Assembly: GCF_002157835.1 (NCBI RefSeq)
Contig: NZ_CP020809.1
Location: 5,332,001-5,396,000 of the forward strand
Length of the DNA: 64,000 nt
Direction: 5' to 3'
Source: Mycobacterium dioxanotrophicus
Lineage (GTDB): Bacteria > Actinomycetota > Actinomycetes > Mycobacteriales > Mycobacteriaceae
Shown in pieces: positions 1 through 64,000 of this stretch. The number at the start of each line of letters is the position of its first letter. Within the stretch, counting starts at the first letter, position 1. Under the pieces are notes generated by a model. It worked only from the letters and a program-made list of their open reading frames with translations. It was not told the origin of the DNA and made no database searches. The translations under genes were made by a program, and so were the position numbers.

Positions 1-2307
<2,307 letters not shown>

Positions 2308-2410
2308 GCTATTTCCCCTGTGGGTATCGATGGATCTTTCGGTGTTGATCGTGGTCCATCGTAGGTGACCCGTCGAAATACCTGCTTGTACTCACTGAGC
2401 GAAGACGAAA

Positions 2411-2438
2411 ACGCACCCCGGATCGCTCCGGGGTGCGT
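2411..2438. terminator. Hairpin terminator between hpf and secA1
   Basis: A perfect 12-bp stem (2411-2422 with 2427-2438) has a TCGC loop. It is flanked by T-runs in both directions, TTTTT on the plus strand and TTTCGTCTT on the minus strand. It lies 20 nt after the hpf stop, so it should end hpf transcription before secA1. Confidence 0.8.
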
Positions 2439-2457
2439 TTTTGGCCGCTCCGACGAA

Positions 2458-3138
2458 TCAGGCGAGTCGGATGAGGCCGTAGTCGTAGGCGTGCCGTCGG
2501 TATACCACCGACGGTTTGTCGCTCTCCTTGTCATGGAAGAGGAAGAAGTCGTGGCCGACCAGTTCCATCTCATAGAGGGCGTCGTCCACGGTCATGGGCC
2601 TGGCCTCGTGCTCCTTGGTGCGGACCACCCGGCCGGGTTCGTGATCGTCGAGGCCCGCGGGTTCGGTGGCGTCGACCACCTGCTCGGCGGCGGTCTCCCC
2701 GGTCAGGTGGTCGGGGGTGGTCGCCTGGTGCAGTGACACCGGGGTCTTGTCGCCATAGTGGATCTTGCGGCGGTCCTTGCTGCGGCGCAGCCTGGCCTCA
2801 AGCTTTCCGGCTGCGGATTCGAGGGCCGCATAGAAACTGTCTGCACACGCCTCACCGCGGACAACGGGGCCGCGGCCACGGGCAGTGATTTCGACGTGCT
2901 GGCAGTTCTTGCGTTGTCGTCGGTTGCGTTCGTGGTCAAGTTCGACGTCGAAGAGGTAGATGGTCCGGTCGAATCGCTCCAGGCGTGACAGCTTCTCCGA
3001 GACGTAGATTCGGAAATGGTCGGGGACCTCCACATTGCGCCCCTTGACCACAACTTCTGCGTTGGGCTCAGGGTTGGCGCCTGTGTCATGATCCTCGACC
3101 ACCATCGCGGGGCCTGAATCCAGGGAATTGGTTGACAT
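2458..3138 (-). CDS. hpf: Ribosome hibernation promoting factor (long HPF)
   Basis: Long-form ribosome hibernation factor, 226 aa; it binds the 30S decoding region and dimerises or silences ribosomes under stress. The N-terminal half is the S30AE/YfiA beta-alpha domain (VVVKGRNVEVPDHFRIYVSEKLSRLERFD). A variable linker follows, then the C-terminal dimerisation domain (RPMTVDDALYEMELVGHDFFLFHDKES...VVYRRHAYDYGLIRL). The start at 3138 (MSTNSLDSG) is preferred over an ATG three codons upstream. The gene corresponds to M. tuberculosis Rv3241c, next to secA1 as there. Confidence 0.93.
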   Translation of the reverse strand: MSTNSLDSGPAMVVEDHDTGANPEPNAEVVVKGRNVEVPDHFRIYVSEKLSRLERFDRTIYLFDVELDHERNRRQRKNCQHVEITARGRGPVVRGEACADSFYAALESAAGKLEARLRRSKDRRKIHYGDKTPVSLHQATTPDHLTGETAAEQVVDATEPAGLDDHEPGRVVRTKEHEARPMTVDDALYEMELVGHDFFLFHDKESDKPSVVYRRHAYDYGLIRLA

Positions 3139-3426
3139 ACTTGGCAACTCGTTTCTCTCACTCGTTGCACGCGATTTGCGTGCCGGGCTCTAACGAATCG
3201 CGGCGATGGGTCAGGGTTTTGTTGCTCTCCCCATCGGCGCAAGGTGTCGAGTACTCACCTCCTACCGGTGCGCGGTGAAGTGACGCTGTGATGGAGCGTC
3301 GCCGTGAGGTGTTCACGGGTGGTTGGTGCCGACGGTAGTCCGTGTTCACCGGTTCGTGCCACCAATTTCGACGACATGTTTGCAGTTCTTCATTTCTGTT
3401 TGATTGCGGGGTAATTGCCACCCGTG

Positions 3427-4056
3427 TCAGGCGTGCGCGACAACCAACACACCGGCCACATCCGCCCCGGCACTTCGCAGTACGCGCACCGACTCGGCAG
3501 CTGTGGCACCGGTCGTCACGATGTCGTCGACGAGCAGGACCTCACCGGTCACACCCGCCACCACCCGGACCCGTCCGGCGATGTTGCGTTGCCGGGCGGG
3601 GCCCGACAGGCCGACGGAATCGCGGACCCACGGCCGCAGCCGCAACGCCGGCACGGTCCGCACCCCGGGGCGGCCCGCGCACGCCGCGACGGCCATCGCG
3701 GTGACAGGGTCGCCACCACGGCGGCGAGCGGCCAGCCTGCGGGTGGGGGCAGGCACCACGGTCAGCGGCGCGTCGACCACACCCCACGCCAGCAGCCTGC
3801 CCAGACCCGCCCGCAGCGCAGCCGCCAGCGGCACCAGCAGGTCCGTGCGGCCCTGCTCCTTGGCGGCCACGATGGCCCGGCGCCGGGTGCCCGCGTACCG
3901 GCCCAGGGCGAACACCGGCACGCCGGGATCGGTGCGCGGGGTGACGAGGTGCGGTTCGTCGGCGCGCACCGCCAGCGCCGACGCACACGCCGGGCACCAC
4001 CGCGTCGACGGGGCACCGCAGCCGCCGCACTCCAGCGGCAGGATCAGGTCGAGCAT
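3427..4056 (-). CDS. ComF family phosphoribosyltransferase-like protein
   Basis: 209 aa ComF/GntX-type protein. The N-terminus has paired cysteines of a zinc ribbon (CGGC...CPAC) and the C-terminus has a PRPP-binding loop (VLLVDDIVTTGATAAE) as in type I phosphoribosyltransferases. The family is tied to DNA uptake in competent bacteria, but its role in mycobacteria is unknown. It lies 39 nt after lpqB on the same strand, in the order lpqB-comF-hpf known from Rv3244c-Rv3241c. The 288-nt gap between it and hpf (3139-3426) shows no gene and probably carries the hpf promoter. Confidence 0.88.
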   Translation of the reverse strand: MLDLILPLECGGCGAPSTRWCPACASALAVRADEPHLVTPRTDPGVPVFALGRYAGTRRRAIVAAKEQGRTDLLVPLAAALRAGLGRLLAWGVVDAPLTVVPAPTRRLAARRRGGDPVTAMAVAACAGRPGVRTVPALRLRPWVRDSVGLSGPARQRNIAGRVRVVAGVTGEVLLVDDIVTTGATAAESVRVLRSAGADVAGVLVVAHA

Positions 4057-4095
4057 GTCCGCAGTGTGCGCGGCGGCACCGACAGCCCGGCCGGC

Positions 4096-5856
4096 TCAGC
4101 CCGGCAGCACCGGTATCGCGCCCGGCACCATCAACGGGCGCACCTCCGACCAGCCGGGGTTGTCGCTGCTCGCCGACGCCGAAAGTTGCAGCACGCCACG
4201 CTGATCGGCCACATACACCGTCGACGGGTTGGCCGCGACGGTGGTCACCGGCATCACCAGGTTGCGGCTCGGGCCGTCGGAGTTGACTCCGTCGATGTTG
4301 ACGTAGGACACCGGATGCTGCGGATCGGTGCGGGAGACCACGATGTCGTCGCCGGTCCGCCAGGCCAGCGACACCACGGTGTTGCCCATCCCGAAGCCGA
4401 GCCGGCGCGGATAGGTCAGCTGGAATTGGCCGTCCTGGTTCTGCTCGACACCGGCCAGGATCACCTGGCCGTTGATGACCAAGGCTGCCCGGGTGCCGTC
4501 CCGGGACAGCTGCAGGTCGGTGATCGGACCGGGATAGCGGGTGGCCACCGCGGTCGTGTCGACCGGGATCCGGCCCGGGGCGCCGGAAGCGTCCTGGATC
4601 GCGCGCACCACGTTGATGCCGTCGACCACCACCCAGACCGCCTGGTCCAAGGCCCAGCTCGGGCGCGACAACGTCCGGCCTTCCATGGCCTGCGCCGCGG
4701 CGCCGCCCAGCGGGCCGATCCACAGGGTGGCGGGGGCGTTGGGTGCGCCCGGCGGCAGGACCACCACCGAAGCGGCCTCCTGGCCGTTGCGCGACACCGA
4801 GGCCGAGACCTGGTTGGGGGCCAGTCCGAAGGAACCCGCGACCCGCGGCGCCTCCTGGCCCTCCAGTGACACCAGTGATCCGCTCACCAGCGCGTGCAGG
4901 CCCGCTGCTGCGCCCGGGGCGGCCCCCGGATCGGTGGCGGCGACGTCGGAGGTTTCCCAGCCGTCGGCGAACCGGTCGTCCAGCGGCGCGCCGTCGGCGT
5001 TGATCACGTACGGCCCGCTGATGCCGGCCCGCGCCAGCGTCCAGATGATCTGCGCGGCCAGCAGTTGCCTGCTGTGCGGGTCTCGGGCCGAGAGGTTCTC
5101 CAGATCGACGCGGGCGCCCCCGTATCCGCGGCCCACACCGGTCTTGCCGCCGTCTGCGCGGGTGACCGGCCCGCGCAGTTTGAGCTGGGCGCCCAGCAGG
5201 TTGTGCACCGACTTGGCCATCTCGGGGCGCGGGCCTGCGATCAGCTTGGAGACCAGTTCGGTGGCCAGCTGGTCGGGGTCGGACACCGCGACGTAGCGCG
5301 GATCCGGCACGACGGTGTTGCCGGTCGGGTCGACGAAGTACAGGTTGTTGCGTTTGTAGGTCGACTGAAACTGTTGCCAGTCAAGGAAAACCCCGTTGGG
5401 CAGCCGGTCGATGCGCCACCCGCCGCTGGTCTTGACCAGTTCGATCGGGCCCGGGTCGGGCAGCGCGCCCTCCCCCGTCTCGAACACGCCGAGATCCGAG
5501 AACGATCCCAGGATGTCGGCGTGCATGGTCACCGAAACCCGGTCGGAGCTACGGGTTTCGACGAACACCACGCGGTCGATCAGCAGGGCGCTGCCCGCGT
5601 CGTCCCATGAGCTCGACGCCGATTCGGTGAGGAACTGCCGCGCCGCGAGATGGCGGTTGGCGGGATCGGCGGTGGCCTTGAGGAATTCCCGCAGCAACAC
5701 GTCGGGGTCCATCTCGGGCGACGGCTTGGGCAGGTTCTGCGGAGCGGGGCGGTCGACGGTCCCGATCGCCTGCGGTGAGGACGTGTTGGGAATCCCGGCG
5801 CAGCCGGACGTGAGCACCACCAGGCCTGCGACCGCCGCGGCCAGCAGGCGCTTCAC
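4096..5856 (-). CDS. lpqB: Lipoprotein LpqB, MtrAB accessory factor
   Basis: 586 aa exported lipoprotein that modulates MtrB sensing. A signal peptide ends in a lipobox (VVLTSGCAG, Cys about residue 19). A GerMN-like domain occupies roughly residues 100-260 and is followed by a beta-propeller-like C-terminal half. Its ATG overlaps the mtrB stop by 4 nt, so it is translated as the third gene of mtrA-mtrB-lpqB, the arrangement conserved across Actinobacteria. Confidence 0.95.
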
Positions 5857-7499
5857 ACGTTCTCCTCTTCCCTGACCGGACGGCGTGGGTTATGTTGCGG
5901 TTCAATCGGTTTGAGCGGCAGCGGGCTCGCGGTCACCTTGTGCCCACGGACCAGCGGCAGGGTCAACCGGAAGCAGGCGCCCTTGCCCGGCTCGCCCCAG
6001 GCCTCGAGCCTGCCCTGGTGCAGCCGGGCATCCTCGATGCTGATGGCCAGGCCGAGACCGGTGCCGCCGGAACGCCGCACGCGCGACGGGTCGGACCGCC
6101 AGAACCTGCTGAACACCAGCTTCTCTTCGCCGGGGCGCAGCCCGACGCCGAAGTCCCGGACGGTGACGGCGACGGTGTCCTCGTCGGCCGCCATCCGGAT
6201 CCGCACCGGCTTGTGTTCGGCGTGGTCGATCGCGTTGGCGATGAGATTGCGCAGAATGCGCTCCACCCGACGGGGATCCACCTCGGCGATCACTTCCGCG
6301 CCCGGCATGTCGACATCCAGTTCGATGGCGGCATCGGCGGCCAGGTGCCCGACGTTTTCCAACGCGTTGCGCACGGTGCCGCGCAGATCCACCGACTCGA
6401 CCGACAGTTCGGCCACACCCGCGTCGTGCCGCGAGATCTCCAACAGGTCGGCCAGCAGCGTCTCGAACCGGTCGAGTTCGTTGACCATCAACTCGGTGGA
6501 GCGGCGCAGGGCCGGATCGAGATCGTCGCTGTGGTCATAGATCAGATCGGCCGCCATCCGCACCGTGGTGAGCGGGGTACGCAGCTCGTGGCTCACGTCA
6601 GAGGTGAAGCGGCGCTGCAGGTTACCGAACTCCTCGAGCTGCTGGATCTGCCGGGACAGGCTCTCGGCCATGTCGTTGAACGACACCGCCAGGCGCGCCA
6701 TGTCGTCTTCACCGCGCACCGGCATCCGCTCGGTGAGGTGGCCCTCGGCGAACCGTTCCGCGATCCGCGATGCCGACCGCACGGGCTGCACGATCTGACG
6801 GGCCACCAGCAACGCGATGGCCGCCAACAGACCGAGCAGCACGATGCCGCCGGTGGCCATGGTGCCGCGCACCAGCGAGATGGTGCTTTCCTCGTTGTTC
6901 AGCGGAAAGATCAGGTACAGCTCAAGATTGGGCACCGACGACGACGCCGGGGTGCCGACGACCAGGGCCGGCCCGGAAAACCCTTCGGTGCGCACCGTGG
7001 CGTACTGATAGCTGACCTGCCCGGCCTTAACGAAGTCACGTAATGCGTTGGGCACCTGGGTGACCGGGCCCGCCGCGGTGGCCGCGCGGGGTCCGTCGCC
7101 CGGGACCACCAGTACCGCGTCGAACGCTCCGGCGAGATCACCGCGGACATCGGCCTTACGGTCGACGAGGGTGTTGCGCGCCAACTGCAGGCTGCTGTCC
7201 AGGGACCGCGACTCTTCCCCACCGACGATGCCGCTCACGGTGTTTCGGGCACGCTCGACCTCTTCGGTGGCGGCCTTGACCTTGACTTCCAGGATCCGGT
7301 CGGTGATCTGACTGGTCAGCACGAATCCCAGCACCAGGATGACGGCAAGCGAGAGCCCAAGCGTCAGCGTCACCACCCGCAACTGCAGCGAGCGGCGCCA
7401 AATCAGACCGACAGCCCTGCCCAGCGTCCCCAATCCGCGCAATAGTGGGCCGGAACCTCCCCAGCGCCCACGAATGCGCCGTCTGGAACCAAAGATCAC
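5853..7499 (-). CDS. mtrB: Sensor histidine kinase MtrB
   Basis: 548 aa membrane histidine kinase partner of MtrA, linked to septal localisation and cell-wall/division control in mycobacteria. Two transmembrane helices (about 40-65 and 213-235) bracket an extracellular sensor region. A HAMP domain, the H-box [19 protein letters not shown] with the phospho-accepting His, an N-box ([12 protein letters not shown]) and G-boxes ([15 protein letters not shown]) follow. It overlaps both mtrA and lpqB by 4 nt, so the three are translationally coupled. Confidence 0.97.
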
Positions 7500-8182
7500 G
7501 GGGGTCCGGCCTTGTATCCCACTCCTCGAACGGTCAGCACCACCTGCGGGTTCTCCGGGTCTTTCTCGACCTTGGCCCGCAACCGCTGGACATGCACGTT
7601 CACCAAACGGGTGTCAGCGGGGTGGCGATATCCCCACACCTGTTCGAGCAGCACATCACGAGTAAACACCTGCCGCGGTTTGCGCGCCAAGGCCACCAGC
7701 AGGTCGAACTCCAGCGGTGTCAGCGAAATCTGCTCACCCTGCCGGGTCACCTTGTGGGCCGGAACGTCGATCTCGACGTCGCTGATCGACAGCAGCTCGG
7801 CGGGTTCATCTTCGTTGCGGCGCAAACGCGCCCGCACCCGGGCCACCAATTCCTTCGGCTTGAACGGCTTCATCACGTAGTCGTCGGCACCGGACTCCAG
7901 CCCGAGGACCACGTCGACGGTGTCGGTCTTGGCGGTCAGCATCACGATCGGCACACCGGAATCGGCGCGCAACACGCGGCAGACGTCGATGCCGTTCATA
8001 CCGGGCAACATCAGGTCCAGCAGAACCAGATCCGGTCGCAGCTCGCGGACGGCGGTGAGCGCCTGGCTGCCGTCGCCGATGACCGCGGTGTCGAAACCCT
8101 CACCACGCAACACGATGGTGAGCATCTCGGCCAGCGATGGGTCGTCGTCTACGACAAGGATCCTTTGCCTCATGGAGTCCAT
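7496..8182 (-). CDS. mtrA: Response regulator MtrA (OmpR family)
   Basis: 228 aa OmpR-type regulator, essential in M. tuberculosis, acting on dnaA, oriC-linked and cell-wall hydrolase genes. The receiver domain has the acidic pocket (VDDDP), the phospho-Asp in LLDLMLPG and the conserved Lys in MKPFKP. The C-terminal winged-helix domain ends GVGYKAGPP. The sequence [20 protein letters not shown] is the typical mycobacterial start; a second Met three codons in is an alternative. It is the first gene of the mtrA-mtrB-lpqB operon; 8183-8347 upstream holds no gene and should carry its promoter. Confidence 0.98.
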
Positions 8183-8347
8183 GGTGTCACCAGAATGCGA
8201 TAAAACTCGGGTACCACACGCGGTGATCTTGGGTTGGTCTGCGTGTACCCGATCCGGCCCTGTTGCGAACGTGAAAAGGCTGCGACAGTTCGGGCCACTT
8301 TTCGCAGCGGATTCACCCTCGCGCGTCGTGCTCGACGAGCGACCGGG

Positions 8348-8974
8348 TCAGCCGAACCGCAGAGCCAGCGCCGCCGGGTCCACGTCGGGGCCCGCGAGCG
8401 CCCACCGCCCGCACCAGTCGGCGGCGGCAAGCGCCGCGTACACCTCACCGGTGCGGCGCTGCAGCCCGCCGTCGCGCTCATAGGCATCCTTGGCCCGGTC
8501 GACCTCGGTGTTGGCCCGGTGCTCGGCGCGCTCGGCGGCCAGCTCGGTGGGCACATCGAGCAACACCTGCCAGTCCGGCCTCGGCAGTTTCAACCGGTCG
8601 TACTCGAGCTCACGCACCCAGGACACCACCTCACCGTCGGCGCCCTGATGCAGCCGCGCCGCGCTGTAGGCGGCGTTGGAGGCCACGTACCGGTCGAGGA
8701 TGACGACGTCGTAGGCGGCGCACAGATGCTCGATCTCCTCGCGCGCACCGGCGCGGTCCAACGCGAACAGCACCGCCATGGCATGCACCGACTCGGCGAG
8801 GTCGCCGTGCGCGCCGTGCAGCGCCTCGGCGGCCAGGTCGGCGGGCACGGAATGGTGGTAGCGCGGGAACGCCAGGGTGCCGACGGACTTGTGCGCGGAC
8901 TCGAACGCCGCCCGCAGCCCGTTGGTCAAAGTGCGTTTGCCGGCGCCGTCGACGCCCTCGATCGCGATCAGCAC
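8348..8974 (-). CDS. tmk: Thymidylate kinase
   Basis: 208 aa dTMP kinase, making dTDP from dTMP and ATP. The P-loop is EGVDGAGKRT at residues about 5-14. The DR(Y) motif (VILDRYVASNAAYSAARLHQ) and the C-terminal LID region are present. The gene order tmk-mtrA-mtrB-lpqB matches Rv3247c-Rv3244c. In M. tuberculosis the other neighbour is sahH; here about 15 kb of other genes separate them. Confidence 0.95.
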   Translation of the reverse strand: MLIAIEGVDGAGKRTLTNGLRAAFESAHKSVGTLAFPRYHHSVPADLAAEALHGAHGDLAESVHAMAVLFALDRAGAREEIEHLCAAYDVVILDRYVASNAAYSAARLHQGADGEVVSWVRELEYDRLKLPRPDWQVLLDVPTELAAERAEHRANTEVDRAKDAYERDGGLQRRTGEVYAALAAADWCGRWALAGPDVDPAALALRFG

Positions 8975-8987
8975 GCCGCGAGCCTAA

Positions 8988-9539
8988 CTATCCGGCGCGG
9001 TCGTCGGCGTTCGCGGCGCGCATCAGGTCGTCGCGTGCGCGCGCCACCCGCGACCGGATCGTGCCGACCGGGCAGCCACACACCTCGGCGGCCTCGGCGT
9101 AGGACATCCCGATCACCTGCGTCAGGATCAGCGCTTCGCGGCGGTCGGCATCCAGGTCTGCCAGCAGCATCCGGATCTCGACCATGTTCTCGATGCGCGC
9201 GCCACGTCCGCCGGCCCCGGTGACGTCGTCGAGATCGATCACGTGCACGGTGCGCGGCCGGCTCGTGTTGTACCGAATCTGATCCACCACCACCCGCCGG
9301 GCGATCGACAGCAGCCACGTGCGGGCGCTGGACCGGCCGCTGAATCTCGGCAGCGAGCGGATGGCCCGCAGGAACGTCTCCTGGGTCAGATCGTCGGCGC
9401 TGCCGGGGTCCGCGAGGTAGGCCACCGTGCGCCAGACGTCCCGCTGGGTGGCCTCGATGAACTGGGACAGTGCGGCCTGGTCGCCGCGGCCCGCGGATTT
9501 GGCGAGGTGGGTAATTTGGTCGTCGTCACCTGTCGCCAC
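8988..9539 (-). CDS. sigC: ECF RNA polymerase sigma factor, SigC type
   Basis: 183 aa extracytoplasmic-function sigma factor. Sigma2 (residues about 25-95) carries [50 protein letters not shown]. Sigma4 (about 125-175) carries [31 protein letters not shown]. These match M. tuberculosis SigC closely from memory (QxDVWRx[21 protein letters not shown]). No anti-sigma gene is directly adjacent; the nearest candidate is at 18432-19124. The gene is divergent from ctpB across 131 bp. In M. tuberculosis SigC has been linked to copper acquisition, which fits the surrounding copper genes here. The GTG start at 9539 has a -10-like hexamer 8 nt upstream, suggesting leaderless translation. Confidence 0.88.
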
Positions 9540-9547
9540 GGCTAGTC

Positions 9548-9553
9548 ACCCTA
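9548..9553 (-). promoter_or_regulatory. Putative -10 element for leaderless sigC mRNA
   Basis: TAGGGT on the minus strand ends exactly 8 nt before the sigC GTG, the geometry expected of a SigA-type leaderless promoter. No GGGAAC-type -35 is present on this strand, so sigC itself does not appear to be autoregulated by the island motif. Confidence 0.45.
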
Positions 9554-9565
9554 GGCCATCGCGCC

Positions 9566-9595
9566 CGGGAACTTTTCGCCGCGTTGCACCGACCA
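9566..9595 (+). promoter_or_regulatory. ECF-type promoter for ctpB (island motif, copy 1)
   Basis: A -35 GGGAACT (9567-9573) and a -10-like CCGACCA (9589-9595) are separated by 15 nt. The same two boxes with the same spacing occur at 14592-14621 (plus), 12535-12563 (minus) and 19132-19160 (minus). The predicted transcript starts near 9602 and has a leader of about 70 nt with an AAGGAGGT ribosome-binding site at 9653-9660. Confidence 0.65.
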
Positions 9596-9670
9596 GTAGG
9601 CGCATGGGCAGAGTCCGGCGGCCCAGGTTTCTCGGAGTCGGCTCGGGGGTTCAAGGAGGTAACGGACACG

Positions 9671-11902
9671 ATGTCGAGCTCGGCACCGGTATGCGACGAC
9701 GTGGTCGGCGTGCAGCGGATCCAACTGGATGTCAGCGGGATGTCCTGCGCCGCGTGCGCCAACCGCGTGGAAAAAGCGCTCAACAAGCTGCCCGGTGTGC
9801 GGGCCTCGGTGAACTTCGCCACCCGGGTCGCAACCATCGACGCCGATGAGCAGACCGGCCCGCAGGAGCTGTGCGCGGTTGTGCAACGGACGGGATATGA
9901 AGCCGAACCCCGCAAGGCCGGCGTCGACGATGGCGGGGATCCCGACGCCGATCACGCGCACAGTCTGCTGATCCGGTTGGCCGTGGCGGCGGTGTTGTTC
10001 GTGCCGCTGGCCGATCTCTCGGTGATGTTCGCCGTGGTGCCCAGCACGCGCTTCGCCGGCTGGACGTGGGTGCTCACCGCGCTGGCGCTGCCCGTGGTGA
10101 CGTGGGCGGCGTGGCCGTTCCACCGCGTCGCGCTGCGCAACGCGCGTCATCGCAGCGCCTCGATGGAGACGCTCATCTCCGTCGGCATCACCGCAGCCAC
10201 CGTCTGGTCGCTCTACACCCTGTTCGGCACCCACCACACCACCGACCGCCGAGGCATCTGGCAGGCGCTGCTGGGCAGTGACGCCATCTACTTCGAGGTC
10301 GCCGCCGGGGTGACGGTGTTCGTGCTGGCCGGGCGGTATTTCGAGGCGCGGGCCAAATCGAAGGCGGGCGGAGCGCTGCGCGCGCTGGCCGCGTTGTCGG
10401 CCAAGGACGTCACCGTGCTGCTCGCCGACGGTTCGGAGATGCTGATCCCGGCCGACGAGCTCAAGGAGCAGCAGCGGTTCGTAGTGCGCCCGGGGCAGAC
10501 CATCGCCGCCGACGGGCTGGTGATCGAGGGTTCTGCCGCGGTCGACATGAGCGCGATGACCGGTGAGGCCAGGCCGGTGCGGGCCGACGCCGGCTCGAAC
10601 GTCATCGGCGGCACGGTGGTGCTCGACGGTCGACTGATCGTGGAGGCCGCCGCGGTGGGCGCCGACACCCGCTTCGCCGGGATGGTCCGGCTCGTCGAGG
10701 ACGCCCAGACGCAGAAGGCCAACGCGCAACGCCTCGCCGACCGGGTCGCGTCGGTGTTCGTGCCCGCGGTGTTCGTGCTCGCCACGCTGACCGCAGTCGC
10801 GTGGCTGCTCGCCGGCGGCGGGCCCGACCGTGCGTTCTCGGCGGCGCTGGCGGTGCTGGTCATCGCGTGCCCGTGCGCGCTGGGTCTGGCGACGCCGACG
10901 GCGATGATGGTGGCGTCCGGTCGCGGCGCCCAACTGGGCATCTTCCTCAAGGGCCACCAGTCGCTGGAGGCCACCCGGGCGGTGGACACCGTCGTCTTCG
11001 ACAAGACGGGAACCCTGACGACGGGACGGCTCAGCGTCAACACGGTCGTCGCGGTGTCGGGGTGGCGGCCCGAGGACGTGCTCGCGCTGGCCGCGGCCGT
11101 GGAGTCGGCATCCGAACACGCCGTGGGGCTGGCCATCGCCACCGCCGGCGGCCGCGGCGAACCGGTGGACGACTTCCGGGCGGTCGCGGGCCGCGGCGTG
11201 AGCGGTACTGTGACCGGCCGGGCCGTGCGGGTGGGCAAACCGTCCTGGATCGCCCCGCAGTGTGATTCGCCGACCCTCACCGCGGGCCGCCGCAACGCCG
11301 AATCACGCGGTGACACCGTGGTGTACGTCGAGGTCGACGGTGAGGCGTGCGGGGTCATCGCGGTGTCCGACGCCGTCAAGGACTCGGCCGCCGACGCTGT
11401 CGCCGCGCTGCACCGACGGGGCCTGCGCACGGTGTTGCTCACCGGGGACAACCCGGCGTCGGCCGCCGCGGTCGCCGACCGCGTCGGCATCGACGAGGTG
11501 ATCGCCGACGTGCTGCCCGAAGGCAAGGTCGACGTCATCGAGCAACTGCGCGACCGCGGCCGCGTCGTGGCGATGGTCGGCGACGGCATCAACGACGGGC
11601 CCGCCCTGGCCTGCGCCGATCTCGGCATGGCCATCGGCCGCGGCACCGACGTGGCGATCGGCGCGGCCGACATCATCCTGGTCCGTGACAATCTCGACGT
11701 CGTCCCGCTGGCGCTGGATCTGGCCGCGTCCACCATGCGCACCATCAGGGTCAACATGGTGTGGGCGTTCGGCTACAACGTGGCGGCCATCCCCATCGCC
11801 GCGGCCGGGCTGCTCAACCCGCTGATCGCCGGGGCGGCGATGGCGTTCTCGTCGTTCTTCGTGGTGTCGAACAGCTTGCGGTTGCGCAACTTCGGTCGAT
11901 AG
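9671..11902 (+). CDS. ctpB: Copper-type P1B ATPase, CtpB-like
   Basis: 743 aa cation-transporting P-type ATPase of the Cu(I) subgroup. The N-terminal heavy-metal-associated domain has GMSCAAC. It is followed by membrane helices, the actuator motif MTGEA, the transmembrane metal site CPCALG, the phosphorylation motif DKTGTLT, the nucleotide-domain SEHA motif (Ala in place of the usual Pro), [10 protein letters not shown], and the last-helix motifs [12 protein letters not shown] and [16 protein letters not shown]. The closest remembered relative is M. tuberculosis CtpB (Rv0103c). The ATG at 9671 has a strong ribosome-binding site (AAGGAGGT); an upstream in-frame TTG at 9584 is rejected. It probably supplies copper to exported enzymes rather than detoxifying. 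Confidence 0.9.
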
Positions 11903-11972
11903 TCACTCCACGGCACGGCTCCTATGCCGTGCATCGACTAGCAATCGGCCACTCCCGCCGCGAGCGTGCATT

Positions 11973-12004
11973 CTCTGCGAAAAATCGGCCGCGCAATCGC
12001 AGAG
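11973..12004. terminator. Inverted repeat between convergent ctpB and membrane gene
   Basis: CTCTGCGA (11973-11980) pairs with TCGCAGAG (11997-12004) across a 16-nt loop. It lies between two convergent genes, 71 nt after the ctpB stop. No T-run follows, so it is only a possible terminator. Confidence 0.35.
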
Positions 12005-12033
12005 GATTCACACACGCGATAGCGCTTGGCCCC

Positions 12034-12489
12034 TTACCGACCGCCAGTGCGCATGTCCGGCTGGGATTGTTCGATGGGCGTGAAGACGAGCGCCAACCAG
12101 TGGCCCGCCAATGCCATGACGGCCAGGTCGGCAGCGACAAGCCATCCCAGCCCGGTGGCGTGGTGTCCGGTGCGCAGCCACCACAGTGCGCCGACGCCGA
12201 CGACGGTGGCCAACCCGCTCAAATACGCCGCGGCGCAGCACCAGCGGTAGCGTCGCCGAGCCAGCGCCACCGAGGATGCGGCACCTGCGAGTGCGAACAT
12301 CACCAGGCCGACCATGGGAACGCTGTGCGCCGCACCGCTTTCCGCGACACACCACCACGTCACCGCGCCGACCACGAGCACCAGCACAGCCAGGACACCG
12401 GCGGCAAACCGCCACCGCCCCATCCACACCTCGTCGAGCACACGGCCTTCGATCGTCCGCAGGGTGTCCATGAATGCGTCGCCCGCCAC
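12034..12489 (-). CDS. Small four-helix membrane protein, unknown function
   Basis: 151 aa. Four hydrophobic helices are visible (about residues 22-43, 56-76, 84-106 and 113-135) with short loops and several Trp, Cys and His residues (WWCVA, YRWCCAAAY, GHHATG). I do not recognise a family. The GTG start at 12489 is chosen because an AAGGAGGA ribosome-binding site precedes it; the open frame continues upstream to 12579 without support. An island-type ECF promoter lies 46-74 nt upstream, in the gap behind the CopD/CtaG gene, so it is likely co-regulated with ctpB. The His and Cys residues allow, but do not prove, a copper-related role. Confidence 0.7.
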   Translation of the reverse strand: MAGDAFMDTLRTIEGRVLDEVWMGRWRFAAGVLAVLVLVVGAVTWWCVAESGAAHSVPMVGLVMFALAGAASSVALARRRYRWCCAAAYLSGLATVVGVGALWWLRTGHHATGLGWLVAADLAVMALAGHWLALVFTPIEQSQPDMRTGGR

Positions 12490-12534
12490 TGCTGATCCTC
12501 CTTCCCCCTCAGCCGATTTCGTCGTCCGCATATC

Positions 12535-12563
12535 TGGTCGCACCGAAGCCGCCTGTGGTTCCC
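12535..12563 (-). promoter_or_regulatory. ECF-type promoter for the 151-aa membrane gene (island motif, copy 2)
   Basis: On the minus strand GGGAACC (12563-12557), 15 nt, then GCGACCA (12541-12535). It is wholly within the 86-nt gap between the CopD/CtaG gene and the downstream membrane gene, so it gives the latter its own promoter. The boxes and spacing match the ctpB and PepSY sites. Confidence 0.6.
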
Positions 12564-12575
12564 GGGCCCTAGATG

Positions 12576-14516
12576 TCAACGCCGATCGCGGGACAGCTCA
12601 CGCAGCATCGCGTTGTAGGCGTCCAATTCGTCGTCGGCGTACGAGGAGTCGGCGTGGCGATCGGAGCGGGACGCGGCGCGGCGGTCCTGGCGGGCCCACT
12701 GTGCCACCAAGGCGACGACCACGATGATGACAGGCAGTTCGCTTGAGCCCCAGGCGATCGCGCCGCCGAGATGCTGGTCGTCCTCGATGCTGGCCAACCA
12801 CGGCAGGCCCACGTTGCGGTAGAACGGTCCACCCATCACCGAGGTCATGGTCATGGTCGCGATGCCGAAGAAGGCGTGGAACGGCATCGCCGCGAACAAC
12901 AGTCCCAGCCGGCCCAGGAACGGCAGCTTGCGCGGCCCCGGGTCGATGCCGATGATGCCCCAGTAGAAGAGATAACCGACCAGCAGGAAGTGCAGGCTCA
13001 TCAGCTCGTGGCCCCAGTGATACCGGGCCAGGGTGTTGAAGATCGGCGTGAAGTACACGACGTACAGCGACGCGACGAACAGGATGAACGCGATCATCGG
13101 ATTCGCCAGGAACGCCGTGACTTTCGAATGCACCAGCCACAGCAGCCATTCGCGGGGGCCGGGTGGCCGACTGTCACCGGCGGCGGGAAGTGCCCGCAGC
13201 GCCAGCGTCACCGGACCGCCGAGGACGAGCAGCACGGGGATGAACATGTTCAGGATCATGTGTTCGGCCATGTGCACGCTGAACATCGCCGACCCGTAGG
13301 CCCGCACCCCCGAACCGGTGGTGAAGACCAGCAGGGCACATCCGGCCAGCCACGCCACGAGCCGTCCGGCCGGCCAGCTGTCGCCGCGCCGGCGCAGCCG
13401 CAGGTATCCGGCGAGGTACAGCCCGGCCAGGACGATGGCACCCACGCCGATGAACGTGTCGAACCGCCACGCGGTCAGCAGCGTCAGCACGCTCGGCGGT
13501 TCGGGCAGTTCGTAGCCGAGAAACACGTCCCAGGCGGTGAACCGGTGCGCCAGCAGGCGCGGCGCTGGTTGGGTGGCCATCGCGGCCACCAGGGCCATCA
13601 TCCCGATCAGGGCGACCGCGTCGATCATGTCCTTCGCGCGCGTCAGGTCACGACGCCACACGGTGATGGCGTCACCCAGCCAGACCGCGAGCAGGAGCAC
13701 ACCGGCGCCCAGCCCGGCCCGGCCGTAGCCGGTGTCGGTCGGTAGCGCCGATCCGGCGAGCAGGACCAGCAGGATCGCGCCGTAGCCGAGTGCGACGGCG
13801 CCGGTGAGCGTTTCGAGCAGCAGCACCCGGCGCGCCAGTTCGGGAGCGGGCGGGCCGACGAGCGCTGCCAGCTTGAAGCCGACCAGCGCAGCGAGCGCGA
13901 CGACGAAGACGATCGCGGTGCTCGTCGCGTAGTCGTGGTCGGGTCCCTGGCCGGCGTTGCCGTTGACCGCGACGGACACCACCGCCACGACGGCGGGCAC
14001 CAGCAGCACCACGTGGGTGATCCACTTGACCGACAATCGTGCGGCGATCGCCACGAGAGCTGCCGCAGCGGCCACCACGATCCATGCCCGTGAGGTCTCC
14101 GATGCGGCGACCGCGGGAATCACGGCGCCGCTCAACATCAGTCGTAGGGCGTCGGCACCGGCGGCGCTGGCGGCCGACACCGCGATCATGAGCAGCGCCG
14201 TCACCGCCCAGAGCGCCGCGGCACGCTCGACGAGCACGTGCACCCGGAACGTTCCTTCATCGATCACGCCGGTGGTGTCGGGCCGGGCGGTGGTGACGAC
14301 GTAGAGCAGGCCGCCCAGGCAGGCGGCGCCGCACAGCGTGGCGATGAACTGTCCGACCGGCAGCGCCGCCGCGGTCAGCGCCCCGGGATAGGAGTCGCCG
14401 GTGGCCGCGTAGACGCCTGCGCGTCCGGTCAGGCCGTAGGCGGCCAGGCCGGCCAGCGCGGCCACGATCGCCGCCGCGGCGCTGTTCGCCCGCGGGCGCT
14501 TCTGGCTTGATTGCAC
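12576..14516 (-). CDS. CopD/CtaG-type copper membrane protein (Rv0102-like)
   Basis: 646 aa polytopic membrane protein with about 14-15 hydrophobic helices. The N-terminal half resembles the CopD copper-transport domain. The C-terminal half resembles caa3-type CtaG cytochrome oxidase assembly proteins, with membrane-embedded histidines in [49 protein letters not shown] and [11 protein letters not shown]. The M. tuberculosis counterpart is Rv0102, immediately next to ctpB (Rv0103c), so this pairing is ancient. It probably moves copper across the membrane for cuproenzyme assembly. The GTG start at 14516 is the only good one. The 113-bp gap to the divergent PepSY gene contains an 8-bp inverted repeat. 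Confidence 0.85.
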
Positions 14517-14558
14517 CGGGGTGACGCCCTCCGTCGGAGACAGGTATTCGCCGACGAG

Positions 14559-14579
14559 TCTACGACCGCCCGTCGTAGA
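14559..14579. promoter_or_regulatory. Perfect 8-bp inverted repeat in the CopD-CtaG/PepSY divergent promoter
   Basis: TCTACGAC (14559-14566), 5-nt spacer CGCCC, GTCGTAGA (14572-14579). It lies between the divergent starts at 14516 and 14630 and just upstream of the island -35 box. The dyad looks like a repressor operator; similar TACGAC/GTCGTA dyads are associated with BlaI/CopY-type repressors, but the assignment is inference. Confidence 0.5.
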
Positions 14580-14591
14580 GATTGACGGCCG

Positions 14592-14621
14592 CGGGAACTA
14601 TCGGCCCACCCTGACCGACCA
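14592..14621 (+). promoter_or_regulatory. ECF-type promoter for the PepSY operon (island motif, copy 3)
   Basis: GGGAACT (14593-14599), 15 nt, CCGACCA (14615-14621). The boxes are identical to those before ctpB. The GTG start codon follows 8 nt after the -10 box, so transcription would begin at or next to the start codon (leaderless). Confidence 0.65.
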
Positions 14622-14629
14622 ATGCACAC

Positions 14630-16069
14630 GTGAGCCACACTCCGCTGGAAGATCCCGTCGACCGCGACGGGCCCGTTGCGCCGAACTCGAATCCGGCGCC
14701 CGCCTCGGCATGGGCCAGATTCCGCCCGGTCCTGGTGCGCCTGCATTTCTACGCCGGGCTGTTCGTCGCGCCCTTCATTCTGATCGCGGCGTTCACCGGC
14801 CTGCTGTACGCGCTGATCCCACAGATCGACACGTTCGTGAACCGGCACGAACTGACCGTCGAACACGTCGGCGATCGCCGGCTCCCGTTGTCCGATCAGA
14901 TCGCCGCCGTGCGCCTGGCACACCCCGAAGGCACGGTGGCCAGCATCCGGCCGCCGGCCGCGGCCGACGAGACGACGTGGGTCACGCTCAACGTCGCCGA
15001 CGTGCCGCCCGATTACGCCCGAACGGTGTTCGTCGACCCCTACACCGGCGAGATTCGCGGCGCGTTGACGACGTATGGGCAATGGTTGCCGCTGCGGGCC
15101 TGGTTCGACGAGCTGCATCGCAACCTTCATCTCGGGGCGGTCGGGCGCAATTACAGTGAGCTCGCGGCCAGCTGGCTGTGGGTGATCGCCGCTGCCGGTC
15201 TGCTGCTGTGGATCGGGCATCGGCTCGGCACCGGGAAACTGCGCCGGATCGCCTCCCCCGACACCGGTGTGACCGGCCGCCGCAGACTGCTGTCTTGGCA
15301 TGGCGCACTGGGCGTCTGGATCATCGCCGCCCTGGCACTGTTGTCGGTGTCGGGCATGACGTGGTCGCGTTTCGCGGGGGCGAACGTGAGCGAGATCCGC
15401 TCGCACGTGACCTGGTCGACGCCATCGGTGGACACCACGCTGCCCGGTGGCGAACCGGGCACGGTCGTCGCGCATCACGGAACGCCAACAGCTGCAGCCG
15501 GATTCGACGACTCGCAGGCGTTACGCGGTGCTGACACGGCCTTGCGCGCCGCACACGATGCGGCGCTGAGCAATCCGATCTGGATGTATCCGCCGGCGGC
15601 GGCGACCCAGGGCTGGCAGGTTGCCGAGAACAAGCGGGACTGGCCGACGCGCTACGACGCCATCGCCGTCGACCCGCAGACTGGGGCGGTGACCGCCCGC
15701 GTCGATTTCGCCGACTGGCCGTTCATGGCCAAGCTGGCCGACTGGATCGTCGGGGCCCACATGGGAATCCTGTTCGGCATCGTCAACCAGGTACTGCTGG
15801 CCGCGGTGGCCATCGCGCTGATCGTGGCCATCGTCCTCGGATACCGCATGTGGTGGCGCCGCAGACCAACTCGTGCGCCGGGGGTGGCGCTGCCCACCGG
15901 TCCGCGCCGCGGCGTGCTGGCGGGGCTACGGCCTCATGAGGCGGTGCTGGTAACCCTCGCGCTGGCCGGTTTCGGTTACTTCGCACCACTGTTCGGGGTG
16001 TCCCTGGTGGCCTTCGTCGCCGTCGACGCCGCGCTGGGCCGGCGGCAGGCCCGGAAGGTGCGGCAGTGA
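14630..16069 (+). CDS. PepSY-associated transmembrane protein
   Basis: 479 aa PepSY-TM (PiuB-like) membrane protein. The characteristic helices are visible: RLHFYAGLFVAPFILIAAFTGLLYAL, ELHRNLHLG...SWLWVIAAAGLLLW, SWHGALGVWIIAALALLSVSGMTWS, and a C-terminal pair ending before RRRQARKVRQ. The periplasmic loops carry PepSY folds (VFVDPYTGEIRG and AIAVDPQTGAVTARVDF). Histidines at the helix ends are typical of members that bind haem or metals or act in metal reduction. It overlaps the next gene by 4 nt, and its promoter is the island ECF motif, which places it in the same regulon as ctpB. Confidence 0.85.
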   Translation: MSHTPLEDPVDRDGPVAPNSNPAPASAWARFRPVLVRLHFYAGLFVAPFILIAAFTGLLYALIPQIDTFVNRHELTVEHVGDRRLPLSDQIAAVRLAHPEGTVASIRPPAAADETTWVTLNVADVPPDYARTVFVDPYTGEIRGALTTYGQWLPLRAWFDELHRNLHLGAVGRNYSELAASWLWVIAAAGLLLWIGHRLGTGKLRRIASPDTGVTGRRRLLSWHGALGVWIIAALALLSVSGMTWSRFAGANVSEIRSHVTWSTPSVDTTLPGGEPGTVVAHHGTPTAAAGFDDSQALRGADTALRAAHDAALSNPIWMYPPAAATQGWQVAENKRDWPTRYDAIAVDPQTGAVTARVDFADWPFMAKLADWIVGAHMGILFGIVNQVLLAAVAIALIVAIVLGYRMWWRRRPTRAPGVALPTGPRRGVLAGLRPHEAVLVTLALAGFGYFAPLFGVSLVAFVAVDAALGRRQARKVRQ

Positions 16070-16692
16070 TCGGGGATTTGTTCCTGCGCTGGATCGTCAC
16101 GGCGTTGTTCGTCGTCAGCGCGCTGGAATGCGGGTATGCCATCGTCACGGGCCACCGGGCCTGGACACATGTGGTGGGGCATCTGCTGCACTTCGTCATG
16201 GCGGTGGCCATGGCGGTGATGGCGTGGCCGCGCGGCGCGGCGCTGCCGACCACGGGCCCGATGGTGTTCTTCGCCGCGGCCACGGTGTGGTTCGTGGCGA
16301 TCACGGTCGCGACGGCAAGGCACCGCGCCGTCGCCGGGTATCACGCGTTCATGATGCTGGCGATGGCATGGATGTACGCCGTGATGAACGGCAGACTGCT
16401 GCCGGGTCAGCCGATGTCGGGGCATCACGACGCCCCGGCGTCGGCGATGGCGATGGACATGCCCGGCATGGACATGTCCGCCGCCGCCGGGGCGTCGTCG
16501 GGCCCGGGTTATCCCGGCTGGATCGACGCCGTCGACTGGCTGTGCACTGTGGTGTTCGCGGCCGCTGCCGTGTGGTGGCTGTACCGGTATTTCGCTGCGC
16601 GCCAGGCTGATCCGGCTCATCCTCAGTTCGGTACCGCGTGCCAGGCCATGATGGCCGCTGGGATGGCGGTGATGTTCGGGGTGATGCTGTAA
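16066..16692 (+). CDS. DUF5134 membrane protein with Met/His-rich loop
   Basis: 208 aa with about six hydrophobic helices. Between helices 4 and 5 there is an exposed loop with the composition of a copper-binding peptide: MSGHHDAPASAMAMDMPGMDM (residues about 117-137, six Met and two His). The membrane parts add further Met and His (HLLHFVMAVAMAVMAW, GYHAFMMLAMAWMYAVM). It matches the actinobacterial DUF5134 family by overall layout. The GTG overlaps the PepSY stop by 4 nt, so both are translated from one transcript. Copper binding is inferred from residue content and context. Confidence 0.8.
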   Translation: MIGDLFLRWIVTALFVVSALECGYAIVTGHRAWTHVVGHLLHFVMAVAMAVMAWPRGAALPTTGPMVFFAAATVWFVAITVATARHRAVAGYHAFMMLAMAWMYAVMNGRLLPGQPMSGHHDAPASAMAMDMPGMDMSAAAGASSGPGYPGWIDAVDWLCTVVFAAAAVWWLYRYFAARQADPAHPQFGTACQAMMAAGMAVMFGVML

Positions 16693-17730
16693 CTAGGGCT
16701 GGTAGCGCCAGAGGCGCCAGTCGCCGGTCAGCGGATCCCAGTCGAGCACCTTGCCGTCGTGCATGACGATGAGCTGCTGGGGCACCTGGATGCTGAACCA
16801 GTTGCCGATGTCCACCGGCGAGCCGGGCAGCACGTCGTGCACGCTGGCGGCGTCGTAATTCCACAACCGCCACGTCCCGTCGCCGGGCACCCAGTCGAGC
16901 ACCTTGCCGTCGTGCATCGGCACGAGGGTGTGCCCCGAGACGATCGTCTTCCACGTGCCGCTGGCCACCGGATTGCCGGGCAGCACATCGTGGACGTGGG
17001 TGGCGTCGTAGTGCCACAGCCGCCACGTGCCGTCAGCGGGCTTCCAATCCAGCACCTTGCCGTCATGCATCGGGATCAACTGATGACCGGAGCGGATCGT
17101 CTGCCACTGCCCGCTCGCCACCGGGTTACCCGGCAGCACGTCATGCGTGCTCGTCGCGTCGTAATTCCACAGCCGCCACGTCCCGTCAGCGGGCTTCCAA
17201 TCCAGCACCTTGCCGTCATGCATCGGGATCAACTGATGACCGGAGCGGATCGTCTGCCACTGCCCGCTCGCCACCGGGTTACCCGGCAGCACGTCATGCG
17301 TGCTCGTCGCGTCGTAATTCCACAGCCGCCACGTCCCGTCGCCGGGCACCCAGTCCAGCACCTTGCCGTCATGCATCGGGATCAACTGGTGTGTGAGCAG
17401 GATCGTCTTCCAGCGGCCTTGTGCCACTGCGGGTCCGGGCAGGATGTCGTCGCGGTACCACAGCTGCACCTCGCCGTGGGTCGGCGAGTTGTCGACGATG
17501 ACGGTGTGCTGGCCGCAGTCCGTGATCTTGTCGACGGGACTCCAACTCAGCGGGGCCGCCGAGCCGTCGCTGTCGGTGATGGCGATCGCCCGCATCCGGG
17601 TGTCGGTCGAGCTCGGGTAGTCCGAAGCCCGGGTGATCGAGTAGCACTCGAGCGTCTGCACGCAGTCCAGCAGCTCGTCGGTGGTGAGGATGGTCAGCTT
17701 GCTCTGCCGGCGATCCCGACGAACTCGCAT
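16693..17730 (-). CDS. 3' part of a frameshifted repeat protein (five 51-aa repeats)
   Basis: 345 aa open frame that is probably not a separate gene. Its first residues (about 1-10) are an out-of-frame reading of the upstream ORF. From QSKLTILTTDELLDCVQTLECY on it continues the domain begun at 18296, ending in a segment DKITDCGQHTVIVDNSPTHGEVQLWY. Then come five copies of a 51-aa repeat with core LIPMHDGKVLDW-GTWRLWNYDA-HDVLPG-PVASG-W. The repeats resemble short beta-propeller/tectonin-like blades. Units two and three are nearly identical in DNA, indicating recent duplication. Function unknown; a carbohydrate-binding or surface role is a guess. Confidence 0.6.
   Translation of the reverse strand: MRVRRDRRQSKLTILTTDELLDCVQTLECYSITRASDYPSSTDTRMRAIAITDSDGSAAPLSWSPVDKITDCGQHTVIVDNSPTHGEVQLWYRDDILPGPAVAQGRWKTILLTHQLIPMHDGKVLDWVPGDGTWRLWNYDATSTHDVLPGNPVASGQWQTIRSGHQLIPMHDGKVLDWKPADGTWRLWNYDATSTHDVLPGNPVASGQWQTIRSGHQLIPMHDGKVLDWKPADGTWRLWHYDATHVHDVLPGNPVASGTWKTIVSGHTLVPMHDGKVLDWVPGDGTWRLWNYDAASVHDVLPGSPVDIGNWFSIQVPQQLIVMHDGKVLDWDPLTGDWRLWRYQP
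16729..17400. repeat. Tandem 153-bp coding repeats (five units)
   Basis: Five tandem units of about 153 bp encode the 51-aa blade. The units around 17060-17212 and 17213-17365 are almost identical base for base, whereas the terminal units have diverged, so the array is expanding or being homogenised in the middle. Confidence 0.8.
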
Positions 17731-18296
17731 GTCCAGACCGCGCCCAGCGGTAGGCCGCTGGTGCCGGTGACCCGCGTCATCCGGCCGACCAGGGTGTCAC
17801 CGACCTGGACTGTTACCGGCGCGGTGTAGGAGGCCGCGCCGTCCTGGCCGTCGGCATACCAGCTCGCGACGCACCAGTGGTCACCGCCGAAGATGCCGTT
17901 GTCGCCCCACTGCAGGACGGGCTGCAGGATCATCGAGCTGTTCTGCAGGCCGTTGAACAGGTACAGCAGCTGCCCGTTCTGCGTCTGCGGCGCACCGGGC
18001 ACCACCCATGTCGTGAGGAACGACTTCAGCGGTGTGCCGCTCTGAAAGTTGGCGAAAGTGATCCAGCCCGTTCCGAAGTCGGGCAGCTGCTCGGGTGGTT
18101 GCATGACGTTCGCGGGCATCAGCGGTACCCCCGGCTCGTGCGGCGGCACCGGCCCGACATCGCGGAGCATCTCCCCCGCCCGGGTGACATGGCGCATCCT
18201 GCCGTCGGCGACGTGGACCACCGAGTCCGGCGCGACTTGGTGCACGACGTCCGCGGCGCGCCGGCCACCCGGTGTGATGACAAATTTTTTCGACAT
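17694..18296 (-). CDS. 5' part of a frameshifted repeat protein
   Basis: 200 aa from an ATG at 18296 (MSKKFVITPGG) with a GGAGG ribosome-binding site 6 nt upstream. The body (PDFGTGWITFANFQSGTPLKSFLTTWVVPGAPQTQNGQLLYLFNGLQNSSMILQPVLQWG...VASWYADG...VGDTLVGRMTRVTG...GAVWTCEFVGIAG) resembles an actinobacterial/fungal beta-sandwich domain. That domain normally continues with a segment like LTILTTDELLDCVQTLECY. Here the frame stops after GRAS, and the expected continuation is found in the overlapping -1 frame. A single missing base near 17705-17715 would explain this. There is no signal peptide. Confidence 0.65.
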   Translation of the reverse strand: MSKKFVITPGGRRAADVVHQVAPDSVVHVADGRMRHVTRAGEMLRDVGPVPPHEPGVPLMPANVMQPPEQLPDFGTGWITFANFQSGTPLKSFLTTWVVPGAPQTQNGQLLYLFNGLQNSSMILQPVLQWGDNGIFGGDHWCVASWYADGQDGAASYTAPVTVQVGDTLVGRMTRVTGTSGLPLGAVWTCEFVGIAGRAS

Positions 18297-18431
18297 GACG
18301 CCCTCCGAGCCGTCGTTGTCGAGCAGGTGATTGAGCCGAGTCCCTGTGCCCGGACCCGTCGACACCGATCAGTCTTGGCCTGCGGGCACACCGCAGTCCC
18401 GCGTAGTCCGCTACTCGAAATTCACCGAGTT

Positions 18432-19124
18432 TTAGGCAGCGCCGTCGGTCGGCCACAGATGGCCACGCCGACGGCCTCGGGAAGCGTTGTCCGGCAAGGT
18501 GATATCCGCTTCGGCCGCATGCCGTCCGGGTTCCGGTCCTGATGTCGACGCATCCCGCCAGACCAGAACCGCGAGGACCGCACCGAGCAACACGGGTAGA
18601 TGCGTGACCATCCGCACCGGCGTGACCGCGCCCATCGTCGCGTCGACGGCGACGTACACCGTCAGCACCGCGGCGAACACGCTCAACACTCCTGCCAGGC
18701 CGGCGGCCGCGACGGGCCGCAGCGCCGCGCCGATCATCACCGCGCCGAGCGCGACCGACCACGCCGTCGACTCGTTGAGCAGGTGCCCGCCGCCCATGCC
18801 GTGGTCGTGGACCAGCCCGACGCTCAGCCCGAGGCCCTGGACGGCCGCGAGCAGGATCTGCACCACGCCGACCGCGAGCAGCGCCCCGCGCCGCCAGCCC
18901 AGCCACGCTCGCCGGGGATGCTCGACGGAGTGTTCGAGCGCGGTGAGCGTGGGCCGGCGTTCGGCCAGGCGGCGCAGGTCGAGCGTCTGATCGGTGACGG
19001 CGTCGCGCCAGGCGCGGCAGTCGGCGCACTCGCGCAGGTGCTCGTCGACGCGCGCCGACGGCACGGGCTCACGCTCACCGTCCAGCCGGGCCGACAGCGC
19101 CTCGCGCGCCACCTCGCAGTTCAC
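18432..19124 (-). CDS. Zinc-binding anti-sigma-like membrane protein (Rv0093c-like)
   Basis: 230 aa. The N-terminal cytoplasmic part is a zf-HC2 domain: MNCEVAREALSARLDGE, then HLRECADC, the H-x3-C-x2-C signature of zinc anti-sigma (ZAS) proteins. It is followed by four hydrophobic helices (about residues 69-95, 105-125, 130-152 and 165-185). The second extracytoplasmic stretch includes VHDHGMGGGH, rich in His. The closest remembered relative is M. tuberculosis Rv0093c, which lies near ctpA/ctpB. The GTG at 19124 is chosen over a much longer upstream frame because the zf-HC2 domain begins there and an island promoter sits 8-36 nt upstream. It is a candidate regulator of the SigC-type factor at 8988. 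Confidence 0.8.
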   Translation of the reverse strand: MNCEVAREALSARLDGEREPVPSARVDEHLRECADCRAWRDAVTDQTLDLRRLAERRPTLTALEHSVEHPRRAWLGWRRGALLAVGVVQILLAAVQGLGLSVGLVHDHGMGGGHLLNESTAWSVALGAVMIGAALRPVAAAGLAGVLSVFAAVLTVYVAVDATMGAVTPVRMVTHLPVLLGAVLAVLVWRDASTSGPEPGRHAAEADITLPDNASRGRRRGHLWPTDGAA

Positions 19125-19131
19125 CCCCCTA

Positions 19132-19160
19132 TAGTCGCGCAGCGGCGCCTGATTGTTCCC
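19132..19160 (-). promoter_or_regulatory. ECF-type promoter for the anti-sigma-like gene (island motif, copy 4)
   Basis: On the minus strand GGGAACA (19160-19154), 15 nt, GCGACTA (19138-19132). The GTG of the anti-sigma-like gene follows 7 nt later, implying a leaderless mRNA. The spacing is the same as in the other three sites. Confidence 0.6.
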
Positions 19161-19168
19161 CGCGGGTC

Positions 19169-21022
19169 TCAGCCGATGACCGGCAGGGTGATCGTGGACG
19201 GGTGGGCCGGGTCGTGCAGCACGGTCTGGGTGGCCTGCACGGTCCTGGTGTCCTGGCCGAACGGTGCCCCGGTGTTGGGATTGGGCGCGAACTGCGGGTA
19301 GTCGCTGCTGGAGACCTCCAACCTGATGCGGTCGCCGGCCCGGAACAGGTAGCTGGTGGGCCAGACCTGGATCCGGTACTGGTAGGGCTGCCCGGGAGTC
19401 GTCGGCGTCGGATCGGCCAGCGAATCCCGGAACGGTGTCCGCAGGACGCCGTTGTTGAGGTTGATCGCCTGCCCGTCGGGTTTGACGACGACGAGTTTCG
19501 CGGTGAAGTCGGTGTCGACGGCGGTGGACTGGGCCCACAGCGTGACCGTGACCGGGCCGGTGACCTCGGTGTCCTTGGTCAGCGGTGCTGAGCTGTACAC
19601 CAGCACATCGGAGCGTTGCTCGACGGGAGTCTGGTCGTAGGGCCCCTGCGGGCCGTTCAACGCCCCGCAGCAGGAGTGCCCGCCAAGGCTGGGCGCGGGG
19701 AAGGCCGGATCGTAGAGATAACTGTCGGGCGGTTGCGCAGCCGGCGGCTGGGTCGTGAGTTGCCCCTCCCGGTCGGCGAACCCGCCGGACCCGGAGAGAT
19801 ACCAGTTGGTCCAGTGTGTTTGCGGCAGCGGCCAATTCGGTGCGGTCTTCCAGACATTGGCGCCCATGAGAAAGTAGTCGACGCGGGGCGGGCCTGCCAC
19901 ATCGTTGTCCTCGCCCTTGAGAAAGTGGTCATACCAGGCGAGTTGGAGTTCGTTGATGGGACTGTTGGCCACTGGCCCGATGTCCTTGAGCATCGGCGCG
20001 GCCACCGAATCGGGCCTGCCCCAACCGACGTGGTCCCAGGGCCCGATGACCAGCCGCTGGTTGGTCCGGGCCACATCGCTGCCGCCATGGGTCGTCATCC
20101 CGGTGAAGTTCTCGATACCACCGGCCAGGAATGCGTCGTACCAGCCTTCGATGTGCAGCACCGGGATCTTCACCGCGGGGTAACGGTCCCTGATGCTGAA
20201 CCGGCGCCAGAAGTCGTCGCGGGTGCTGTGCCGGATCCAGTCGAAATACCACGGCGCGACCACGGGGTTGGTGGGCTGCATCGGTGGAAGGTCTTTGAAC
20301 GGGCGGTAATTCAGCCACCGGGTCGGATCGGCGGCAGCGGCCTTCAACTGCGCCACGGCCTGCTTGTCATCCCGGTTGATCGCGGCGGTGGTGGCGATGT
20401 CCTCGATCGCCCACGGCAACACGAACCCCAGCCGGAACTCCCCGCCCTCGTAGTTCCATCCGTCGTAGTAGTCCGATGCGGTGTTCGCGGGGACGATGGT
20501 CGCCAGGTGCGGGGGCGTGGTCACCGCTGCCAGCCACTGCGTGGCCCCGACGTAGGACGACCCGTACATGCCGACCTTGCCGTTCGAGCCCGGCAGGGCG
20601 GCCGCCCATTCCACCGAGTCATAGCCGTCGTCCATGTCGTGGGTGAACTCGCTGAACACGCCGCCCGAGTTGCCCTGGCCCCGAATATCCTGCACCACAA
20701 CCAGATAACAGTGCGACGCGAACCAATCGGGCGGCTCGAAGCGGTCCACGTCCGTCTGTGCCGCCGACTTGCCGTACTGGGTGCGCATCAGGATCACCGG
20801 CACCGCGTCGGAGGTCTTGGGACGGTAGACGTCGGCGCGCAACACGGTGCCGTCGCGCATGGTGGCCGGTACGTCGTGCTCGGTGGTCACATCGCACGGT
20901 CCCCGTCCGGTCGCCGCGGGGAACGGACGCTGCATGTCCGCGTCGTGCCCGTTCGTACAGCCGGTCACGACCAGGACGGTGCTGACCAGGATGGCGATGA
21001 CGGCGCGGATCGCGGGGGGCAC
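19169..21022 (-). CDS. Lipoprotein CocE/NonD-family hydrolase
   Basis: 617 aa alpha/beta hydrolase of the CocE/X-prolyl dipeptidyl-peptidase S15 type, esterase or amidase of unknown substrate. A signal peptide ends in a lipobox (VLVVTGC, Cys about residue 22), so the enzyme is anchored outside the membrane. The nucleophile elbow is GSSYVG, with the oxyanion region RTQYGK, an acid/base region HIEGWYDAF and GPWDHVGWG, and a C-terminal jelly-roll domain (VTGPVTVTLWAQS...FRAGDRIRLEVSSSDYPQF). It follows the lipase gene on the same strand by 28 nt and is likely co-transcribed. Confidence 0.88.
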   Translation of the reverse strand: MPPAIRAVIAILVSTVLVVTGCTNGHDADMQRPFPAATGRGPCDVTTEHDVPATMRDGTVLRADVYRPKTSDAVPVILMRTQYGKSAAQTDVDRFEPPDWFASHCYLVVVQDIRGQGNSGGVFSEFTHDMDDGYDSVEWAAALPGSNGKVGMYGSSYVGATQWLAAVTTPPHLATIVPANTASDYYDGWNYEGGEFRLGFVLPWAIEDIATTAAINRDDKQAVAQLKAAAADPTRWLNYRPFKDLPPMQPTNPVVAPWYFDWIRHSTRDDFWRRFSIRDRYPAVKIPVLHIEGWYDAFLAGGIENFTGMTTHGGSDVARTNQRLVIGPWDHVGWGRPDSVAAPMLKDIGPVANSPINELQLAWYDHFLKGEDNDVAGPPRVDYFLMGANVWKTAPNWPLPQTHWTNWYLSGSGGFADREGQLTTQPPAAQPPDSYLYDPAFPAPSLGGHSCCGALNGPQGPYDQTPVEQRSDVLVYSSAPLTKDTEVTGPVTVTLWAQSTAVDTDFTAKLVVVKPDGQAINLNNGVLRTPFRDSLADPTPTTPGQPYQYRIQVWPTSYLFRAGDRIRLEVSSSDYPQFAPNPNTGAPFGQDTRTVQATQTVLHDPAHPSTITLPVIG

Positions 21023-21050
21023 CCAGCGAGCGTATCGCTGCCGCGTCGGT

Positions 21051-22367
21051 TCAGAACTGCCCGCAGTTGGGCGCCGTCGGTATTCCGTTGAACCGGTCGG
21101 CGATCCACTGCATGGCCGCTTCGCCGTCGACCAGCATCGGCAGCGCGTGGTTGATCACCAGCTTGTTGAGGAACGGAGGTTCCTCGTTGGTGCGGAACTC
21201 CACGTCGGCACCCTTGTCACACCAGTCCCGGCCCAACTGATTGGCCGCCGTCCAGGGCACCAGCGGGTCGTAGCGGTTGCTGTTGATCAGCACCGGAGCG
21301 TCGGGGCGGTAGCGGCCGATCTTCTGCAGGTCGAACAGGCCGCTGAACGGCTCCTCGTTGACCAGTTGGTGGATGTCTTCGGTGAAGTACGGCTGCAGAT
21401 GCCGGAACATGAACTTTGCGATGGTCTCGGCGATGCATTGTCCGGCCACCTTGTTGAGCAGGTCTTCCCCGCGGGGAGTGAGCTTGTCGTGAATCGCCTG
21501 CGCTGCTTCGGGATACGCTTGCAGAACTCCGTTGATGGCGTACCCGACCACGCCGACTAGGGCACTGCCGTCGGCGTAGGGGAACAGTTCCTTCAGGTCG
21601 GCGGGTGGCGCGCCCGCGTAGGTGCCAACCACGTGGAGGTCCGGCGCGTAGGAGGCAGCCAGCTCGGCCGCCGACGCGGCTGCGCCGCCGCCCTGGGAGT
21701 AGCCCCAAAATGCCACGGGCCCATGGGGATCCAGCGATGTGCCGGGAAGTTTGAGAGCTGCGCGTCCCGCGTCGAGCATGGCGTTGCCCTCTGCGACGCG
21801 GTTGACGTAGGTGTGCAGGCCCGGCGTTCCCAGTCCCTGATAGTCCGTCATCACGATGGCGAAACCGCGGGCCACCATGGTCGCGACGAACAGCTCCTCG
21901 TAGTTGAAGGCGATATCCAGCCACGGCGACCAGTGGATGCCCTGATTGAACTGCCGCGACGGCGCACACTGGTCACCCTGCCCCTGAGTGCCGGGACCGT
22001 AGACGATCAGCGGCCGCGGCCCCTTGCCGGGCCAGTCGTTCTGGGGCTCGAAGTAGGTGCCCGTCACGGCCATCGGGTTTCCCCGAGAATCGGTGCTGCG
22101 GTACATGATTCGCGTGCCGGCGGCCATGATCGCACCGAGCTGCCCGGACGGTTCCAGCACCAACCGGGACGGCTCGGTGCGAATCAGGTCTCCGGGCGCG
22201 CCGGGTGGCAGCGGGTCGGGTGGAGTGTAGAACTCGGCGTACTGATCTTCGTTGAAGATCGGGTCATGGTTGCGCAGGGTCGGGTCGGGGTCGGCGTGCG
22301 CTCGCGGTATCACACCCACACTTCCGAAAAGCAGCAGCACGCACAAAGCCCCCCACAGCCGACGCAT
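21051..22367 (-). CDS. Secreted LIP-family lipase
   Basis: 438 aa secretory lipase (LIP family, PF03583 type). The N-terminal signal peptide is MRRLWGALCVLLLFGSVGVIPRAHA. The catalytic elbow is GYSQGGGAA; Asp in NRYDPLVP and His in NHALPM complete a plausible triad. The ATG at 22367 is chosen because it begins the signal peptide; the frame extends upstream to 22439 without reason. A TAACCT hexamer 8 nt before the ATG suggests leaderless expression. The likely role is hydrolysis of host or environmental acyl esters. Confidence 0.87.
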   Translation of the reverse strand: MRRLWGALCVLLLFGSVGVIPRAHADPDPTLRNHDPIFNEDQYAEFYTPPDPLPPGAPGDLIRTEPSRLVLEPSGQLGAIMAAGTRIMYRSTDSRGNPMAVTGTYFEPQNDWPGKGPRPLIVYGPGTQGQGDQCAPSRQFNQGIHWSPWLDIAFNYEELFVATMVARGFAIVMTDYQGLGTPGLHTYVNRVAEGNAMLDAGRAALKLPGTSLDPHGPVAFWGYSQGGGAAASAAELAASYAPDLHVVGTYAGAPPADLKELFPYADGSALVGVVGYAINGVLQAYPEAAQAIHDKLTPRGEDLLNKVAGQCIAETIAKFMFRHLQPYFTEDIHQLVNEEPFSGLFDLQKIGRYRPDAPVLINSNRYDPLVPWTAANQLGRDWCDKGADVEFRTNEEPPFLNKLVINHALPMLVDGEAAMQWIADRFNGIPTAPNCGQF

Positions 22368-22457
22368 GGTCGGCAAGGTTAACAGATCAGCCTGCAGATG
22401 TAATGACCGTGCATGGCCGGCGGCGCCCATGTGCGGCACCGCCGGCCTGCGGCACCG

Positions 22458-23921
22458 TCAGTCGACCGTGGTGTCGTTCAGTTCAGCACGGAACTTGGCT
22501 TCGCGGGCGACGTGCGTGGGCCGACGCCGCAGCACGGACCAGGCGATGCCGAGCACGATGAACCACACCGGGGTGACCAGCAGCGCGTGCAGGGTGTCGG
22601 GCTTCTGGGTGAACGCCCACACCAGGAACACGAAGAACGCCAGCACCACGTAGCACATCGCGATGCCGCCGGGCATCTTGAACTTCGACGCCTCGTGCAG
22701 GTGCGGCCGCCTCCGGCGGTACACCAGGTAGCTGCTCAGGATGATCGTCCAAACGAAGATGAAGCACAGCGACGAGATGGTGGTGACGATGGTGAACGCC
22801 TCGATGATCGAGTCACCGACGGCCACCATCACCACACCGGCCAGCAGGAACACGCCCGAGAGGAACAGTGCGTTGGCGGGCACCCGTCGCGAGGTCAGCT
22901 TGCCGAATCGGCTTGGCGCATCGCCTTCCTGGGCCAGGCCGTAGACCATCCGCGAGGTGGAGTAGATGCCGGAGTTGGCCGACGAGGTCGCCGAGGTGAG
23001 CACCACGAAGTTGATCACCGAGGCCGCGATGCCCAGGCCGGCGAGGCTGAACATCGCGACGAACGGGCTGCGGTCGGCGCTGATCTCGCGCCACGGGGTG
23101 ACCGAGATGATGACGGCCAGCGCGGCGACGTAGAACAGCATCACGCGCACCGGGATCGAGTTGATGGCCTTCGGCAGGTTGCGCTCGGGGTTCTTGGCCT
23201 CGGCCGCGGTGGTGCCGACCAGTTCGATGCCGACGAACGCGAACGTGGCGATCTGGAAGCCGGCCACGAATCCCATTGGGCCGGTGGGGAAGAACCCGCC
23301 GTCATTCCACAGGTTGGCGAAACTGGCGTGGGCTCCACCGGGAGCCTGGAAGTGGTTGAGCACCATCACCAGACCGACCACGATCAACGCGCCGATCGCG
23401 ACGATCTTGATCAGCGCGAACCAGAATTCGGTTTCCCCGAACGCCTTCACAGTCGGCAGGTTCAACCCGATGAGCAGGACCACCGCGGCCAGCGCCGGGA
23501 TCCACAGCGGCAGGTCGCGCCACCAGTACTGCACGTAGCCGGAGATCGCCACGACGTCGGCGACCCCGGTGACGATCCAGCAGAACCAGTACGTCCAGCC
23601 GGTGAAGAAACCAGCCCACGGACCGAGCAGGTCAGCGGCGAAATCCGCGAACGACTTGTAGTGCAGGTTCGACAGCAGCAGCTCGCCCATCGCCCGCATG
23701 ACGAAGAAGAGCATGAAGCCGATGATCATGTACACGAAGATCACCGACGGGCCCGCCAGGCTGATGGTCTTGCCGGAGCCCATGAACAGCCCGGTGCCGA
23801 TCGCGCCACCGATGGCGATCAACTGGATATGGCGGTTGGAGAGCTGGCGCGAGAGCTGCGGCTCGCCGGACGACAGATTTGGTTGCGCTACTGGAACAGT
23901 CAGATCATTGGATTGGGTCAC
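22458..23921 (-). CDS. Amino-acid permease, CycA-type, under a glycine riboswitch
   Basis: 487 aa APC/AAT-family permease with 12 hydrophobic helices. The signature is near the N-terminus: RQLSNRHIQLIAIGGAIGTGLFMGSGKTI, with the later motif PERNLPKAINSIPVRVMLFYVAAL. The sequence fits D-serine/D-alanine/glycine transporters (CycA). The GTG at 23921 has a GAGGA ribosome-binding site 5 nt upstream. A tandem glycine riboswitch occupies the leader immediately upstream, strong evidence that glycine is a substrate or effector. Import of D-Ala/D-cycloserine is known for CycA and may apply here. Confidence 0.9.
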   Translation of the reverse strand: MTQSNDLTVPVAQPNLSSGEPQLSRQLSNRHIQLIAIGGAIGTGLFMGSGKTISLAGPSVIFVYMIIGFMLFFVMRAMGELLLSNLHYKSFADFAADLLGPWAGFFTGWTYWFCWIVTGVADVVAISGYVQYWWRDLPLWIPALAAVVLLIGLNLPTVKAFGETEFWFALIKIVAIGALIVVGLVMVLNHFQAPGGAHASFANLWNDGGFFPTGPMGFVAGFQIATFAFVGIELVGTTAAEAKNPERNLPKAINSIPVRVMLFYVAALAVIISVTPWREISADRSPFVAMFSLAGLGIAASVINFVVLTSATSSANSGIYSTSRMVYGLAQEGDAPSRFGKLTSRRVPANALFLSGVFLLAGVVMVAVGDSIIEAFTIVTTISSLCFIFVWTIILSSYLVYRRRRPHLHEASKFKMPGGIAMCYVVLAFFVFLVWAFTQKPDTLHALLVTPVWFIVLGIAWSVLRRRPTHVAREAKFRAELNDTTVD

Positions 23922-23966
23922 AACATCCTCAGGGATCAGGCGCGATGGAGAGCGCGGACTATGGCG

Positions 23967-24181
23967 CCTCCCCGACTCTGTCCATTGGACCTGAGAGTTT
24001 TCACGAACCGCCGACTGAGTCGTGCGACGGTCCGCTTGCCCCTTCGGTGAGCCAAACCGGTAGTGGTTGACTGCTTTCCAGAGGTGCCTAGTCGCGGCGG
24101 TATCGATTGCCTGAGAGATTCCCGGGGAGGATTTGCTCCTGCGGCGCCCGCCCACTGGATGGGGGTGGGACTCTCCCGCCA
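23967..24181 (-). ncRNA. Tandem glycine riboswitch upstream of the permease
   Basis: Read on the minus strand, aptamer 1 starts with GCGGGAGAG at about 24179 and contains CGCCGCAGGAGCAA, CTCTCAGGCA and CTCTGGAAAGC. Aptamer 2 follows with ACCGAAGGGGCAAG, AACTCTCAGGTCCAATGGACAGAG. These are the conserved internal blocks of the two glycine-binding domains, in order. The element ends about 45 nt before the permease GTG, leaving room for a translational or transcriptional switch. In many bacteria this riboswitch controls gcvT; here it drives a transporter. Confidence 0.9.
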
Positions 24182-24324
24182 CGCCTCAACGGCGTCTTGA
24201 GTTGTGAGCCACTTCAACCTCGAAGTGTGCCGCGCGTCACTCTATCCGCCGAACCCGGGTTGCGCAATCGGGCACCGCCCGACCCCGGCGTCGGGGCACC
24301 AGCGGGTGCGCGAAACCACCGACA

Positions 24325-24358
24325 AAATCGCCCAAACCCGAAGGGGTTTGGGCGATTT
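24325..24358. terminator. Terminator after ahcY
   Basis: A perfect 15-bp stem (24325-24339 with 24344-24358) has a 4-nt loop; on the minus strand it is followed by TTTTG. It lies 20 nt after the ahcY stop. The interval 24182-24324 between it and the riboswitch shows no gene and should carry the permease promoter. Confidence 0.8.
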
Positions 24359-24377
24359 CGTATCGACTCCGGCTATC

Positions 24378-25835
<1,458 letters not shown>

Positions 25836-25972
25836 GTAGAGCCCTCTTTCAGTCGTGATTGCTTGCCAGCACACGGGTGCGCGCACGGCGCGACGCCACA
25901 TGCAGATACCTCTAGCCTGCGGGCTCGCGGGACAGGCGCTCATGCGGTTTTACTGCGGCGGCGCTCTGACAG

Positions 25973-26593
25973 CTAAGGGGTATCTATCACACCGTAGCGC
26001 TCAGCGAATGGCGTCATGAGTCGGGCCAGGTCACCGGCCACATCATGATCAGCTTCCGGCGGCATGGACACGTAGCTCATCGCCAGTCGCACGATCGCGC
26101 GGGCCAGCACCCCGGCGTCCTGATCGCTCGCCTTCATCCAGCTGTTCTGGAACGTCCCCGTCAGCCGGTCCGAGCACCGGCTGATGATGGGGCCGCTGCC
26201 GGTGGTGATGATCTGCAGCAGGTCGGGTTTGGACGCTCCGGTGAGCAACGAGGTCACCAGCGGATCGGCGGCCGACTCGGCGAAGAACGCCCGGAAGCCC
26301 TCCAGGAACGCCGCATGCACCTCGCCGACGTTGTGGTTGATGGCCTCGTCCACCGCGTCCACCAGCCTGTCGGCGAGCCGCATCGCGTACCCCTCGGCCA
26401 GCCCCTGCCGGGAGCCGAACTCGTTGTAGATGGTCTGACGGCTGATGCCGGCCGCGGTGGCCACGTGCGACAGCGTGATCGCCGACCAGTCCCGCGTCAG
26501 CAGCAGCTCGCGCATGCCGTCGAGAATCGAGTCGCGCAGCAGCACCCTGGACGCCTCGGCGTACGGGATGCGCCTGTCACTCGGTCGACTCAC
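25973..26593 (-). CDS. TetR-family regulator of the alkane hydroxylase operon (AlkX-like)
   Basis: 206 aa TetR-type repressor. The N-terminal helix-turn-helix is DSILDGMRELLLTRDWSAITLSHVATAAGISRQTIYNEFGSRQGLAEGYA; the C-terminal ligand domain is variable. Position after alkB-rubA-rubB on the same strand matches Rv3249c, and in related actinobacteria this gene (alkX/alkU) represses the alkane operon. The likely operator is the nested dyad at 28589-28633 ahead of alkB. A GTG at 26593 is the probable start; the frame continues upstream to 26818 but no other start is better. Confidence 0.85.
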   Translation of the reverse strand: MSRPSDRRIPYAEASRVLLRDSILDGMRELLLTRDWSAITLSHVATAAGISRQTIYNEFGSRQGLAEGYAMRLADRLVDAVDEAINHNVGEVHAAFLEGFRAFFAESAADPLVTSLLTGASKPDLLQIITTGSGPIISRCSDRLTGTFQNSWMKASDQDAGVLARAIVRLAMSYVSMPPEADHDVAGDLARLMTPFAERYGVIDTP

Positions 26594-26667
26594 ACGCGCG
26601 ACTCTAATCGCTCCCGGCGCCGCAATCGGGCTTCCCGCAGTTCCCGTCGTGCTGATCCGCGCTGCGG

Positions 26668-26886
26668 TCACGGTCGGGCGATCTCCATCATCTCGAAGTC
26701 GGACTTGGCAGCGCCACAGTCGGGGCAGCTCCAGTCGTCCGGGATGTCGTCCCAGCGGGTCCCCGGGGCGATACCGTCCTCGGGCCAGCCCTTCTCCTCG
26801 TCGTATTCGAATCCACACTGCACACAGACGAACAGCTTGTATGGCTCTGTGCTGGTCGGCTCCTCGCGCAAGCGCTCGTCGGTCAT
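26668..26886 (-). CDS. rubB: Rubredoxin (AlkG2 type)
   Basis: 72 aa one-iron electron carrier for AlkB. Two CxxC knuckles are present (CVQCGFEY and [12 protein letters not shown]) with the classic linker [28 protein letters not shown]; the AKSDFE ending is typical of AlkG2 rubredoxins that transfer electrons to the hydroxylase. The ATG at 26886 overlaps the rubA stop and follows AGGAG. The N-terminal 14 residues ([14 protein letters not shown]) are encoded by a copy of the short dispersed repeat that is also amplified in alkB. Confidence 0.93.
26860..26880 (-). repeat. Copy of the 21-bp operon-junction repeat (rubB start)
   Basis: GACGAGCGCTTGCGCGAGGAG in sense with rubB, read as DERLREE just after the start codon. 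Same element as at 27061-27322, 39618-39638, 55416-55436 and 62499-62519. Confidence 0.8.
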
Positions 26887-27056
26887 TTCGTCACTCCTAT
26901 TTCCTCGAAATCGACTTTCTCGCGCACCGCACAGTCCGGGCAGCACCAGTCATCAGGTACCTGGTCCCACGGTGTGCCTGCCGGGAATCCTTCCCGCGGC
27001 GCGCCCTTGGCCTCGTCGTAGGTGTAGCCGCATCCGGGGCATGTGTAGGCGCTCAC
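26883..27056 (-). CDS. rubA: Rubredoxin (AlkG1 type)
   Basis: 57 aa rubredoxin between alkB and rubB. CxxC knuckles are CPGCGYTY and CCPDC, with the linker [23 protein letters not shown]. The Cys-Cys-Pro ending and loss of the AKSDFE motif are features of AlkG1-type rubredoxins, which are less competent electron donors to AlkB. The GTG at 27056 overlaps the alkB stop by 4 nt, and its TGA overlaps the rubB ATG by 4 nt, so alkB-rubA-rubB are coupled. Confidence 0.92.
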
Positions 27057-28549
27057 GCTCCAGCCCTCGGTTCCTCGCGCAAGCGCTCGTCAGCAGCCCT
27101 CGGTTCCTCGCGCAAGCGCTCGTCAGCAGCCCTCGGTTCCTCGCGCAAGCGCTCGTCAGCAGCCCTCGGTTCCTCGCGCAAGCGCTCGTCAGCAGCCCTC
27201 GGTTCCTCGCGCAAGCGCTCGTCAGCAGCCCTCGGTTCCTCGCGCAAGCGCTCGTCAGCAGCCCTCGGTTCCTCGCGCAAGCGCTCGTCAGCAGCCCTCG
27301 GTTCCTCGCGCAAGCGCTCGTCAGAGACTCCGTAACGGGCCAACACCTTCTCGCGCAACCGCGGCTGGATGTTCACCCGCGTGATGTCGCCGTCGTAGTG
27401 CTCGAGCACGCGGTGATCCATCAACTTGCGCCACAGCGGTGGCAGGTAGGTCAGCCCGATCAGCGTCGCGTAGCCACTGGGCAGGTTCGGCGCACCGTCG
27501 ATGCTGCGCAGGGTCTGGTACCGCCGGGTCGGGTTGGCGTGGTGGTCGCTGTGACGCTGCAGGTGGTACAGGAACAGGTTGGTCACGATGTGGTCGGAGT
27601 TCCAGCTGTGCACCGGGGCGCAGCGCTCGTAGCGACCGCTGGGGGTCTTCTGCCGCAGCAGGCCGTAGTGCTCCAGGTAGTTGACCGACTCCAGCAGGCT
27701 GAACCCGTAGATGGCCTGGACGATGACGAACGGGATGAGCGCCGGACCGAACACCGCGATCAGGATGCCGAAGAACACCACCGACATCGCCCATGCGTTG
27801 AGCACATCGTTGGACCAGTGCCACGGCGACTTGTTCATCCGGCGCAGTCGCTGCGCCTCGAGCTCCCACGAGGACCGCAGGCTGCCGAATACGCTGCGCG
27901 GCAAGAACTCCCAGAACGTCTCGCCGAACCGGGCCGACGCCGGATCCTCCGGGGTGGCGACCCGCACGTGGTGACCACGGTTGTGCTCGATGTAGAAGTG
28001 GCCGTAGAAGGTCTGTGCCAGGGTGATCTTCGACAACCAGCGCTCCAGCGAGTCACGCTTGTGCCCCATCTCGTGTGCGGTGTTGATGCCCACCCCTCCG
28101 AGCACACCCACCGACAACGCCACGCCGATCTTGCCGAGCCAGCCCAGCCCACCTTCGAACCCGAGCCAGCTCAGGTTGGACGCGGTGAACAGGTACGCAC
28201 CCAGGATCACGCTCGCGTACTGGAACGGGATGTAGACGTAGGTGCAGTACCGGTAGTACTTGTCGTTCTCCAGCCGCTCCATCACCTCATCGGGCGGGTT
28301 CTGCCCGTCGGGACCGAACCGCAGGTCCAGCACCGGTAGCAGCACGTAGAGCAGGACCGGGCCGATCCACAACGGCAGCTGTGCCGCCGTGTGCCAACCC
28401 GCCTGGTTGACCGCCCAGACGATGGGCAGCATCACAAACAGGGCGGTGGGGGCGATCAGCCCCATCAACCACAGGTACCGCTTCTTGTCTCGCCACTGCA
28501 CCTCCGCGACCTGTGCGCCGTCGGATAGGGCTGAGCTGTCTATCGCCAC
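27053..28549 (-). CDS. alkB: Alkane 1-monooxygenase AlkB with a repeat-derived C-terminal tail
   Basis: 498 aa integral-membrane non-haem di-iron alkane hydroxylase, oxidising medium/long n-alkanes at the terminal carbon. The histidine boxes are HEMGHK, EHNRGHH and LQRHSDHH, with the family motif NYLEHYG. Relatives are about 400-420 aa; this protein has about 88 extra residues, eight in-frame copies of [11 protein letters not shown] followed by GA and the stop. The tail comes from amplification of a short repeat that elsewhere lies between genes. The GTG at 28549 follows a GGAGG ribosome-binding site. It is first in the alkB-rubA-rubB-tetR operon (Rv3252c-Rv3249c order). Confidence 0.96.
   Translation of the reverse strand: MAIDSSALSDGAQVAEVQWRDKKRYLWLMGLIAPTALFVMLPIVWAVNQAGWHTAAQLPLWIGPVLLYVLLPVLDLRFGPDGQNPPDEVMERLENDKYYRYCTYVYIPFQYASVILGAYLFTASNLSWLGFEGGLGWLGKIGVALSVGVLGGVGINTAHEMGHKRDSLERWLSKITLAQTFYGHFYIEHNRGHHVRVATPEDPASARFGETFWEFLPRSVFGSLRSSWELEAQRLRRMNKSPWHWSNDVLNAWAMSVVFFGILIAVFGPALIPFVIVQAIYGFSLLESVNYLEHYGLLRQKTPSGRYERCAPVHSWNSDHIVTNLFLYHLQRHSDHHANPTRRYQTLRSIDGAPNLPSGYATLIGLTYLPPLWRKLMDHRVLEHYDGDITRVNIQPRLREKVLARYGVSDERLREEPRAADERLREEPRAADERLREEPRAADERLREEPRAADERLREEPRAADERLREEPRAADERLREEPRAADERLREEPRAGA
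27061..27322. repeat. 33-bp minisatellite, eight units, in frame in alkB
   Basis: Eight tandem 33-bp units; the core (on the plus strand TCCTCGCGCAAGCGCTCGTC) begins at 27072 and recurs every 33 nt to 27303-27322. Each unit adds 11 residues ([11 protein letters not shown]) to AlkB. The units are essentially identical, so the array is young and probably variable between strains. Confidence 0.95.
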
Positions 28550-28588
28550 GTCATACCTCCTTGTGTGAGAGCGATCACTGCAATGACT

Positions 28589-28633
28589 TGACTATAGATG
28601 GCTATATGTCGCCTGTCTAGACATACATAGTCA
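28589..28633. promoter_or_regulatory. Nested palindromic operator upstream of alkB
   Basis: Outer dyad TGACTAT (28589-28595) / ATAGTCA (28627-28633), inner dyad TATGTC (28605-28610) / GACATA (28620-28625), and a perfect 10-bp palindrome TGTCTAGACA (28614-28623). The segment is AT-rich against a GC-rich background and lies 40-85 nt upstream of the alkB start. It is the best candidate for the TetR operator and the alkB promoter. Confidence 0.6.
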
Positions 28634-28666
28634 TTTTGTAAAGCACTCTGGCCGTCGACGCGCAAA

Positions 28667-28703
28667 CAGAAGGGCGATACCGCAACGCGGTATCGCCCTT
28701 CTG
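28667..28703. terminator. Terminator after the cationic amino-acid permease
   Basis: A perfect 17-bp stem (28667-28683 with 28687-28703) has a 3-nt loop. On the minus strand it is followed by TTTG. It lies 26 nt after the permease stop. Confidence 0.8.
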
Positions 28704-28728
28704 TCGCTGCCGGGCGCCCGGCGATGGA

Positions 28729-30201
28729 CTACCTCGTGGCGGCGGACTCCCGCTGCCCGAGCACCGAGTGCCTGCGCCCGTACAGCGCGTACACGACAAG
28801 CCCGATGGCCATCCAGATCAGGAACCGGATCCAGGTCAGCCCGGTCAGGTTGAGCATCAGCCATCCACAGGCCGCGATCGCGGCGATGGGCAGCACCGGC
28901 ACCAACGGCGTCCGGAAACCCCGCGGCAGATCCGGACGGGTCCGCCGCAACACGATGACCCCGGCCGAGACCAGCACGAAGGCGAACAGCGTGCCGATGT
29001 TCACCATCTCCTCGAGCTTGCCCATCGGGAAGATCGTCGCGGCGATGGCGACCAGCACGCCGACGATCACTGTGATCCGTACCGGCGTGCCCTGCGGGCT
29101 GGTCCTGGCCAACCGGCGCGGCATGAGACCGTCCCGGGACATCGCGAACAGCACCCGGGTCTGCCCGAGCATCAGCACGATCACCACCGTCGTCAGTCCG
29201 GCCAGCGCCCCGACCGAGATGACCTTGGCAGCCCAGTGCACGCCGTTGGCCGCGAACGCCGTCGCCAGGTTCGCCGAATGGCCGTCGGAGCCGCGCAGCT
29301 CCCGGTAGGACACCATCCCCGAGAGCACGATGGCCACCGCCACGTAGAGCACCGTCACGATCCCCAGCGAGCCGAGGATGCCCCGCGGCACGTCGCGCTG
29401 CGGATTCTTGGTCTCCTCCGCCGTGGTGGCGACGATGTCGAAGCCGATGAAGGCAAAGAACACGATCGACGCCCCAGCCAGCACGCCGTACCAGCCGAAG
29501 TGGCTGCCGGTCGCACCGGTGATCAAGGAGAACAGCGACTGGTCGGCACCGCTGCCGCCGGTACCGGTCTCCGCGGGCGGGATGAACGGCGAATAATTTT
29601 GCGGCTTGATGTAGAACGCTCCGACGACGACCACCAGCAACACCACCGCCACCTTGATGACGGTGATCACCAGACTCACTTCCGCCGACAGTTTGGTGCC
29701 GCGTGCCAGCAGCAGTGTCACCACGGCGACGATCAGCAGGGCGCCCCAGTCCACCTCGAATCCGCCGATGCTCAGCGTGCCGCCGCCGAAGCCGAACACC
29801 GTCCCGAGGTAACTGGACCAGCCTTTGGCTACCACCGCCGCGGCCACCGCGAATTCCAGGATGAGATCCCAGCCGATCACCCACGCGATGAATTCACCGA
29901 AGGTGGCATAGGAAAACGTGTACGCGCTGCCGGCAACCGGAAGGGTCGATGCGAACTCGGCGTAACACAGCGCAGCCAATCCACATGCGATTGCGGCGAT
30001 GATGAATGAGATCGAAATCGCCGGACCCGTGAGGCTACCCGCGGTCGACGCCGTGATGGTGAAGATGCCTGCCCCGATCACCACCGAGACGCCGAACACG
30101 GTCAGATCCCACCAGGTCAAGTCTTTGCGTAATCGCGTCGACGGCTCGTCGGTGTCAGCTATCGACTGTTCGACGGACTTGGTCCGCCACCGTGAGGCCA
30201 T
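28729..30201 (-). CDS. Cationic amino-acid transporter-type permease (Rv3253c-like)
   Basis: 490 aa APC-superfamily permease of the CAT/YfnA group with 12 or more hydrophobic helices. The signature RKDLTWWDLTVFGVSVVIGAGIFTIT and the mid-protein motif AFIGFDIVATTAEETKNPQRDVPRGILGSL are typical. The ATG at 30201 is chosen because AGAGG sits 12 nt upstream; a GTG four codons earlier is too close to it. It is divergent from the FAD oxidoreductase gene across 62 bp. Substrate not determinable from sequence. Confidence 0.9.
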   Translation of the reverse strand: MASRWRTKSVEQSIADTDEPSTRLRKDLTWWDLTVFGVSVVIGAGIFTITASTAGSLTGPAISISFIIAAIACGLAALCYAEFASTLPVAGSAYTFSYATFGEFIAWVIGWDLILEFAVAAAVVAKGWSSYLGTVFGFGGGTLSIGGFEVDWGALLIVAVVTLLLARGTKLSAEVSLVITVIKVAVVLLVVVVGAFYIKPQNYSPFIPPAETGTGGSGADQSLFSLITGATGSHFGWYGVLAGASIVFFAFIGFDIVATTAEETKNPQRDVPRGILGSLGIVTVLYVAVAIVLSGMVSYRELRGSDGHSANLATAFAANGVHWAAKVISVGALAGLTTVVIVLMLGQTRVLFAMSRDGLMPRRLARTSPQGTPVRITVIVGVLVAIAATIFPMGKLEEMVNIGTLFAFVLVSAGVIVLRRTRPDLPRGFRTPLVPVLPIAAIAACGWLMLNLTGLTWIRFLIWMAIGLVVYALYGRRHSVLGQRESAATR

Positions 30202-30263
30202 AATTGACGCCACCTCTCATCGTTGACCCGATCTGGGGATTGAATCCATTACTGTCGACACCG

Positions 30264-31700
30264 ATGCGTCGTAATCTTCAGTCCCGTTCCCACCATGCAG
30301 TTGTCATCGGTGGCAGCATTGCAGGCCTGTGCGCCGCCCGGGTGCTATCCGATCACTTTGATCGCGTCACGATTTACGAACGTGACGAACTGCCCGACGA
30401 ACCCGTCAACCGCAGTGCGATTCCGCAGGGTCTGCATGTCCATCTCCTGATGGCCCGCGGGGCCCAGGAGCTCGAATCGGTGTTCCCCGGGTTGCTCGCG
30501 GACATGGTCGACGCCGGCGTTCCGGTGATCGAGAACCGGCCCGAGTCGATTCACTTCTCCGCGGCCGGCCATGTGCTTGGCACCGGCCAGCAGATGCTCG
30601 GCGAGTTCACCGCCTACGTGCCGAGCCGCGGACACCTGGAATGGCAGATCCGCAACCGCGTCCTGAGCATCCCGAACGTCAGCGTCGCGCGGCAGGTGGT
30701 GTCCCAACCCCGGTTCGACCCCGCGACCCGGAGCGTGACGGGCGTGGTGCTCGACGACGGTGAAACCGTGGCAGCCGATCTGGTGGTCGAGGCCTCCGGC
30801 CGTGGCAGCCGCCTGCCGGTCTGGCTGGAGGAGTGGGGATTCGGCAGGCCCAGGGAAGATCAGATTCAGGTCGGCGTCACCTACGCATCGCAACGCGTAC
30901 ACATCCCCGAGGGCCTGATCGCGGAGAAGATGGTGGTGTGCGGTGCCGCGCTCGACCGCCCGCGCGGCATGGGCATGCTGTTCCACGAGGACGGCATCTG
31001 GATCGTCACCGCGTTCGGGGTCGCCAAGACCGAACCGCCACGGGACTTCGCCGGCATCTGCGCGCTGGCCGAGACCCTGTTACCGCCGCACATCAGTGCC
31101 GCCCTGCGGGCAGGCGACCCGGTGGGCAAGATGAACTTCCATCGCTACCCCACCAGAAAGTGGCGCCGCTACGACAAGATGGCCGAGTTGCCGAGCGGGA
31201 TCATCCCCTTCGGCGACGCCGTCGCCAGCCTCAACCCCACCTTCGGGCAGGGCGTGACGATGGCGGCGCTGCAGGCCAACAATCTGCGTGCCGTGCTCGA
31301 CGACGGTACGGACAACCTGGTTGCCCGGCTGGCGAAGGCGACCGCGCGGACCACGCTCCCGGTGTGGCTGATGAACGCCGTCGCCGATATCGAGGAGCAC
31401 GGCGCCCAGGGCCCGAGGCCATGGTGGTACGGGCCGCTGTTCGGCTTGTTCAAACAGTTCGTCGGCGCCGCGGAAACGGATCCGGTGCTGGCCGAATGGT
31501 TCCTGCGGCGCACCAGCCTGCTCGACAGCCTCTGGGTCGTGCCGCCGCCGCGGCTCGTCGGCCGCGCCATCCGTAACAACGTGCGGCTGTGGCGGGCGGA
31601 GCGGCAGCGGATGCACACCGGCGGTTCCGCCGCTGCACACTCGGCCGTGGTCCCGGCTGCCGAACGTACCGAGCCCACGCTGAGCACTCCGGCGGAGTGA
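30264..31700 (+). CDS. FAD-dependent oxidoreductase (Rv3254-like)
   Basis: 478 aa flavoprotein of the geranylgeranyl-reductase/aromatic hydroxylase-like fold. The Rossmann motif HHAVVIGGSIAGLCAARVLSDHFDRVTIYERDELPD is at the N-terminus, a GD motif GIIPFGDAVASLNPTFGQGVTMAA in the C-terminal half. It is conserved next to alkB and manA in mycobacteria (Rv3254); substrate unknown. The ATG at 30264 is preferred because a TACTGT hexamer ends 8 nt upstream (leaderless) and the FAD domain begins soon after. Confidence 0.85.
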   Translation: MRRNLQSRSHHAVVIGGSIAGLCAARVLSDHFDRVTIYERDELPDEPVNRSAIPQGLHVHLLMARGAQELESVFPGLLADMVDAGVPVIENRPESIHFSAAGHVLGTGQQMLGEFTAYVPSRGHLEWQIRNRVLSIPNVSVARQVVSQPRFDPATRSVTGVVLDDGETVAADLVVEASGRGSRLPVWLEEWGFGRPREDQIQVGVTYASQRVHIPEGLIAEKMVVCGAALDRPRGMGMLFHEDGIWIVTAFGVAKTEPPRDFAGICALAETLLPPHISAALRAGDPVGKMNFHRYPTRKWRRYDKMAELPSGIIPFGDAVASLNPTFGQGVTMAALQANNLRAVLDDGTDNLVARLAKATARTTLPVWLMNAVADIEEHGAQGPRPWWYGPLFGLFKQFVGAAETDPVLAEWFLRRTSLLDSLWVVPPPRLVGRAIRNNVRLWRAERQRMHTGGSAAAHSAVVPAAERTEPTLSTPAE

Positions 31701-31705
31701 CGGAC

Positions 31706-31729
31706 CGGTCGGGCGCTACAGCCCGACCG
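31706..31729. terminator. Hairpin between convergent FAD gene and manA
   Basis: CGGTCGGGC (31706-31714) and GCCCGACCG (31721-31729) with a 6-nt loop, overlapping the manA stop. No T-run; possibly a shared bidirectional terminator. Confidence 0.45.
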
Positions 31730-32942
31730 TGACCCGGAACAGGTGGGTCGGCCGCTGGGCGGTCAGCCGGATCGGCCCGTCGTCGGCAGGCACCCACGCC
31801 GCCGACCCGCGTTCCAGCGTCAGCGTGCCGCTCTTGGCGTGCACCACCGCGGCCCCCTCGGTGCAGAGCAGCACCTGCGGACCATCGTGACGGCACGGCG
31901 CGTCGATCTCGTGGCCGAGCTGATCCCCGTCGACTTCCAGCACCGAGACGGCGAACTCCGATGCCGGCGTCTTGTAGATCCGTTCGCGTCCGTCCCTGAT
32001 GATCTTGGGGCGCAACTGATCCTGCGGGGTCGGCGTGAAATTCAACACCCGCAGCAGTTCGGGAACGTCGACGTGTTTGGGGGTCAGGCCACCGCGCAAT
32101 ACGTTGTCGGAGTTGGCCATCACCTCGACCCCGATGCCGTGCAGATAGGCGTGCAAACTGCCGGCGGCGATATACATGCCGTCACCCGATTGCAAACTGA
32201 TCCGGTTGAGCAGCAACGCCGCCAACACGCCCGCATCGCCCGGGTAGCGCTCACCGAGCTCCAGCACCGTCTTGGCCTCGGCGGCGAAAGTCTTTTGCCC
32301 CGAACGGATGTAGTTGATCGCGCCGTCCAACACCGCGGGCACCAGCACGTCGAGGTCGGGCTGCGGGGCGGTGATCCAGGTGGTGAACAAGGCCCGCAGT
32401 CCGTCGGCATCGGACTGGTCGGACAACAGGTTGATGTAGGGGTCGAGGTCGGAGACCGCCAATGCCCGCATCAATTCGACCGTCTGCACCACCGGGCGAA
32501 AGCCTGCCAGCGCGTCGAACTGTTCGAGCGCGACGAGCAGTTCGGGTTTGTGGCTGCGGTCGCGGTAATTGCGGGTCGGTGCCGAGACAGGGATCTCGAG
32601 GCGGTCCTCGCGGTCGTAGCCCTCACGGGCCTGCTGCGCGCTCGGATGTGCCTGCAGGGACAGCGGTTCCCCGGCGGCCAACACCTTGACCAGGAACGGC
32701 AGGGTGTCGCCGAAGCGTCCGATGGTCGAGGCGCCGAGTTGACCCTCGGGATCGTCGGCTACGGCTTGCAGCAGCGACTCCTCGCCGTCTTCGGTCTGCA
32801 GCCACGCGGGGTCACCGGGATGCGCGCCGAACCACAGTTCGGCCTCCGGATGAGTTGTCGGGCTGGGTCTTCCGGTGAAATCGGCAATGGCGGTCCGCGA
32901 ACCCCAGGCATAGGTCCGCACCGCTCCCCGTAGCAGATGCAC
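31716..32942 (-). CDS. manA: Mannose-6-phosphate isomerase
   Basis: 408 aa type I phosphomannose isomerase, interconverting fructose-6-P and mannose-6-P for GDP-mannose and phosphoinositol mannoside synthesis. Zinc-site motifs are visible: PLSLQAHPSAQQA, DRSHKPELLVALEQFDALAGFRP and YIAAGSLHAYLHGIGVEVMANSDNVLRGGLTPKHVDVPELL. It is the third gene of the manB/TobH/manA run, 4 nt after the preceding gene (Rv3257c-Rv3255c order). Confidence 0.95.
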   Translation of the reverse strand: MHLLRGAVRTYAWGSRTAIADFTGRPSPTTHPEAELWFGAHPGDPAWLQTEDGEESLLQAVADDPEGQLGASTIGRFGDTLPFLVKVLAAGEPLSLQAHPSAQQAREGYDREDRLEIPVSAPTRNYRDRSHKPELLVALEQFDALAGFRPVVQTVELMRALAVSDLDPYINLLSDQSDADGLRALFTTWITAPQPDLDVLVPAVLDGAINYIRSGQKTFAAEAKTVLELGERYPGDAGVLAALLLNRISLQSGDGMYIAAGSLHAYLHGIGVEVMANSDNVLRGGLTPKHVDVPELLRVLNFTPTPQDQLRPKIIRDGRERIYKTPASEFAVSVLEVDGDQLGHEIDAPCRHDGPQVLLCTEGAAVVHAKSGTLTLERGSAAWVPADDGPIRLTAQRPTHLFRVTVGL

Positions 32943-32946
32943 TCGC

Positions 32947-34017
32947 TTAACCTCGAACCAGTTTCAGGTAGACGGCCGTCATCTCCAACCGCACGGCGAG
33001 GATCGCCAATTGTTGTTCCGCCCGCCCGACCGGGATGGCCGGCCCCGCGTCGGGCACGTCTTCGGCACCGATCGCGGTGATGTCGTCGAACCCGGCGATG
33101 CGCGCGGACACCGCGGGCCGTTCGGTGTCCGTGGTGAGAACAAATGTCCGCAGTCGGCTGGGCAACGGCCCGTCGATCTGTTCGTCGTGGAACAGCGACC
33201 GCTCGGCGCCGCTGCGGTCGGACGCCCGGTTGGCGACGGCGGCGAGCACATCACCGAGACCCGCGGCGGCCATCACCTCCCCGGCCAGTCGCAAGATGAC
33301 ATCCGCACCGTGCCGGGCCAGCGCGAGCGTCGCCGCAGTGTCCCCCGCCAGCACCACGTCGGCACCCGACATCCGCTCGGCCAGCGTCTTGGCGGGGTTG
33401 GTGAACAGTTCGCGCGCCGTGCTGTTGCGCAACGCCTCGGCGTCCAGTTCGTCGGCCAACGCCGAGAGGTCCACCCGGGTACCGGGATCCACCACATGCA
33501 GCGCCGCCAGCCCGGCGGCCAGATAGCGGGTGAGCCCGAAGTCGTCGGGCACCCACAGGCGCGGCGGCAGTGCCACGGCGCGGCCCGCCGTCACGTCGCG
33601 CAGCGGTCCTTCCTGCGGGGCCACCACCAAAACCCGCGCACCGCGGTACACCGCGGTGGCCGCGGAATTCACCAGCGTCGGGTCCCCCGGATCGTCGCCG
33701 GCCACGATCACCACGTCCAGAGCGCCGATCCACGGCGGTGCCTCGGACGCGATGACGATGGGGGCGGCCACGGTTCCGCCGAGCGCGGCGGCCAGCATCG
33801 TGCCCGCGCTCTGCGCCACCCCGCGACCGGCCACCCAGACCACCGTGCGCGGCGGCAGGTCCGACCTCAGCGGTTCCAGCACGCCTTCGGCCAGTGCCGC
33901 GGCCGTCGCACGAACCTGCGCGCCGGCCATCGCCGCGGCCCGCAGCAGACCGTTGCGGTCAGCGGCGAGCAGACCGTCGCCGTCGTCGAGGTCCACCGTC
34001 GAGTCGACGGCGTTCAC
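32947..34017 (-). CDS. SIS-domain phosphosugar isomerase-like protein (TobH-like, Rv3256c)
   Basis: 356 aa protein with a weak sugar-isomerase (SIS/PGI-PMI) fold: VVWVAGRGVAQSAGTMLAAAL and DVVIVAGDDPGDPTLVNSAATAVYRGARVLVVAP in the first domain, a second domain from SGADVVLAGDTAATLALA. It overlaps manB by 4 nt and sits between two mannose enzymes, so a role in mannose/GDP-mannose metabolism is likely, but key catalytic residues of the isomerases are not obvious. Function remains unproven in the family. Confidence 0.8.
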   Translation of the reverse strand: MNAVDSTVDLDDGDGLLAADRNGLLRAAAMAGAQVRATAAALAEGVLEPLRSDLPPRTVVWVAGRGVAQSAGTMLAAALGGTVAAPIVIASEAPPWIGALDVVIVAGDDPGDPTLVNSAATAVYRGARVLVVAPQEGPLRDVTAGRAVALPPRLWVPDDFGLTRYLAAGLAALHVVDPGTRVDLSALADELDAEALRNSTARELFTNPAKTLAERMSGADVVLAGDTAATLALARHGADVILRLAGEVMAAAGLGDVLAAVANRASDRSGAERSLFHDEQIDGPLPSRLRTFVLTTDTERPAVSARIAGFDDITAIGAEDVPDAGPAIPVGRAEQQLAILAVRLEMTAVYLKLVRG

Positions 34018-35402
34018 CTCGCCGCCTCACTCACCGTGCTGATCCGGTCGGCCACGGTCTTCACGATCGCGTCGACGTCCTCGGTGGTGCGGGCCTCCAC
34101 GTTGAGTCGCAGCAGCGGCTCGGTGTTCGACGTACGCAGGTTGAACCAGCTGCCCTCCCCGAGGTCCACGGTGACGCCGTCGAGGTGGTCGATGCTCTGG
34201 ATGCCGGCACCGTAGGTCTCCAGCACCGCGTCGACGCATTTGGCGGCATCACTGACGGTGAAGTTGATCTCACCGGAGGACTCGTAACGCTGGTAGTCGG
34301 CCATCAGCTCGGAAAGCGGGCGGTCCTGCTCACCGAGCGCGGCCAACACGTGCATCGCGGCGAGCATGCCGGAGTCGGCACCCCAGAAGTCACGGAAGTA
34401 GTAGTGGGCCGAATGCTCGCCGCCGAAGATCGCGCCCGTGTCGGCCATCAGGGCCTTGATGTAGGAATGCCCGACCCGCGAGCGCACAGGTGTGCCGCCG
34501 CGTTCGACGACCAGTTCCGGCACCGCCCGCGAGGTGATCAGGTTGTGGATGATGGTCGCGCCGATCTCGCGGCCGAGTTCGCGTCCCGCGACCAGTGCGG
34601 TCACGGCCGACGGCGAGACCGGACGGCCGAGTTCGTCGACGACGAAACACCGGTCGGCGTCGCCGTCGAAGGCCAGGCCGATGTCGGCCCCCGTCGCCAG
34701 CACATGGGCCTGCAGGTCCACCAGGTTCGCCGGGTCCAGCGGGTTGGCCTCATGGTTCGGGAAGGTGCCGTCCAGCTCGAAGTAGAGCGGCAGCACGGTG
34801 GCTCCGGTGATCGGGCCGAGCACCGCAGGGGTGGTGTGCCCGGCCATGCCGTTGCCCGCGTCGACCGCGATGCGCAGCGGCCGCAGCCCGCTCAGATCCA
34901 CCAGCGAGCGCAGGAACTCGCCGTACTCGACGAGCACGTCACGATCGGTGATGGTGCCTGCCGCGCCATCAAATGCGGGCACCCCGGCGATCACCTCGTC
35001 GGAGATGGTTCCGAGCCCGGTGTCCTTGCCGACGGGCTTGGCCCCGGCCCGGCACAGTTTGATGCCGTTGTAGGCGGCCGGATTGTGGCTGGCGGTGAAC
35101 ATCGCTCCCGGGCAGTCCAGCAGACCGGAGGCGAAGTAGAGCTGATCGGTGGAGGCCAGCCCGATCCGGACGACGTCAAGCCCCTGCCCGCGCACACCCT
35201 CGGCAAACGCCGCGACCAGTGCAGGCGAGCTCGACCGCATGTCGTGTCCGATGACGACCTGGGACGCGCCCTCACCGCGAACGAGACGGGCGAAGGCCCC
35301 GCCCACCTCGGCGACGAGGTGCTCGTCGAGCTCCGAGCCGACCAAACCACGTACGTCATACGCCTTGATGACACGCTGAACAGCAGCAGCTGGCCGAGAC
35401 AT
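34014..35402 (-). CDS. manB: Phosphomannomutase/phosphoglucomutase
   Basis: 462 aa alpha-D-phosphohexomutase converting mannose-6-P to mannose-1-P (Rv3257c). The phosphoserine loop is TASHNPAAYNGIK, the Mg loop FDGDADRCF, the sugar loop GGEHSAHYYFRD and the phosphate loop RTSNTEPLLRLN. It is the first gene of the manB-TobH-manA run and supplies the guanylyltransferase at 40238-41317. Confidence 0.95.
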   Translation of the reverse strand: MSRPAAAVQRVIKAYDVRGLVGSELDEHLVAEVGGAFARLVRGEGASQVVIGHDMRSSSPALVAAFAEGVRGQGLDVVRIGLASTDQLYFASGLLDCPGAMFTASHNPAAYNGIKLCRAGAKPVGKDTGLGTISDEVIAGVPAFDGAAGTITDRDVLVEYGEFLRSLVDLSGLRPLRIAVDAGNGMAGHTTPAVLGPITGATVLPLYFELDGTFPNHEANPLDPANLVDLQAHVLATGADIGLAFDGDADRCFVVDELGRPVSPSAVTALVAGRELGREIGATIIHNLITSRAVPELVVERGGTPVRSRVGHSYIKALMADTGAIFGGEHSAHYYFRDFWGADSGMLAAMHVLAALGEQDRPLSELMADYQRYESSGEINFTVSDAAKCVDAVLETYGAGIQSIDHLDGVTVDLGEGSWFNLRTSNTEPLLRLNVEARTTEDVDAIVKTVADRISTVSEAAR

Positions 35403-35502
35403 TAGGAACTCCTTGCAAACGGGATCGTTGGCGCCAGCCTAACCGCCGTAAGACGACCACACGGGCACTAGCTTGAGCCCACCACGCTGCCTTAACAGTT
35501 GT

Positions 35503-35922
35503 CTAATCGTCGAGGTCAGGCAACACCCGTAGATGACCCCGGCGTCTGCCGTTCTGTTCGGGCCGACGCACGGCCGGTGCCATCACCGCACCGCCGGTTA
35601 CCCCGGGGGTGGGATCGGAAAAACCGGCCGTCACCCCACCGCGCATCGCGGCGCCGTCGTGGCCCTCGCGTACCGCGTCGGCGAGCGCCACCAGATCGTC
35701 TTCATCGGGATGCGTCGGCAGCGGCCCGGCGTGGCGTACCAACTCCCAGCCGCGCGGTGCGGTGATCCGGCTGGCATGCCCTACGCACAGGTCCCACGAA
35801 TGCGGTTCGGAGACCGTGGCGAGCGGTCCGACGACGGCTGTCGAGTCGGAGTAGACGAAGGTCAGCGTCGCCACGGCATAATGCGGGCACCCGGGCCGGC
35901 AGCAGCGACGGGGAACATTCAC
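35503..35922 (-). CDS. DUF3499 family protein (Rv3258c-like)
   Basis: 139 aa actinobacterial protein with zinc-ribbon-like residues at the N-terminus (RRCCRPGCPHYAVATLTFVYSDSTAVVGPLA...WDLCVGHASR) followed by a low-complexity C-terminus. Conserved between manB and the Rv3259 homolog; no known function. Metal binding is inferred from the Cys/His spacing. It is 100 nt upstream of manB on the same strand. Confidence 0.85.
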   Translation of the reverse strand: MNVPRRCCRPGCPHYAVATLTFVYSDSTAVVGPLATVSEPHSWDLCVGHASRITAPRGWELVRHAGPLPTHPDEDDLVALADAVREGHDGAAMRGGVTAGFSDPTPGVTGGAVMAPAVRRPEQNGRRRGHLRVLPDLDD

Positions 35923-36011
35923 GCACCAGAGATTATCTTGGACGGTCGCTGGACGCGTTCGGACACGCGCAGCCGCCGAGCGGCCGATCTCGAACCGTTA
36001 CGATCTCCTGC

Positions 36012-36476
36012 GTGGCTCAGCGGAACCTTTGGCGATCGCGTCGCGGTCGCGATGTCCGCGGGCCGCTGCTTCCCCGATCCGTTCCCGGCTGGCGCAGCCG
36101 CGCCGAACGGTTCGACATGGCAGTGCTGGAGGCCTATGAGCCGATCGAGCGGCGGTGGGCTTCTCGGGTCAGTGTGCTCGACGTCGCTGTCGACGAGATA
36201 CCCCGGATGTCACCGCGGGATCCCGAGACGGTGCAGTGGCCACCGGAAGTCATCGCGGATGGTCCGATCGCGTTGGCCCGGTTGATACCGGCGGGGGTAG
36301 ATGTCCGGGGAAATACCACCCGGGCCCGAATTGTGTTGTTTCGCAAGCCGATCGAGCGTCGGGCGAAGAGTGCCGACGACCTCGCGGAGCTGTTGCATGA
36401 AATCCTGGTGGCTCAGGTGGCCACCTATCTGGGGGTAGAACCGTCGGTCATCGATCCGACGATCGATGACGACTGA
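36012..36476 (+). CDS. Metallopeptidase-family protein, degenerate zincin (Rv3259-like)
   Basis: 154 aa protein of the actinobacterial zincin-like family. The expected metal motif is reduced to LLHEILVAQVATYLGV: His-Glu is present but the second His of HExxH is replaced by Ala/Gln, so proteolysis is doubtful. Conserved core: FDMAVLEAYEPIERRW, DEIPRM, PIALARLIPAGVDVRGNTTRARIVLFRKPIERRA. GTG at 36012 is used; the true start may be a few codons downstream. Divergent from the DUF3499 gene. Confidence 0.8.
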   Translation: MAQRNLWRSRRGRDVRGPLLPRSVPGWRSRAERFDMAVLEAYEPIERRWASRVSVLDVAVDEIPRMSPRDPETVQWPPEVIADGPIALARLIPAGVDVRGNTTRARIVLFRKPIERRAKSADDLAELLHEILVAQVATYLGVEPSVIDPTIDDD

Positions 36477-36517
36477 GTGTCGCCGGCGGTAGCAGAGCAA
36501 CCGCACCGGACCCTCAC

Positions 36518-36596
36518 GCGAAGCGCCTCAGAACGCCACGAGCGCTTCGCAAAGCGGCTCAGAGTGCATTCTGAAGCGCTTCGCGCAGAGCTTCAG
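36518..36596. terminator. Hairpins between convergent Rv3259-like gene and whiB2
   Basis: GCGAAGCGC (36518-36526) pairs with GCGCTTCGC (36542-36550). A second dyad CTGAAGC (36571-36577) / GCTTCAG (36590-36596) overlaps the whiB2 stop, and GAAGCGCTTC (36573-36582) is itself a perfect palindrome. Probably the shared terminator region. Confidence 0.5.
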
Positions 36597-36982
36597 ATAA
36601 TGCCGCGCTTGAGCCGACGACGCTCACGCTCCGACAGCCCGCCCCAGATCCCGAAGCGTTCGTCATGCGCCAGCGCATAATCGAGGCACGCATCCTTGAC
36701 TTCGCAGCCCTGGCAGATGCGTTTGGCCTCACGGGTAGACCCGCCCTTTTCCGGGAAGAATGCCTCAGGATCGGTCTGCGCGCACAATGCGCGTTCCTGC
36801 CATTGGTCATCTTCAGTTGCCGGATCAACATCAATTTGATCGGGAACCAAACTCAGTTGAGGACGTCCGGTCGCCCCCATCGGTGTCGGCCCGGTGTTGA
36901 TGTGCGGTGCGTTGTCTACCGAGCCGAGCAGCCGGTTGTCAAACCGGACAACACGATCGAAATCGCCGCTCTCATAAGACAT
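36593..36982 (-). CDS. whiB2: WhiB-family iron-sulfur regulator WhiB2/WhmD
   Basis: 129 aa, the length of M. smegmatis WhmD; essential for septation in that species. The 4Fe-4S cysteines are in ALCAQTDPEAFFPEKGGSTREAKRICQGCEVKDACLDYAL (C, then CxxC..C), followed by the WhiB turn FGIWGGLSERERRRLKR. The ATG at 36982 with a GAGGAGG ribosome-binding site is chosen; the frame runs further upstream to 37132. The 291-bp divergent gap to fbiA (36983-37274) contains no gene, so whiB2 may have a long leader. Confidence 0.96.
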   Translation of the reverse strand: MSYESGDFDRVVRFDNRLLGSVDNAPHINTGPTPMGATGRPQLSLVPDQIDVDPATEDDQWQERALCAQTDPEAFFPEKGGSTREAKRICQGCEVKDACLDYALAHDERFGIWGGLSERERRRLKRGII

Positions 36983-37274
36983 CTCCCCCGCCTCCTCACT
37001 CGGTCTCGTAGATCCACAGTGGAGCCCCACTATTGTGATATAGGCCATTTCATTCGAACATTTGATCGAATCTCGGTTTGCAACACCGGAATCAGTCGCT
37101 AACCGGGAAATGACACTGCTGTGATTACACACGTGTTAGCTGCCAGGGTCAAGCGGATCGGCGGGAATTCATACCATCCCGTGATATCAATTCGGCGCGT
37201 CGCAACATCGGCGTGTCCTGGTCGTGACGACGTCGTTTCCATGCGAGACCCCTGTGCGCCTAATGTCGACCGTT

Positions 37275-38282
37275 GTGAAGATCACCGTTTTGGTCGGCGG
37301 CGTCGGCGGCGCTCGGTTTTTGCTGGGCGTCCAGAAACTGTTGCGACTCGGCGCCTTTGCCGACGGCTCTGGCAACCAGACACAGGAGCATGAACTCACC
37401 GCGATCGTCAATGTGGGCGACGACGCGTGGATGTATGGCGTGCGGATCTGCCCCGACCTCGACACGTGTATGTACACGCTCGGAGGCGGCATCGACCCCG
37501 AGCGCGGCTGGGGGCATCGTAACGAAACCTGGCACGCCAAGGAGGAACTCGCCGCTTATGGCGTGCAGCCCGACTGGTTCGGCCTGGGCGACCGCGACCT
37601 CGCCACCCACTTGGTCCGCAGCCAGATGCTGCGGGCCGGCTACCCGTTGTCGCAGGTCACAGAGGCGTTGTGCAAGCGTTGGGCACCCGGTGCTCGACTG
37701 CTGCCCGCCAGCGACGACCGCTGCGAGACGCATGTGGTGATCACCGACCCGGGCCCCGGCGAACACGAGGGCGAGCGGCGCGCGATCCACTTCCAGGAGT
37801 GGTGGGTGCGCTACCGCGCTCAGGTGCCCTCACACAGCTTCGCGTACGTCGGCGCCGAACAAGCTACCGCCGCACCGGGTGTCGCCGAGGCCATCGCCGA
37901 GGCCGACGCGGTGTTGCTGGCACCGTCGAACCCCGTCGTGAGCATCGGATCGATCCTGCAGATCGGCGGCATCCGCGGCGCACTTCGCTCCACCGCGGCG
38001 CCGGTCATCGGCTACTCTCCCATCGTGGCGGGAAAACCGTTGCGTGGCATGGCAGATGAGTGCCTGTCGATCATCGGGGTGGAGTCCACCTCCGAAGCCG
38101 TCGGTCGCCATTTCGGGGCCCGATCGGCCACCGGCCTGCTGGACGGCTGGTTGGTGGACACCGGTGACCACGCCGACATCGAGGGCGTCGCTGTGCGCGC
38201 AGTGCCGCTGTTGATGACCGATCCTGCGACCACCGCCGAAATGGTGCGTGCCGGCCTCGATCTCGCGGGGGTTCGGCTGTGA
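37275..38282 (+). CDS. fbiA: FbiA, CofD-type transferase of F420 synthesis
   Basis: 335 aa phospho-(enol)pyruvate/lactate transferase that joins the activated side chain to Fo in cofactor F420 synthesis. Motifs: [18 protein letters not shown] at the N-terminus, [39 protein letters not shown] and [18 protein letters not shown] prefer the GTG at 37275 (MKITVLVGG) because a TAATGT hexamer ends exactly 8 nt upstream, predicting a leaderless mRNA, and orthologs start there. An ATG at 37263 would overlap that -10. The TGA overlaps fbiB GTG by 4 nt. Confidence 0.94.
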
Positions 38283-39622
38283 GGACCGAGCACGGTTCTG
38301 CCGACCGGGTGGAGATCCTGCCGGTGCCGGGCCTGCCCGAGTTCCGGCCCGGGGACGACCTGGTGGGTGCACTCGCCACCGCGGCACCCTGGTTGCGGGA
38401 CGGCGACGTGCTGGTGGTCACCAGCAAGGTCGTGTCCAAGTGCGAGGGCCGCATCGTCGACGCGCCTGCCGATCCCGATGAGCGGGATACCCTGCGGCGC
38501 AAGTTGATCGACAGCGAGGCGGTGCGGGTGCTGGCCCGCAAGGGCCGGACCTTGATCACCGAGAACGCCATCGGGCTGGTCCAGGCCGCCGCCGGGGTCG
38601 ACGGTTCCAACGTCGGGTCCACCGAGCTGGCCCTGCTGCCCGTCGACCCGGACGGTAGCGCCGCGGCACTGCGCGACGGCCTACGTGACCGACTCGGCGT
38701 CACCGTGGCAGTGGTGATCACCGACACCATGGGCCGCGCCTGGCGCAACGGCCAGACCGATTTCGCCATCGGCGCATCGGGATTGACGGTGCTGCACGGT
38801 TACGCCGGGGCGATGGACCGGCACGGCAACGAACTCGTCGTCACCGAGGTGGCGGTGGCCGACGAAATCGCGGCCGCCGCCGATCTGGTGAAGGGCAAGC
38901 TGACCGCGATCCCGGTGGCCGTGGTTCGTGGGCTGGGACTGCCCGATGACGGATCCACCGCGCGCACCCTGCTGCGCTCCGGCGAGGACGATCTGTTCTG
39001 GCTGGGCACTGCCGAGTCGATCGACTTGGGACGCAAGCAGGCTCAACTGCTGCGCCGATCGGTGCGCCGGTTCTCGACCGAACCCGTGCCCGCCGAACTC
39101 ATCGAAGCCGCAGTCGGCGAGGCGCTGACCGCGCCGGCCCCACACCACACCCGCCCGGTCCGGTTCGTCTGGGTCCGCGACCGGGACACGCGCGCGCGGC
39201 TGCTCGATCGGATGAAAGACCAGTGGCGTGCTGACCTCACCGGCGACGGCAGGTCCGCCGAATCCGTCGAACGCCGCGTCGCCCGCGGCGACATCCTCTA
39301 CGCCGCACCGGAACTGGTGATCCCCTTCATGGTGCCCGACGGTGCGCACAGCTACCCCGACGCCGCTCGCACCGCGGCAGAGCACACCATGTTCACCGTG
39401 GCCGTAGGCGCCGCCGTACAGGCTCTGCTGGTCGCGCTGGCCGTGCGCGACGTGGGTAGCTGCTGGATCGGTTCGACGATCTTCGCCGCCGATCTGGTGC
39501 GTACCGAGCTGGACCTGCCGTCCGACTGGGAGCCGTTGGGCGCCATCGCGATCGGCTATCCCGAGGAGCCGCAGCCGCCCCGTGACCCGGTGGCGACCAC
39601 CGACCTGCTGATATTGCGATGA
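38279..39622 (+). CDS. fbiB: FbiB, F420:gamma-glutamyl ligase / dehydro-F420-0 reductase
   Basis: 447 aa bifunctional enzyme. The N-terminal CofE-like domain (about 1-245) adds glutamates to F420-0 ([40 protein letters not shown]). The C-terminal nitroreductase-fold FMN domain (about 250-447; [39 protein letters not shown]...[16 protein letters not shown]) reduces dehydro-F420-0. Its stop codon TGA lies inside a copy of the 21-bp junction repeat. Confidence 0.95.
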
Positions 39623-39638
39623 GCGCTTGCGCGAAGAA
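39618..39638 (+). repeat. Copy of the 21-bp operon-junction repeat (fbiB/Nudix)
   Basis: GATGAGCGCTTGCGCGAAGAA, sense with the operon. It contains the fbiB stop codon (TGA 39620-39622) overlapping an ATG, i.e. a stop-start quartet. Confidence 0.85.
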
Positions 39639-39650
39639 AGATGGCTTGAG

Positions 39651-40217
39651 TTGAGTCTGCATACTTCCGTCGTCGGGATTCTCACAGCTTGGCAGACAAC
39701 CGATCCCGCGCAGGACACGTTGCGGCACGCGGTGCTGGCGTTTCTGGCGGCCCGGCCCGACGCCTGCCAACGGGCTTGTGTCCCAGGCCATATCACCGCG
39801 TCGGCCCTGGTGCTCGACCACACCGGCACCCACACCCTGCTCACCCTGCATCCGCGCTTCGGCCGGTGGCTGCAACTCGGCGGGCACTGCGAGGACACCG
39901 ATCCCGACATCCGCTCGGCCGCACTGCGCGAGGCCACCGAGGAATCGGGTATCGCCGGGCTCACCATCGACCCGGAACTTGCTGCGCTGCATGTCCATCC
40001 GGTGACCTGCTCGCTGGGAGTCCCGACACGGCACCTCGATCTGCAATTCGTGGTGCGGGCCCCGGCCGACGCCGAGATCATCCGCAGCGACGAGTCGCTG
40101 GATCTGCAGTGGTGGCCGCTGGACGGGTTACCGGCAGGCACCGACTTCGGCTTGCGCCAACTCGCCGAAACTACGGTTTCTGTTGCGGTTTCCGCCGATT
40201 CGCGCCAAGAAGCGTAG
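39651..40217 (+). CDS. Nudix hydrolase
   Basis: About 188 aa Nudix-fold protein with the box GGHCEDTDPDIRSAALREATEESGI; REATEESG matches the catalytic core, though the upstream Glu of the consensus is not at its usual place. Substrate unknown; position after fbiB is conserved in mycobacteria. The start is uncertain: a TTG at 39651 gives the ortholog-like MSLHTSVVGILTAW, while an in-frame TTG at 39627 lies inside the repeat element and would give MREERWLEL as a prefix. Confidence 0.83.
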   Translation: MSLHTSVVGILTAWQTTDPAQDTLRHAVLAFLAARPDACQRACVPGHITASALVLDHTGTHTLLTLHPRFGRWLQLGGHCEDTDPDIRSAALREATEESGIAGLTIDPELAALHVHPVTCSLGVPTRHLDLQFVVRAPADAEIIRSDESLDLQWWPLDGLPAGTDFGLRQLAETTVSVAVSADSRQEA

Positions 40218-40237
40218 TCTCGGCGAGGCCTGACGCC

Positions 40238-41317
40238 TCAGACGTCGGTGGAGAAGCGCAGGCCGCCGTCGGGAATCGACACCCCGGGCCAGACCCGGGC
40301 CCCGCGCAGCAGTTCGCAACGGGCACCGATGTCGGCCCCGTCGCCGATGACGCCGTCGCGGATCAGGGCCCGCGGCCCGATGCGGGCGCCGAAGCCGATG
40401 ATCGAGCGTTCGATCACCGCACCGGCCTCGACCCGCACGCCGTCGAAGATCACTGCGCCGTCGAGGCGCGCGCCGGCACCGATCTCGGCCCCGCGGCCCA
40501 CCACCGTGCCGCCGATCAGCAGCGCGCCCGGCGCCACCCCGGCACCGTCGTGCACGAGTGACTCGCCGCGCTGGCCGTGCAGCGCCGGCGACGGGGCGAT
40601 GCCCCGAACCAGGTCCGCCGAGCCGCGGACGAAGTCCTCGGGCGTACCCATGTCCCGCCAGTAGGAGGCGTCGACGTATCCGCACACGCGGTGCCCGTCG
40701 GCAAGCAGACCGGGGAACACCTCCCGCTCCACCGACAGGGCCCGGCCCTTGGGGATGCGGTCGATCACGTCGCGCTTGAACACGTAGCAGCCGGCGTTGA
40801 TCTGATCGGTCGGCGGATCCTGCGTCTTCTCCAGGAACGCGGTCACGACGCCGTCGGGGTCGGTCGGCACACAACCGAAGGCACGCGGATCCCCGACGCG
40901 GACCAGATGCAACGTCACGTCGGCCTGATGATTGTCGTGCGAATCCAGCAGCGCACCGAGGTCGGCTCCCGACAGCACGTCGCCGTTGAACACCAGCGCG
41001 GTGTCGTGGCGCAGATGCCCGGCGACGTTGGCGATGGCACCTCCGGTGCCCAGCGCGTCGGTTTCGGTGACGTAGTCGATCTGCAGGCCCAGCTTGGATC
41101 CGTCGCCGAACTCGGACTCGAACACCTCGGCCTTGTATGAGGTCCCCATCACGACGTGGGTGACGCCCGCCGCGGCGATGCGCGACAGCAGGTGCGTCAG
41201 AAACGGCAACCCCGCGGTCGGCAGCATGGGTTTGGGCGCCGAGAGCGTCAACGGACGCAGCCGGGTGCCTTGCCCGCCGACCAGGATGACGGCATCGACC
41301 TCCGCAGGATTGGTCAC
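40238..41317 (-). CDS. manC: GDP-mannose pyrophosphorylase (mannose-1-phosphate guanylyltransferase)
   Basis: 359 aa nucleotidyltransferase making GDP-mannose from mannose-1-P and GTP (Rv3264c, the same length, named manB or rmlA2 in some annotations). The N-terminal domain begins VDAVILVGGQGTRLRPLTLSAPKPMLPTAGLPFLTHLL with the NTP loop and Lys. A left-handed beta-helix of hexapeptides fills the C-terminus (GALLIGGTVVGRGAEIGAGARLDGAVIFDG). The GTG at 41317 is one base past the wbbL stop, so the two are tightly linked; the longer frame to 41776 is rejected. Confidence 0.93.
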   Translation of the reverse strand: MTNPAEVDAVILVGGQGTRLRPLTLSAPKPMLPTAGLPFLTHLLSRIAAAGVTHVVMGTSYKAEVFESEFGDGSKLGLQIDYVTETDALGTGGAIANVAGHLRHDTALVFNGDVLSGADLGALLDSHDNHQADVTLHLVRVGDPRAFGCVPTDPDGVVTAFLEKTQDPPTDQINAGCYVFKRDVIDRIPKGRALSVEREVFPGLLADGHRVCGYVDASYWRDMGTPEDFVRGSADLVRGIAPSPALHGQRGESLVHDGAGVAPGALLIGGTVVGRGAEIGAGARLDGAVIFDGVRVEAGAVIERSIIGFGARIGPRALIRDGVIGDGADIGARCELLRGARVWPGVSIPDGGLRFSTDV

Positions 41318-41318
41318 C

Positions 41319-42215
41319 TCAACGCCGCCCTTTCGCCTGTTTACGCCGAGAACTGCCGACCACGAGGCCCGCACGCACCGCGAGCGCGCCCCGGATCGTC
41401 CACCGTAACGGAGCCTGCCAGGACGCTGGGTATCGATCGGCCAGAAAAGTGTAGGTACTGCGGTGATGGGCGGCCAAATTGCGGGCGGGGTCACGCCCGG
41501 TCGAGTGGCCCTTGTAGTGCAACACCTCGGCGGCCGGGACGTAGATGTTCTGCCAACCCGTCCGCCCGAGCCGATCTCCCAGGTCGACGTCCTCCATATA
41601 CATGAAGTAGCGCTCGTCGAAGCCGTTGATCTGATCGAACGCGGCATGGCGCAGCAACAGGCACGATCCCGACAACCACCCGACGGGGCGTTCGCTGGGC
41701 TGCTCGTGATCCTGCCGGTAGGTCGCGGTCCACGGGTTGGATTTCCAGAACGGCCCGACGACGGCGTGCATGCCACCGCGGACCAGGCTGGGCTGCTGGC
41801 GCGCCGACGGATACACCGAGCCGTCGGGATCGCGGATCAGCGGCCCCAGCGCGCCGGCCTTTGGCCAGCGTGCCGCGGCCTCCAGCAGCACGTCGATCGA
41901 GCCGGGACCCCACTGCACATCCGGGTTGGCCACCACGAAGAACTCGGGATCGAAGTCGTCGTTGTGGTAGGCCGCCACGCCGCGGTTCACCGCGCTGCCG
42001 TAGCCGAGATTGGCGCCGATACGCAGCAGCCGCACGTTCGGGTACCGCTGTTCGGCCTCTTCGGGGGCGCCGTCGACGGAGCCGTTGTCGGCCATCACCA
42101 CGGTCACAGGGCGGTCGGTGGCCAGCGAGAGCGACGCCAAGAACCGCTCCAGGTGCGGCCCCGGCGAGTACGTCACCGTCACCACGACAAGTGGGCGCAG
42201 GGCTTCCTGTGTCAC
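41319..42215 (-). CDS. wbbL: Rhamnosyltransferase WbbL
   Basis: 298 aa GT2 glycosyltransferase that adds rhamnose to GlcNAc-PP-decaprenol to build the arabinogalactan linkage unit. Motifs are VVTVTYSPGPHLERFLASL, the nucleotide-sugar Asp in ADNGSVDG, VANPDVQWGP (DxD-type) and the base region MYMEDVDLGDRLGRTGW. The GTG overlaps the rmlD stop by 4 nt, so rmlD, wbbL and the guanylyltransferase form one operon (Rv3266c-Rv3264c). Confidence 0.95.
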   Translation of the reverse strand: MTQEALRPLVVVTVTYSPGPHLERFLASLSLATDRPVTVVMADNGSVDGAPEEAEQRYPNVRLLRIGANLGYGSAVNRGVAAYHNDDFDPEFFVVANPDVQWGPGSIDVLLEAAARWPKAGALGPLIRDPDGSVYPSARQQPSLVRGGMHAVVGPFWKSNPWTATYRQDHEQPSERPVGWLSGSCLLLRHAAFDQINGFDERYFMYMEDVDLGDRLGRTGWQNIYVPAAEVLHYKGHSTGRDPARNLAAHHRSTYTFLADRYPASWQAPLRWTIRGALAVRAGLVVGSSRRKQAKGRR

Positions 42216-43108
42216 GGCGTAGAGGGTAGCGGTCCGGCGGCACTGTTCCTGCCAGCGTCTGCGACCGCCGCGATCAGCGCATCGCGCCAGTCCCGCAGAC
42301 CGGTCAGCCCGGCGGCCACCGAACGCTGCTGGGAGAGCACTGTGTAGTTGGGCCGGGTCGCCGGGCGTGGATGCCGGTCACTGCCCACCGGGCGCACCCG
42401 CCCGGGATCGGCGCCCACCGCGGTGAACGTGGCCTGCGCGAGTTCGAAACGGCTGGCCACTCCGGAGTTGACGGCATGCAACACGGGCCCGCCGACCCCG
42501 CCGCCGGCAACCTCGAGCAACGCCGTCGCCAGGTCGTCCACATATGTCGGCGAGCCGATCTGATCGTCCACGACGTCGATCGCCTTGTCCCCCGCGGCCA
42601 GCCGCCGCATGGTGGCGACGAAGTCGGTGCCGTCGCCACCCTTGTACACCCAGGCCGTGCGGACCACGTGCGCATCCGGTTTGGCCGCGAGCACAGCCTG
42701 CTCACCTGCCAGTTTGGTGCGACCGTAGGCGTTGATCGGCTTGGTTTCGTCGTCGATCTCGTAGGGGCGCCGATCCCCGTCGAACACACCGTTGAACACG
42801 TAGTCGGTCGAGACGTGGACCAGGTCGGCACCGGTCTGCGCGCAGACCTTGGCGATGTTGCCCGCGCCGACCCCATTGACCTCGTAGGCCCGGGCCTCGT
42901 CGGCTTCGGCAGCATCGACCTGGGTGTATGCCGCGCAGTTGATCACCACGTCGCCGCTCGCGACGTGCCGACGCACCGATTCAAGATCGGTGATGTCACA
43001 TTCCGACGACGTCAAGGCCAGCACCTGACGCCCGGCGCGACGGGCCTGATCAGTCAAAACACGGCCAAGCATGCCACCGGCCCCGGTGACGACAATGCGC
43101 TGCGACAT
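42212..43108 (-). CDS. rmlD: dTDP-4-dehydrorhamnose reductase
   Basis: 298 aa short-chain-type reductase, the last step to dTDP-L-rhamnose used by WbbL. NAD(P) motif VVTGAGGMLGRVL at the N-terminus, catalytic Tyr-Lys in YGRTKLAGEQAVL, rhamnose-family signature STDYVFNGVFDG. First gene of the rmlD-wbbL-guanylyltransferase operon; divergent from the LCP gene by 66 bp. Confidence 0.95.
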   Translation of the reverse strand: MSQRIVVTGAGGMLGRVLTDQARRAGRQVLALTSSECDITDLESVRRHVASGDVVINCAAYTQVDAAEADEARAYEVNGVGAGNIAKVCAQTGADLVHVSTDYVFNGVFDGDRRPYEIDDETKPINAYGRTKLAGEQAVLAAKPDAHVVRTAWVYKGGDGTDFVATMRRLAAGDKAIDVVDDQIGSPTYVDDLATALLEVAGGGVGGPVLHAVNSGVASRFELAQATFTAVGADPGRVRPVGSDRHPRPATRPNYTVLSQQRSVAAGLTGLRDWRDALIAAVADAGRNSAAGPLPSTP

Positions 43109-43174
43109 ACGCCGAGTCTGGCACGCCGGTCGGCGTTACCCGGCTCACGCGTACCCCGCAAGTAGCCTGGGCAG

Positions 43175-44659
43175 GTGCCTAACCGCCTCATCCGCGCGCT
43201 CGCTGTGACCACAGCGTCCGCCGTGGTCCTCGGGACGGGAGTGGCCTGGAGCCAGATCCGTTCGTTCGAATCGGGCATCAACCACATCAGTTCCGCCGCG
43301 CTCGGCGGGGGTGGCGACGACGGTGCCATCGACATCCTGCTGGTCGGGATGGACAGTCGCACCGATGCGCACGGCAACCCGTTGTCCGAGCAGGAACTGG
43401 AGACGTTGCGTGCGGGCGACGACGTGTCGACCAATACCGACACGATCATCCTGGTGCGCATCCCGAACAACGGGAAGTCCGCCACCGCGATCTCCATCCC
43501 GCGCGACTCTTACGTCGAGGCGCCGGGCTGGGGAAAGATGAAGATCAACGGTGTGTTCGGCGACGTCAAGCTCGACAAGATGAAACAGCTCGTCGAGGTC
43601 CAGGGCGAGGATCCCGCCGTCGCCGAGCCGCAGGCCGTCGAGGCCGGACGTGAAGAGCTGATCAAGACGGTCGCCAATCTGACCGGGGTCACTGTCGATC
43701 ACTACGCCGAAATCGGGCTGCTGGGCTTCGCATTGATCACCGATGCGCTCGGCGGCGTGAACGTATGCCTGAAAAATGCCGTCGATGAACCACTTTCGGG
43801 TGCGGATTTCCCGGCCGGCTGGCAGAAGCTCAACGGCCCGCAGGCGTTGAGCTTCGTGCGGCAGCGCCACGACCTTCCGCGCGGCGACCTGGACCGCGTC
43901 ACGCGACAGCAGGCCGTGATGGCTGCGCTGGCTCACGACGTGATCTCGGGCAAGACTCTGTCCAGCCCGTCCACGCTGGGCAAGCTGCGCGAAGCCGTGC
44001 AGCGCTCGGTGGTGATGTCCAGCGGGTGGGACGTCATGGATTTCATCGATCAGCTGCAGAAGCTGGCGGCGGGCAATGTGGCGTTCGCGACCATCCCCGT
44101 GCTGCAGGAGGACGGCTGGAGCGACGACGGTATGCAGAGTGTGGTTCGGGTCGACCCGACCCAGGTGCACGAGTGGGTGTCCAGCCTGCTGCAGGACCAG
44201 AGTGAGGGCAAGACCGAACAGGTCGCGTATTCACCGGACAAGACCACCGTGCAGGTGGTCAACGCGAGCGACATCAACGGACTGGCCGCCGCGGTGTCAC
44301 ATGTGCTGACCACCAAGGGCTTCACTCCCGGCGATACCGGCAATCACCAGGGCGGCACGGTTTCCGGCAGCCAGGTGCAGGTAGCCAAGACCGACGACCT
44401 TGGCGCCCAAGCGGTTTCGAAGGATCTCGGCGGACTCCCGGTCACCGAGGACGCCTCGGTCCCGCCGGGAACGGTGCGCGTGGTGCTGACCGCGGACTAC
44501 ACCGGCCCCGGCTCGGGTCTCGACGGTCGCGATGCCACCCTGGACGCCGAATCGGCCACCACCGGTGCGGCTTCCACCAGCACCGACACCGGTGAAGCAC
44601 CGCCACCGCCCTCGCCCATCCTCACCGCGGGTTCGGATGATCCGGCGTGCGTGAATTGA
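43175..44659 (+). CDS. LytR-CpsA-Psr (LCP) cell-wall ligase (Lcp1/Rv3267-like)
   Basis: 494 aa membrane-anchored LCP phosphotransferase that attaches arabinogalactan to peptidoglycan. One N-terminal signal-anchor helix (LIRALAVTTASAVVLGTGVAW), then the LCP domain: IDILLVGMDSRTDAHG, TDTIILVRIPNNGKSATAISIPRDSYV, GVTVDHYAEIGLLGFALITDALGGVNVC and FVRQRHDLPRGDLDR. A LytR_C domain follows (TTVQVVNASDINGLAAAVSHVLTTKGF), then a Pro/Ser/Thr-rich tail. The GTG at 43175 has a TAGCCT hexamer 6 nt upstream. Confidence 0.93.
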   Translation: MPNRLIRALAVTTASAVVLGTGVAWSQIRSFESGINHISSAALGGGGDDGAIDILLVGMDSRTDAHGNPLSEQELETLRAGDDVSTNTDTIILVRIPNNGKSATAISIPRDSYVEAPGWGKMKINGVFGDVKLDKMKQLVEVQGEDPAVAEPQAVEAGREELIKTVANLTGVTVDHYAEIGLLGFALITDALGGVNVCLKNAVDEPLSGADFPAGWQKLNGPQALSFVRQRHDLPRGDLDRVTRQQAVMAALAHDVISGKTLSSPSTLGKLREAVQRSVVMSSGWDVMDFIDQLQKLAAGNVAFATIPVLQEDGWSDDGMQSVVRVDPTQVHEWVSSLLQDQSEGKTEQVAYSPDKTTVQVVNASDINGLAAAVSHVLTTKGFTPGDTGNHQGGTVSGSQVQVAKTDDLGAQAVSKDLGGLPVTEDASVPPGTVRVVLTADYTGPGSGLDGRDATLDAESATTGAASTSTDTGEAPPPPSPILTAGSDDPACVN

Positions 44660-45372
44660 GCACGCTGAGCGCGGCCGTCCTCGATCCCCTGTTGGCATCC
44701 GATCCGGCGGGGCCGCGGATCACGTATTACGACGATGCCACCGGTGAGCGCATCGAGTTGTCCGCGGTGACGTTGGCCAACTGGGCGGCCAAGACCGCCA
44801 ACCTGTTACGCGATGAGCTGGGTGCAGGCCCGGGGACGCGAGTCTCGGTCCTGTTGCCCGCGCACTGGCAGACCGCCGCGGTGCTGTTCGGCGCGTGGTG
44901 GATCGGCAGTGAAGTGGTATTTAACGGTAGTTCCGACCAGCCCGCCGACGTCGCCCTGTGCACGCGGGACCGACTCGACGAGGCCGACGACGCCGTGAGC
45001 GGCGGTGAGGTGGCGGTGCTGTCGCTGGATCCGTTCGGCAAGCCCGCCGCGGATCTGCCGATCGGCGTGACCGATTACGCGACCGCGGTGCGGGTGCACG
45101 GCGACCAGATCGTTCCGGAACGTCAGCCCGGCCCGGCGCTGGCCGGCCGGTCCGTCACCGAGGTTCTCGACGCCGCCCGAAACGCCGCAGCTGTACAGGG
45201 TTTCACCGCGCGGGACAGGGTGCTCTCCACCGCGACCTGGGACACCGCCGACGACCTCGTGAACCACCTGCTGTCGGTGTTCGTCGCGGGCGCGTCGCTG
45301 GTGCAGGTCGCGAATCCAGATCCGGCGGCGCTGGAGCGTCGCCGTGCGATGGAGAAGGTCACTCGGGGCTGA
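44647..45372 (+). CDS. TIGR03089-type protein, AMP-binding-domain remnant (Rv3268-like)
   Basis: 241 aa protein resembling the N-terminal part of acyl-CoA synthetases (RITYYDDATGERIELSAVTLANWAAKTANLLRDELGAGPGTRVSVLLPAHWQTAAVLFGAWWIGSEVVFN). It lacks the P-loop and adenylation motifs of the full enzymes, so it is unlikely to activate acids. The GTG overlaps the end of the LCP gene by 13 nt. This gene follows the LCP gene in M. tuberculosis too (Rv3267-Rv3268). Confidence 0.8.
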   Translation: MRELSTLSAAVLDPLLASDPAGPRITYYDDATGERIELSAVTLANWAAKTANLLRDELGAGPGTRVSVLLPAHWQTAAVLFGAWWIGSEVVFNGSSDQPADVALCTRDRLDEADDAVSGGEVAVLSLDPFGKPAADLPIGVTDYATAVRVHGDQIVPERQPGPALAGRSVTEVLDAARNAAAVQGFTARDRVLSTATWDTADDLVNHLLSVFVAGASLVQVANPDPAALERRRAMEKVTRG

Positions 45373-45490
45373 CGGGTATCGCGCGTCGCGCCAGCAGGGC
45401 CCGCTCCGCCCGAGTGTTTGATTTTCCCGCGTTACGGTAACTATTCACTCAGCACCATGCGCCTTCAACGTGACCATGAAGGGAGTGACG

Positions 45491-46555
45491 GTGGATATGC
45501 GTGCCCTGACCGTTGCACCGAAACAGTCTGGTTCACTTGAGGTTTCCGAGGTGCCCGACCCGGAACCCGCAGCCGACGAGCTGCTGGTCGACGCCCTGGC
45601 CCTTGGTGTGTGCGGCACCGACAGGGAGATCGCGCGCGGCGAATACGGCTGGGCCCCGCCGCAGCGGGACCGGCTCATCCTGGGACACGAATCCTTGGGC
45701 CGGGTGGTGCGTGCCCCGCGCGACAGTGATTTCGAATCCGGTGATCTCGTGGTCGGCGTCGTTCGACGCCCCGACCCGGTGCCATGCGGCGCATGTGCCC
45801 ACGGGGAGTTCGACATGTGTCGCAATGGCCGCTATACCGAGCGCGGCATCAAGGAGATCGACGGCTACGGCAGTCAGCGATGGTGTGTGGAAACCGATTT
45901 CGCCGTGCGCCTGGACCCGCGACTCGAGCACGTCGGCATGCTGATGGAGCCCACCACGGTGGTCTGCAAGGCCTGGGAACAGGCGCAGCGGGTGGGCGAA
46001 CGCGCCTGGTTCGAACCCGAGCGGGTGTTGGTCACCGGGGCCGGCCCGATCGGTCTGCTCGCCGCACTGCTGGCCGTGCAGAAGGGCTTGGATACCCATG
46101 TCCTGGACCGCGTCGTCGACGGCCCCAAACCGGGCATCGTCAAGGCCCTCGGCGCCACGTATCACCATGACGACGTCTGCGAGGTCGCCGGCAAGTTGCA
46201 ACCCGATGTGGTGATCGAGGCCACCGGCGCGGGACCGGTGGTGTTCGGGGCCATCGAAAACACCGGCGCATACGGCATCGTCTGCCTGACCGGCGTGTCA
46301 CCGTCCGGACGGACGCTACGCATCGACGCGGGCGACGTGAACCGCGAGATCGTGTTGGAGAACGACGCCGTCGTCGGCTCGGTGAACGCCAACCTGCGCC
46401 ACTATCACCAGGCCGCCGCCGCACTGGCCAAGGCCGACGTCGACTGGCTCGCCGGCCTCATCACCCGGCGCGTACCGCTGGACCGCGCCACAGAGGCATT
46501 CACCGCACACCCCACGGATGTCAAGGTCGTCATCGAACTGGATTCCGGAAACTGA
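45491..46555 (+). CDS. Zinc-dependent glucose 1-dehydrogenase-like medium-chain dehydrogenase
   Basis: 354 aa MDR-superfamily enzyme of the glucose dehydrogenase type. Catalytic zinc ligands are in LGVCGTDREIARG, LILGHESLGRV and MLMEPTTVVCKAWEQ. The structural-zinc loop is PVPCGACAHGEFDMCRNGRY. The NAD(P) motif is VLVTGAGPIGLLAALLAVQKGL, and the C-terminal Glu-dehydrogenase domain is present (GSVNANLRHYHQAAAALAKAD). The GTG at 45491 follows GGGAG; the ATG two codons later is an alternative. The GH15 gene starts 2 nt after its stop, so the two form an operon. Confidence 0.88.
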   Translation: MDMRALTVAPKQSGSLEVSEVPDPEPAADELLVDALALGVCGTDREIARGEYGWAPPQRDRLILGHESLGRVVRAPRDSDFESGDLVVGVVRRPDPVPCGACAHGEFDMCRNGRYTERGIKEIDGYGSQRWCVETDFAVRLDPRLEHVGMLMEPTTVVCKAWEQAQRVGERAWFEPERVLVTGAGPIGLLAALLAVQKGLDTHVLDRVVDGPKPGIVKALGATYHHDDVCEVAGKLQPDVVIEATGAGPVVFGAIENTGAYGIVCLTGVSPSGRTLRIDAGDVNREIVLENDAVVGSVNANLRHYHQAAAALAKADVDWLAGLITRRVPLDRATEAFTAHPTDVKVVIELDSGN

Positions 46556-46557
46556 CG

Positions 46558-48390
46558 ATGGCCCGGATCGAGGACTACGCCCTGCTGGGCGATCTGCAGA
46601 CCGCCGCCCTCGTGAGTCGATACGGCTCGGTCGACTGGCTGTGCCTGCCCCGCTTCGATTCACCGGCGTGCTTCGCGGCACTGCTGGCGGATGGCGGCAA
46701 GGACGGTGATTCGGGCGACAAGCACGCCGGGAGTTGGGAATTGGCGCCGGCTGCGGGCCGGGCCGCTACCTCCCGGCAGTACCTCGACGATTCCCTGGTG
46801 CTCGAGAGTGTGTGGGAGACCGACGACGGCACAGTGCGGATCATCGACTTCATGCCGCCGCGTGGGATCGCCGCCGACGTGGTGCGGATCGTGGAAGGTG
46901 TCCGCGGGCGCGTACCGATGCGGATGAACCTGCGGTTGCGATTCGACTATGGACACATCGTGCCCTGGGTACGCCGCCGCGGCGAGGATCTCACCGCGGT
47001 CGCCGGACCCGACGCGGTGTGGCTGCGCACCCCGATAGCCACCCGCGGAGAGGATTTGTCGACGGTCGCGGAGTTCGACGTGTCTGCGGGACAACGGATT
47101 CCCTTTGTTCTCACCTACCAGTTGTCGCACCTGCCCCGGCCCGAGCCGGTCGACGCCGAGGACGCACTGGACAAGACCGAGCAGTACTGGACGCAGTGGG
47201 TGCAGCGGTGCACCTACAACGGCCGCTGGAAGTCCGAGGTGAAGCGTTCGCTGCTACTGCTCAAAGCGTTGACATATGCGCCCACCGGAGGGATCCTCGC
47301 GGCGGCCACCACGTCGCTGCCCGAACAGCTTGGCGGACCACGCAACTGGGACTACCGCTACTGCTGGCTGCGCGATGCGACGTTCACGCTGCAGGCGCTG
47401 CTGGGCACCGGCTTTGTCGAGGAGGCGCAGGCGTGGCGCGAGTGGCTCGTGCGGGCGGTGGCCGGCGACCCTGCCGAACTGCAGATCATGTACGGCCTGG
47501 ACGGCAGGCGCCGACTGTCCGAATACGAGCTGGATTGGCTTGGCGGCTACGAGAATTCGCAGCCGGTGCGGGTGGGCAACGCGGCCGCTGAGCAGTTCCA
47601 GCTCGACGTGTGGGGCGAGATCCTCGACGGCCTGCATCTCGCGCGGGAAGCCGGCATGAAGGTGGACGAGACAGCTTGGGACGTGCAGTGCGCGCTGCTG
47701 GACTATCTGGAAGGACATTGGCGCGACGCCGACAGCTCCCTGTGGGAGATGCGCGGCCCGCGACGGCAGTTCGTCCATTCGAAGGTGATGGCCTGGGCCG
47801 GCGTGGACCGCGCGGTGCGCACGGTCGTCAACCACCATCTCGACGGGCCCGTCGACCGCTGGCGCGCGTTGCGTGATGAGATCCACCGCGACGTGTGCGC
47901 CAACGGCTATGACGCTGAACGCAATACGTTCACACAGTCCTACGGCGAGCCGGATCTGGACGCGGCACTGCTGCTGATCGGCCGGGTCGGCTTTCTACCA
48001 TGGGACGACCCGCGGGTGATCGGCACGGTGGAGGCTGTGCGTGACGAGTTGTGTCACGACGGTTTCGTGCTGCGTTACCGCCCGGGCAAGAGCGACGACG
48101 GCCTGCCCGGTCGCGAGGGGGTGTTCCTGGCGTGCAGCTTCTGGCTCGCCGACGCATTGGCAGGTATCGGGCGCACCGACGAGGCCACTGAACTGTTCGA
48201 GCGGCTGCTGACGTTGCGCAACGATGTCGGGCTGCTCAGCGAGGAATACGACACTGTTGCCCAGCGTCAGATCGGCAACACGCCACAGGCTTTCAGTCTG
48301 GTCGGGCTCATCAACACCGCTCGCCATCTCAGTGGGCATCGCACCATCACCTCGGCCCGCCGCCACGAACAGCACCTCGGCTCGCACTGA
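46558..48390 (+). CDS. Glycoside hydrolase family 15 (trehalase/glucoamylase-like)
   Basis: 610 aa GH15 enzyme. The N-terminal beta-sandwich begins IEDYALLGDLQTAALVSRYGSVDWLCLPRFDSPACFAALL, as in mycobacterial/actinobacterial GH15 trehalases. The (alpha/alpha)6 catalytic domain contains GPRNWDYRYCWLRDATFTLQALL, and the C-terminal region FVLRYRPGKSDDGLPGREGVFLACSFWLADALAGIG carries conserved acidic residues including the putative catalytic Glu. In M. smegmatis a related GH15 protein is a trehalase. No signal peptide, so it is cytoplasmic. Next to glucose dehydrogenase it would make glucose for oxidation. Confidence 0.9.
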   Translation: MARIEDYALLGDLQTAALVSRYGSVDWLCLPRFDSPACFAALLADGGKDGDSGDKHAGSWELAPAAGRAATSRQYLDDSLVLESVWETDDGTVRIIDFMPPRGIAADVVRIVEGVRGRVPMRMNLRLRFDYGHIVPWVRRRGEDLTAVAGPDAVWLRTPIATRGEDLSTVAEFDVSAGQRIPFVLTYQLSHLPRPEPVDAEDALDKTEQYWTQWVQRCTYNGRWKSEVKRSLLLLKALTYAPTGGILAAATTSLPEQLGGPRNWDYRYCWLRDATFTLQALLGTGFVEEAQAWREWLVRAVAGDPAELQIMYGLDGRRRLSEYELDWLGGYENSQPVRVGNAAAEQFQLDVWGEILDGLHLAREAGMKVDETAWDVQCALLDYLEGHWRDADSSLWEMRGPRRQFVHSKVMAWAGVDRAVRTVVNHHLDGPVDRWRALRDEIHRDVCANGYDAERNTFTQSYGEPDLDAALLLIGRVGFLPWDDPRVIGTVEAVRDELCHDGFVLRYRPGKSDDGLPGREGVFLACSFWLADALAGIGRTDEATELFERLLTLRNDVGLLSEEYDTVAQRQIGNTPQAFSLVGLINTARHLSGHRTITSARRHEQHLGSH

Positions 48391-48403
48391 TCGCCTTTCC
48401 CGC

Positions 48404-48460
48404 CGAGCAGACAGGGGGGTACCGGAACCGCGGCGTGTCGCGGACCTCCGTGTCTGCTCG
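48404..48460. terminator. Hairpin between convergent GH15 and fadE25 genes
   Basis: CGAGCAGACA (48404-48413) and TGTCTGCTCG (48451-48460) form a perfect 10-bp stem across 37 nt. It lies between two convergent genes, 13 nt after the GH15 stop. No T-run; possibly a Rho-assisted or bidirectional terminator. Confidence 0.45.
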
Positions 48461-48482
48461 CGCAGAGAAGGTGGCGCGCAGA

Positions 48483-49652
48483 TTACTTGAGCAGGGCGCG
48501 GCTCATGACCACGCGTTGGACCTGGTTGGTGCCTTCGTAGATCTGGGTGATCTTGGCATCGCGCATCATTCGCTCGACCGGGAAATCCACCGTGTAGCCC
48601 GCGCCGCCGAACAGCTGCACCGCATCGGTGGTCACCTCCATGGCAACGTCTGAGGCGAAACATTTCGACGCCGCCGAGATGAACCCGAGATTGGTCTCAC
48701 CGCGCTCGGCGCGCGCGGCAGCGTGATACACCATCAACCGGGCGGCCTCCAGCTTCATCGCCATATCGGCCAACATGAATTGCACGGCCTGGAAATCGCT
48801 GATCGACTGTCCGAACTGCTTGCGGTCCTTCGTATATGCGATCGCCGCATCCAAGGCCCCCTGCGCGACGCCCACCGCTTGGGCGCCGATGGTCGGGCGG
48901 GTGTGGTCCAGGGTGGCCAACGCCGTCTTGAACCCCGTGCCCGGATCTCCGATGATGCGGTCTCCCGGGATTCGGCAGTTCTCGAAATACAACTCGGTCG
49001 TCGGGGATCCCTTGATGCCCAGTTTGCGTTCCTTGGGACCCACGCTGAAGCCCTCGTCGTCCTTGTGCACGATGAACGCCGAAATGCCGTTGGCGCCCTT
49101 GTCCGGATCGGTCACCGCCATCACCGTGTACCAGGTGGACTTGCCGCCGTTGGTGATCCAGCACTTGGTTCCGTTGAGAATCCAGTCATCGCCATCGGCC
49201 TTGGCGCGGGTGCGCATCGACGCCGCATCCGAGCCGGCCTCCCGCTCGGACAAGGCATACGACGCCATTGCCGTCCCGTCGGCCAGCGACGGCAGCACCT
49301 GCTTCTTGAGGTCCTCGCTGCCGCGCAGGATCAACCCCATGGTGCCTAGCTTGTTGACCGCCGGGATCAGCGACGCCGAGCAGTCCACCCGGGCGACTTC
49401 CTCGATGACGATGCACGCCGCAACCGAATCGGCGCCCTGCCCGCCGTACTCCTCGGGCACATGCACCGCGTTGAACCCCGAGGCGTTCAGCGCCTGCAGA
49501 GCTTCCTCCGGGAAGCGCGCGTTCTCGTCGACGTCGGCGGCGTGCGGGGCAATTTCCTTCTCCGCCAGCGCCCTGATCGCCGCGCGAAGCTCCTGATGCT
49601 CCTCCGGCAGCTGAAACAGATCAAAAGACGGGTTACCGCCCCATGCAGCCAT
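48483..49652 (-). CDS. fadE25: Acyl-CoA dehydrogenase FadE25
   Basis: 389 aa flavin acyl-CoA dehydrogenase (Rv3274c). Signatures: ALSEREAGSDAASMRTRA and the C-terminal QLFGGAGYTVDFPVERMMRDAKITQIYEGTNQVQRVVMSRALL, the Glu of YEGTNQ being the usual catalytic base. The ATG at 49652 (MAAWGGNPSFDLFQL) follows AAGGAG. It is divergent from a TetR gene, with two dyad operator sites in between, so this regulator probably controls fadE25. Confidence 0.94.
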   Translation of the reverse strand: MAAWGGNPSFDLFQLPEEHQELRAAIRALAEKEIAPHAADVDENARFPEEALQALNASGFNAVHVPEEYGGQGADSVAACIVIEEVARVDCSASLIPAVNKLGTMGLILRGSEDLKKQVLPSLADGTAMASYALSEREAGSDAASMRTRAKADGDDWILNGTKCWITNGGKSTWYTVMAVTDPDKGANGISAFIVHKDDEGFSVGPKERKLGIKGSPTTELYFENCRIPGDRIIGDPGTGFKTALATLDHTRPTIGAQAVGVAQGALDAAIAYTKDRKQFGQSISDFQAVQFMLADMAMKLEAARLMVYHAAARAERGETNLGFISAASKCFASDVAMEVTTDAVQLFGGAGYTVDFPVERMMRDAKITQIYEGTNQVQRVVMSRALLK

Positions 49653-49738
49653 GATCTTCTCCTTCATGTTCAGCTCGTGGCTCGCTTGATTCCATCGTTG
49701 CCCGGGCTGCACATCGAGTACATCGCCCTGCTACTTTT

Positions 49739-49772
49739 GGTACTCAGTACCATATCATCGGAACTCAGTACC
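49739..49772. promoter_or_regulatory. Tandem 13-bp dyads, probable TetR operator for fadE25/tetR
   Basis: GGTACTCAGTACC (49739-49751), a perfect 6+1+6 palindrome, and GGAACTCAGTACC (49760-49772), one mismatch, spaced 21 bp start to start (two helical turns). They lie in the 136-bp gap between divergent fadE25 and tetR. Confidence 0.7.
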
Positions 49773-49788
49773 CGAAAGAGGTGCGCGC

Positions 49789-50442
49789 ATGGCCGGCCAG
49801 CCCAACACCCGAGAGCGCCTGGTGAGCGCGGCATTCGAACTGTTCGAAGAACGCGGGTACGAAGCCGCCAGCGTCGATGAGATCGCGGCCCGGGCACGGG
49901 TGGGACGCACCACCGCATTTCGTCAGTTCGGATCGAAAGAGGCGTTGATCTTTCCTGATCACGAGGCGTTGCTGCGCCGCGCCGACGAGAGATTGTCGAC
50001 GGTGCCGGCCGAAGCACTCCCGGCCGAAGTCATCGCGGTGGCAACCTCGGTATTCGAGCACTATCTCGCCGAGGGCGATCGGGCCCGGACGCGGTATCGG
50101 CTCACCCGCTCGGTACCTGCCCTGCGCGACTTCGAAACGGCGGTGGTGTCGCGGTATGCGCGGTTGTTCACCAAGCACCTGAGGGCGGCGCAAACCGGGG
50201 ACTGGACGGCGGACCTGCGCGCCGAACTATTCGCCAACGCCGTGGTGGCTGCACACAACCACGTTCTGCGCCGATGGCTGCGCGGGGACGTGCCCAATCC
50301 GCGGTCCGACCTGGCCGAGGCGCTGGCCGCGACATGGCCGATCTATCGGGGCGGCGGCGGCCGCACGGCGGTTGTGGTGATGTCGACCGATGAACCGATC
50401 GAGTCTCTGACACCCCGCATTCGCGGGCTGATCAGTGATTGA
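49789..50442 (+). CDS. TetR-family regulator divergent from fadE25
   Basis: 217 aa. The helix-turn-helix is RERLVSAAFELFEERGYEAASVDEIAARARVGRTTAFRQFGSKEALIF; the rest is an all-helical ligand domain. No ligand can be inferred; acyl-CoA is plausible from the neighbour. The ATG follows an AAAGAGG ribosome-binding site at 49776-49782. The two GGTACTCAGTACC-type dyads 17-50 nt upstream suggest autoregulation and control of fadE25. Confidence 0.9.
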   Translation: MAGQPNTRERLVSAAFELFEERGYEAASVDEIAARARVGRTTAFRQFGSKEALIFPDHEALLRRADERLSTVPAEALPAEVIAVATSVFEHYLAEGDRARTRYRLTRSVPALRDFETAVVSRYARLFTKHLRAAQTGDWTADLRAELFANAVVAAHNHVLRRWLRGDVPNPRSDLAEALAATWPIYRGGGGRTAVVVMSTDEPIESLTPRIRGLISD

Positions 50443-50447
50443 CGACC

Positions 50448-50471
50448 GGCGCGGGGGCTGACCCCCGCGCC
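50448..50471. terminator. Hairpin between convergent tetR and purE
   Basis: A perfect 10-bp GC-rich stem (50448-50457 with 50462-50471) with loop CTGA, 5 nt from each stop codon. Confidence 0.65.
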
Positions 50472-50475
50472 TTGG

Positions 50476-50994
50476 TCAGCTGTCGCCGAGCAGGCGCTCG
50501 CGCAGTGCAGCGTCTTTGGCCAGCACCATGGCCTCCAGATCGGCCTGGAATGCCGACATGCGCGCCCGCAGTGCGGTGTCCGCGGCACCGAGGATGCGCA
50601 CGGCCAGCAGCCCCGCGTTGCGGGCGCCGCCGATCGAGACCGTGGCGACCGGCACACCGGCGGGCATCTGGACGATGGACAGCAACGAATCCATGCCGTC
50701 GAGCCTGGCCAGCGGCACCGGAACACCGATCACGGGCAGCGGTGTGGCCGAGGCCACCATGCCGGGCAGATGAGCTGCCCCGCCGGCCCCGGCGATGATC
50801 ACCTCGATGCCGCGGTCGGCCGCACCTTTGGCGTAGTCGAGCATCCGCCCCGGCGTGCGATGTGCCGAGACGACCCCGACCTCGAACGGGACCTCGAACT
50901 CGGCCAGCGCGGTGGCCGCGTCGGACATCACCGACCAGTCGCTGTCGCTGCCCATGATGAGCCCGACGCGGGGCTGATTCGCCTCACTCGGCAT
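50476..50994 (-). CDS. purE: N5-carboxyaminoimidazole ribonucleotide mutase PurE
   Basis: 172 aa class I PurE, converting N5-CAIR to CAIR in purine synthesis. Motifs: [39 protein letters not shown] and [24 protein letters not shown]. The ATG at 50994 overlaps the purK end by 11 nt; a longer start at 51009 (MDGIHMPSE) is possible. Partner of PurK upstream. Confidence 0.95.
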
Positions 50995-52201
50995 GTGAAT
51001 CCCATCCATCGGTCCACTCCGCGTGCGACAGCCAATGCGCTGCGCGGACCGCCCGCTCCCGCAGGTCGGTCACGTCGGAACCGAGCATGTTGACGTGCCC
51101 GATCTTGCGGCCGGGCCGCTCCCCCTTGCCGTACAGGTGCACCTTGGCCTCGGGCATCCGGGCGAACAGGTGATGCATGCGCTCATCCATCGACATGGCC
51201 GGTGTCTCCGGGGCGCCGAGCACGTTGGCCATCACCGTCACGGGTGCGATGGCCGAGGTGTCGCCGAGGGGGTAGTCCAGTACCGCACGCAGATGCTGCT
51301 CGAACTGGCTGGTGACGGCGCCGTCCATGGTCCAGTGCCCGGAGTTGTGCGGTCGCATCGCGAGCTCGTTGACCAGCAGCTTGCCGTCGACCGTCTCGAA
51401 CAACTCGACGGCAAGCACACCGACGACACCGAGTTCGTTGGCCAGTCGCAGGCCGAGTTCCTGCGCCTCGGCGCCCAGCTCGTCGGACAAGCCGGGTGCC
51501 GGGGCGTAGGCCTCGACACAGATGCCGTTGCGCTGCACGGTCTCCACGACCGGCCACGCAGCACCTTGCCCGAACGGCGAACGCGCGACCAGCGCCGCGA
51601 GCTCCCGGCGCATCTCCACCCGTTCCTCGGCAAGCACGGGCACCCCGTCGGCCAGATAGCCCGCCACGATCTCGCGGGCCTTCTCCATGTCGTCGGCCAT
51701 CGACACGCCCTTGCCGTCGTAGCCGCCGCGGATGGTCTTGATCACCACAGGACCGTCGATCCGGCGCACGAACGCCTCGACGTCCTCGACCGAGGTGATC
51801 TCGGTGTACCGCGGCACCGGGGCACCGAGGGCCTCGAGGCGGCGACGCATCAACAACTTGTCCTGTGCGTGGACCAGCGCCTGCGGCGGGGGCGCCACGG
51901 TGACACCCTCGGCAACCAGCTTTTCCAGGTGCTCGGTGGGCACATGCTCGTGGTCGAAAGTCAGCACCGAGGCGCCCTTGGCGGCCTGGCGCAGCGCATC
52001 GAGGTCGGTGTGCGACCCGAGGACGACGTCGGGTGTGACCTGGGCGGCGGGTTCGTCGGTCCCGTGGGCCAGGACCCGCAGGGTCTGGCCCAGCGCGATG
52101 GCCGCCTGGTGTGTCATCCGGGCGAGCTGACCACCGCCGATCATCACGACGACCGGGCTGTTAGGTGTATTCGGCACGGTGTACATCGTGTCATGTGGCA
52201 T
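50984..52201 (-). CDS. purK: N5-carboxyaminoimidazole ribonucleotide synthase PurK
   Basis: 405 aa ATP-grasp enzyme making N5-CAIR from AIR, ATP and bicarbonate. N-terminal [40 protein letters not shown]-grasp core [14 protein letters not shown] and [31 protein letters not shown]. The start is somewhat uncertain; Met codons at 52201 and 52186 are both possible. Divergent from the GtrA gene by 99 bp. Confidence 0.94.
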
Positions 52202-52300
52202 TCACGTGTTCGTCACGGCCACCGCATTGACCTGCTGTTAAGGCTTGGCGGCAGGCAACGATGCGGCAAGTGACAGGTTGTTTACGTACACTGCGTAGTT

Positions 52301-52963
52301 GTGTCCTTTGCCGATGCGACGATCGCACGACTACCGCGATTCGTCCGTCCGTTCGCCGAACGTCATCACGAACTGATCAAGTTCGCGATCGTCGGGGCGA
52401 CGACGTTCGTCATCGACTCGGCGATTTTCTACACCCTCAAGCTCACGGTGTTGGAGCCCAAACCGGTCACTGCGAAGATCATCGCGGGCATCGTCGCGGT
52501 GATCGCGTCCTACATTCTCAACCGCGAATGGAGCTTCCAGAACCGCGGCGGCCGGGAACGCCACCACGAAGCGCTGCTGTTCTTCGCGTTCAGTGGTGTT
52601 GGCGTCCTGTTGTCGATGCTCCCGCTGTATTTCTCCAGTTACGTGCTGGGGTTGCGGGTGCCGGAAGTCTCCTTGACGGTCGAGAACATCGCCGACTTCA
52701 TCTCGGCCTACATCCTGGGCAACCTGCTGCAGATGGCCTTCCGTTTCTGGGCGTTCCGTCGCTGGGTGTTCCCCGACGAGTTCGTCGACAACCCCGAACT
52801 GGCGCTGGAGTCCACCTTCACCGGTGGTGGTATCGCCGAAGCGTTCGAAGATCACGCGGAGCATCAGCGACAGACGAGCACTGTCACTCCGTTACGTCGG
52901 CCCGGCCGGCGCAACCGTCAGCTCGGGGACTCCTCGGAGCCCAGGGTGTCGAAAACTTCGTGA
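52301..52963 (+). CDS. GtrA-family membrane protein (Rv3277-like)
   Basis: 220 aa with four hydrophobic helices (HELIKFAIVGATTFVIDSAIFYTL; TAKIIAGIVAVIASYILNREWSF; EALLFFAFSGVGVLLSMLPLYFSSYV; ISAYILGNLLQMAFRFWAFRRWVF), the GtrA/DPMS accessory fold that moves polyprenyl-linked sugars across the membrane. Basic C-terminal tail. The GTG at 52301 has a TACACT hexamer 8 nt upstream, suggesting a leaderless transcript. Its 3' end overlaps the PH-domain gene on the opposite strand by 46 nt. Confidence 0.88.
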   Translation: MSFADATIARLPRFVRPFAERHHELIKFAIVGATTFVIDSAIFYTLKLTVLEPKPVTAKIIAGIVAVIASYILNREWSFQNRGGRERHHEALLFFAFSGVGVLLSMLPLYFSSYVLGLRVPEVSLTVENIADFISAYILGNLLQMAFRFWAFRRWVFPDEFVDNPELALESTFTGGGIAEAFEDHAEHQRQTSTVTPLRRPGRRNRQLGDSSEPRVSKTS

Positions 52964-53436
52964 TACAGCAGTGAGTGCACCCGCTCCACGCGGGGAATGT
53001 CGTGGAACTCCAGCGGATCCTGTGACGCCGATTCGATGATCAGCGTTCCGGTGCGCAGCAGCCGATCGCTCAGGCCGTGCCGGAATTCGACACTGTTGAT
53101 CCGTGCCAGCGGAATGTCGATGCCTGCGCGGGTCAGTACGCCGTGGCGATACATCACCCGTCGATCGGTGATGACGAAGTGGGTGGTCCACCAGTTCAGA
53201 AACGGCCAGACCGTCAGCCAGCCGACGACGATCAACCAGATCGCGCCGATCACGATGAACAACACATTCTTGGCGGTCGACTGCCAGTCGGTGGTGTTGA
53301 CCACCGCGGCCGCGAACGCAGCGACCGCGCTGGCGAGCACCAGCACCACCACCGCGCCGATCAGGCGCTTCCAGTGCGGGTGTCGGTGCAGGACCACCTG
53401 CTCGTCGTTGGCCAGCACGTTGTGCGGGTAACCCAC
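52918..53436 (-). CDS. Bacterial PH-domain membrane protein (Rv3278c-like)
   Basis: 172 aa. Two N-terminal hydrophobic helices (LIGAVVVLVLASAVAAFAAAVV and VLFIVIGAIWLIVVGWLTVW) followed by a bPH2 domain (THFVITDRRVMYRHGVLTRAGIDIPLARINSVEFRHGLSDRLLRTGTLIIESA). Function unknown. The end overlaps the convergent GtrA gene. It is 9 nt downstream of birA on the same strand (Rv3279c-Rv3278c order). Confidence 0.85.
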   Translation of the reverse strand: MGYPHNVLANDEQVVLHRHPHWKRLIGAVVVLVLASAVAAFAAAVVNTTDWQSTAKNVLFIVIGAIWLIVVGWLTVWPFLNWWTTHFVITDRRVMYRHGVLTRAGIDIPLARINSVEFRHGLSDRLLRTGTLIIESASQDPLEFHDIPRVERVHSLLYHEVFDTLGSEESPS

Positions 53437-53445
53437 GGCAGCACC

Positions 53446-54246
53446 CTACGGTTCGTCGGGACGGAGATGGGTGATGTCACCGGCGGACACCGTCACCTGC
53501 TCGCTGCCCGTGTCGATGACCAGCCGGCCCAGCTCGTCGATCGCCTCGGCGACGCCGACCACGGTCTGATCGCCGGGCATGATGGCACGGACCCGGGTGC
53601 CGACGGTCACGCTGCGACTCAGATAGTCGCCGGCCAAGGTGGAATCGCCGCGGCGCCACGCATCGATGCGTGCAGCCAGGTGCCGAAGCAGCACCTGTGC
53701 CAACGGGTTGCGATCCACCGTGGCGGCACCGAGTTGCGTCAGCGACGTGGCCCGTGGGTCGGGGGCCTCTTCGGCGGTCATGGTCGCGTTCAGGCCGAGT
53801 CCGACCACGATGACCTGGGACGGCGACGCCACCTCGGACAGGATGCCTGCCAGTTTGCCGCCGTCGGGACCGACCAGCACATCGTTGGGCCATTTGAGGC
53901 CGACGCGCACGCCGGTGACCTCGGCGACCGCGTCGACGACGGCGACGCCGGTCGCCAGCGGCAGCCAGCCCCACGTTTCGACGGGGAACCCGGAGGCGTC
54001 CACGCCGACCGACACCGACAGTTGTGAGCGCGCCGGCGCCGACCAGTGTCTGCCGTGCCTGCCGCGGCCTTCGCTCTGATATTCGGCGAACAACACGCTG
54101 CCTGCGATGTCCTCACCGGCAGCAGCCCTGGCCAGCAGGTCGGCGTTGGTGGATCCGGTTTCCTCGACGACGTCGACGCGCCGCCACGGCAGGCCGGCCA
54201 GCCCGTCGCGCAGCACCGTCACGTCCAGTGGTGGCCTGGTGTTCAT
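53446..54246 (-). CDS. birA: Biotin-[acetyl-CoA-carboxylase] ligase
   Basis: 266 aa biotin protein ligase attaching biotin to acyl-CoA carboxylase AccA subunits, without an N-terminal DNA-binding domain. Motifs: DVVEETGSTNADLLARA, AEYQSEGRGRHGRHWSAP (biotinyl-AMP loop), GLKWPNDVLVGPDGGKLAGIL and VVGLGLNATM. In M. tuberculosis it is directly divergent from accD5; here five steroid-type genes and a PucR gene separate the two. Confidence 0.93.
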   Translation of the reverse strand: MNTRPPLDVTVLRDGLAGLPWRRVDVVEETGSTNADLLARAAAGEDIAGSVLFAEYQSEGRGRHGRHWSAPARSQLSVSVGVDASGFPVETWGWLPLATGVAVVDAVAEVTGVRVGLKWPNDVLVGPDGGKLAGILSEVASPSQVIVVGLGLNATMTAEEAPDPRATSLTQLGAATVDRNPLAQVLLRHLAARIDAWRRGDSTLAGDYLSRSVTVGTRVRAIMPGDQTVVGVAEAIDELGRLVIDTGSEQVTVSAGDITHLRPDEP

Positions 54247-54273
54247 CGCGGTCAGCTTACGGCCAAGCCGACG

Positions 54274-55401
54274 TCAACCGGCGGTAGTACTCGCCTTCGC
54301 CGCCATGTTCTCGGCGACTTCCTGCTGCCAGAGGTCGTTGGCGTGGGTGGTGTCGACCTCCTGCTCGAAGCGCGCTGTCATGTCCGGCTGGACGTCGGCG
54401 AGGTCGACGTAAAACTGCTCGTACCAACGGCGATGCTGATAGACCGGGCCGTCCTCCTCGGTGAGCAGTGGATTCTCGATGCGGGTCTTGTTCTTCCAGA
54501 TCTCGACGTCCTCCATGAAGCCGTCGCCGAAGGTGCGGCTCATCGTGGCCGCGAGCTTCTCGGCCTTCTCCGGTGGCAGTCCGGGATTGCGCTGGACCGC
54601 GACGCCCCACTGCAGCACGAACGAGTCGTGGGTGACCGGGTAGTGGCAGTTGATGAGGGCGATCTCGACCGTGAATTGCGGTGCGAGATCGTTGTGCAGC
54701 CAGTTGATCATGTAAGCGGGCCCGAAATACGTTGCCTCGGAACGCAAGTAGGTGCCGTCCCAGAGTTCTCGGGTGGCGTAGTCGGGACGTGGCTTCGATT
54801 CCATGAACTGACTGGCGGTGTGGCCTTCGATGACGTTCTTGAAGAACGTCGGGTAGGCGTGGTGGATGTAGAAGAAGTGCGCCATGTCGACGTTGTTGTC
54901 CACGATCTCGCGGCAGTTCGATCCCTCGATGAGGATCGAATTCCATTGCCACGGCGACCAGATGCCCTCGTGGTAGCCATCGATGGTCGGTGGAAGCAGC
55001 TCCGTCGGCGGGGTCGACCCCTCGGGGTCGTGCCACACCAGCAACTGACCGTTGACCTCGTGGACCGGCCAGCTGCGCGTACGTGCCAGGCGCGGCGTGC
55101 GTTTGGCATAGGGCACCAGCTTGCACTTGCCGTCGCCACCCCACCGCCAGTCGTGGAACGGGCAGGCCAGGTTGTCGTCCTTGACCGTTCCCATCGACAG
55201 GTCACCGCCCATGTGCCGGCAGTACGAATCGAGTACGTGCAGTGCACCGGCCGAGTCGGCGTACACCACGAGCTTGGTGCCGAATGCCTCGATACCGTGC
55301 GGCTGCCCGTCGCGGAAATTCTCGGCCAGGCCCAGGCAGTGCCAACCTCGGGCGTACCGGGTCATCGGTGTGCCTGCATCGATTTCACGGATGTCACTCA
55401 T
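54274..55401 (-). CDS. Rieske oxygenase, 3-ketosteroid 9alpha-hydroxylase KshA homolog
   Basis: 375 aa Rieske non-haem iron oxygenase. Cluster ligands: YCRHMGGDLSMGTV and CPFHDWRW (C-x-H...C-x2-H). The catalytic iron site lies near NNVDMAHFFYIHHAYPTFF. The overall sequence is close to M. tuberculosis KshA (Rv3526), e.g. TRYARGWHCLG, EAFGTKLVV, SEATYFGPAYMINWLHN and VYQHRRWYEQFYVDLADV. It needs a reductase (KshB) not encoded in the window. Its ATG overlaps the KstD-like stop by 8 nt. It is last in an operon with KstD, FadD and NTF2-like genes. Confidence 0.88.
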   Translation of the reverse strand: MSDIREIDAGTPMTRYARGWHCLGLAENFRDGQPHGIEAFGTKLVVYADSAGALHVLDSYCRHMGGDLSMGTVKDDNLACPFHDWRWGGDGKCKLVPYAKRTPRLARTRSWPVHEVNGQLLVWHDPEGSTPPTELLPPTIDGYHEGIWSPWQWNSILIEGSNCREIVDNNVDMAHFFYIHHAYPTFFKNVIEGHTASQFMESKPRPDYATRELWDGTYLRSEATYFGPAYMINWLHNDLAPQFTVEIALINCHYPVTHDSFVLQWGVAVQRNPGLPPEKAEKLAATMSRTFGDGFMEDVEIWKNKTRIENPLLTEEDGPVYQHRRWYEQFYVDLADVQPDMTARFEQEVDTTHANDLWQQEVAENMAAKASTTAG

Positions 55402-56989
55402 GGCAGATTCCTCGGTTCTTCGCGCAAGCGCTCATCGCATCTCCCACATTCCTGCCTAGCATGTCTTTGACCGCCAGGTGGCTGAACAGCATGCTGGTGC
55501 CGATCGGATTTCCGCCGCCCGGGTAGGCGGTGCCGCTGGGAGCGGCCATCGTGTTGCCCGCCGCGTACAGACCGTCGATCACAGCGCCCGTGGTGTCGAG
55601 CACCCGCGCGGCGGTGTCGGTGCGCAACCCGCCTTTGGTGCCCAGATCGGACACTCCGAACGCGGCGGCGTGAAACGGTCCTCGGTCGATGGCCACCAGT
55701 GGCGAAGCACCTCCGGAGAAGGCCCGGTCATACGGTTCGTCGCCGCGGCCGAAGTCCTCGTCGACGCCACTGGCGACGAACGTGTTGAACCGCTCGACGG
55801 TGGCGGTGAGCGCCTCGCCCGGCACGCCGATCTTCTCGGCGAGCTCGGCGAGCGTGTCCGCGGTGTGCCACAGCCCGGCCTCGACGTAGCGATTCTGTTG
55901 GAGCAGTGAGACATTGGTGGCCTTGATGGGCGGCACGAGTCCTTCTTTGTCGTCGTAGACCATCCAGAACGGCAGCGTCATCGCGCCGTCGGCGAGCCGC
56001 TGCAGCACGGCGCGACCGATCCGGTCATAGGCCGCCGACTCGTTGACGAACCGACATCCGTTCTGGTCGACGAAGATGCCGCCGGTGAACCACAGGGCGA
56101 ACGCCGACCGGCCGTCCGGGTGGGTCAGTCCAGGTGACCACCAGGCCTGGTCCATCAGGTCGACGTCGGCGCCCACGGCGATGCCTGCTTCGTGGGCCTG
56201 GCCGCGATTTCCCCACGGCCCCATGGTGTCCCGCGCGGTACCGGGCACGCCGTAGCGGGCCCGCAATGCATCGTTGCTCTCGAATCCGCCCGCGGCGAGC
56301 AGCACACCGCGGCGCGCCCGGATAGCCCGGCGCACGCCGTCGGACTCGACGACGGCGCCGGTCACGCGGCCGTCGGACCGGACCAGTTCGACCAGGGCCG
56401 TGTTGAGCCGCAACACCGCGTTCGGGTGCTGCTCGATGGCTTTCAGGAACCGGGCGATCAGAGCGCGCCCACCGATGAAATAGTCGTCGGGCTGCGTGGC
56501 GCCCAGGCGGTCGGCGTCCAGCGGGCCGCGCACCAACTCCCGCAGGTGCGGCGCCTTGGCCACCTTGAGTGGGCGTGCCGCGATGTGCCGCTGCCCGTCG
56601 GCACGTGCCTTCGGCGCCTTGCCGAAGTAGTCGGGCCACGGCAACGCCGCGAATTTCAGGTTGTCGTCGGCCTCGAGGTATTCGATGAGGCCGGCGCCGC
56701 CGCGTACGTATACATCCTGCAGCTCCCGTGGGGTGCGGTCCCCGACGACGGCGTGGTAGTACTCCAGCGCGTCCTCGATGGTGTCGTCGGTGCCGTCCCG
56801 CTGCAGTACCGGGTTGCGCGGGAACCAGACTCCCCCGCCGCCGGAATACGCTGTGGTGCCACCGAATTTGTCGGTGGCCTCCACCAGGATCACGTCGAGG
56901 CCCTCGCGCGCAGCGGTGTACGCGCCGGTGACCCCTCCGCCACCGGATCCGGCGACCAGCACATCACAGTCTTCGTCCCACGTCGTCAT
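55394..56989 (-). CDS. 3-ketosteroid delta1-dehydrogenase-like flavoprotein
   Basis: 531 aa FAD-dependent steroid dehydrogenase (KstD/3-oxosteroid family). FAD motif CDVLVAGSGGGGVTGAYTAAREGLDVILVEATDKFGGTTAYSGGGVWFP. The C-terminal signature is YAAGNTMAAPSGTAYPGGGNPIGTSMLFSHLA, with the Tyr and Gly that activate the substrate carbonyl in KstD. The last residues (MSACAKNRGICHE) derive from the inserted 21-bp repeat, so the ancestral stop was probably earlier. It overlaps the FadD gene by 4 nt upstream and kshA downstream. Confidence 0.88.
   Translation of the reverse strand: MTTWDEDCDVLVAGSGGGGVTGAYTAAREGLDVILVEATDKFGGTTAYSGGGGVWFPRNPVLQRDGTDDTIEDALEYYHAVVGDRTPRELQDVYVRGGAGLIEYLEADDNLKFAALPWPDYFGKAPKARADGQRHIAARPLKVAKAPHLRELVRGPLDADRLGATQPDDYFIGGRALIARFLKAIEQHPNAVLRLNTALVELVRSDGRVTGAVVESDGVRRAIRARRGVLLAAGGFESNDALRARYGVPGTARDTMGPWGNRGQAHEAGIAVGADVDLMDQAWWSPGLTHPDGRSAFALWFTGGIFVDQNGCRFVNESAAYDRIGRAVLQRLADGAMTLPFWMVYDDKEGLVPPIKATNVSLLQQNRYVEAGLWHTADTLAELAEKIGVPGEALTATVERFNTFVASGVDEDFGRGDEPYDRAFSGGASPLVAIDRGPFHAAAFGVSDLGTKGGLRTDTAARVLDTTGAVIDGLYAAGNTMAAPSGTAYPGGGNPIGTSMLFSHLAVKDMLGRNVGDAMSACAKNRGICHE
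55416..55436 (-). repeat. Copy of the 21-bp operon-junction repeat (kstD/kshA)
   Basis: GATGAGCGCTTGCGCGAAGAA in sense with the operon, between the natural end of the KstD-like fold and the kshA ATG. It is read as part of the last codons of the KstD-like ORF (DAMSACAKN) and is followed by GAGGA, which can serve as the kshA ribosome-binding site. Confidence 0.85.
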
Positions 56990-58647
56990 AGGTAACGCTG
57001 CCTCCCGTACTGCGCGAACTCGGCGTCCAGCGCGCGCTTGGCATCGTCGCTCATGGCCTCATACACCGGCGCGCCCCGTCCCACCCACCGGTACACCGGC
57101 TCGTCGGTGTGCCAACGCTGTTGTTGCAGTTCGCGTTTGAGAACTTTGTTGGATCCCGTGACGGGCAGGTTCTTCGACAGCCGCAGGAACCGCGGCACGC
57201 CCTTGACCCCGAGGTCGGCCTGCCCGGTGAGGTACGCGGCGAATTCGGCGGTATCGAACGTCGACGGATCGGCCACCTCGACGGCCGCCATCACCTGGTC
57301 TCCCGAGCGCGGATCTGGCACGGCGTACACGCCGGCGGCCACCACGTCGGAGTGCCGGCGCAGCACCCGCTCGATGGTCAAGGCCGAGGTGTTCTCGCCG
57401 TCGACCCGGATCCAGTCACCGCGCCTGCCGGCGAAGTAGATGAAGCCCTGCTCGTCGAGATACCCGAGATCGCCGGTCCAGTACCAACCGTTGCGGATGC
57501 GTTCGGCGTTGGCTTCGTCGTTCTTGTAGTAGCCCTCGAAGGTGCGGGTGCCGAATTTGTCGACGATCTCGCCGACCGCGTCATCCGGATTGAGCACTCG
57601 GCCGTGCTCATCGAAAACTGCCGGCGCGCAATCGTTGAGCGTTTCGGGATCGACGATCGCGACACCGGGATGCGCGGGCCTGCCCAACGCTCCGGCGGGC
57701 GCGTCGGGCGCGATCGCGACCGCACCGCCGCCCTCGCTCGATCCGTATCCCTCGAAGAGTTCGGCGTCGAAGCGACGCCGGAACTCGGCCTGGTCGTCAG
57801 GTGATGCCTCGGTGCCGAAGCCGCGCTGCAGCGTGTTGTCGGCGTCGTCGGGCTGTTCCTCGGTCGCCATGAGGTAGCCAAGGGCCTTTCCGACGTAGGT
57901 GAAGAACGTCGCGCCGAAGTACCGGACGTCGGGCAGGAATCCCGACGCCGAGAACGCCCGAGTCAGGCATATCGTGGCGCCTACGGACAGCGCAGGCGCC
58001 CACAGCGCCATGATCGCGTTGCCATGGAACAGCGGCATGCAGCAGTACTCGACGTCGTCGCGGACATGGCCGAACTTGTCTGCCGCGGCGTAGGCGATCA
58101 TCGCCAGCCGGCCCTGGCTGCACTTGACCGCCTTGGATGCCCCTGTGGTGCCGGAGGTGAACAGCAGCAGCATCAGCGTTCCCGCATCGACGCCTGCGGC
58201 GACCGTGGGCACCACGTGATGCGCGGCGACGGCGTCGCGGTACTCGTCGGTGTCGACGACCAGGAACCGGCCGGTGTCCAAGCCGAGGTCCAGGCCACTC
58301 AGCCGCTGCCCACCCGCGGTGTCGGTGACGATCAATTGGCAATCGGCAAACCGGATTTCGGCTTGCAGCTCGGCGGCGCCGCGAGTCGGGTTGATACCGA
58401 CGACGGTGGCCCCGACGAGCGCGGCGCCACCCAGCCAGAACAGAAAGTCGGGCACGTTCTCCAGCAGCACACCGATGTGAAAGGGCCCGTCGCGGCGCAG
58501 CGACTGGGCCAGGGCGCCGCGAGCGGCCGATTCGGCCACGACCTGGTCCCAGGTCCAGTCCTGTTCCCGGGTGCGCAGGCCGAGCCGCTCATCGCCCACC
58601 CGGTCGAGCAGCATGTCCGCCACGTTGTCACGCATCGGCTCTGTCAT
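56986..58647 (-). CDS. Acyl-CoA synthetase, FadD type
   Basis: 553 aa AMP-forming acyl-CoA ligase of the class that activates steroid side chains (FadD17/FadD19-like). Motifs: LLLFTSGTTGASKAVK (P-loop), EGYGSSEGGGA, WYWTGDLGYLDEQGFIYFAGRRGDWIRVDGEN and GSNKVLKREL with the catalytic Lys. The ATG at 58647 shares a base with the preceding stop (TGATG). The open frame continues upstream to 58776 without support. Substrate is inferred from the KstD/KshA neighbours. Confidence 0.87.
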   Translation of the reverse strand: MTEPMRDNVADMLLDRVGDERLGLRTREQDWTWDQVVAESAARGALAQSLRRDGPFHIGVLLENVPDFLFWLGGAALVGATVVGINPTRGAAELQAEIRFADCQLIVTDTAGGQRLSGLDLGLDTGRFLVVDTDEYRDAVAAHHVVPTVAAGVDAGTLMLLLFTSGTTGASKAVKCSQGRLAMIAYAAADKFGHVRDDVEYCCMPLFHGNAIMALWAPALSVGATICLTRAFSASGFLPDVRYFGATFFTYVGKALGYLMATEEQPDDADNTLQRGFGTEASPDDQAEFRRRFDAELFEGYGSSEGGGAVAIAPDAPAGALGRPAHPGVAIVDPETLNDCAPAVFDEHGRVLNPDDAVGEIVDKFGTRTFEGYYKNDEANAERIRNGWYWTGDLGYLDEQGFIYFAGRRGDWIRVDGENTSALTIERVLRRHSDVVAAGVYAVPDPRSGDQVMAAVEVADPSTFDTAEFAAYLTGQADLGVKGVPRFLRLSKNLPVTGSNKVLKRELQQQRWHTDEPVYRWVGRGAPVYEAMSDDAKRALDAEFAQYGRQRYL

Positions 58648-59201
58648 CAGGCCGGGGCAGCCATCATGTCGACGTAGGCCTGCGGCAGATCCTCGGCGGA
58701 GAGCTTGGTCACGCTGATCACACCCGGGCAGTAGGAGTCCTCGCCCAGCACCAGTCCGTTCTCGTCGATCGGCCACACCAGCAGCTGGCGGAACACCACG
58801 AGGTAATCGGCGGATTCGTCGTCGACGGGGATGCCGATGGCCGCCGCTGCGGCGCCGGGGTAGATCTGCTTGAGCAGGCCCTCGGTCACCAGGGAATTGT
58901 CGTCGACGATCAGCCGGGTCACCTCGAACTCCAGGACATTGGTGCGGCTGGCGACGAAATCGGCGTAGTAGCCGCGGACCACGTCGAAGCCCTTGGGGCC
59001 GAAATCGTCGGTGCCGGAGCTCCAGAAGTGGTATTCGGGGTTCGGGGCTACGGTCGCCATCAACGCGTCGAGGTCGGCGTTGCGCTCGGCCTTCATGTGG
59101 TCGATGACGGTCTGCAGGACGACCCGGTGGCGTTCGTTGGTGGTCGCGGCGAGACGCTTCTCAAGGGGTTCCCAGGTGCGGGTCGGATCGATGATGGCCA
59201 C
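58647..59201 (-). CDS. NTF2/SnoaL-like protein of the steroid-type operon
   Basis: 184 aa single-domain NTF2-like alpha+beta protein (VVLQTVIDHMKAERNADLDALMATVAPNPEYHFWSSGTDDFGPKGFDVVRGYYADFV). Such proteins occur as isomerases, hydratases or accessory subunits in steroid and aromatic pathways. The GTG at 59201 follows a perfect GGAGG; the frame upstream to 59243 is not used. First gene of the four-gene operon. Confidence 0.8.
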   Translation of the reverse strand: MAIIDPTRTWEPLEKRLAATTNERHRVVLQTVIDHMKAERNADLDALMATVAPNPEYHFWSSGTDDFGPKGFDVVRGYYADFVASRTNVLEFEVTRLIVDDNSLVTEGLLKQIYPGAAAAAIGIPVDDESADYLVVFRQLLVWPIDENGLVLGEDSYCPGVISVTKLSAEDLPQAYVDMMAAPA

Positions 59202-59316
59202 GAGGCCTCCTTGTTGGGTGAGCTGTACTGGGCTGCACCGCAATCTTGGTCAATACGGTGACGGGGGTCACCAGACGTGTGTCGGCCGATTCGGCCAATC
59301 CGCCCGACAGTCGCGT

Positions 59317-60459
59317 CTAGAGCAGGTCGGCGTCGGCGAGCTCGGCCGACGACAGCGCGATCCGCCGAACCATGAGCACCAACGTGCCCCGGAAGCGGTC
59401 CACCGGATCTTCGAAATCCCATCCCATCCTGGCCTGGATCCTCGCCAACCGGGCCGCGACCGTGCTGTGGTGCACGTGCAGTTCGGTGGCGGTCCGTCGC
59501 AGTGACCCGTAGACGAAGAAGGCCTCGGTGGTCTCCACGTCCAGCTCGCCCGCGGGCGTTGACGCAATCTCGTTGATCCGGGCCACATCTCGATTACGCC
59601 GCACCCGGTCGATCGGAAGGTCGGCCAAGAGCTCGAGCGAGCTGAGCCGTTCGTAGGCGACCACGCGCCTGCCGAATCCCGTCGACGACGCGAACCGCAA
59701 CGCGCGCACGGCTTCGTGCCACGAGGTCGACGCGCCGAATGCGTTTCCCACGGAGCCGATTCCCACCCAGGGCCCCGCTGCGGTGTGCGTGTTCACCACC
59801 GCCGGAAAATGCTCGACGACGACGCGCTCGAGACGATCCGAGAGCTCTCGCATGTCGAAGGACCCTTGGCAGAGGATGGCTGTCGCATTCCCGATGACCG
59901 CCGAGCGCACCGTCGGCACGGGCAGCTCGCCGGTGATGAGGCGCACGGTCTCGGGCGGCGAATGCCCCGACGTCGCCAGCACGCATGTCGGCCTGCTCTC
60001 GTCGAGTCCCAGCAGCCGGATGGCCCGAGCGCGGTCTTCGCGGTGCTCCTTGCCCGACAGCACGACCTCGAGCAAGGCCGGGTCGCCCAGATGCGGGGTT
60101 CCACTCACGCCGGTTCGGGCGGCGACCCGACGGACCACCCGGCGCAGCCGGTCGAGCAGTACGTCGTCGAGGGGGTGTCCGGATCCGTCACGTTCCAGCC
60201 AGACGACCGCCTCGAGTCCATCTGACACGGGTGGTCCGCCGCGGTCGACGGGGTCCGGCCGTCCGGACGCGTCGTAACGGACGACGGTCCCGCCCGGCCA
60301 CCGCACGCCCACCGGGCACTGCGCGACGAGCGCGGCAAACCGCACGGCCGCGTCGGCGGTGGCCTCTTCTTCCTCAAGCGCGTCGAACTGCGCGACGAGA
60401 CGCAGCACCGATGCGGGATCGGTGCCCAGGTCCGACAGCAGAACCGGCCCCGTGGTCAT
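59317..60459 (-). CDS. PucR/CdaR-type transcriptional regulator
   Basis: 380 aa. The central GGDEF-like PucR region (about 115-260) is followed by the C-terminal helix-turn-helix TEAFFVYGSLRRTATELHVHHSTVAARLARIQARMGWDFEDPVDRFRGTLVLMVRRI, typical of PucR/HTH_30 proteins. It lies 115 nt upstream of the NTF2-FadD-KstD-KshA run on the same strand and is its probable regulator. ATG at 60459 is used; the frame extends to 60507. Confidence 0.85.
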   Translation of the reverse strand: MTTGPVLLSDLGTDPASVLRLVAQFDALEEEEATADAAVRFAALVAQCPVGVRWPGGTVVRYDASGRPDPVDRGGPPVSDGLEAVVWLERDGSGHPLDDVLLDRLRRVVRRVAARTGVSGTPHLGDPALLEVVLSGKEHREDRARAIRLLGLDESRPTCVLATSGHSPPETVRLITGELPVPTVRSAVIGNATAILCQGSFDMRELSDRLERVVVEHFPAVVNTHTAAGPWVGIGSVGNAFGASTSWHEAVRALRFASSTGFGRRVVAYERLSSLELLADLPIDRVRRNRDVARINEIASTPAGELDVETTEAFFVYGSLRRTATELHVHHSTVAARLARIQARMGWDFEDPVDRFRGTLVLMVRRIALSSAELADADLL

Positions 60460-60582
60460 GCTCCAGAGCGTATGCCCAGCGCACTGCGGGCAGTCCCCAC
60501 GCAGCACACACAGCCGGACAGAGTGACGCGCGCCACGTCCACCTCTCTTAGACGTATCTTAGGGTTACCGATAGCATCGTGA

Positions 60583-62483
<1,901 letters not shown>

Positions 62484-62498
62484 GCCAAACAGCCTGAT

Positions 62499-62519
62499 GA
62501 TGAGCGGTTGCGCGAAGAA
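62499..62519 (+). repeat. Copy of the 21-bp operon-junction repeat (accE5/maf)
   Basis: GATGAGCGGTTGCGCGAAGAA, one base different from the consensus core, sense with the operon, 13 nt before the maf ATG. Confidence 0.8.
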
Positions 62520-62531
62520 GAAGCGGTACCG

Positions 62532-63170
62532 ATGACCCGGGTCGTCCTGGGTTCCGCGTCGACGGGCCGGCTGGGCGTGCTGCGCCAAGCCGGCATCGCC
62601 CCGCTCGTGGTGGTCTCGGGTGTCGATGAGGATGCGATCATCGCCGGGTTGGGCGATGCCGCACCGGGACTGGTGGTGGGTGAGCTGGCCGCAGCCAAGG
62701 CCGACGACGTCGTGACCCGACTGCCCGCCACGGTCGCCACCGACTGTGTGGTGATCGGATGCGATTCCATGCTGTTCCTGGGCGGCCGGCTGAGCGGTAA
62801 GCCGGGTACGCCCGAGGTGGCCCGTGAGCAGTGGCTGGCGATGTCCGGGCAGTCGGGCCAGCTGCACACCGGACACGCCGTCATCACGGTGCGCAATGGC
62901 TCGGTCAGCCATCGCCTCATCGAAACTGCAGTAACCACAGTGCATTTCGCGACTCCGACGGCTGAGGATCTGGAGGCTTACCTGGCCACCGGGGAACCTC
63001 TCGGCGTGGCAGGCGGTTTCACGCTCGACGGGCTGGGCGGCTGGTTCATCGACCGCATCGAAGGTGATCCGTCGAACGTGATCGGCCTGAGCCTGCCGTT
63101 GCTGCGGCGCATGTTGGCGGCGGCGGGGGTGTCGGTCGCCGAGCTGTGGAAGGCGTCGGCTTCGGTCTGA
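62532..63170 (+). CDS. Maf-family nucleotide pyrophosphatase
   Basis: 212 aa Maf/YceF/YhdE-type NTP pyrophosphatase that removes non-canonical nucleotides (Rv3282). Motifs: [51 protein letters not shown] and [27 protein letters not shown]. The ATG at 62532 ([10 protein letters not shown]) is used; the frame extends into the upstream repeat (MREEEAVP) but the family starts at VVLGSAS. Confidence 0.92.
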
Positions 63171-63261
63171 TCGCGACCGGCTACTTGGCGGTCCCGGGTT
63201 TGGTGCGGCATATCGCGTGGTATGCGAGCGGGATCAATCCGAGCCAGCCCAAGGAGTACCG

Positions 63262-64000
63262 GTGTTCGTTCACAACAAAGACCTGCAGTTCGAAGTGCGG
63301 GTGAGTCAGCCCGATCCGCGGTTCGCCACGATCTTGCAGGAGCAGTTCGGCGGCGCAAACGGTGAATTGAAAGCTGCCATGCAGTATTTCACCCAGGCGT
63401 TCATCCTCCGGCAGAAAAATCCCAAGATGTACGACCTGTTCATGGATATCGCCACCGAGGAGCTGAGTCACCTCGAAATGGTCGGTGCCACCATCACGAT
63501 GTTGCTCGACGGTTGCAACGACGACCTCAAGTTGGCCAACGAACGCTGCGACTGGATGCCGGCGGTGGCCAGTGCCGACGGGAAAGAGCAGGCGATTCAT
63601 CAGGTTGCCGTGAACCCGCTCTACTTTGCCCTCACAGGTGGCGGCCCCGATGTGAGCAACTCGGCCGGGGTGCCGTGGTCGGGTGCGTACGTGAATGCCA
63701 ACGGCGATCCCTCAGTGGACCTGCGCAGCAACCTCGCTGCGGAGTCGCGCGCAAAGATCGTCTATGAGTACCTCAAGCAGTTCACGGATGACCCTGGCGT
63801 ACAGGACACATTGACGTTCTTGATGACTCGCGAAGTCGCGCACTTCCAGCAGTTCACTGCGGCACTCAACGAACTGCCGGTGAACTTCCCGCCCGGCACG
63901 CTGGCCGGCGACGACCGCTTCCAGAACGTGGCCTTCAACATGTCCAACGGCGACGGGGATGTCCGGGGGCCGTGGAACCAGGGTCAAGGGCCGTGGCCCG
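63262..64000 (+). CDS. Manganese catalase (3' end outside window)
   Basis: At least 246 aa of a non-haem dimanganese catalase, which breaks down hydrogen peroxide. Start GTG at 63262 with AAGGAG five bases upstream gives MFVHNKDLQFEVRVSQPDPRFATILQEQFGGANGELKAAMQYFTQAF. Metal-ligand segments visible: GELKAAMQYF, EELSHLEMVG, ESRAKIVYEYL and REVAHFQQF, with the Glu/His pattern of the family. It is cut at the right edge within the lid region (NGDGDVRGPWNQGQGPWP). Confidence 0.93.
   Translation, partial: MFVHNKDLQFEVRVSQPDPRFATILQEQFGGANGELKAAMQYFTQAFILRQKNPKMYDLFMDIATEELSHLEMVGATITMLLDGCNDDLKLANERCDWMPAVASADGKEQAIHQVAVNPLYFALTGGGPDVSNSAGVPWSGAYVNANGDPSVDLRSNLAAESRAKIVYEYLKQFTDDPGVQDTLTFLMTREVAHFQQFTAALNELPVNFPPGTLAGDDRFQNVAFNMSNGDGDVRGPWNQGQGPWP

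Follow-up and report, generated by a model that had tools for sequence, protein, structure and literature searches.

The sigma-C regulon of Corynebacterium glutamicum was reportedly described by Toyoda and Inui in 2016. The product of one of its targets, cg2556, is presumably of the PepSY type. The sigma-C consensus is given as GGGAACT at -35 and CGACTA at -10, and a promoter of this type ahead of a membrane-protein gene is reported to be sigma-C-dependent in vitro and in vivo and specific for sigma-C (PMC5483222). C. glutamicum sigma-C has been linked to copper deprivation and to failure of the aa3 oxidase, and cg2556 is annotated as an iron-regulated membrane protein (PMC5483222, PMC7337898). 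For Mycobacterium tuberculosis, the published accounts report that SigC drives ctpB transcription in vitro and that the bacterium needs SigC to grow in copper-starved medium (PMC7924339, PMC9147137). The sigC gene of this organism is described as monocistronic, not autoregulated and, as of 2021, without a known anti-sigma factor; the sensing of copper deficiency and the means by which SigC is kept inactive were still listed as open questions at the time (PMC7924339).

The locus presented here is part of a 64-kb stretch of Mycobacterium dioxanotrophicus DNA, the window. With the C. glutamicum regulon, as described, it shares the -35 and -10 boxes and, in its PepSY target, presumably a counterpart of cg2556 (PMC5483222, PMC7337898). 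C. glutamicum sigma-C is described as activating the cydABCD oxidase operon, whereas here the sites lie at genes of a copper-transport type and cydA has a BlaI-type dyad. With the reported M. tuberculosis regulon the locus shares the SigC-type sigma factor and the target ctpB, and slow-growing relatives carry a PPE site as at ppe1-nrp (PMC7924339, PMC9147137). Unlike the M. tuberculosis regulon so far as these sources describe it, sites here also stand at PepSY-DUF5134, 151-aa and zf-HC2 genes, all within 10 kb of sigC.

The sigC island and its predicted promoters

The ECF sigma factor of the island (8988..9539, minus strand) has 183 aa. It scores 238 bits against the NCBI SigC equivalog NF007231 (cut-off 219) and carries Pfam Sigma70_r2 (residues 28-92) and r4_2 (121-171) with no match to a region 3 model. 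Its best PDB matches are two chains named sigma-C factor (domains), which we take to be those of M. tuberculosis. Judged by these models, the protein is SigC of the ECF36 type. A genome search with sigC as query (E<=1e-5) returned no other match in the window, in agreement with the sequence-only reading, which had it as the only sigma factor present.

The pattern GGGAAC-N16-SCGACYA occurs exactly four times in the window. The earlier proposal that four such sites share one spacing on both strands and stand just ahead of start codons was borne out at the coordinates it gave: all are free of mismatches and intergenic (4/4), against 0.02 expected matches (100 dinucleotide shuffles, largest count 1). 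Three sites read GGGAAC-17-CGACCA. The predicted promoter at 9567..9595 (plus strand) ends 75 nt ahead of the ATG at 9671 of a gene for a P-type ATPase with an HMA domain, a probable copper importer (9671..11902, plus; Pfam HMA and E1-E2_ATPase, scanned as ORF 9584-11902), for which we take over the presumed name ctpB from the sequence-only reading; AAGGAGG ends 11 nt before its start. The promoter predicted at 12535..12563 (minus) leaves 45 nt to the GTG at 12489 of a 151-aa membrane-protein gene (12034..12489, minus), where AAGGAGG ends 7 nt before the start codon. This protein has no Pfam match and with 29.4 bits lies below the cut-off of 60 for the NCBIfam Rv2732c-family model. At 14593..14621 (plus) the predicted promoter faces an operon of a PepSY_TM membrane-protein gene (14630..16069, plus; Pfam 227 bits) and a DUF5134 membrane-protein gene (16066..16692, plus; Pfam DUF5134), overlapping by 4 nt. 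The remaining site, GGGAAC-17-CGACTA at 19132..19160 (minus), precedes the gene of a 230-aa zf-HC2 membrane protein (18432..19124, minus; Pfam zf-HC2 37.2 bits, cut-off 22.2). A T follows GGGAAC in two of the four sites. Between the 151-aa and PepSY genes lies a CtaG-domain membrane-protein gene (12576..14516, minus; Pfam Caa3_CtaG), presumably Rv0102-like, without a SigC site of its own.

Box-to-start distances of 8 nt (PepSY, GTG 14630) and 7 nt (zf-HC2, GTG 19124) fit the two leaderless mRNAs predicted before. For the zf-HC2 gene this layout is conserved, the distance being exactly 7 nt in each of the 12 loci that have a near site; for the PepSY gene it is not conserved across relatives' sigC loci. 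The sequence-only reading had also hesitated because the published SigC -10 box seemed to differ. The boxes correspond to the reported C. glutamicum consensus GGGAACT/CGACTA (PMC5483222), the adjacent sigma factor passes the SigC model and M. tuberculosis SigC is linked to ctpB; therefore this doubt is dropped, and the same three points support the four sites as SigC-type promoters. Ahead of sigC itself no site was found within three mismatches (9531-9740, minus strand, spacings 15-19), nor an exact one ahead of 78 sigC genes of relatives (0/78). Thus, autoregulation of sigC by this route is rejected.

A palindrome, CTACGAC-N5-GTCGTAG, is located at 14560..14578 between the Rv0102-like and PepSY genes and adjoins the PepSY promoter; no other exact copy occurs in the genome. 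Palindromic dyads also precede a blaI-blaR-type pair and cydA in M. dioxanotrophicus, and in 26 of 30 genus loci examined the palindrome stands before sigC or the Rv0102-like gene (before sigC in 11/30). The published BlaI regulon includes sigC and cytochrome bd genes. Going by its position before known BlaI targets, the palindrome at 14560 is probably a BlaI operator. A new copper operator was considered and dropped in view of the dyads at cydA and the blaI-blaR-type pair, and of the literature.

Motif counts and conservation in the genus

A scan of the whole 8.08-Mb genome, as the sequence-only reading had proposed, found only six exact sites: four in the window and two on contig C4. They form two clusters, each on a contig with a close SigC relative and near SigC-type genes. 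When the S was dropped and the boxes were set closer, the comparison covering spacings shorter by 1 and 2 nt, 5 and 3 chromosomal matches appeared, away from the window. The pattern read backwards, as a control, matches 5 times in this genome versus six for the motif. Totals over 118 genomes of the genus are 462 for the motif and 478 for the reversed control, so the 12 fixed letters by themselves have no genome-wide excess and their count was rejected as proof. What constitutes the signal is that the sites cluster at sigC loci, keep one spacing and stand before conserved targets.

At 80 sigC loci of relatives a spacing of 17 yields 133 matches and each of ten other spacings 0-4; these loci are the best 80 of 118 and related to one another, so the counts are not independent. 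The sites precede ctpB, PepSY/DUF5134, zf-HC2 and PPE genes. An exact site stands upstream of 26/45 ctpB orthologues (at most one mismatch in 37/45, two or more in 8/45), 13/18 pepSY, 20/32 DUF5134 and 3/5 151-aa orthologues. For zf-HC2 genes the count is 12/67, made up of 12/36 in loci L034-L082 and 0/31 in L083-L113. No exact site was found before the control genes tmk (0/4) and mtrA (0/6) or before Rv0102-like orthologues (0/13). An exact site is missing at twenty of these 80 loci, among them L083, L094, L101 and the ENV421 locus L082; the PPE side of the first three is 3-4 mismatches away from the motif. A motif test places PPE-type ORFs behind 22 of the 133 sites, and the two of these scanned both match Pfam PPE; this agrees with ppe1-nrp, a published SigC target in M. 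tuberculosis. M. dioxanotrophicus has no exact site outside its two clusters; PPE-type genes of relatives do carry the site.

We predict that the neighbouring SigC uses the four sites as its promoters and assign this reading a probability of about 0.9. Mere chance in a GC-rich genome could draw on the genus-wide motif count, which does not exceed its reversed control, but it would have to produce four matches where 0.02 are expected, a contrast of 133 to 0-4 by spacing, and conservation before the same genes with absence before control genes. We consider chance practically negligible. Another ECF sigma factor, e.g., of the SigH or SigE type with GGAA at -35, might read the sites with SigC as a bystander: the genome holds 16 further sigma-gene matches at 28-37% identity to sigC, and the sigma-H -35 box is reported to share GGAA (PMC5483222). 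However, the -10 of sigma-H is given as GTT-type, not CGAC, and the C. glutamicum promoter tested was reported as sigma-C-specific (PMC5483222). As every one of the six exact sites lies in a cluster with a close SigC relative, use by another sigma factor appears very improbable to us.

With SigC as the reader of the four sites, we infer that the genes are SigC-dependent in M. dioxanotrophicus and that copper limitation is the signal. Copper starvation would cause SigC to switch on ctpB, the PepSY-DUF5134 pair, the 151-aa protein and the zf-HC2 protein. The ctpB product would import copper into the cytoplasm. The zf-HC2 protein most likely would bind SigC via its cytoplasmic N-terminal domain, resulting in a negative feedback loop.

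The zf-HC2 protein as a candidate anti-SigC factor

Negative feedback by ECF anti-sigma factors is common. All 69 collected zf-HC2 copies possess an N-terminal Cys and HxxxCxxC (69/69), and the window protein has a PDB profile match to RsiW and a domain alignment with MucA. In 28 of 31 slow-grower loci zf-HC2 is fused in frame to SigC, and in the other 3 the two are adjacent. The linkers of the 28 fusions all differ in sequence, come in eight lengths and contain no in-frame stops. The stop counts of 47 and 31 in the other frames overstate the contrast, because a palindromic operator inside the linker puts a TAG in another frame; this does not affect the absence of stops in the fused frame or the fact that the length changes preserve that frame. 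This matches the reported ECF36 proteins fused to a membrane anti-sigma part, an N-terminal extension with TM helices (PMC8999054). In the window, by contrast, the two parts are encoded by genes that lie 9 kb from each other, and a separate SigC-type promoter precedes the anti-sigma-like gene. The source names DUF2275 for the fused part, whereas the free-standing proteins here match Pfam zf-HC2.

Other observations give such a role no support or would also suit a different one. The cut-offs of curated anti-sigma models were not reached (NF052368, 18.9 versus 50 bits; TIGR03988, 17.4 versus 62.5 bits), and Foldseek with the whole zf-HC2 model returned no match at E<=0.001. VIA-align of the model yielded mostly four-helix bundles, a common fold, and the structure model of the fused protein was discarded as unusable (pLDDT 50, pTM 0.31). 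H114 and H175 of the membrane part, invariant in 39/39 rows, would also suit a metal-binding protein. Further, the SigC part of the slow-grower fusions has kept its own Met (28/28 rows), which together with the operator in the linker means that SigC may also be synthesized separately. The zf-HC2 protein could thus be another SigC-driven membrane protein, serving copper handling or partnering a different sigma factor, which we deem rather unlikely in view of the fusions and the conserved Cys and His residues. We somewhat favor the anti-SigC factor which would close a negative feedback loop.

A second cluster on contig C4

Contig C4 (106 kb, same genome) carries two exact sites and one with a single mismatch. 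No more than 12-20 kb separates the exact sites from the gene of the genome's one other close SigC relative, a protein with 238.1 bits (SigC equivalog cut-off 219) and about 70% identity to the window SigC. The gene is positioned beside hmoCAB-type copper-monooxygenase genes, a PepSY gene and two zf-HC2 genes. The compact SigC regulon of the sequence-only reading holds for the four-site island; its confinement to one island does not. Identical boxes and spacing at both places and the similarity of the two SigC proteins would be compatible with both reading all sites, chromosome and C4 constituting one regulon. Yet relatives commonly show the chromosomal arrangement of sigC, ctpB and sites, so the C4 sigma gene is not required to account for the chromosomal set, and a single regulon is doubtful.

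The arrangement on contig C4 resembles the plasmid-borne hmo/smo cluster of M. chubuense NBB4, which is described as having a SigC-like gene next to hmoCAB-type genes as well (PMC8784404). NBB4 additionally has an adjoining smoXYB1C1Z, and its stretch has one zf-HC2 gene as opposed to two plus PepSY on C4. A SigC-type site with spacing 16 is located 369 nt before the smoX operon of NBB4. As a copper switch this site was set aside: it is a single site with spacing 16 and is not conserved in two Rhodococcus plasmids, L205 and L206. In the 900 nt next to smoX, L205 shows a single site with one mismatch (spacing 15), and L206 shows none within two mismatches. A general pairing of SigC with CuMMO was rejected as well, with a SigC-like gene in 3 of 8 actinobacterial CuMMO loci examined, in the stretches compared.

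A joint view of these data is tentative and, in our estimate, somewhat less likely than not. The zf-HC2 protein, a predicted four-helix membrane protein with invariant membrane histidines, would be the anti-SigC factor and perhaps a copper sensor. Where separate, it would provide negative feedback and be translated from a leaderless mRNA under SigC control; in slow growers it would be covalently fused to SigC. On C4 and the NBB4 plasmid the switch may have been taken over to couple a copper membrane monooxygenase to the supply of copper.

Implications

New here are the C4 copy with its sites beside copper-monooxygenase genes, the probable BlaI operator next to the PepSY promoter, and the zf-HC2 gene, a good candidate for the anti-SigC factor that had been missing. 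This gene, fused to SigC in relatives, is a candidate answer to the question of what holds SigC inactive. The data support a single set of promoter letters across the mycobacterial SigC class, and the strict spacing can serve as a rule for locating SigC sites at sigC loci. A SigC switch might also be the way in which alkane-oxidising mycobacteria adjust their monooxygenases to the copper available. If this is true, the NBB4 smoX site, ahead of the operon of a soluble di-iron enzyme, would be a copper switch between two alkane oxidases.

SigC-Type Sites in the Genome

Exact copies of GGGAAC-N16-SCGACYA lie at 9567-9595 (+), 12535-12563 (-), 14593-14621 (+) and 19132-19160 (-) of the window. A motif search recovered all four exactly as the sequence-only reading had listed them, and their positions also hold. 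The sites are intergenic and located 5' of ctpB, of a gene for a 151-aa membrane protein, of the PepSY-DUF5134 pair and of a zf-HC2 membrane protein gene, respectively. Dinucleotide shuffles of the window give a chance expectation of 0.02 such sites. The whole-genome count proposed along with these claims yielded six exact sites in 8.08 Mb, four of them in the window; the other two are on C4, a 106-kb contig of the same genome. With the boxes 1 and 2 nt closer, 5 and 3 matches were found, every one elsewhere on the chromosome. When the window SigC was used as a query against the genome, 18 matches were obtained: its own gene, one on C4 with 72% identity, and 16 at 28-37%.

As a control, the backwards pattern matched 5 times in the same genome. 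Summed over 118 genomes of the genus, there were 462 occurrences of the motif vs. 478 of the backwards control. As the count does not exceed the control, a match to the motif is not by itself sufficient to define a regulon in genomes this GC-rich. Therefore, spacing and position were tested at sigC loci.

Spacing and Targets at the sigC Loci of Relatives

A search for relatives of SigC yielded 118 confirmed stretches, the best 80 of which, extended by up to 10 kb in either direction, served as the loci (1.41 Mb in all). The boxes GGGAAC and CGACYA occur 133 times at a spacing of 17 nt, i.e., N16 plus the S. At spacings of 12 through 16 the counts are 0, 4, 2, 0, and 2; at 18 through 22 they are 2, 2, 0, 0, and 0. 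At least one site is present in 60 of the 80 loci; the remaining 20 have no exact site.

According to tblastn 86 of the 133 sites are upstream of relatives of window genes (ctpB 28, DUF5134 21, pepSY 20, zf-HC2 14, the 151-aa gene 3) and 47 have no such assignment. An ORF with a PPE-type start follows 22 of the 133 sites, among them 16 of the 19 sites in the slow-grower loci L083-L113. Both proteins scanned from such ORFs contain the Pfam PPE domain. Other proteins behind sites, one scanned each, matched TauD, DUF4395, HMA, and a BlaI-type domain (Penicillinase_R); one further protein had no Pfam match.

Counted gene by gene, with genes excluded when the 5' end was unmatched or too close to the locus end, an exact site lies within -180 to +12 of 26/45 ctpB, 13/18 pepSY, 20/32 DUF5134, 3/5 151-aa, and 12/67 zf-HC2 genes. 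In the same interval there is none at 13 Rv0102-like, 78 sigC, 4 tmk, and 6 mtrA genes. The zf-HC2 genes with an exact site are confined to loci L034-L082 (12/36), with 0/31 in L083-L113. In 28 of these 31 slow-grower loci a single open frame spans the zf-HC2 membrane gene and sigC. Within the SigC island of the window, 16693-17730 encodes a 345-aa protein with repeats around MHDGKVLDW, which has no exact SigC site.

The sequence-only reading had further predicted two leaderless mRNAs. Both short distances from the -10 box to the start codon exist in the window, 7 nt for zf-HC2 and 8 nt for PepSY. For zf-HC2 the distance is likewise 7 nt at all 12 loci of relatives that have the near site. At 20 PepSY sites of relatives, however, the box is between -25 and 61 nt from the extrapolated start; thus, leaderlessness is not conserved there, or the start codons are uncertain.

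The Promoter Class

The window sigma factor scores above the cut-off of the SigC equivalog model. Its best matches in the PDB are two M. tuberculosis chains that carry the name sigma-C factor. An older SigC gene set reportedly originated from a ChIP study (J. Bacteriol., 2007). PMC7924339 states that two later studies failed to recover this differing set. In M. tuberculosis, SigC induces ctpB and ppe1-nrp, both preceded by nearly identical predicted SigC boxes, and is needed for growth in copper-starved medium (PMC7924339, PMC9147137). The sigma-C consensus of C. glutamicum is given as GGGAACT (-35) and CGACTA (-10), and the cg2556 promoter, which is of this type, is reported to be sigma-C-dependent in vitro and in vivo; the introduction of the same paper prints other letters, GGAAAC and CGACT (PMC5483222). 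The original assignment of the sites to a SigC-type factor is very probably right. The four-site finding is real; its novelty is modest because the promoter class is already known.

A Palindrome Beside the PepSY Promoter

The palindrome CTACGAC-N5-GTCGTAG at 14560-14578 precedes both the -35 box of the PepSY promoter, at a distance of 14 nt, and the start of the Rv0102-like CtaG-domain gene (12576-14516, -), at 43 nt. The genome contains no second exact copy. Across the 80 loci there are 53 copies, all of them with spacing 5 out of the 16 spacings tried; six scrambled versions of the half-site matched 0, 3, 0, 0, 0, and 0 times with all spacings combined. Genome-wide, 33 copies were found in 30 of 59 genomes, and 23 of the backwards pattern. 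Among 30 loci examined the palindrome is before sigC in 11, before the Rv0102-like gene in 15 and elsewhere in 4; 3 second copies are outside this count. In the slow-grower loci L083-L113 it is found, exact or with one end base changed, in the linker or gap between zf-HC2 and sigC. Of two one-mismatch copies in the M. dioxanotrophicus genome one is 31 nt before cydA, the other within a gene. A related dyad in the same genome precedes a BlaI-type gene, followed by a BlaR1-type peptidase gene. In M. tuberculosis, sigC and cytochrome bd genes are among the published BlaI targets (PMC8265638, PMC5473688). Most likely, then, the palindrome is the BlaI operator.

At one locus of the genus, L185, the palindrome is kept between beta-lactamase-like and cobK-like genes (read by eye), and no sigC was matched there. 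In M. tuberculosis sigC resides between blaC and cobK; at L185 it may have been lost.

The C4 Copy and Copper Monooxygenase Loci

The second SigC-type gene is part of a module at C4:47001-67000 (L007). The order is GAF regulator, sigC, exact site, two lipoprotein-/cupredoxin-like genes, a membrane gene, zf-HC2, the amoCAB-type copper monooxygenase genes (amoC, amoA, amoB), and a second zf-HC2; a PepSY gene is on the opposite strand. The lipoprotein-/cupredoxin-like and membrane genes were called by eye and have no Pfam match. The PepSY gene carries a one-mismatch site which faces a further exact SigC-type site. Directly before amoC there is no SigC-type site at up to two mismatches; control of the monooxygenase by SigC would thus need read-through or another promoter. 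The second lipoprotein-like gene (L007:17344-18200), behind an exact SigC site, appears decayed; its similarity to the first (32%) extends beyond the end of its short frame. Elsewhere on the contig, C4:13469-14953 resembles a di-iron monooxygenase alpha-subunit gene (43% identity to smoX of M. chubuense NBB4); the 4.5 kb examined there contains no SigC-type site when one mismatch is allowed.

The NBB4 plasmid (L143) has a gene set similar to that of C4, with an exact site after sigC and a one-mismatch site before a lipoprotein-like gene. At L143:9552-9579, 369 nt before smoX, perfect SigC-type boxes are spaced by 16 nt, between the cluster of the sigma gene and the soluble di-iron monooxygenase genes. 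According to a review, what the NBB4 SigC-like gene does is unproven, and metal availability is offered there as one possible reason for possessing both enzymes (PMC8784404). A SigC-like sigma gene is within the stretch examined at 3 of 8 actinobacterial CuMMO loci. The interest of the finding resides in the zf-HC2 protein as a candidate anti-SigC factor and in the C4 module.
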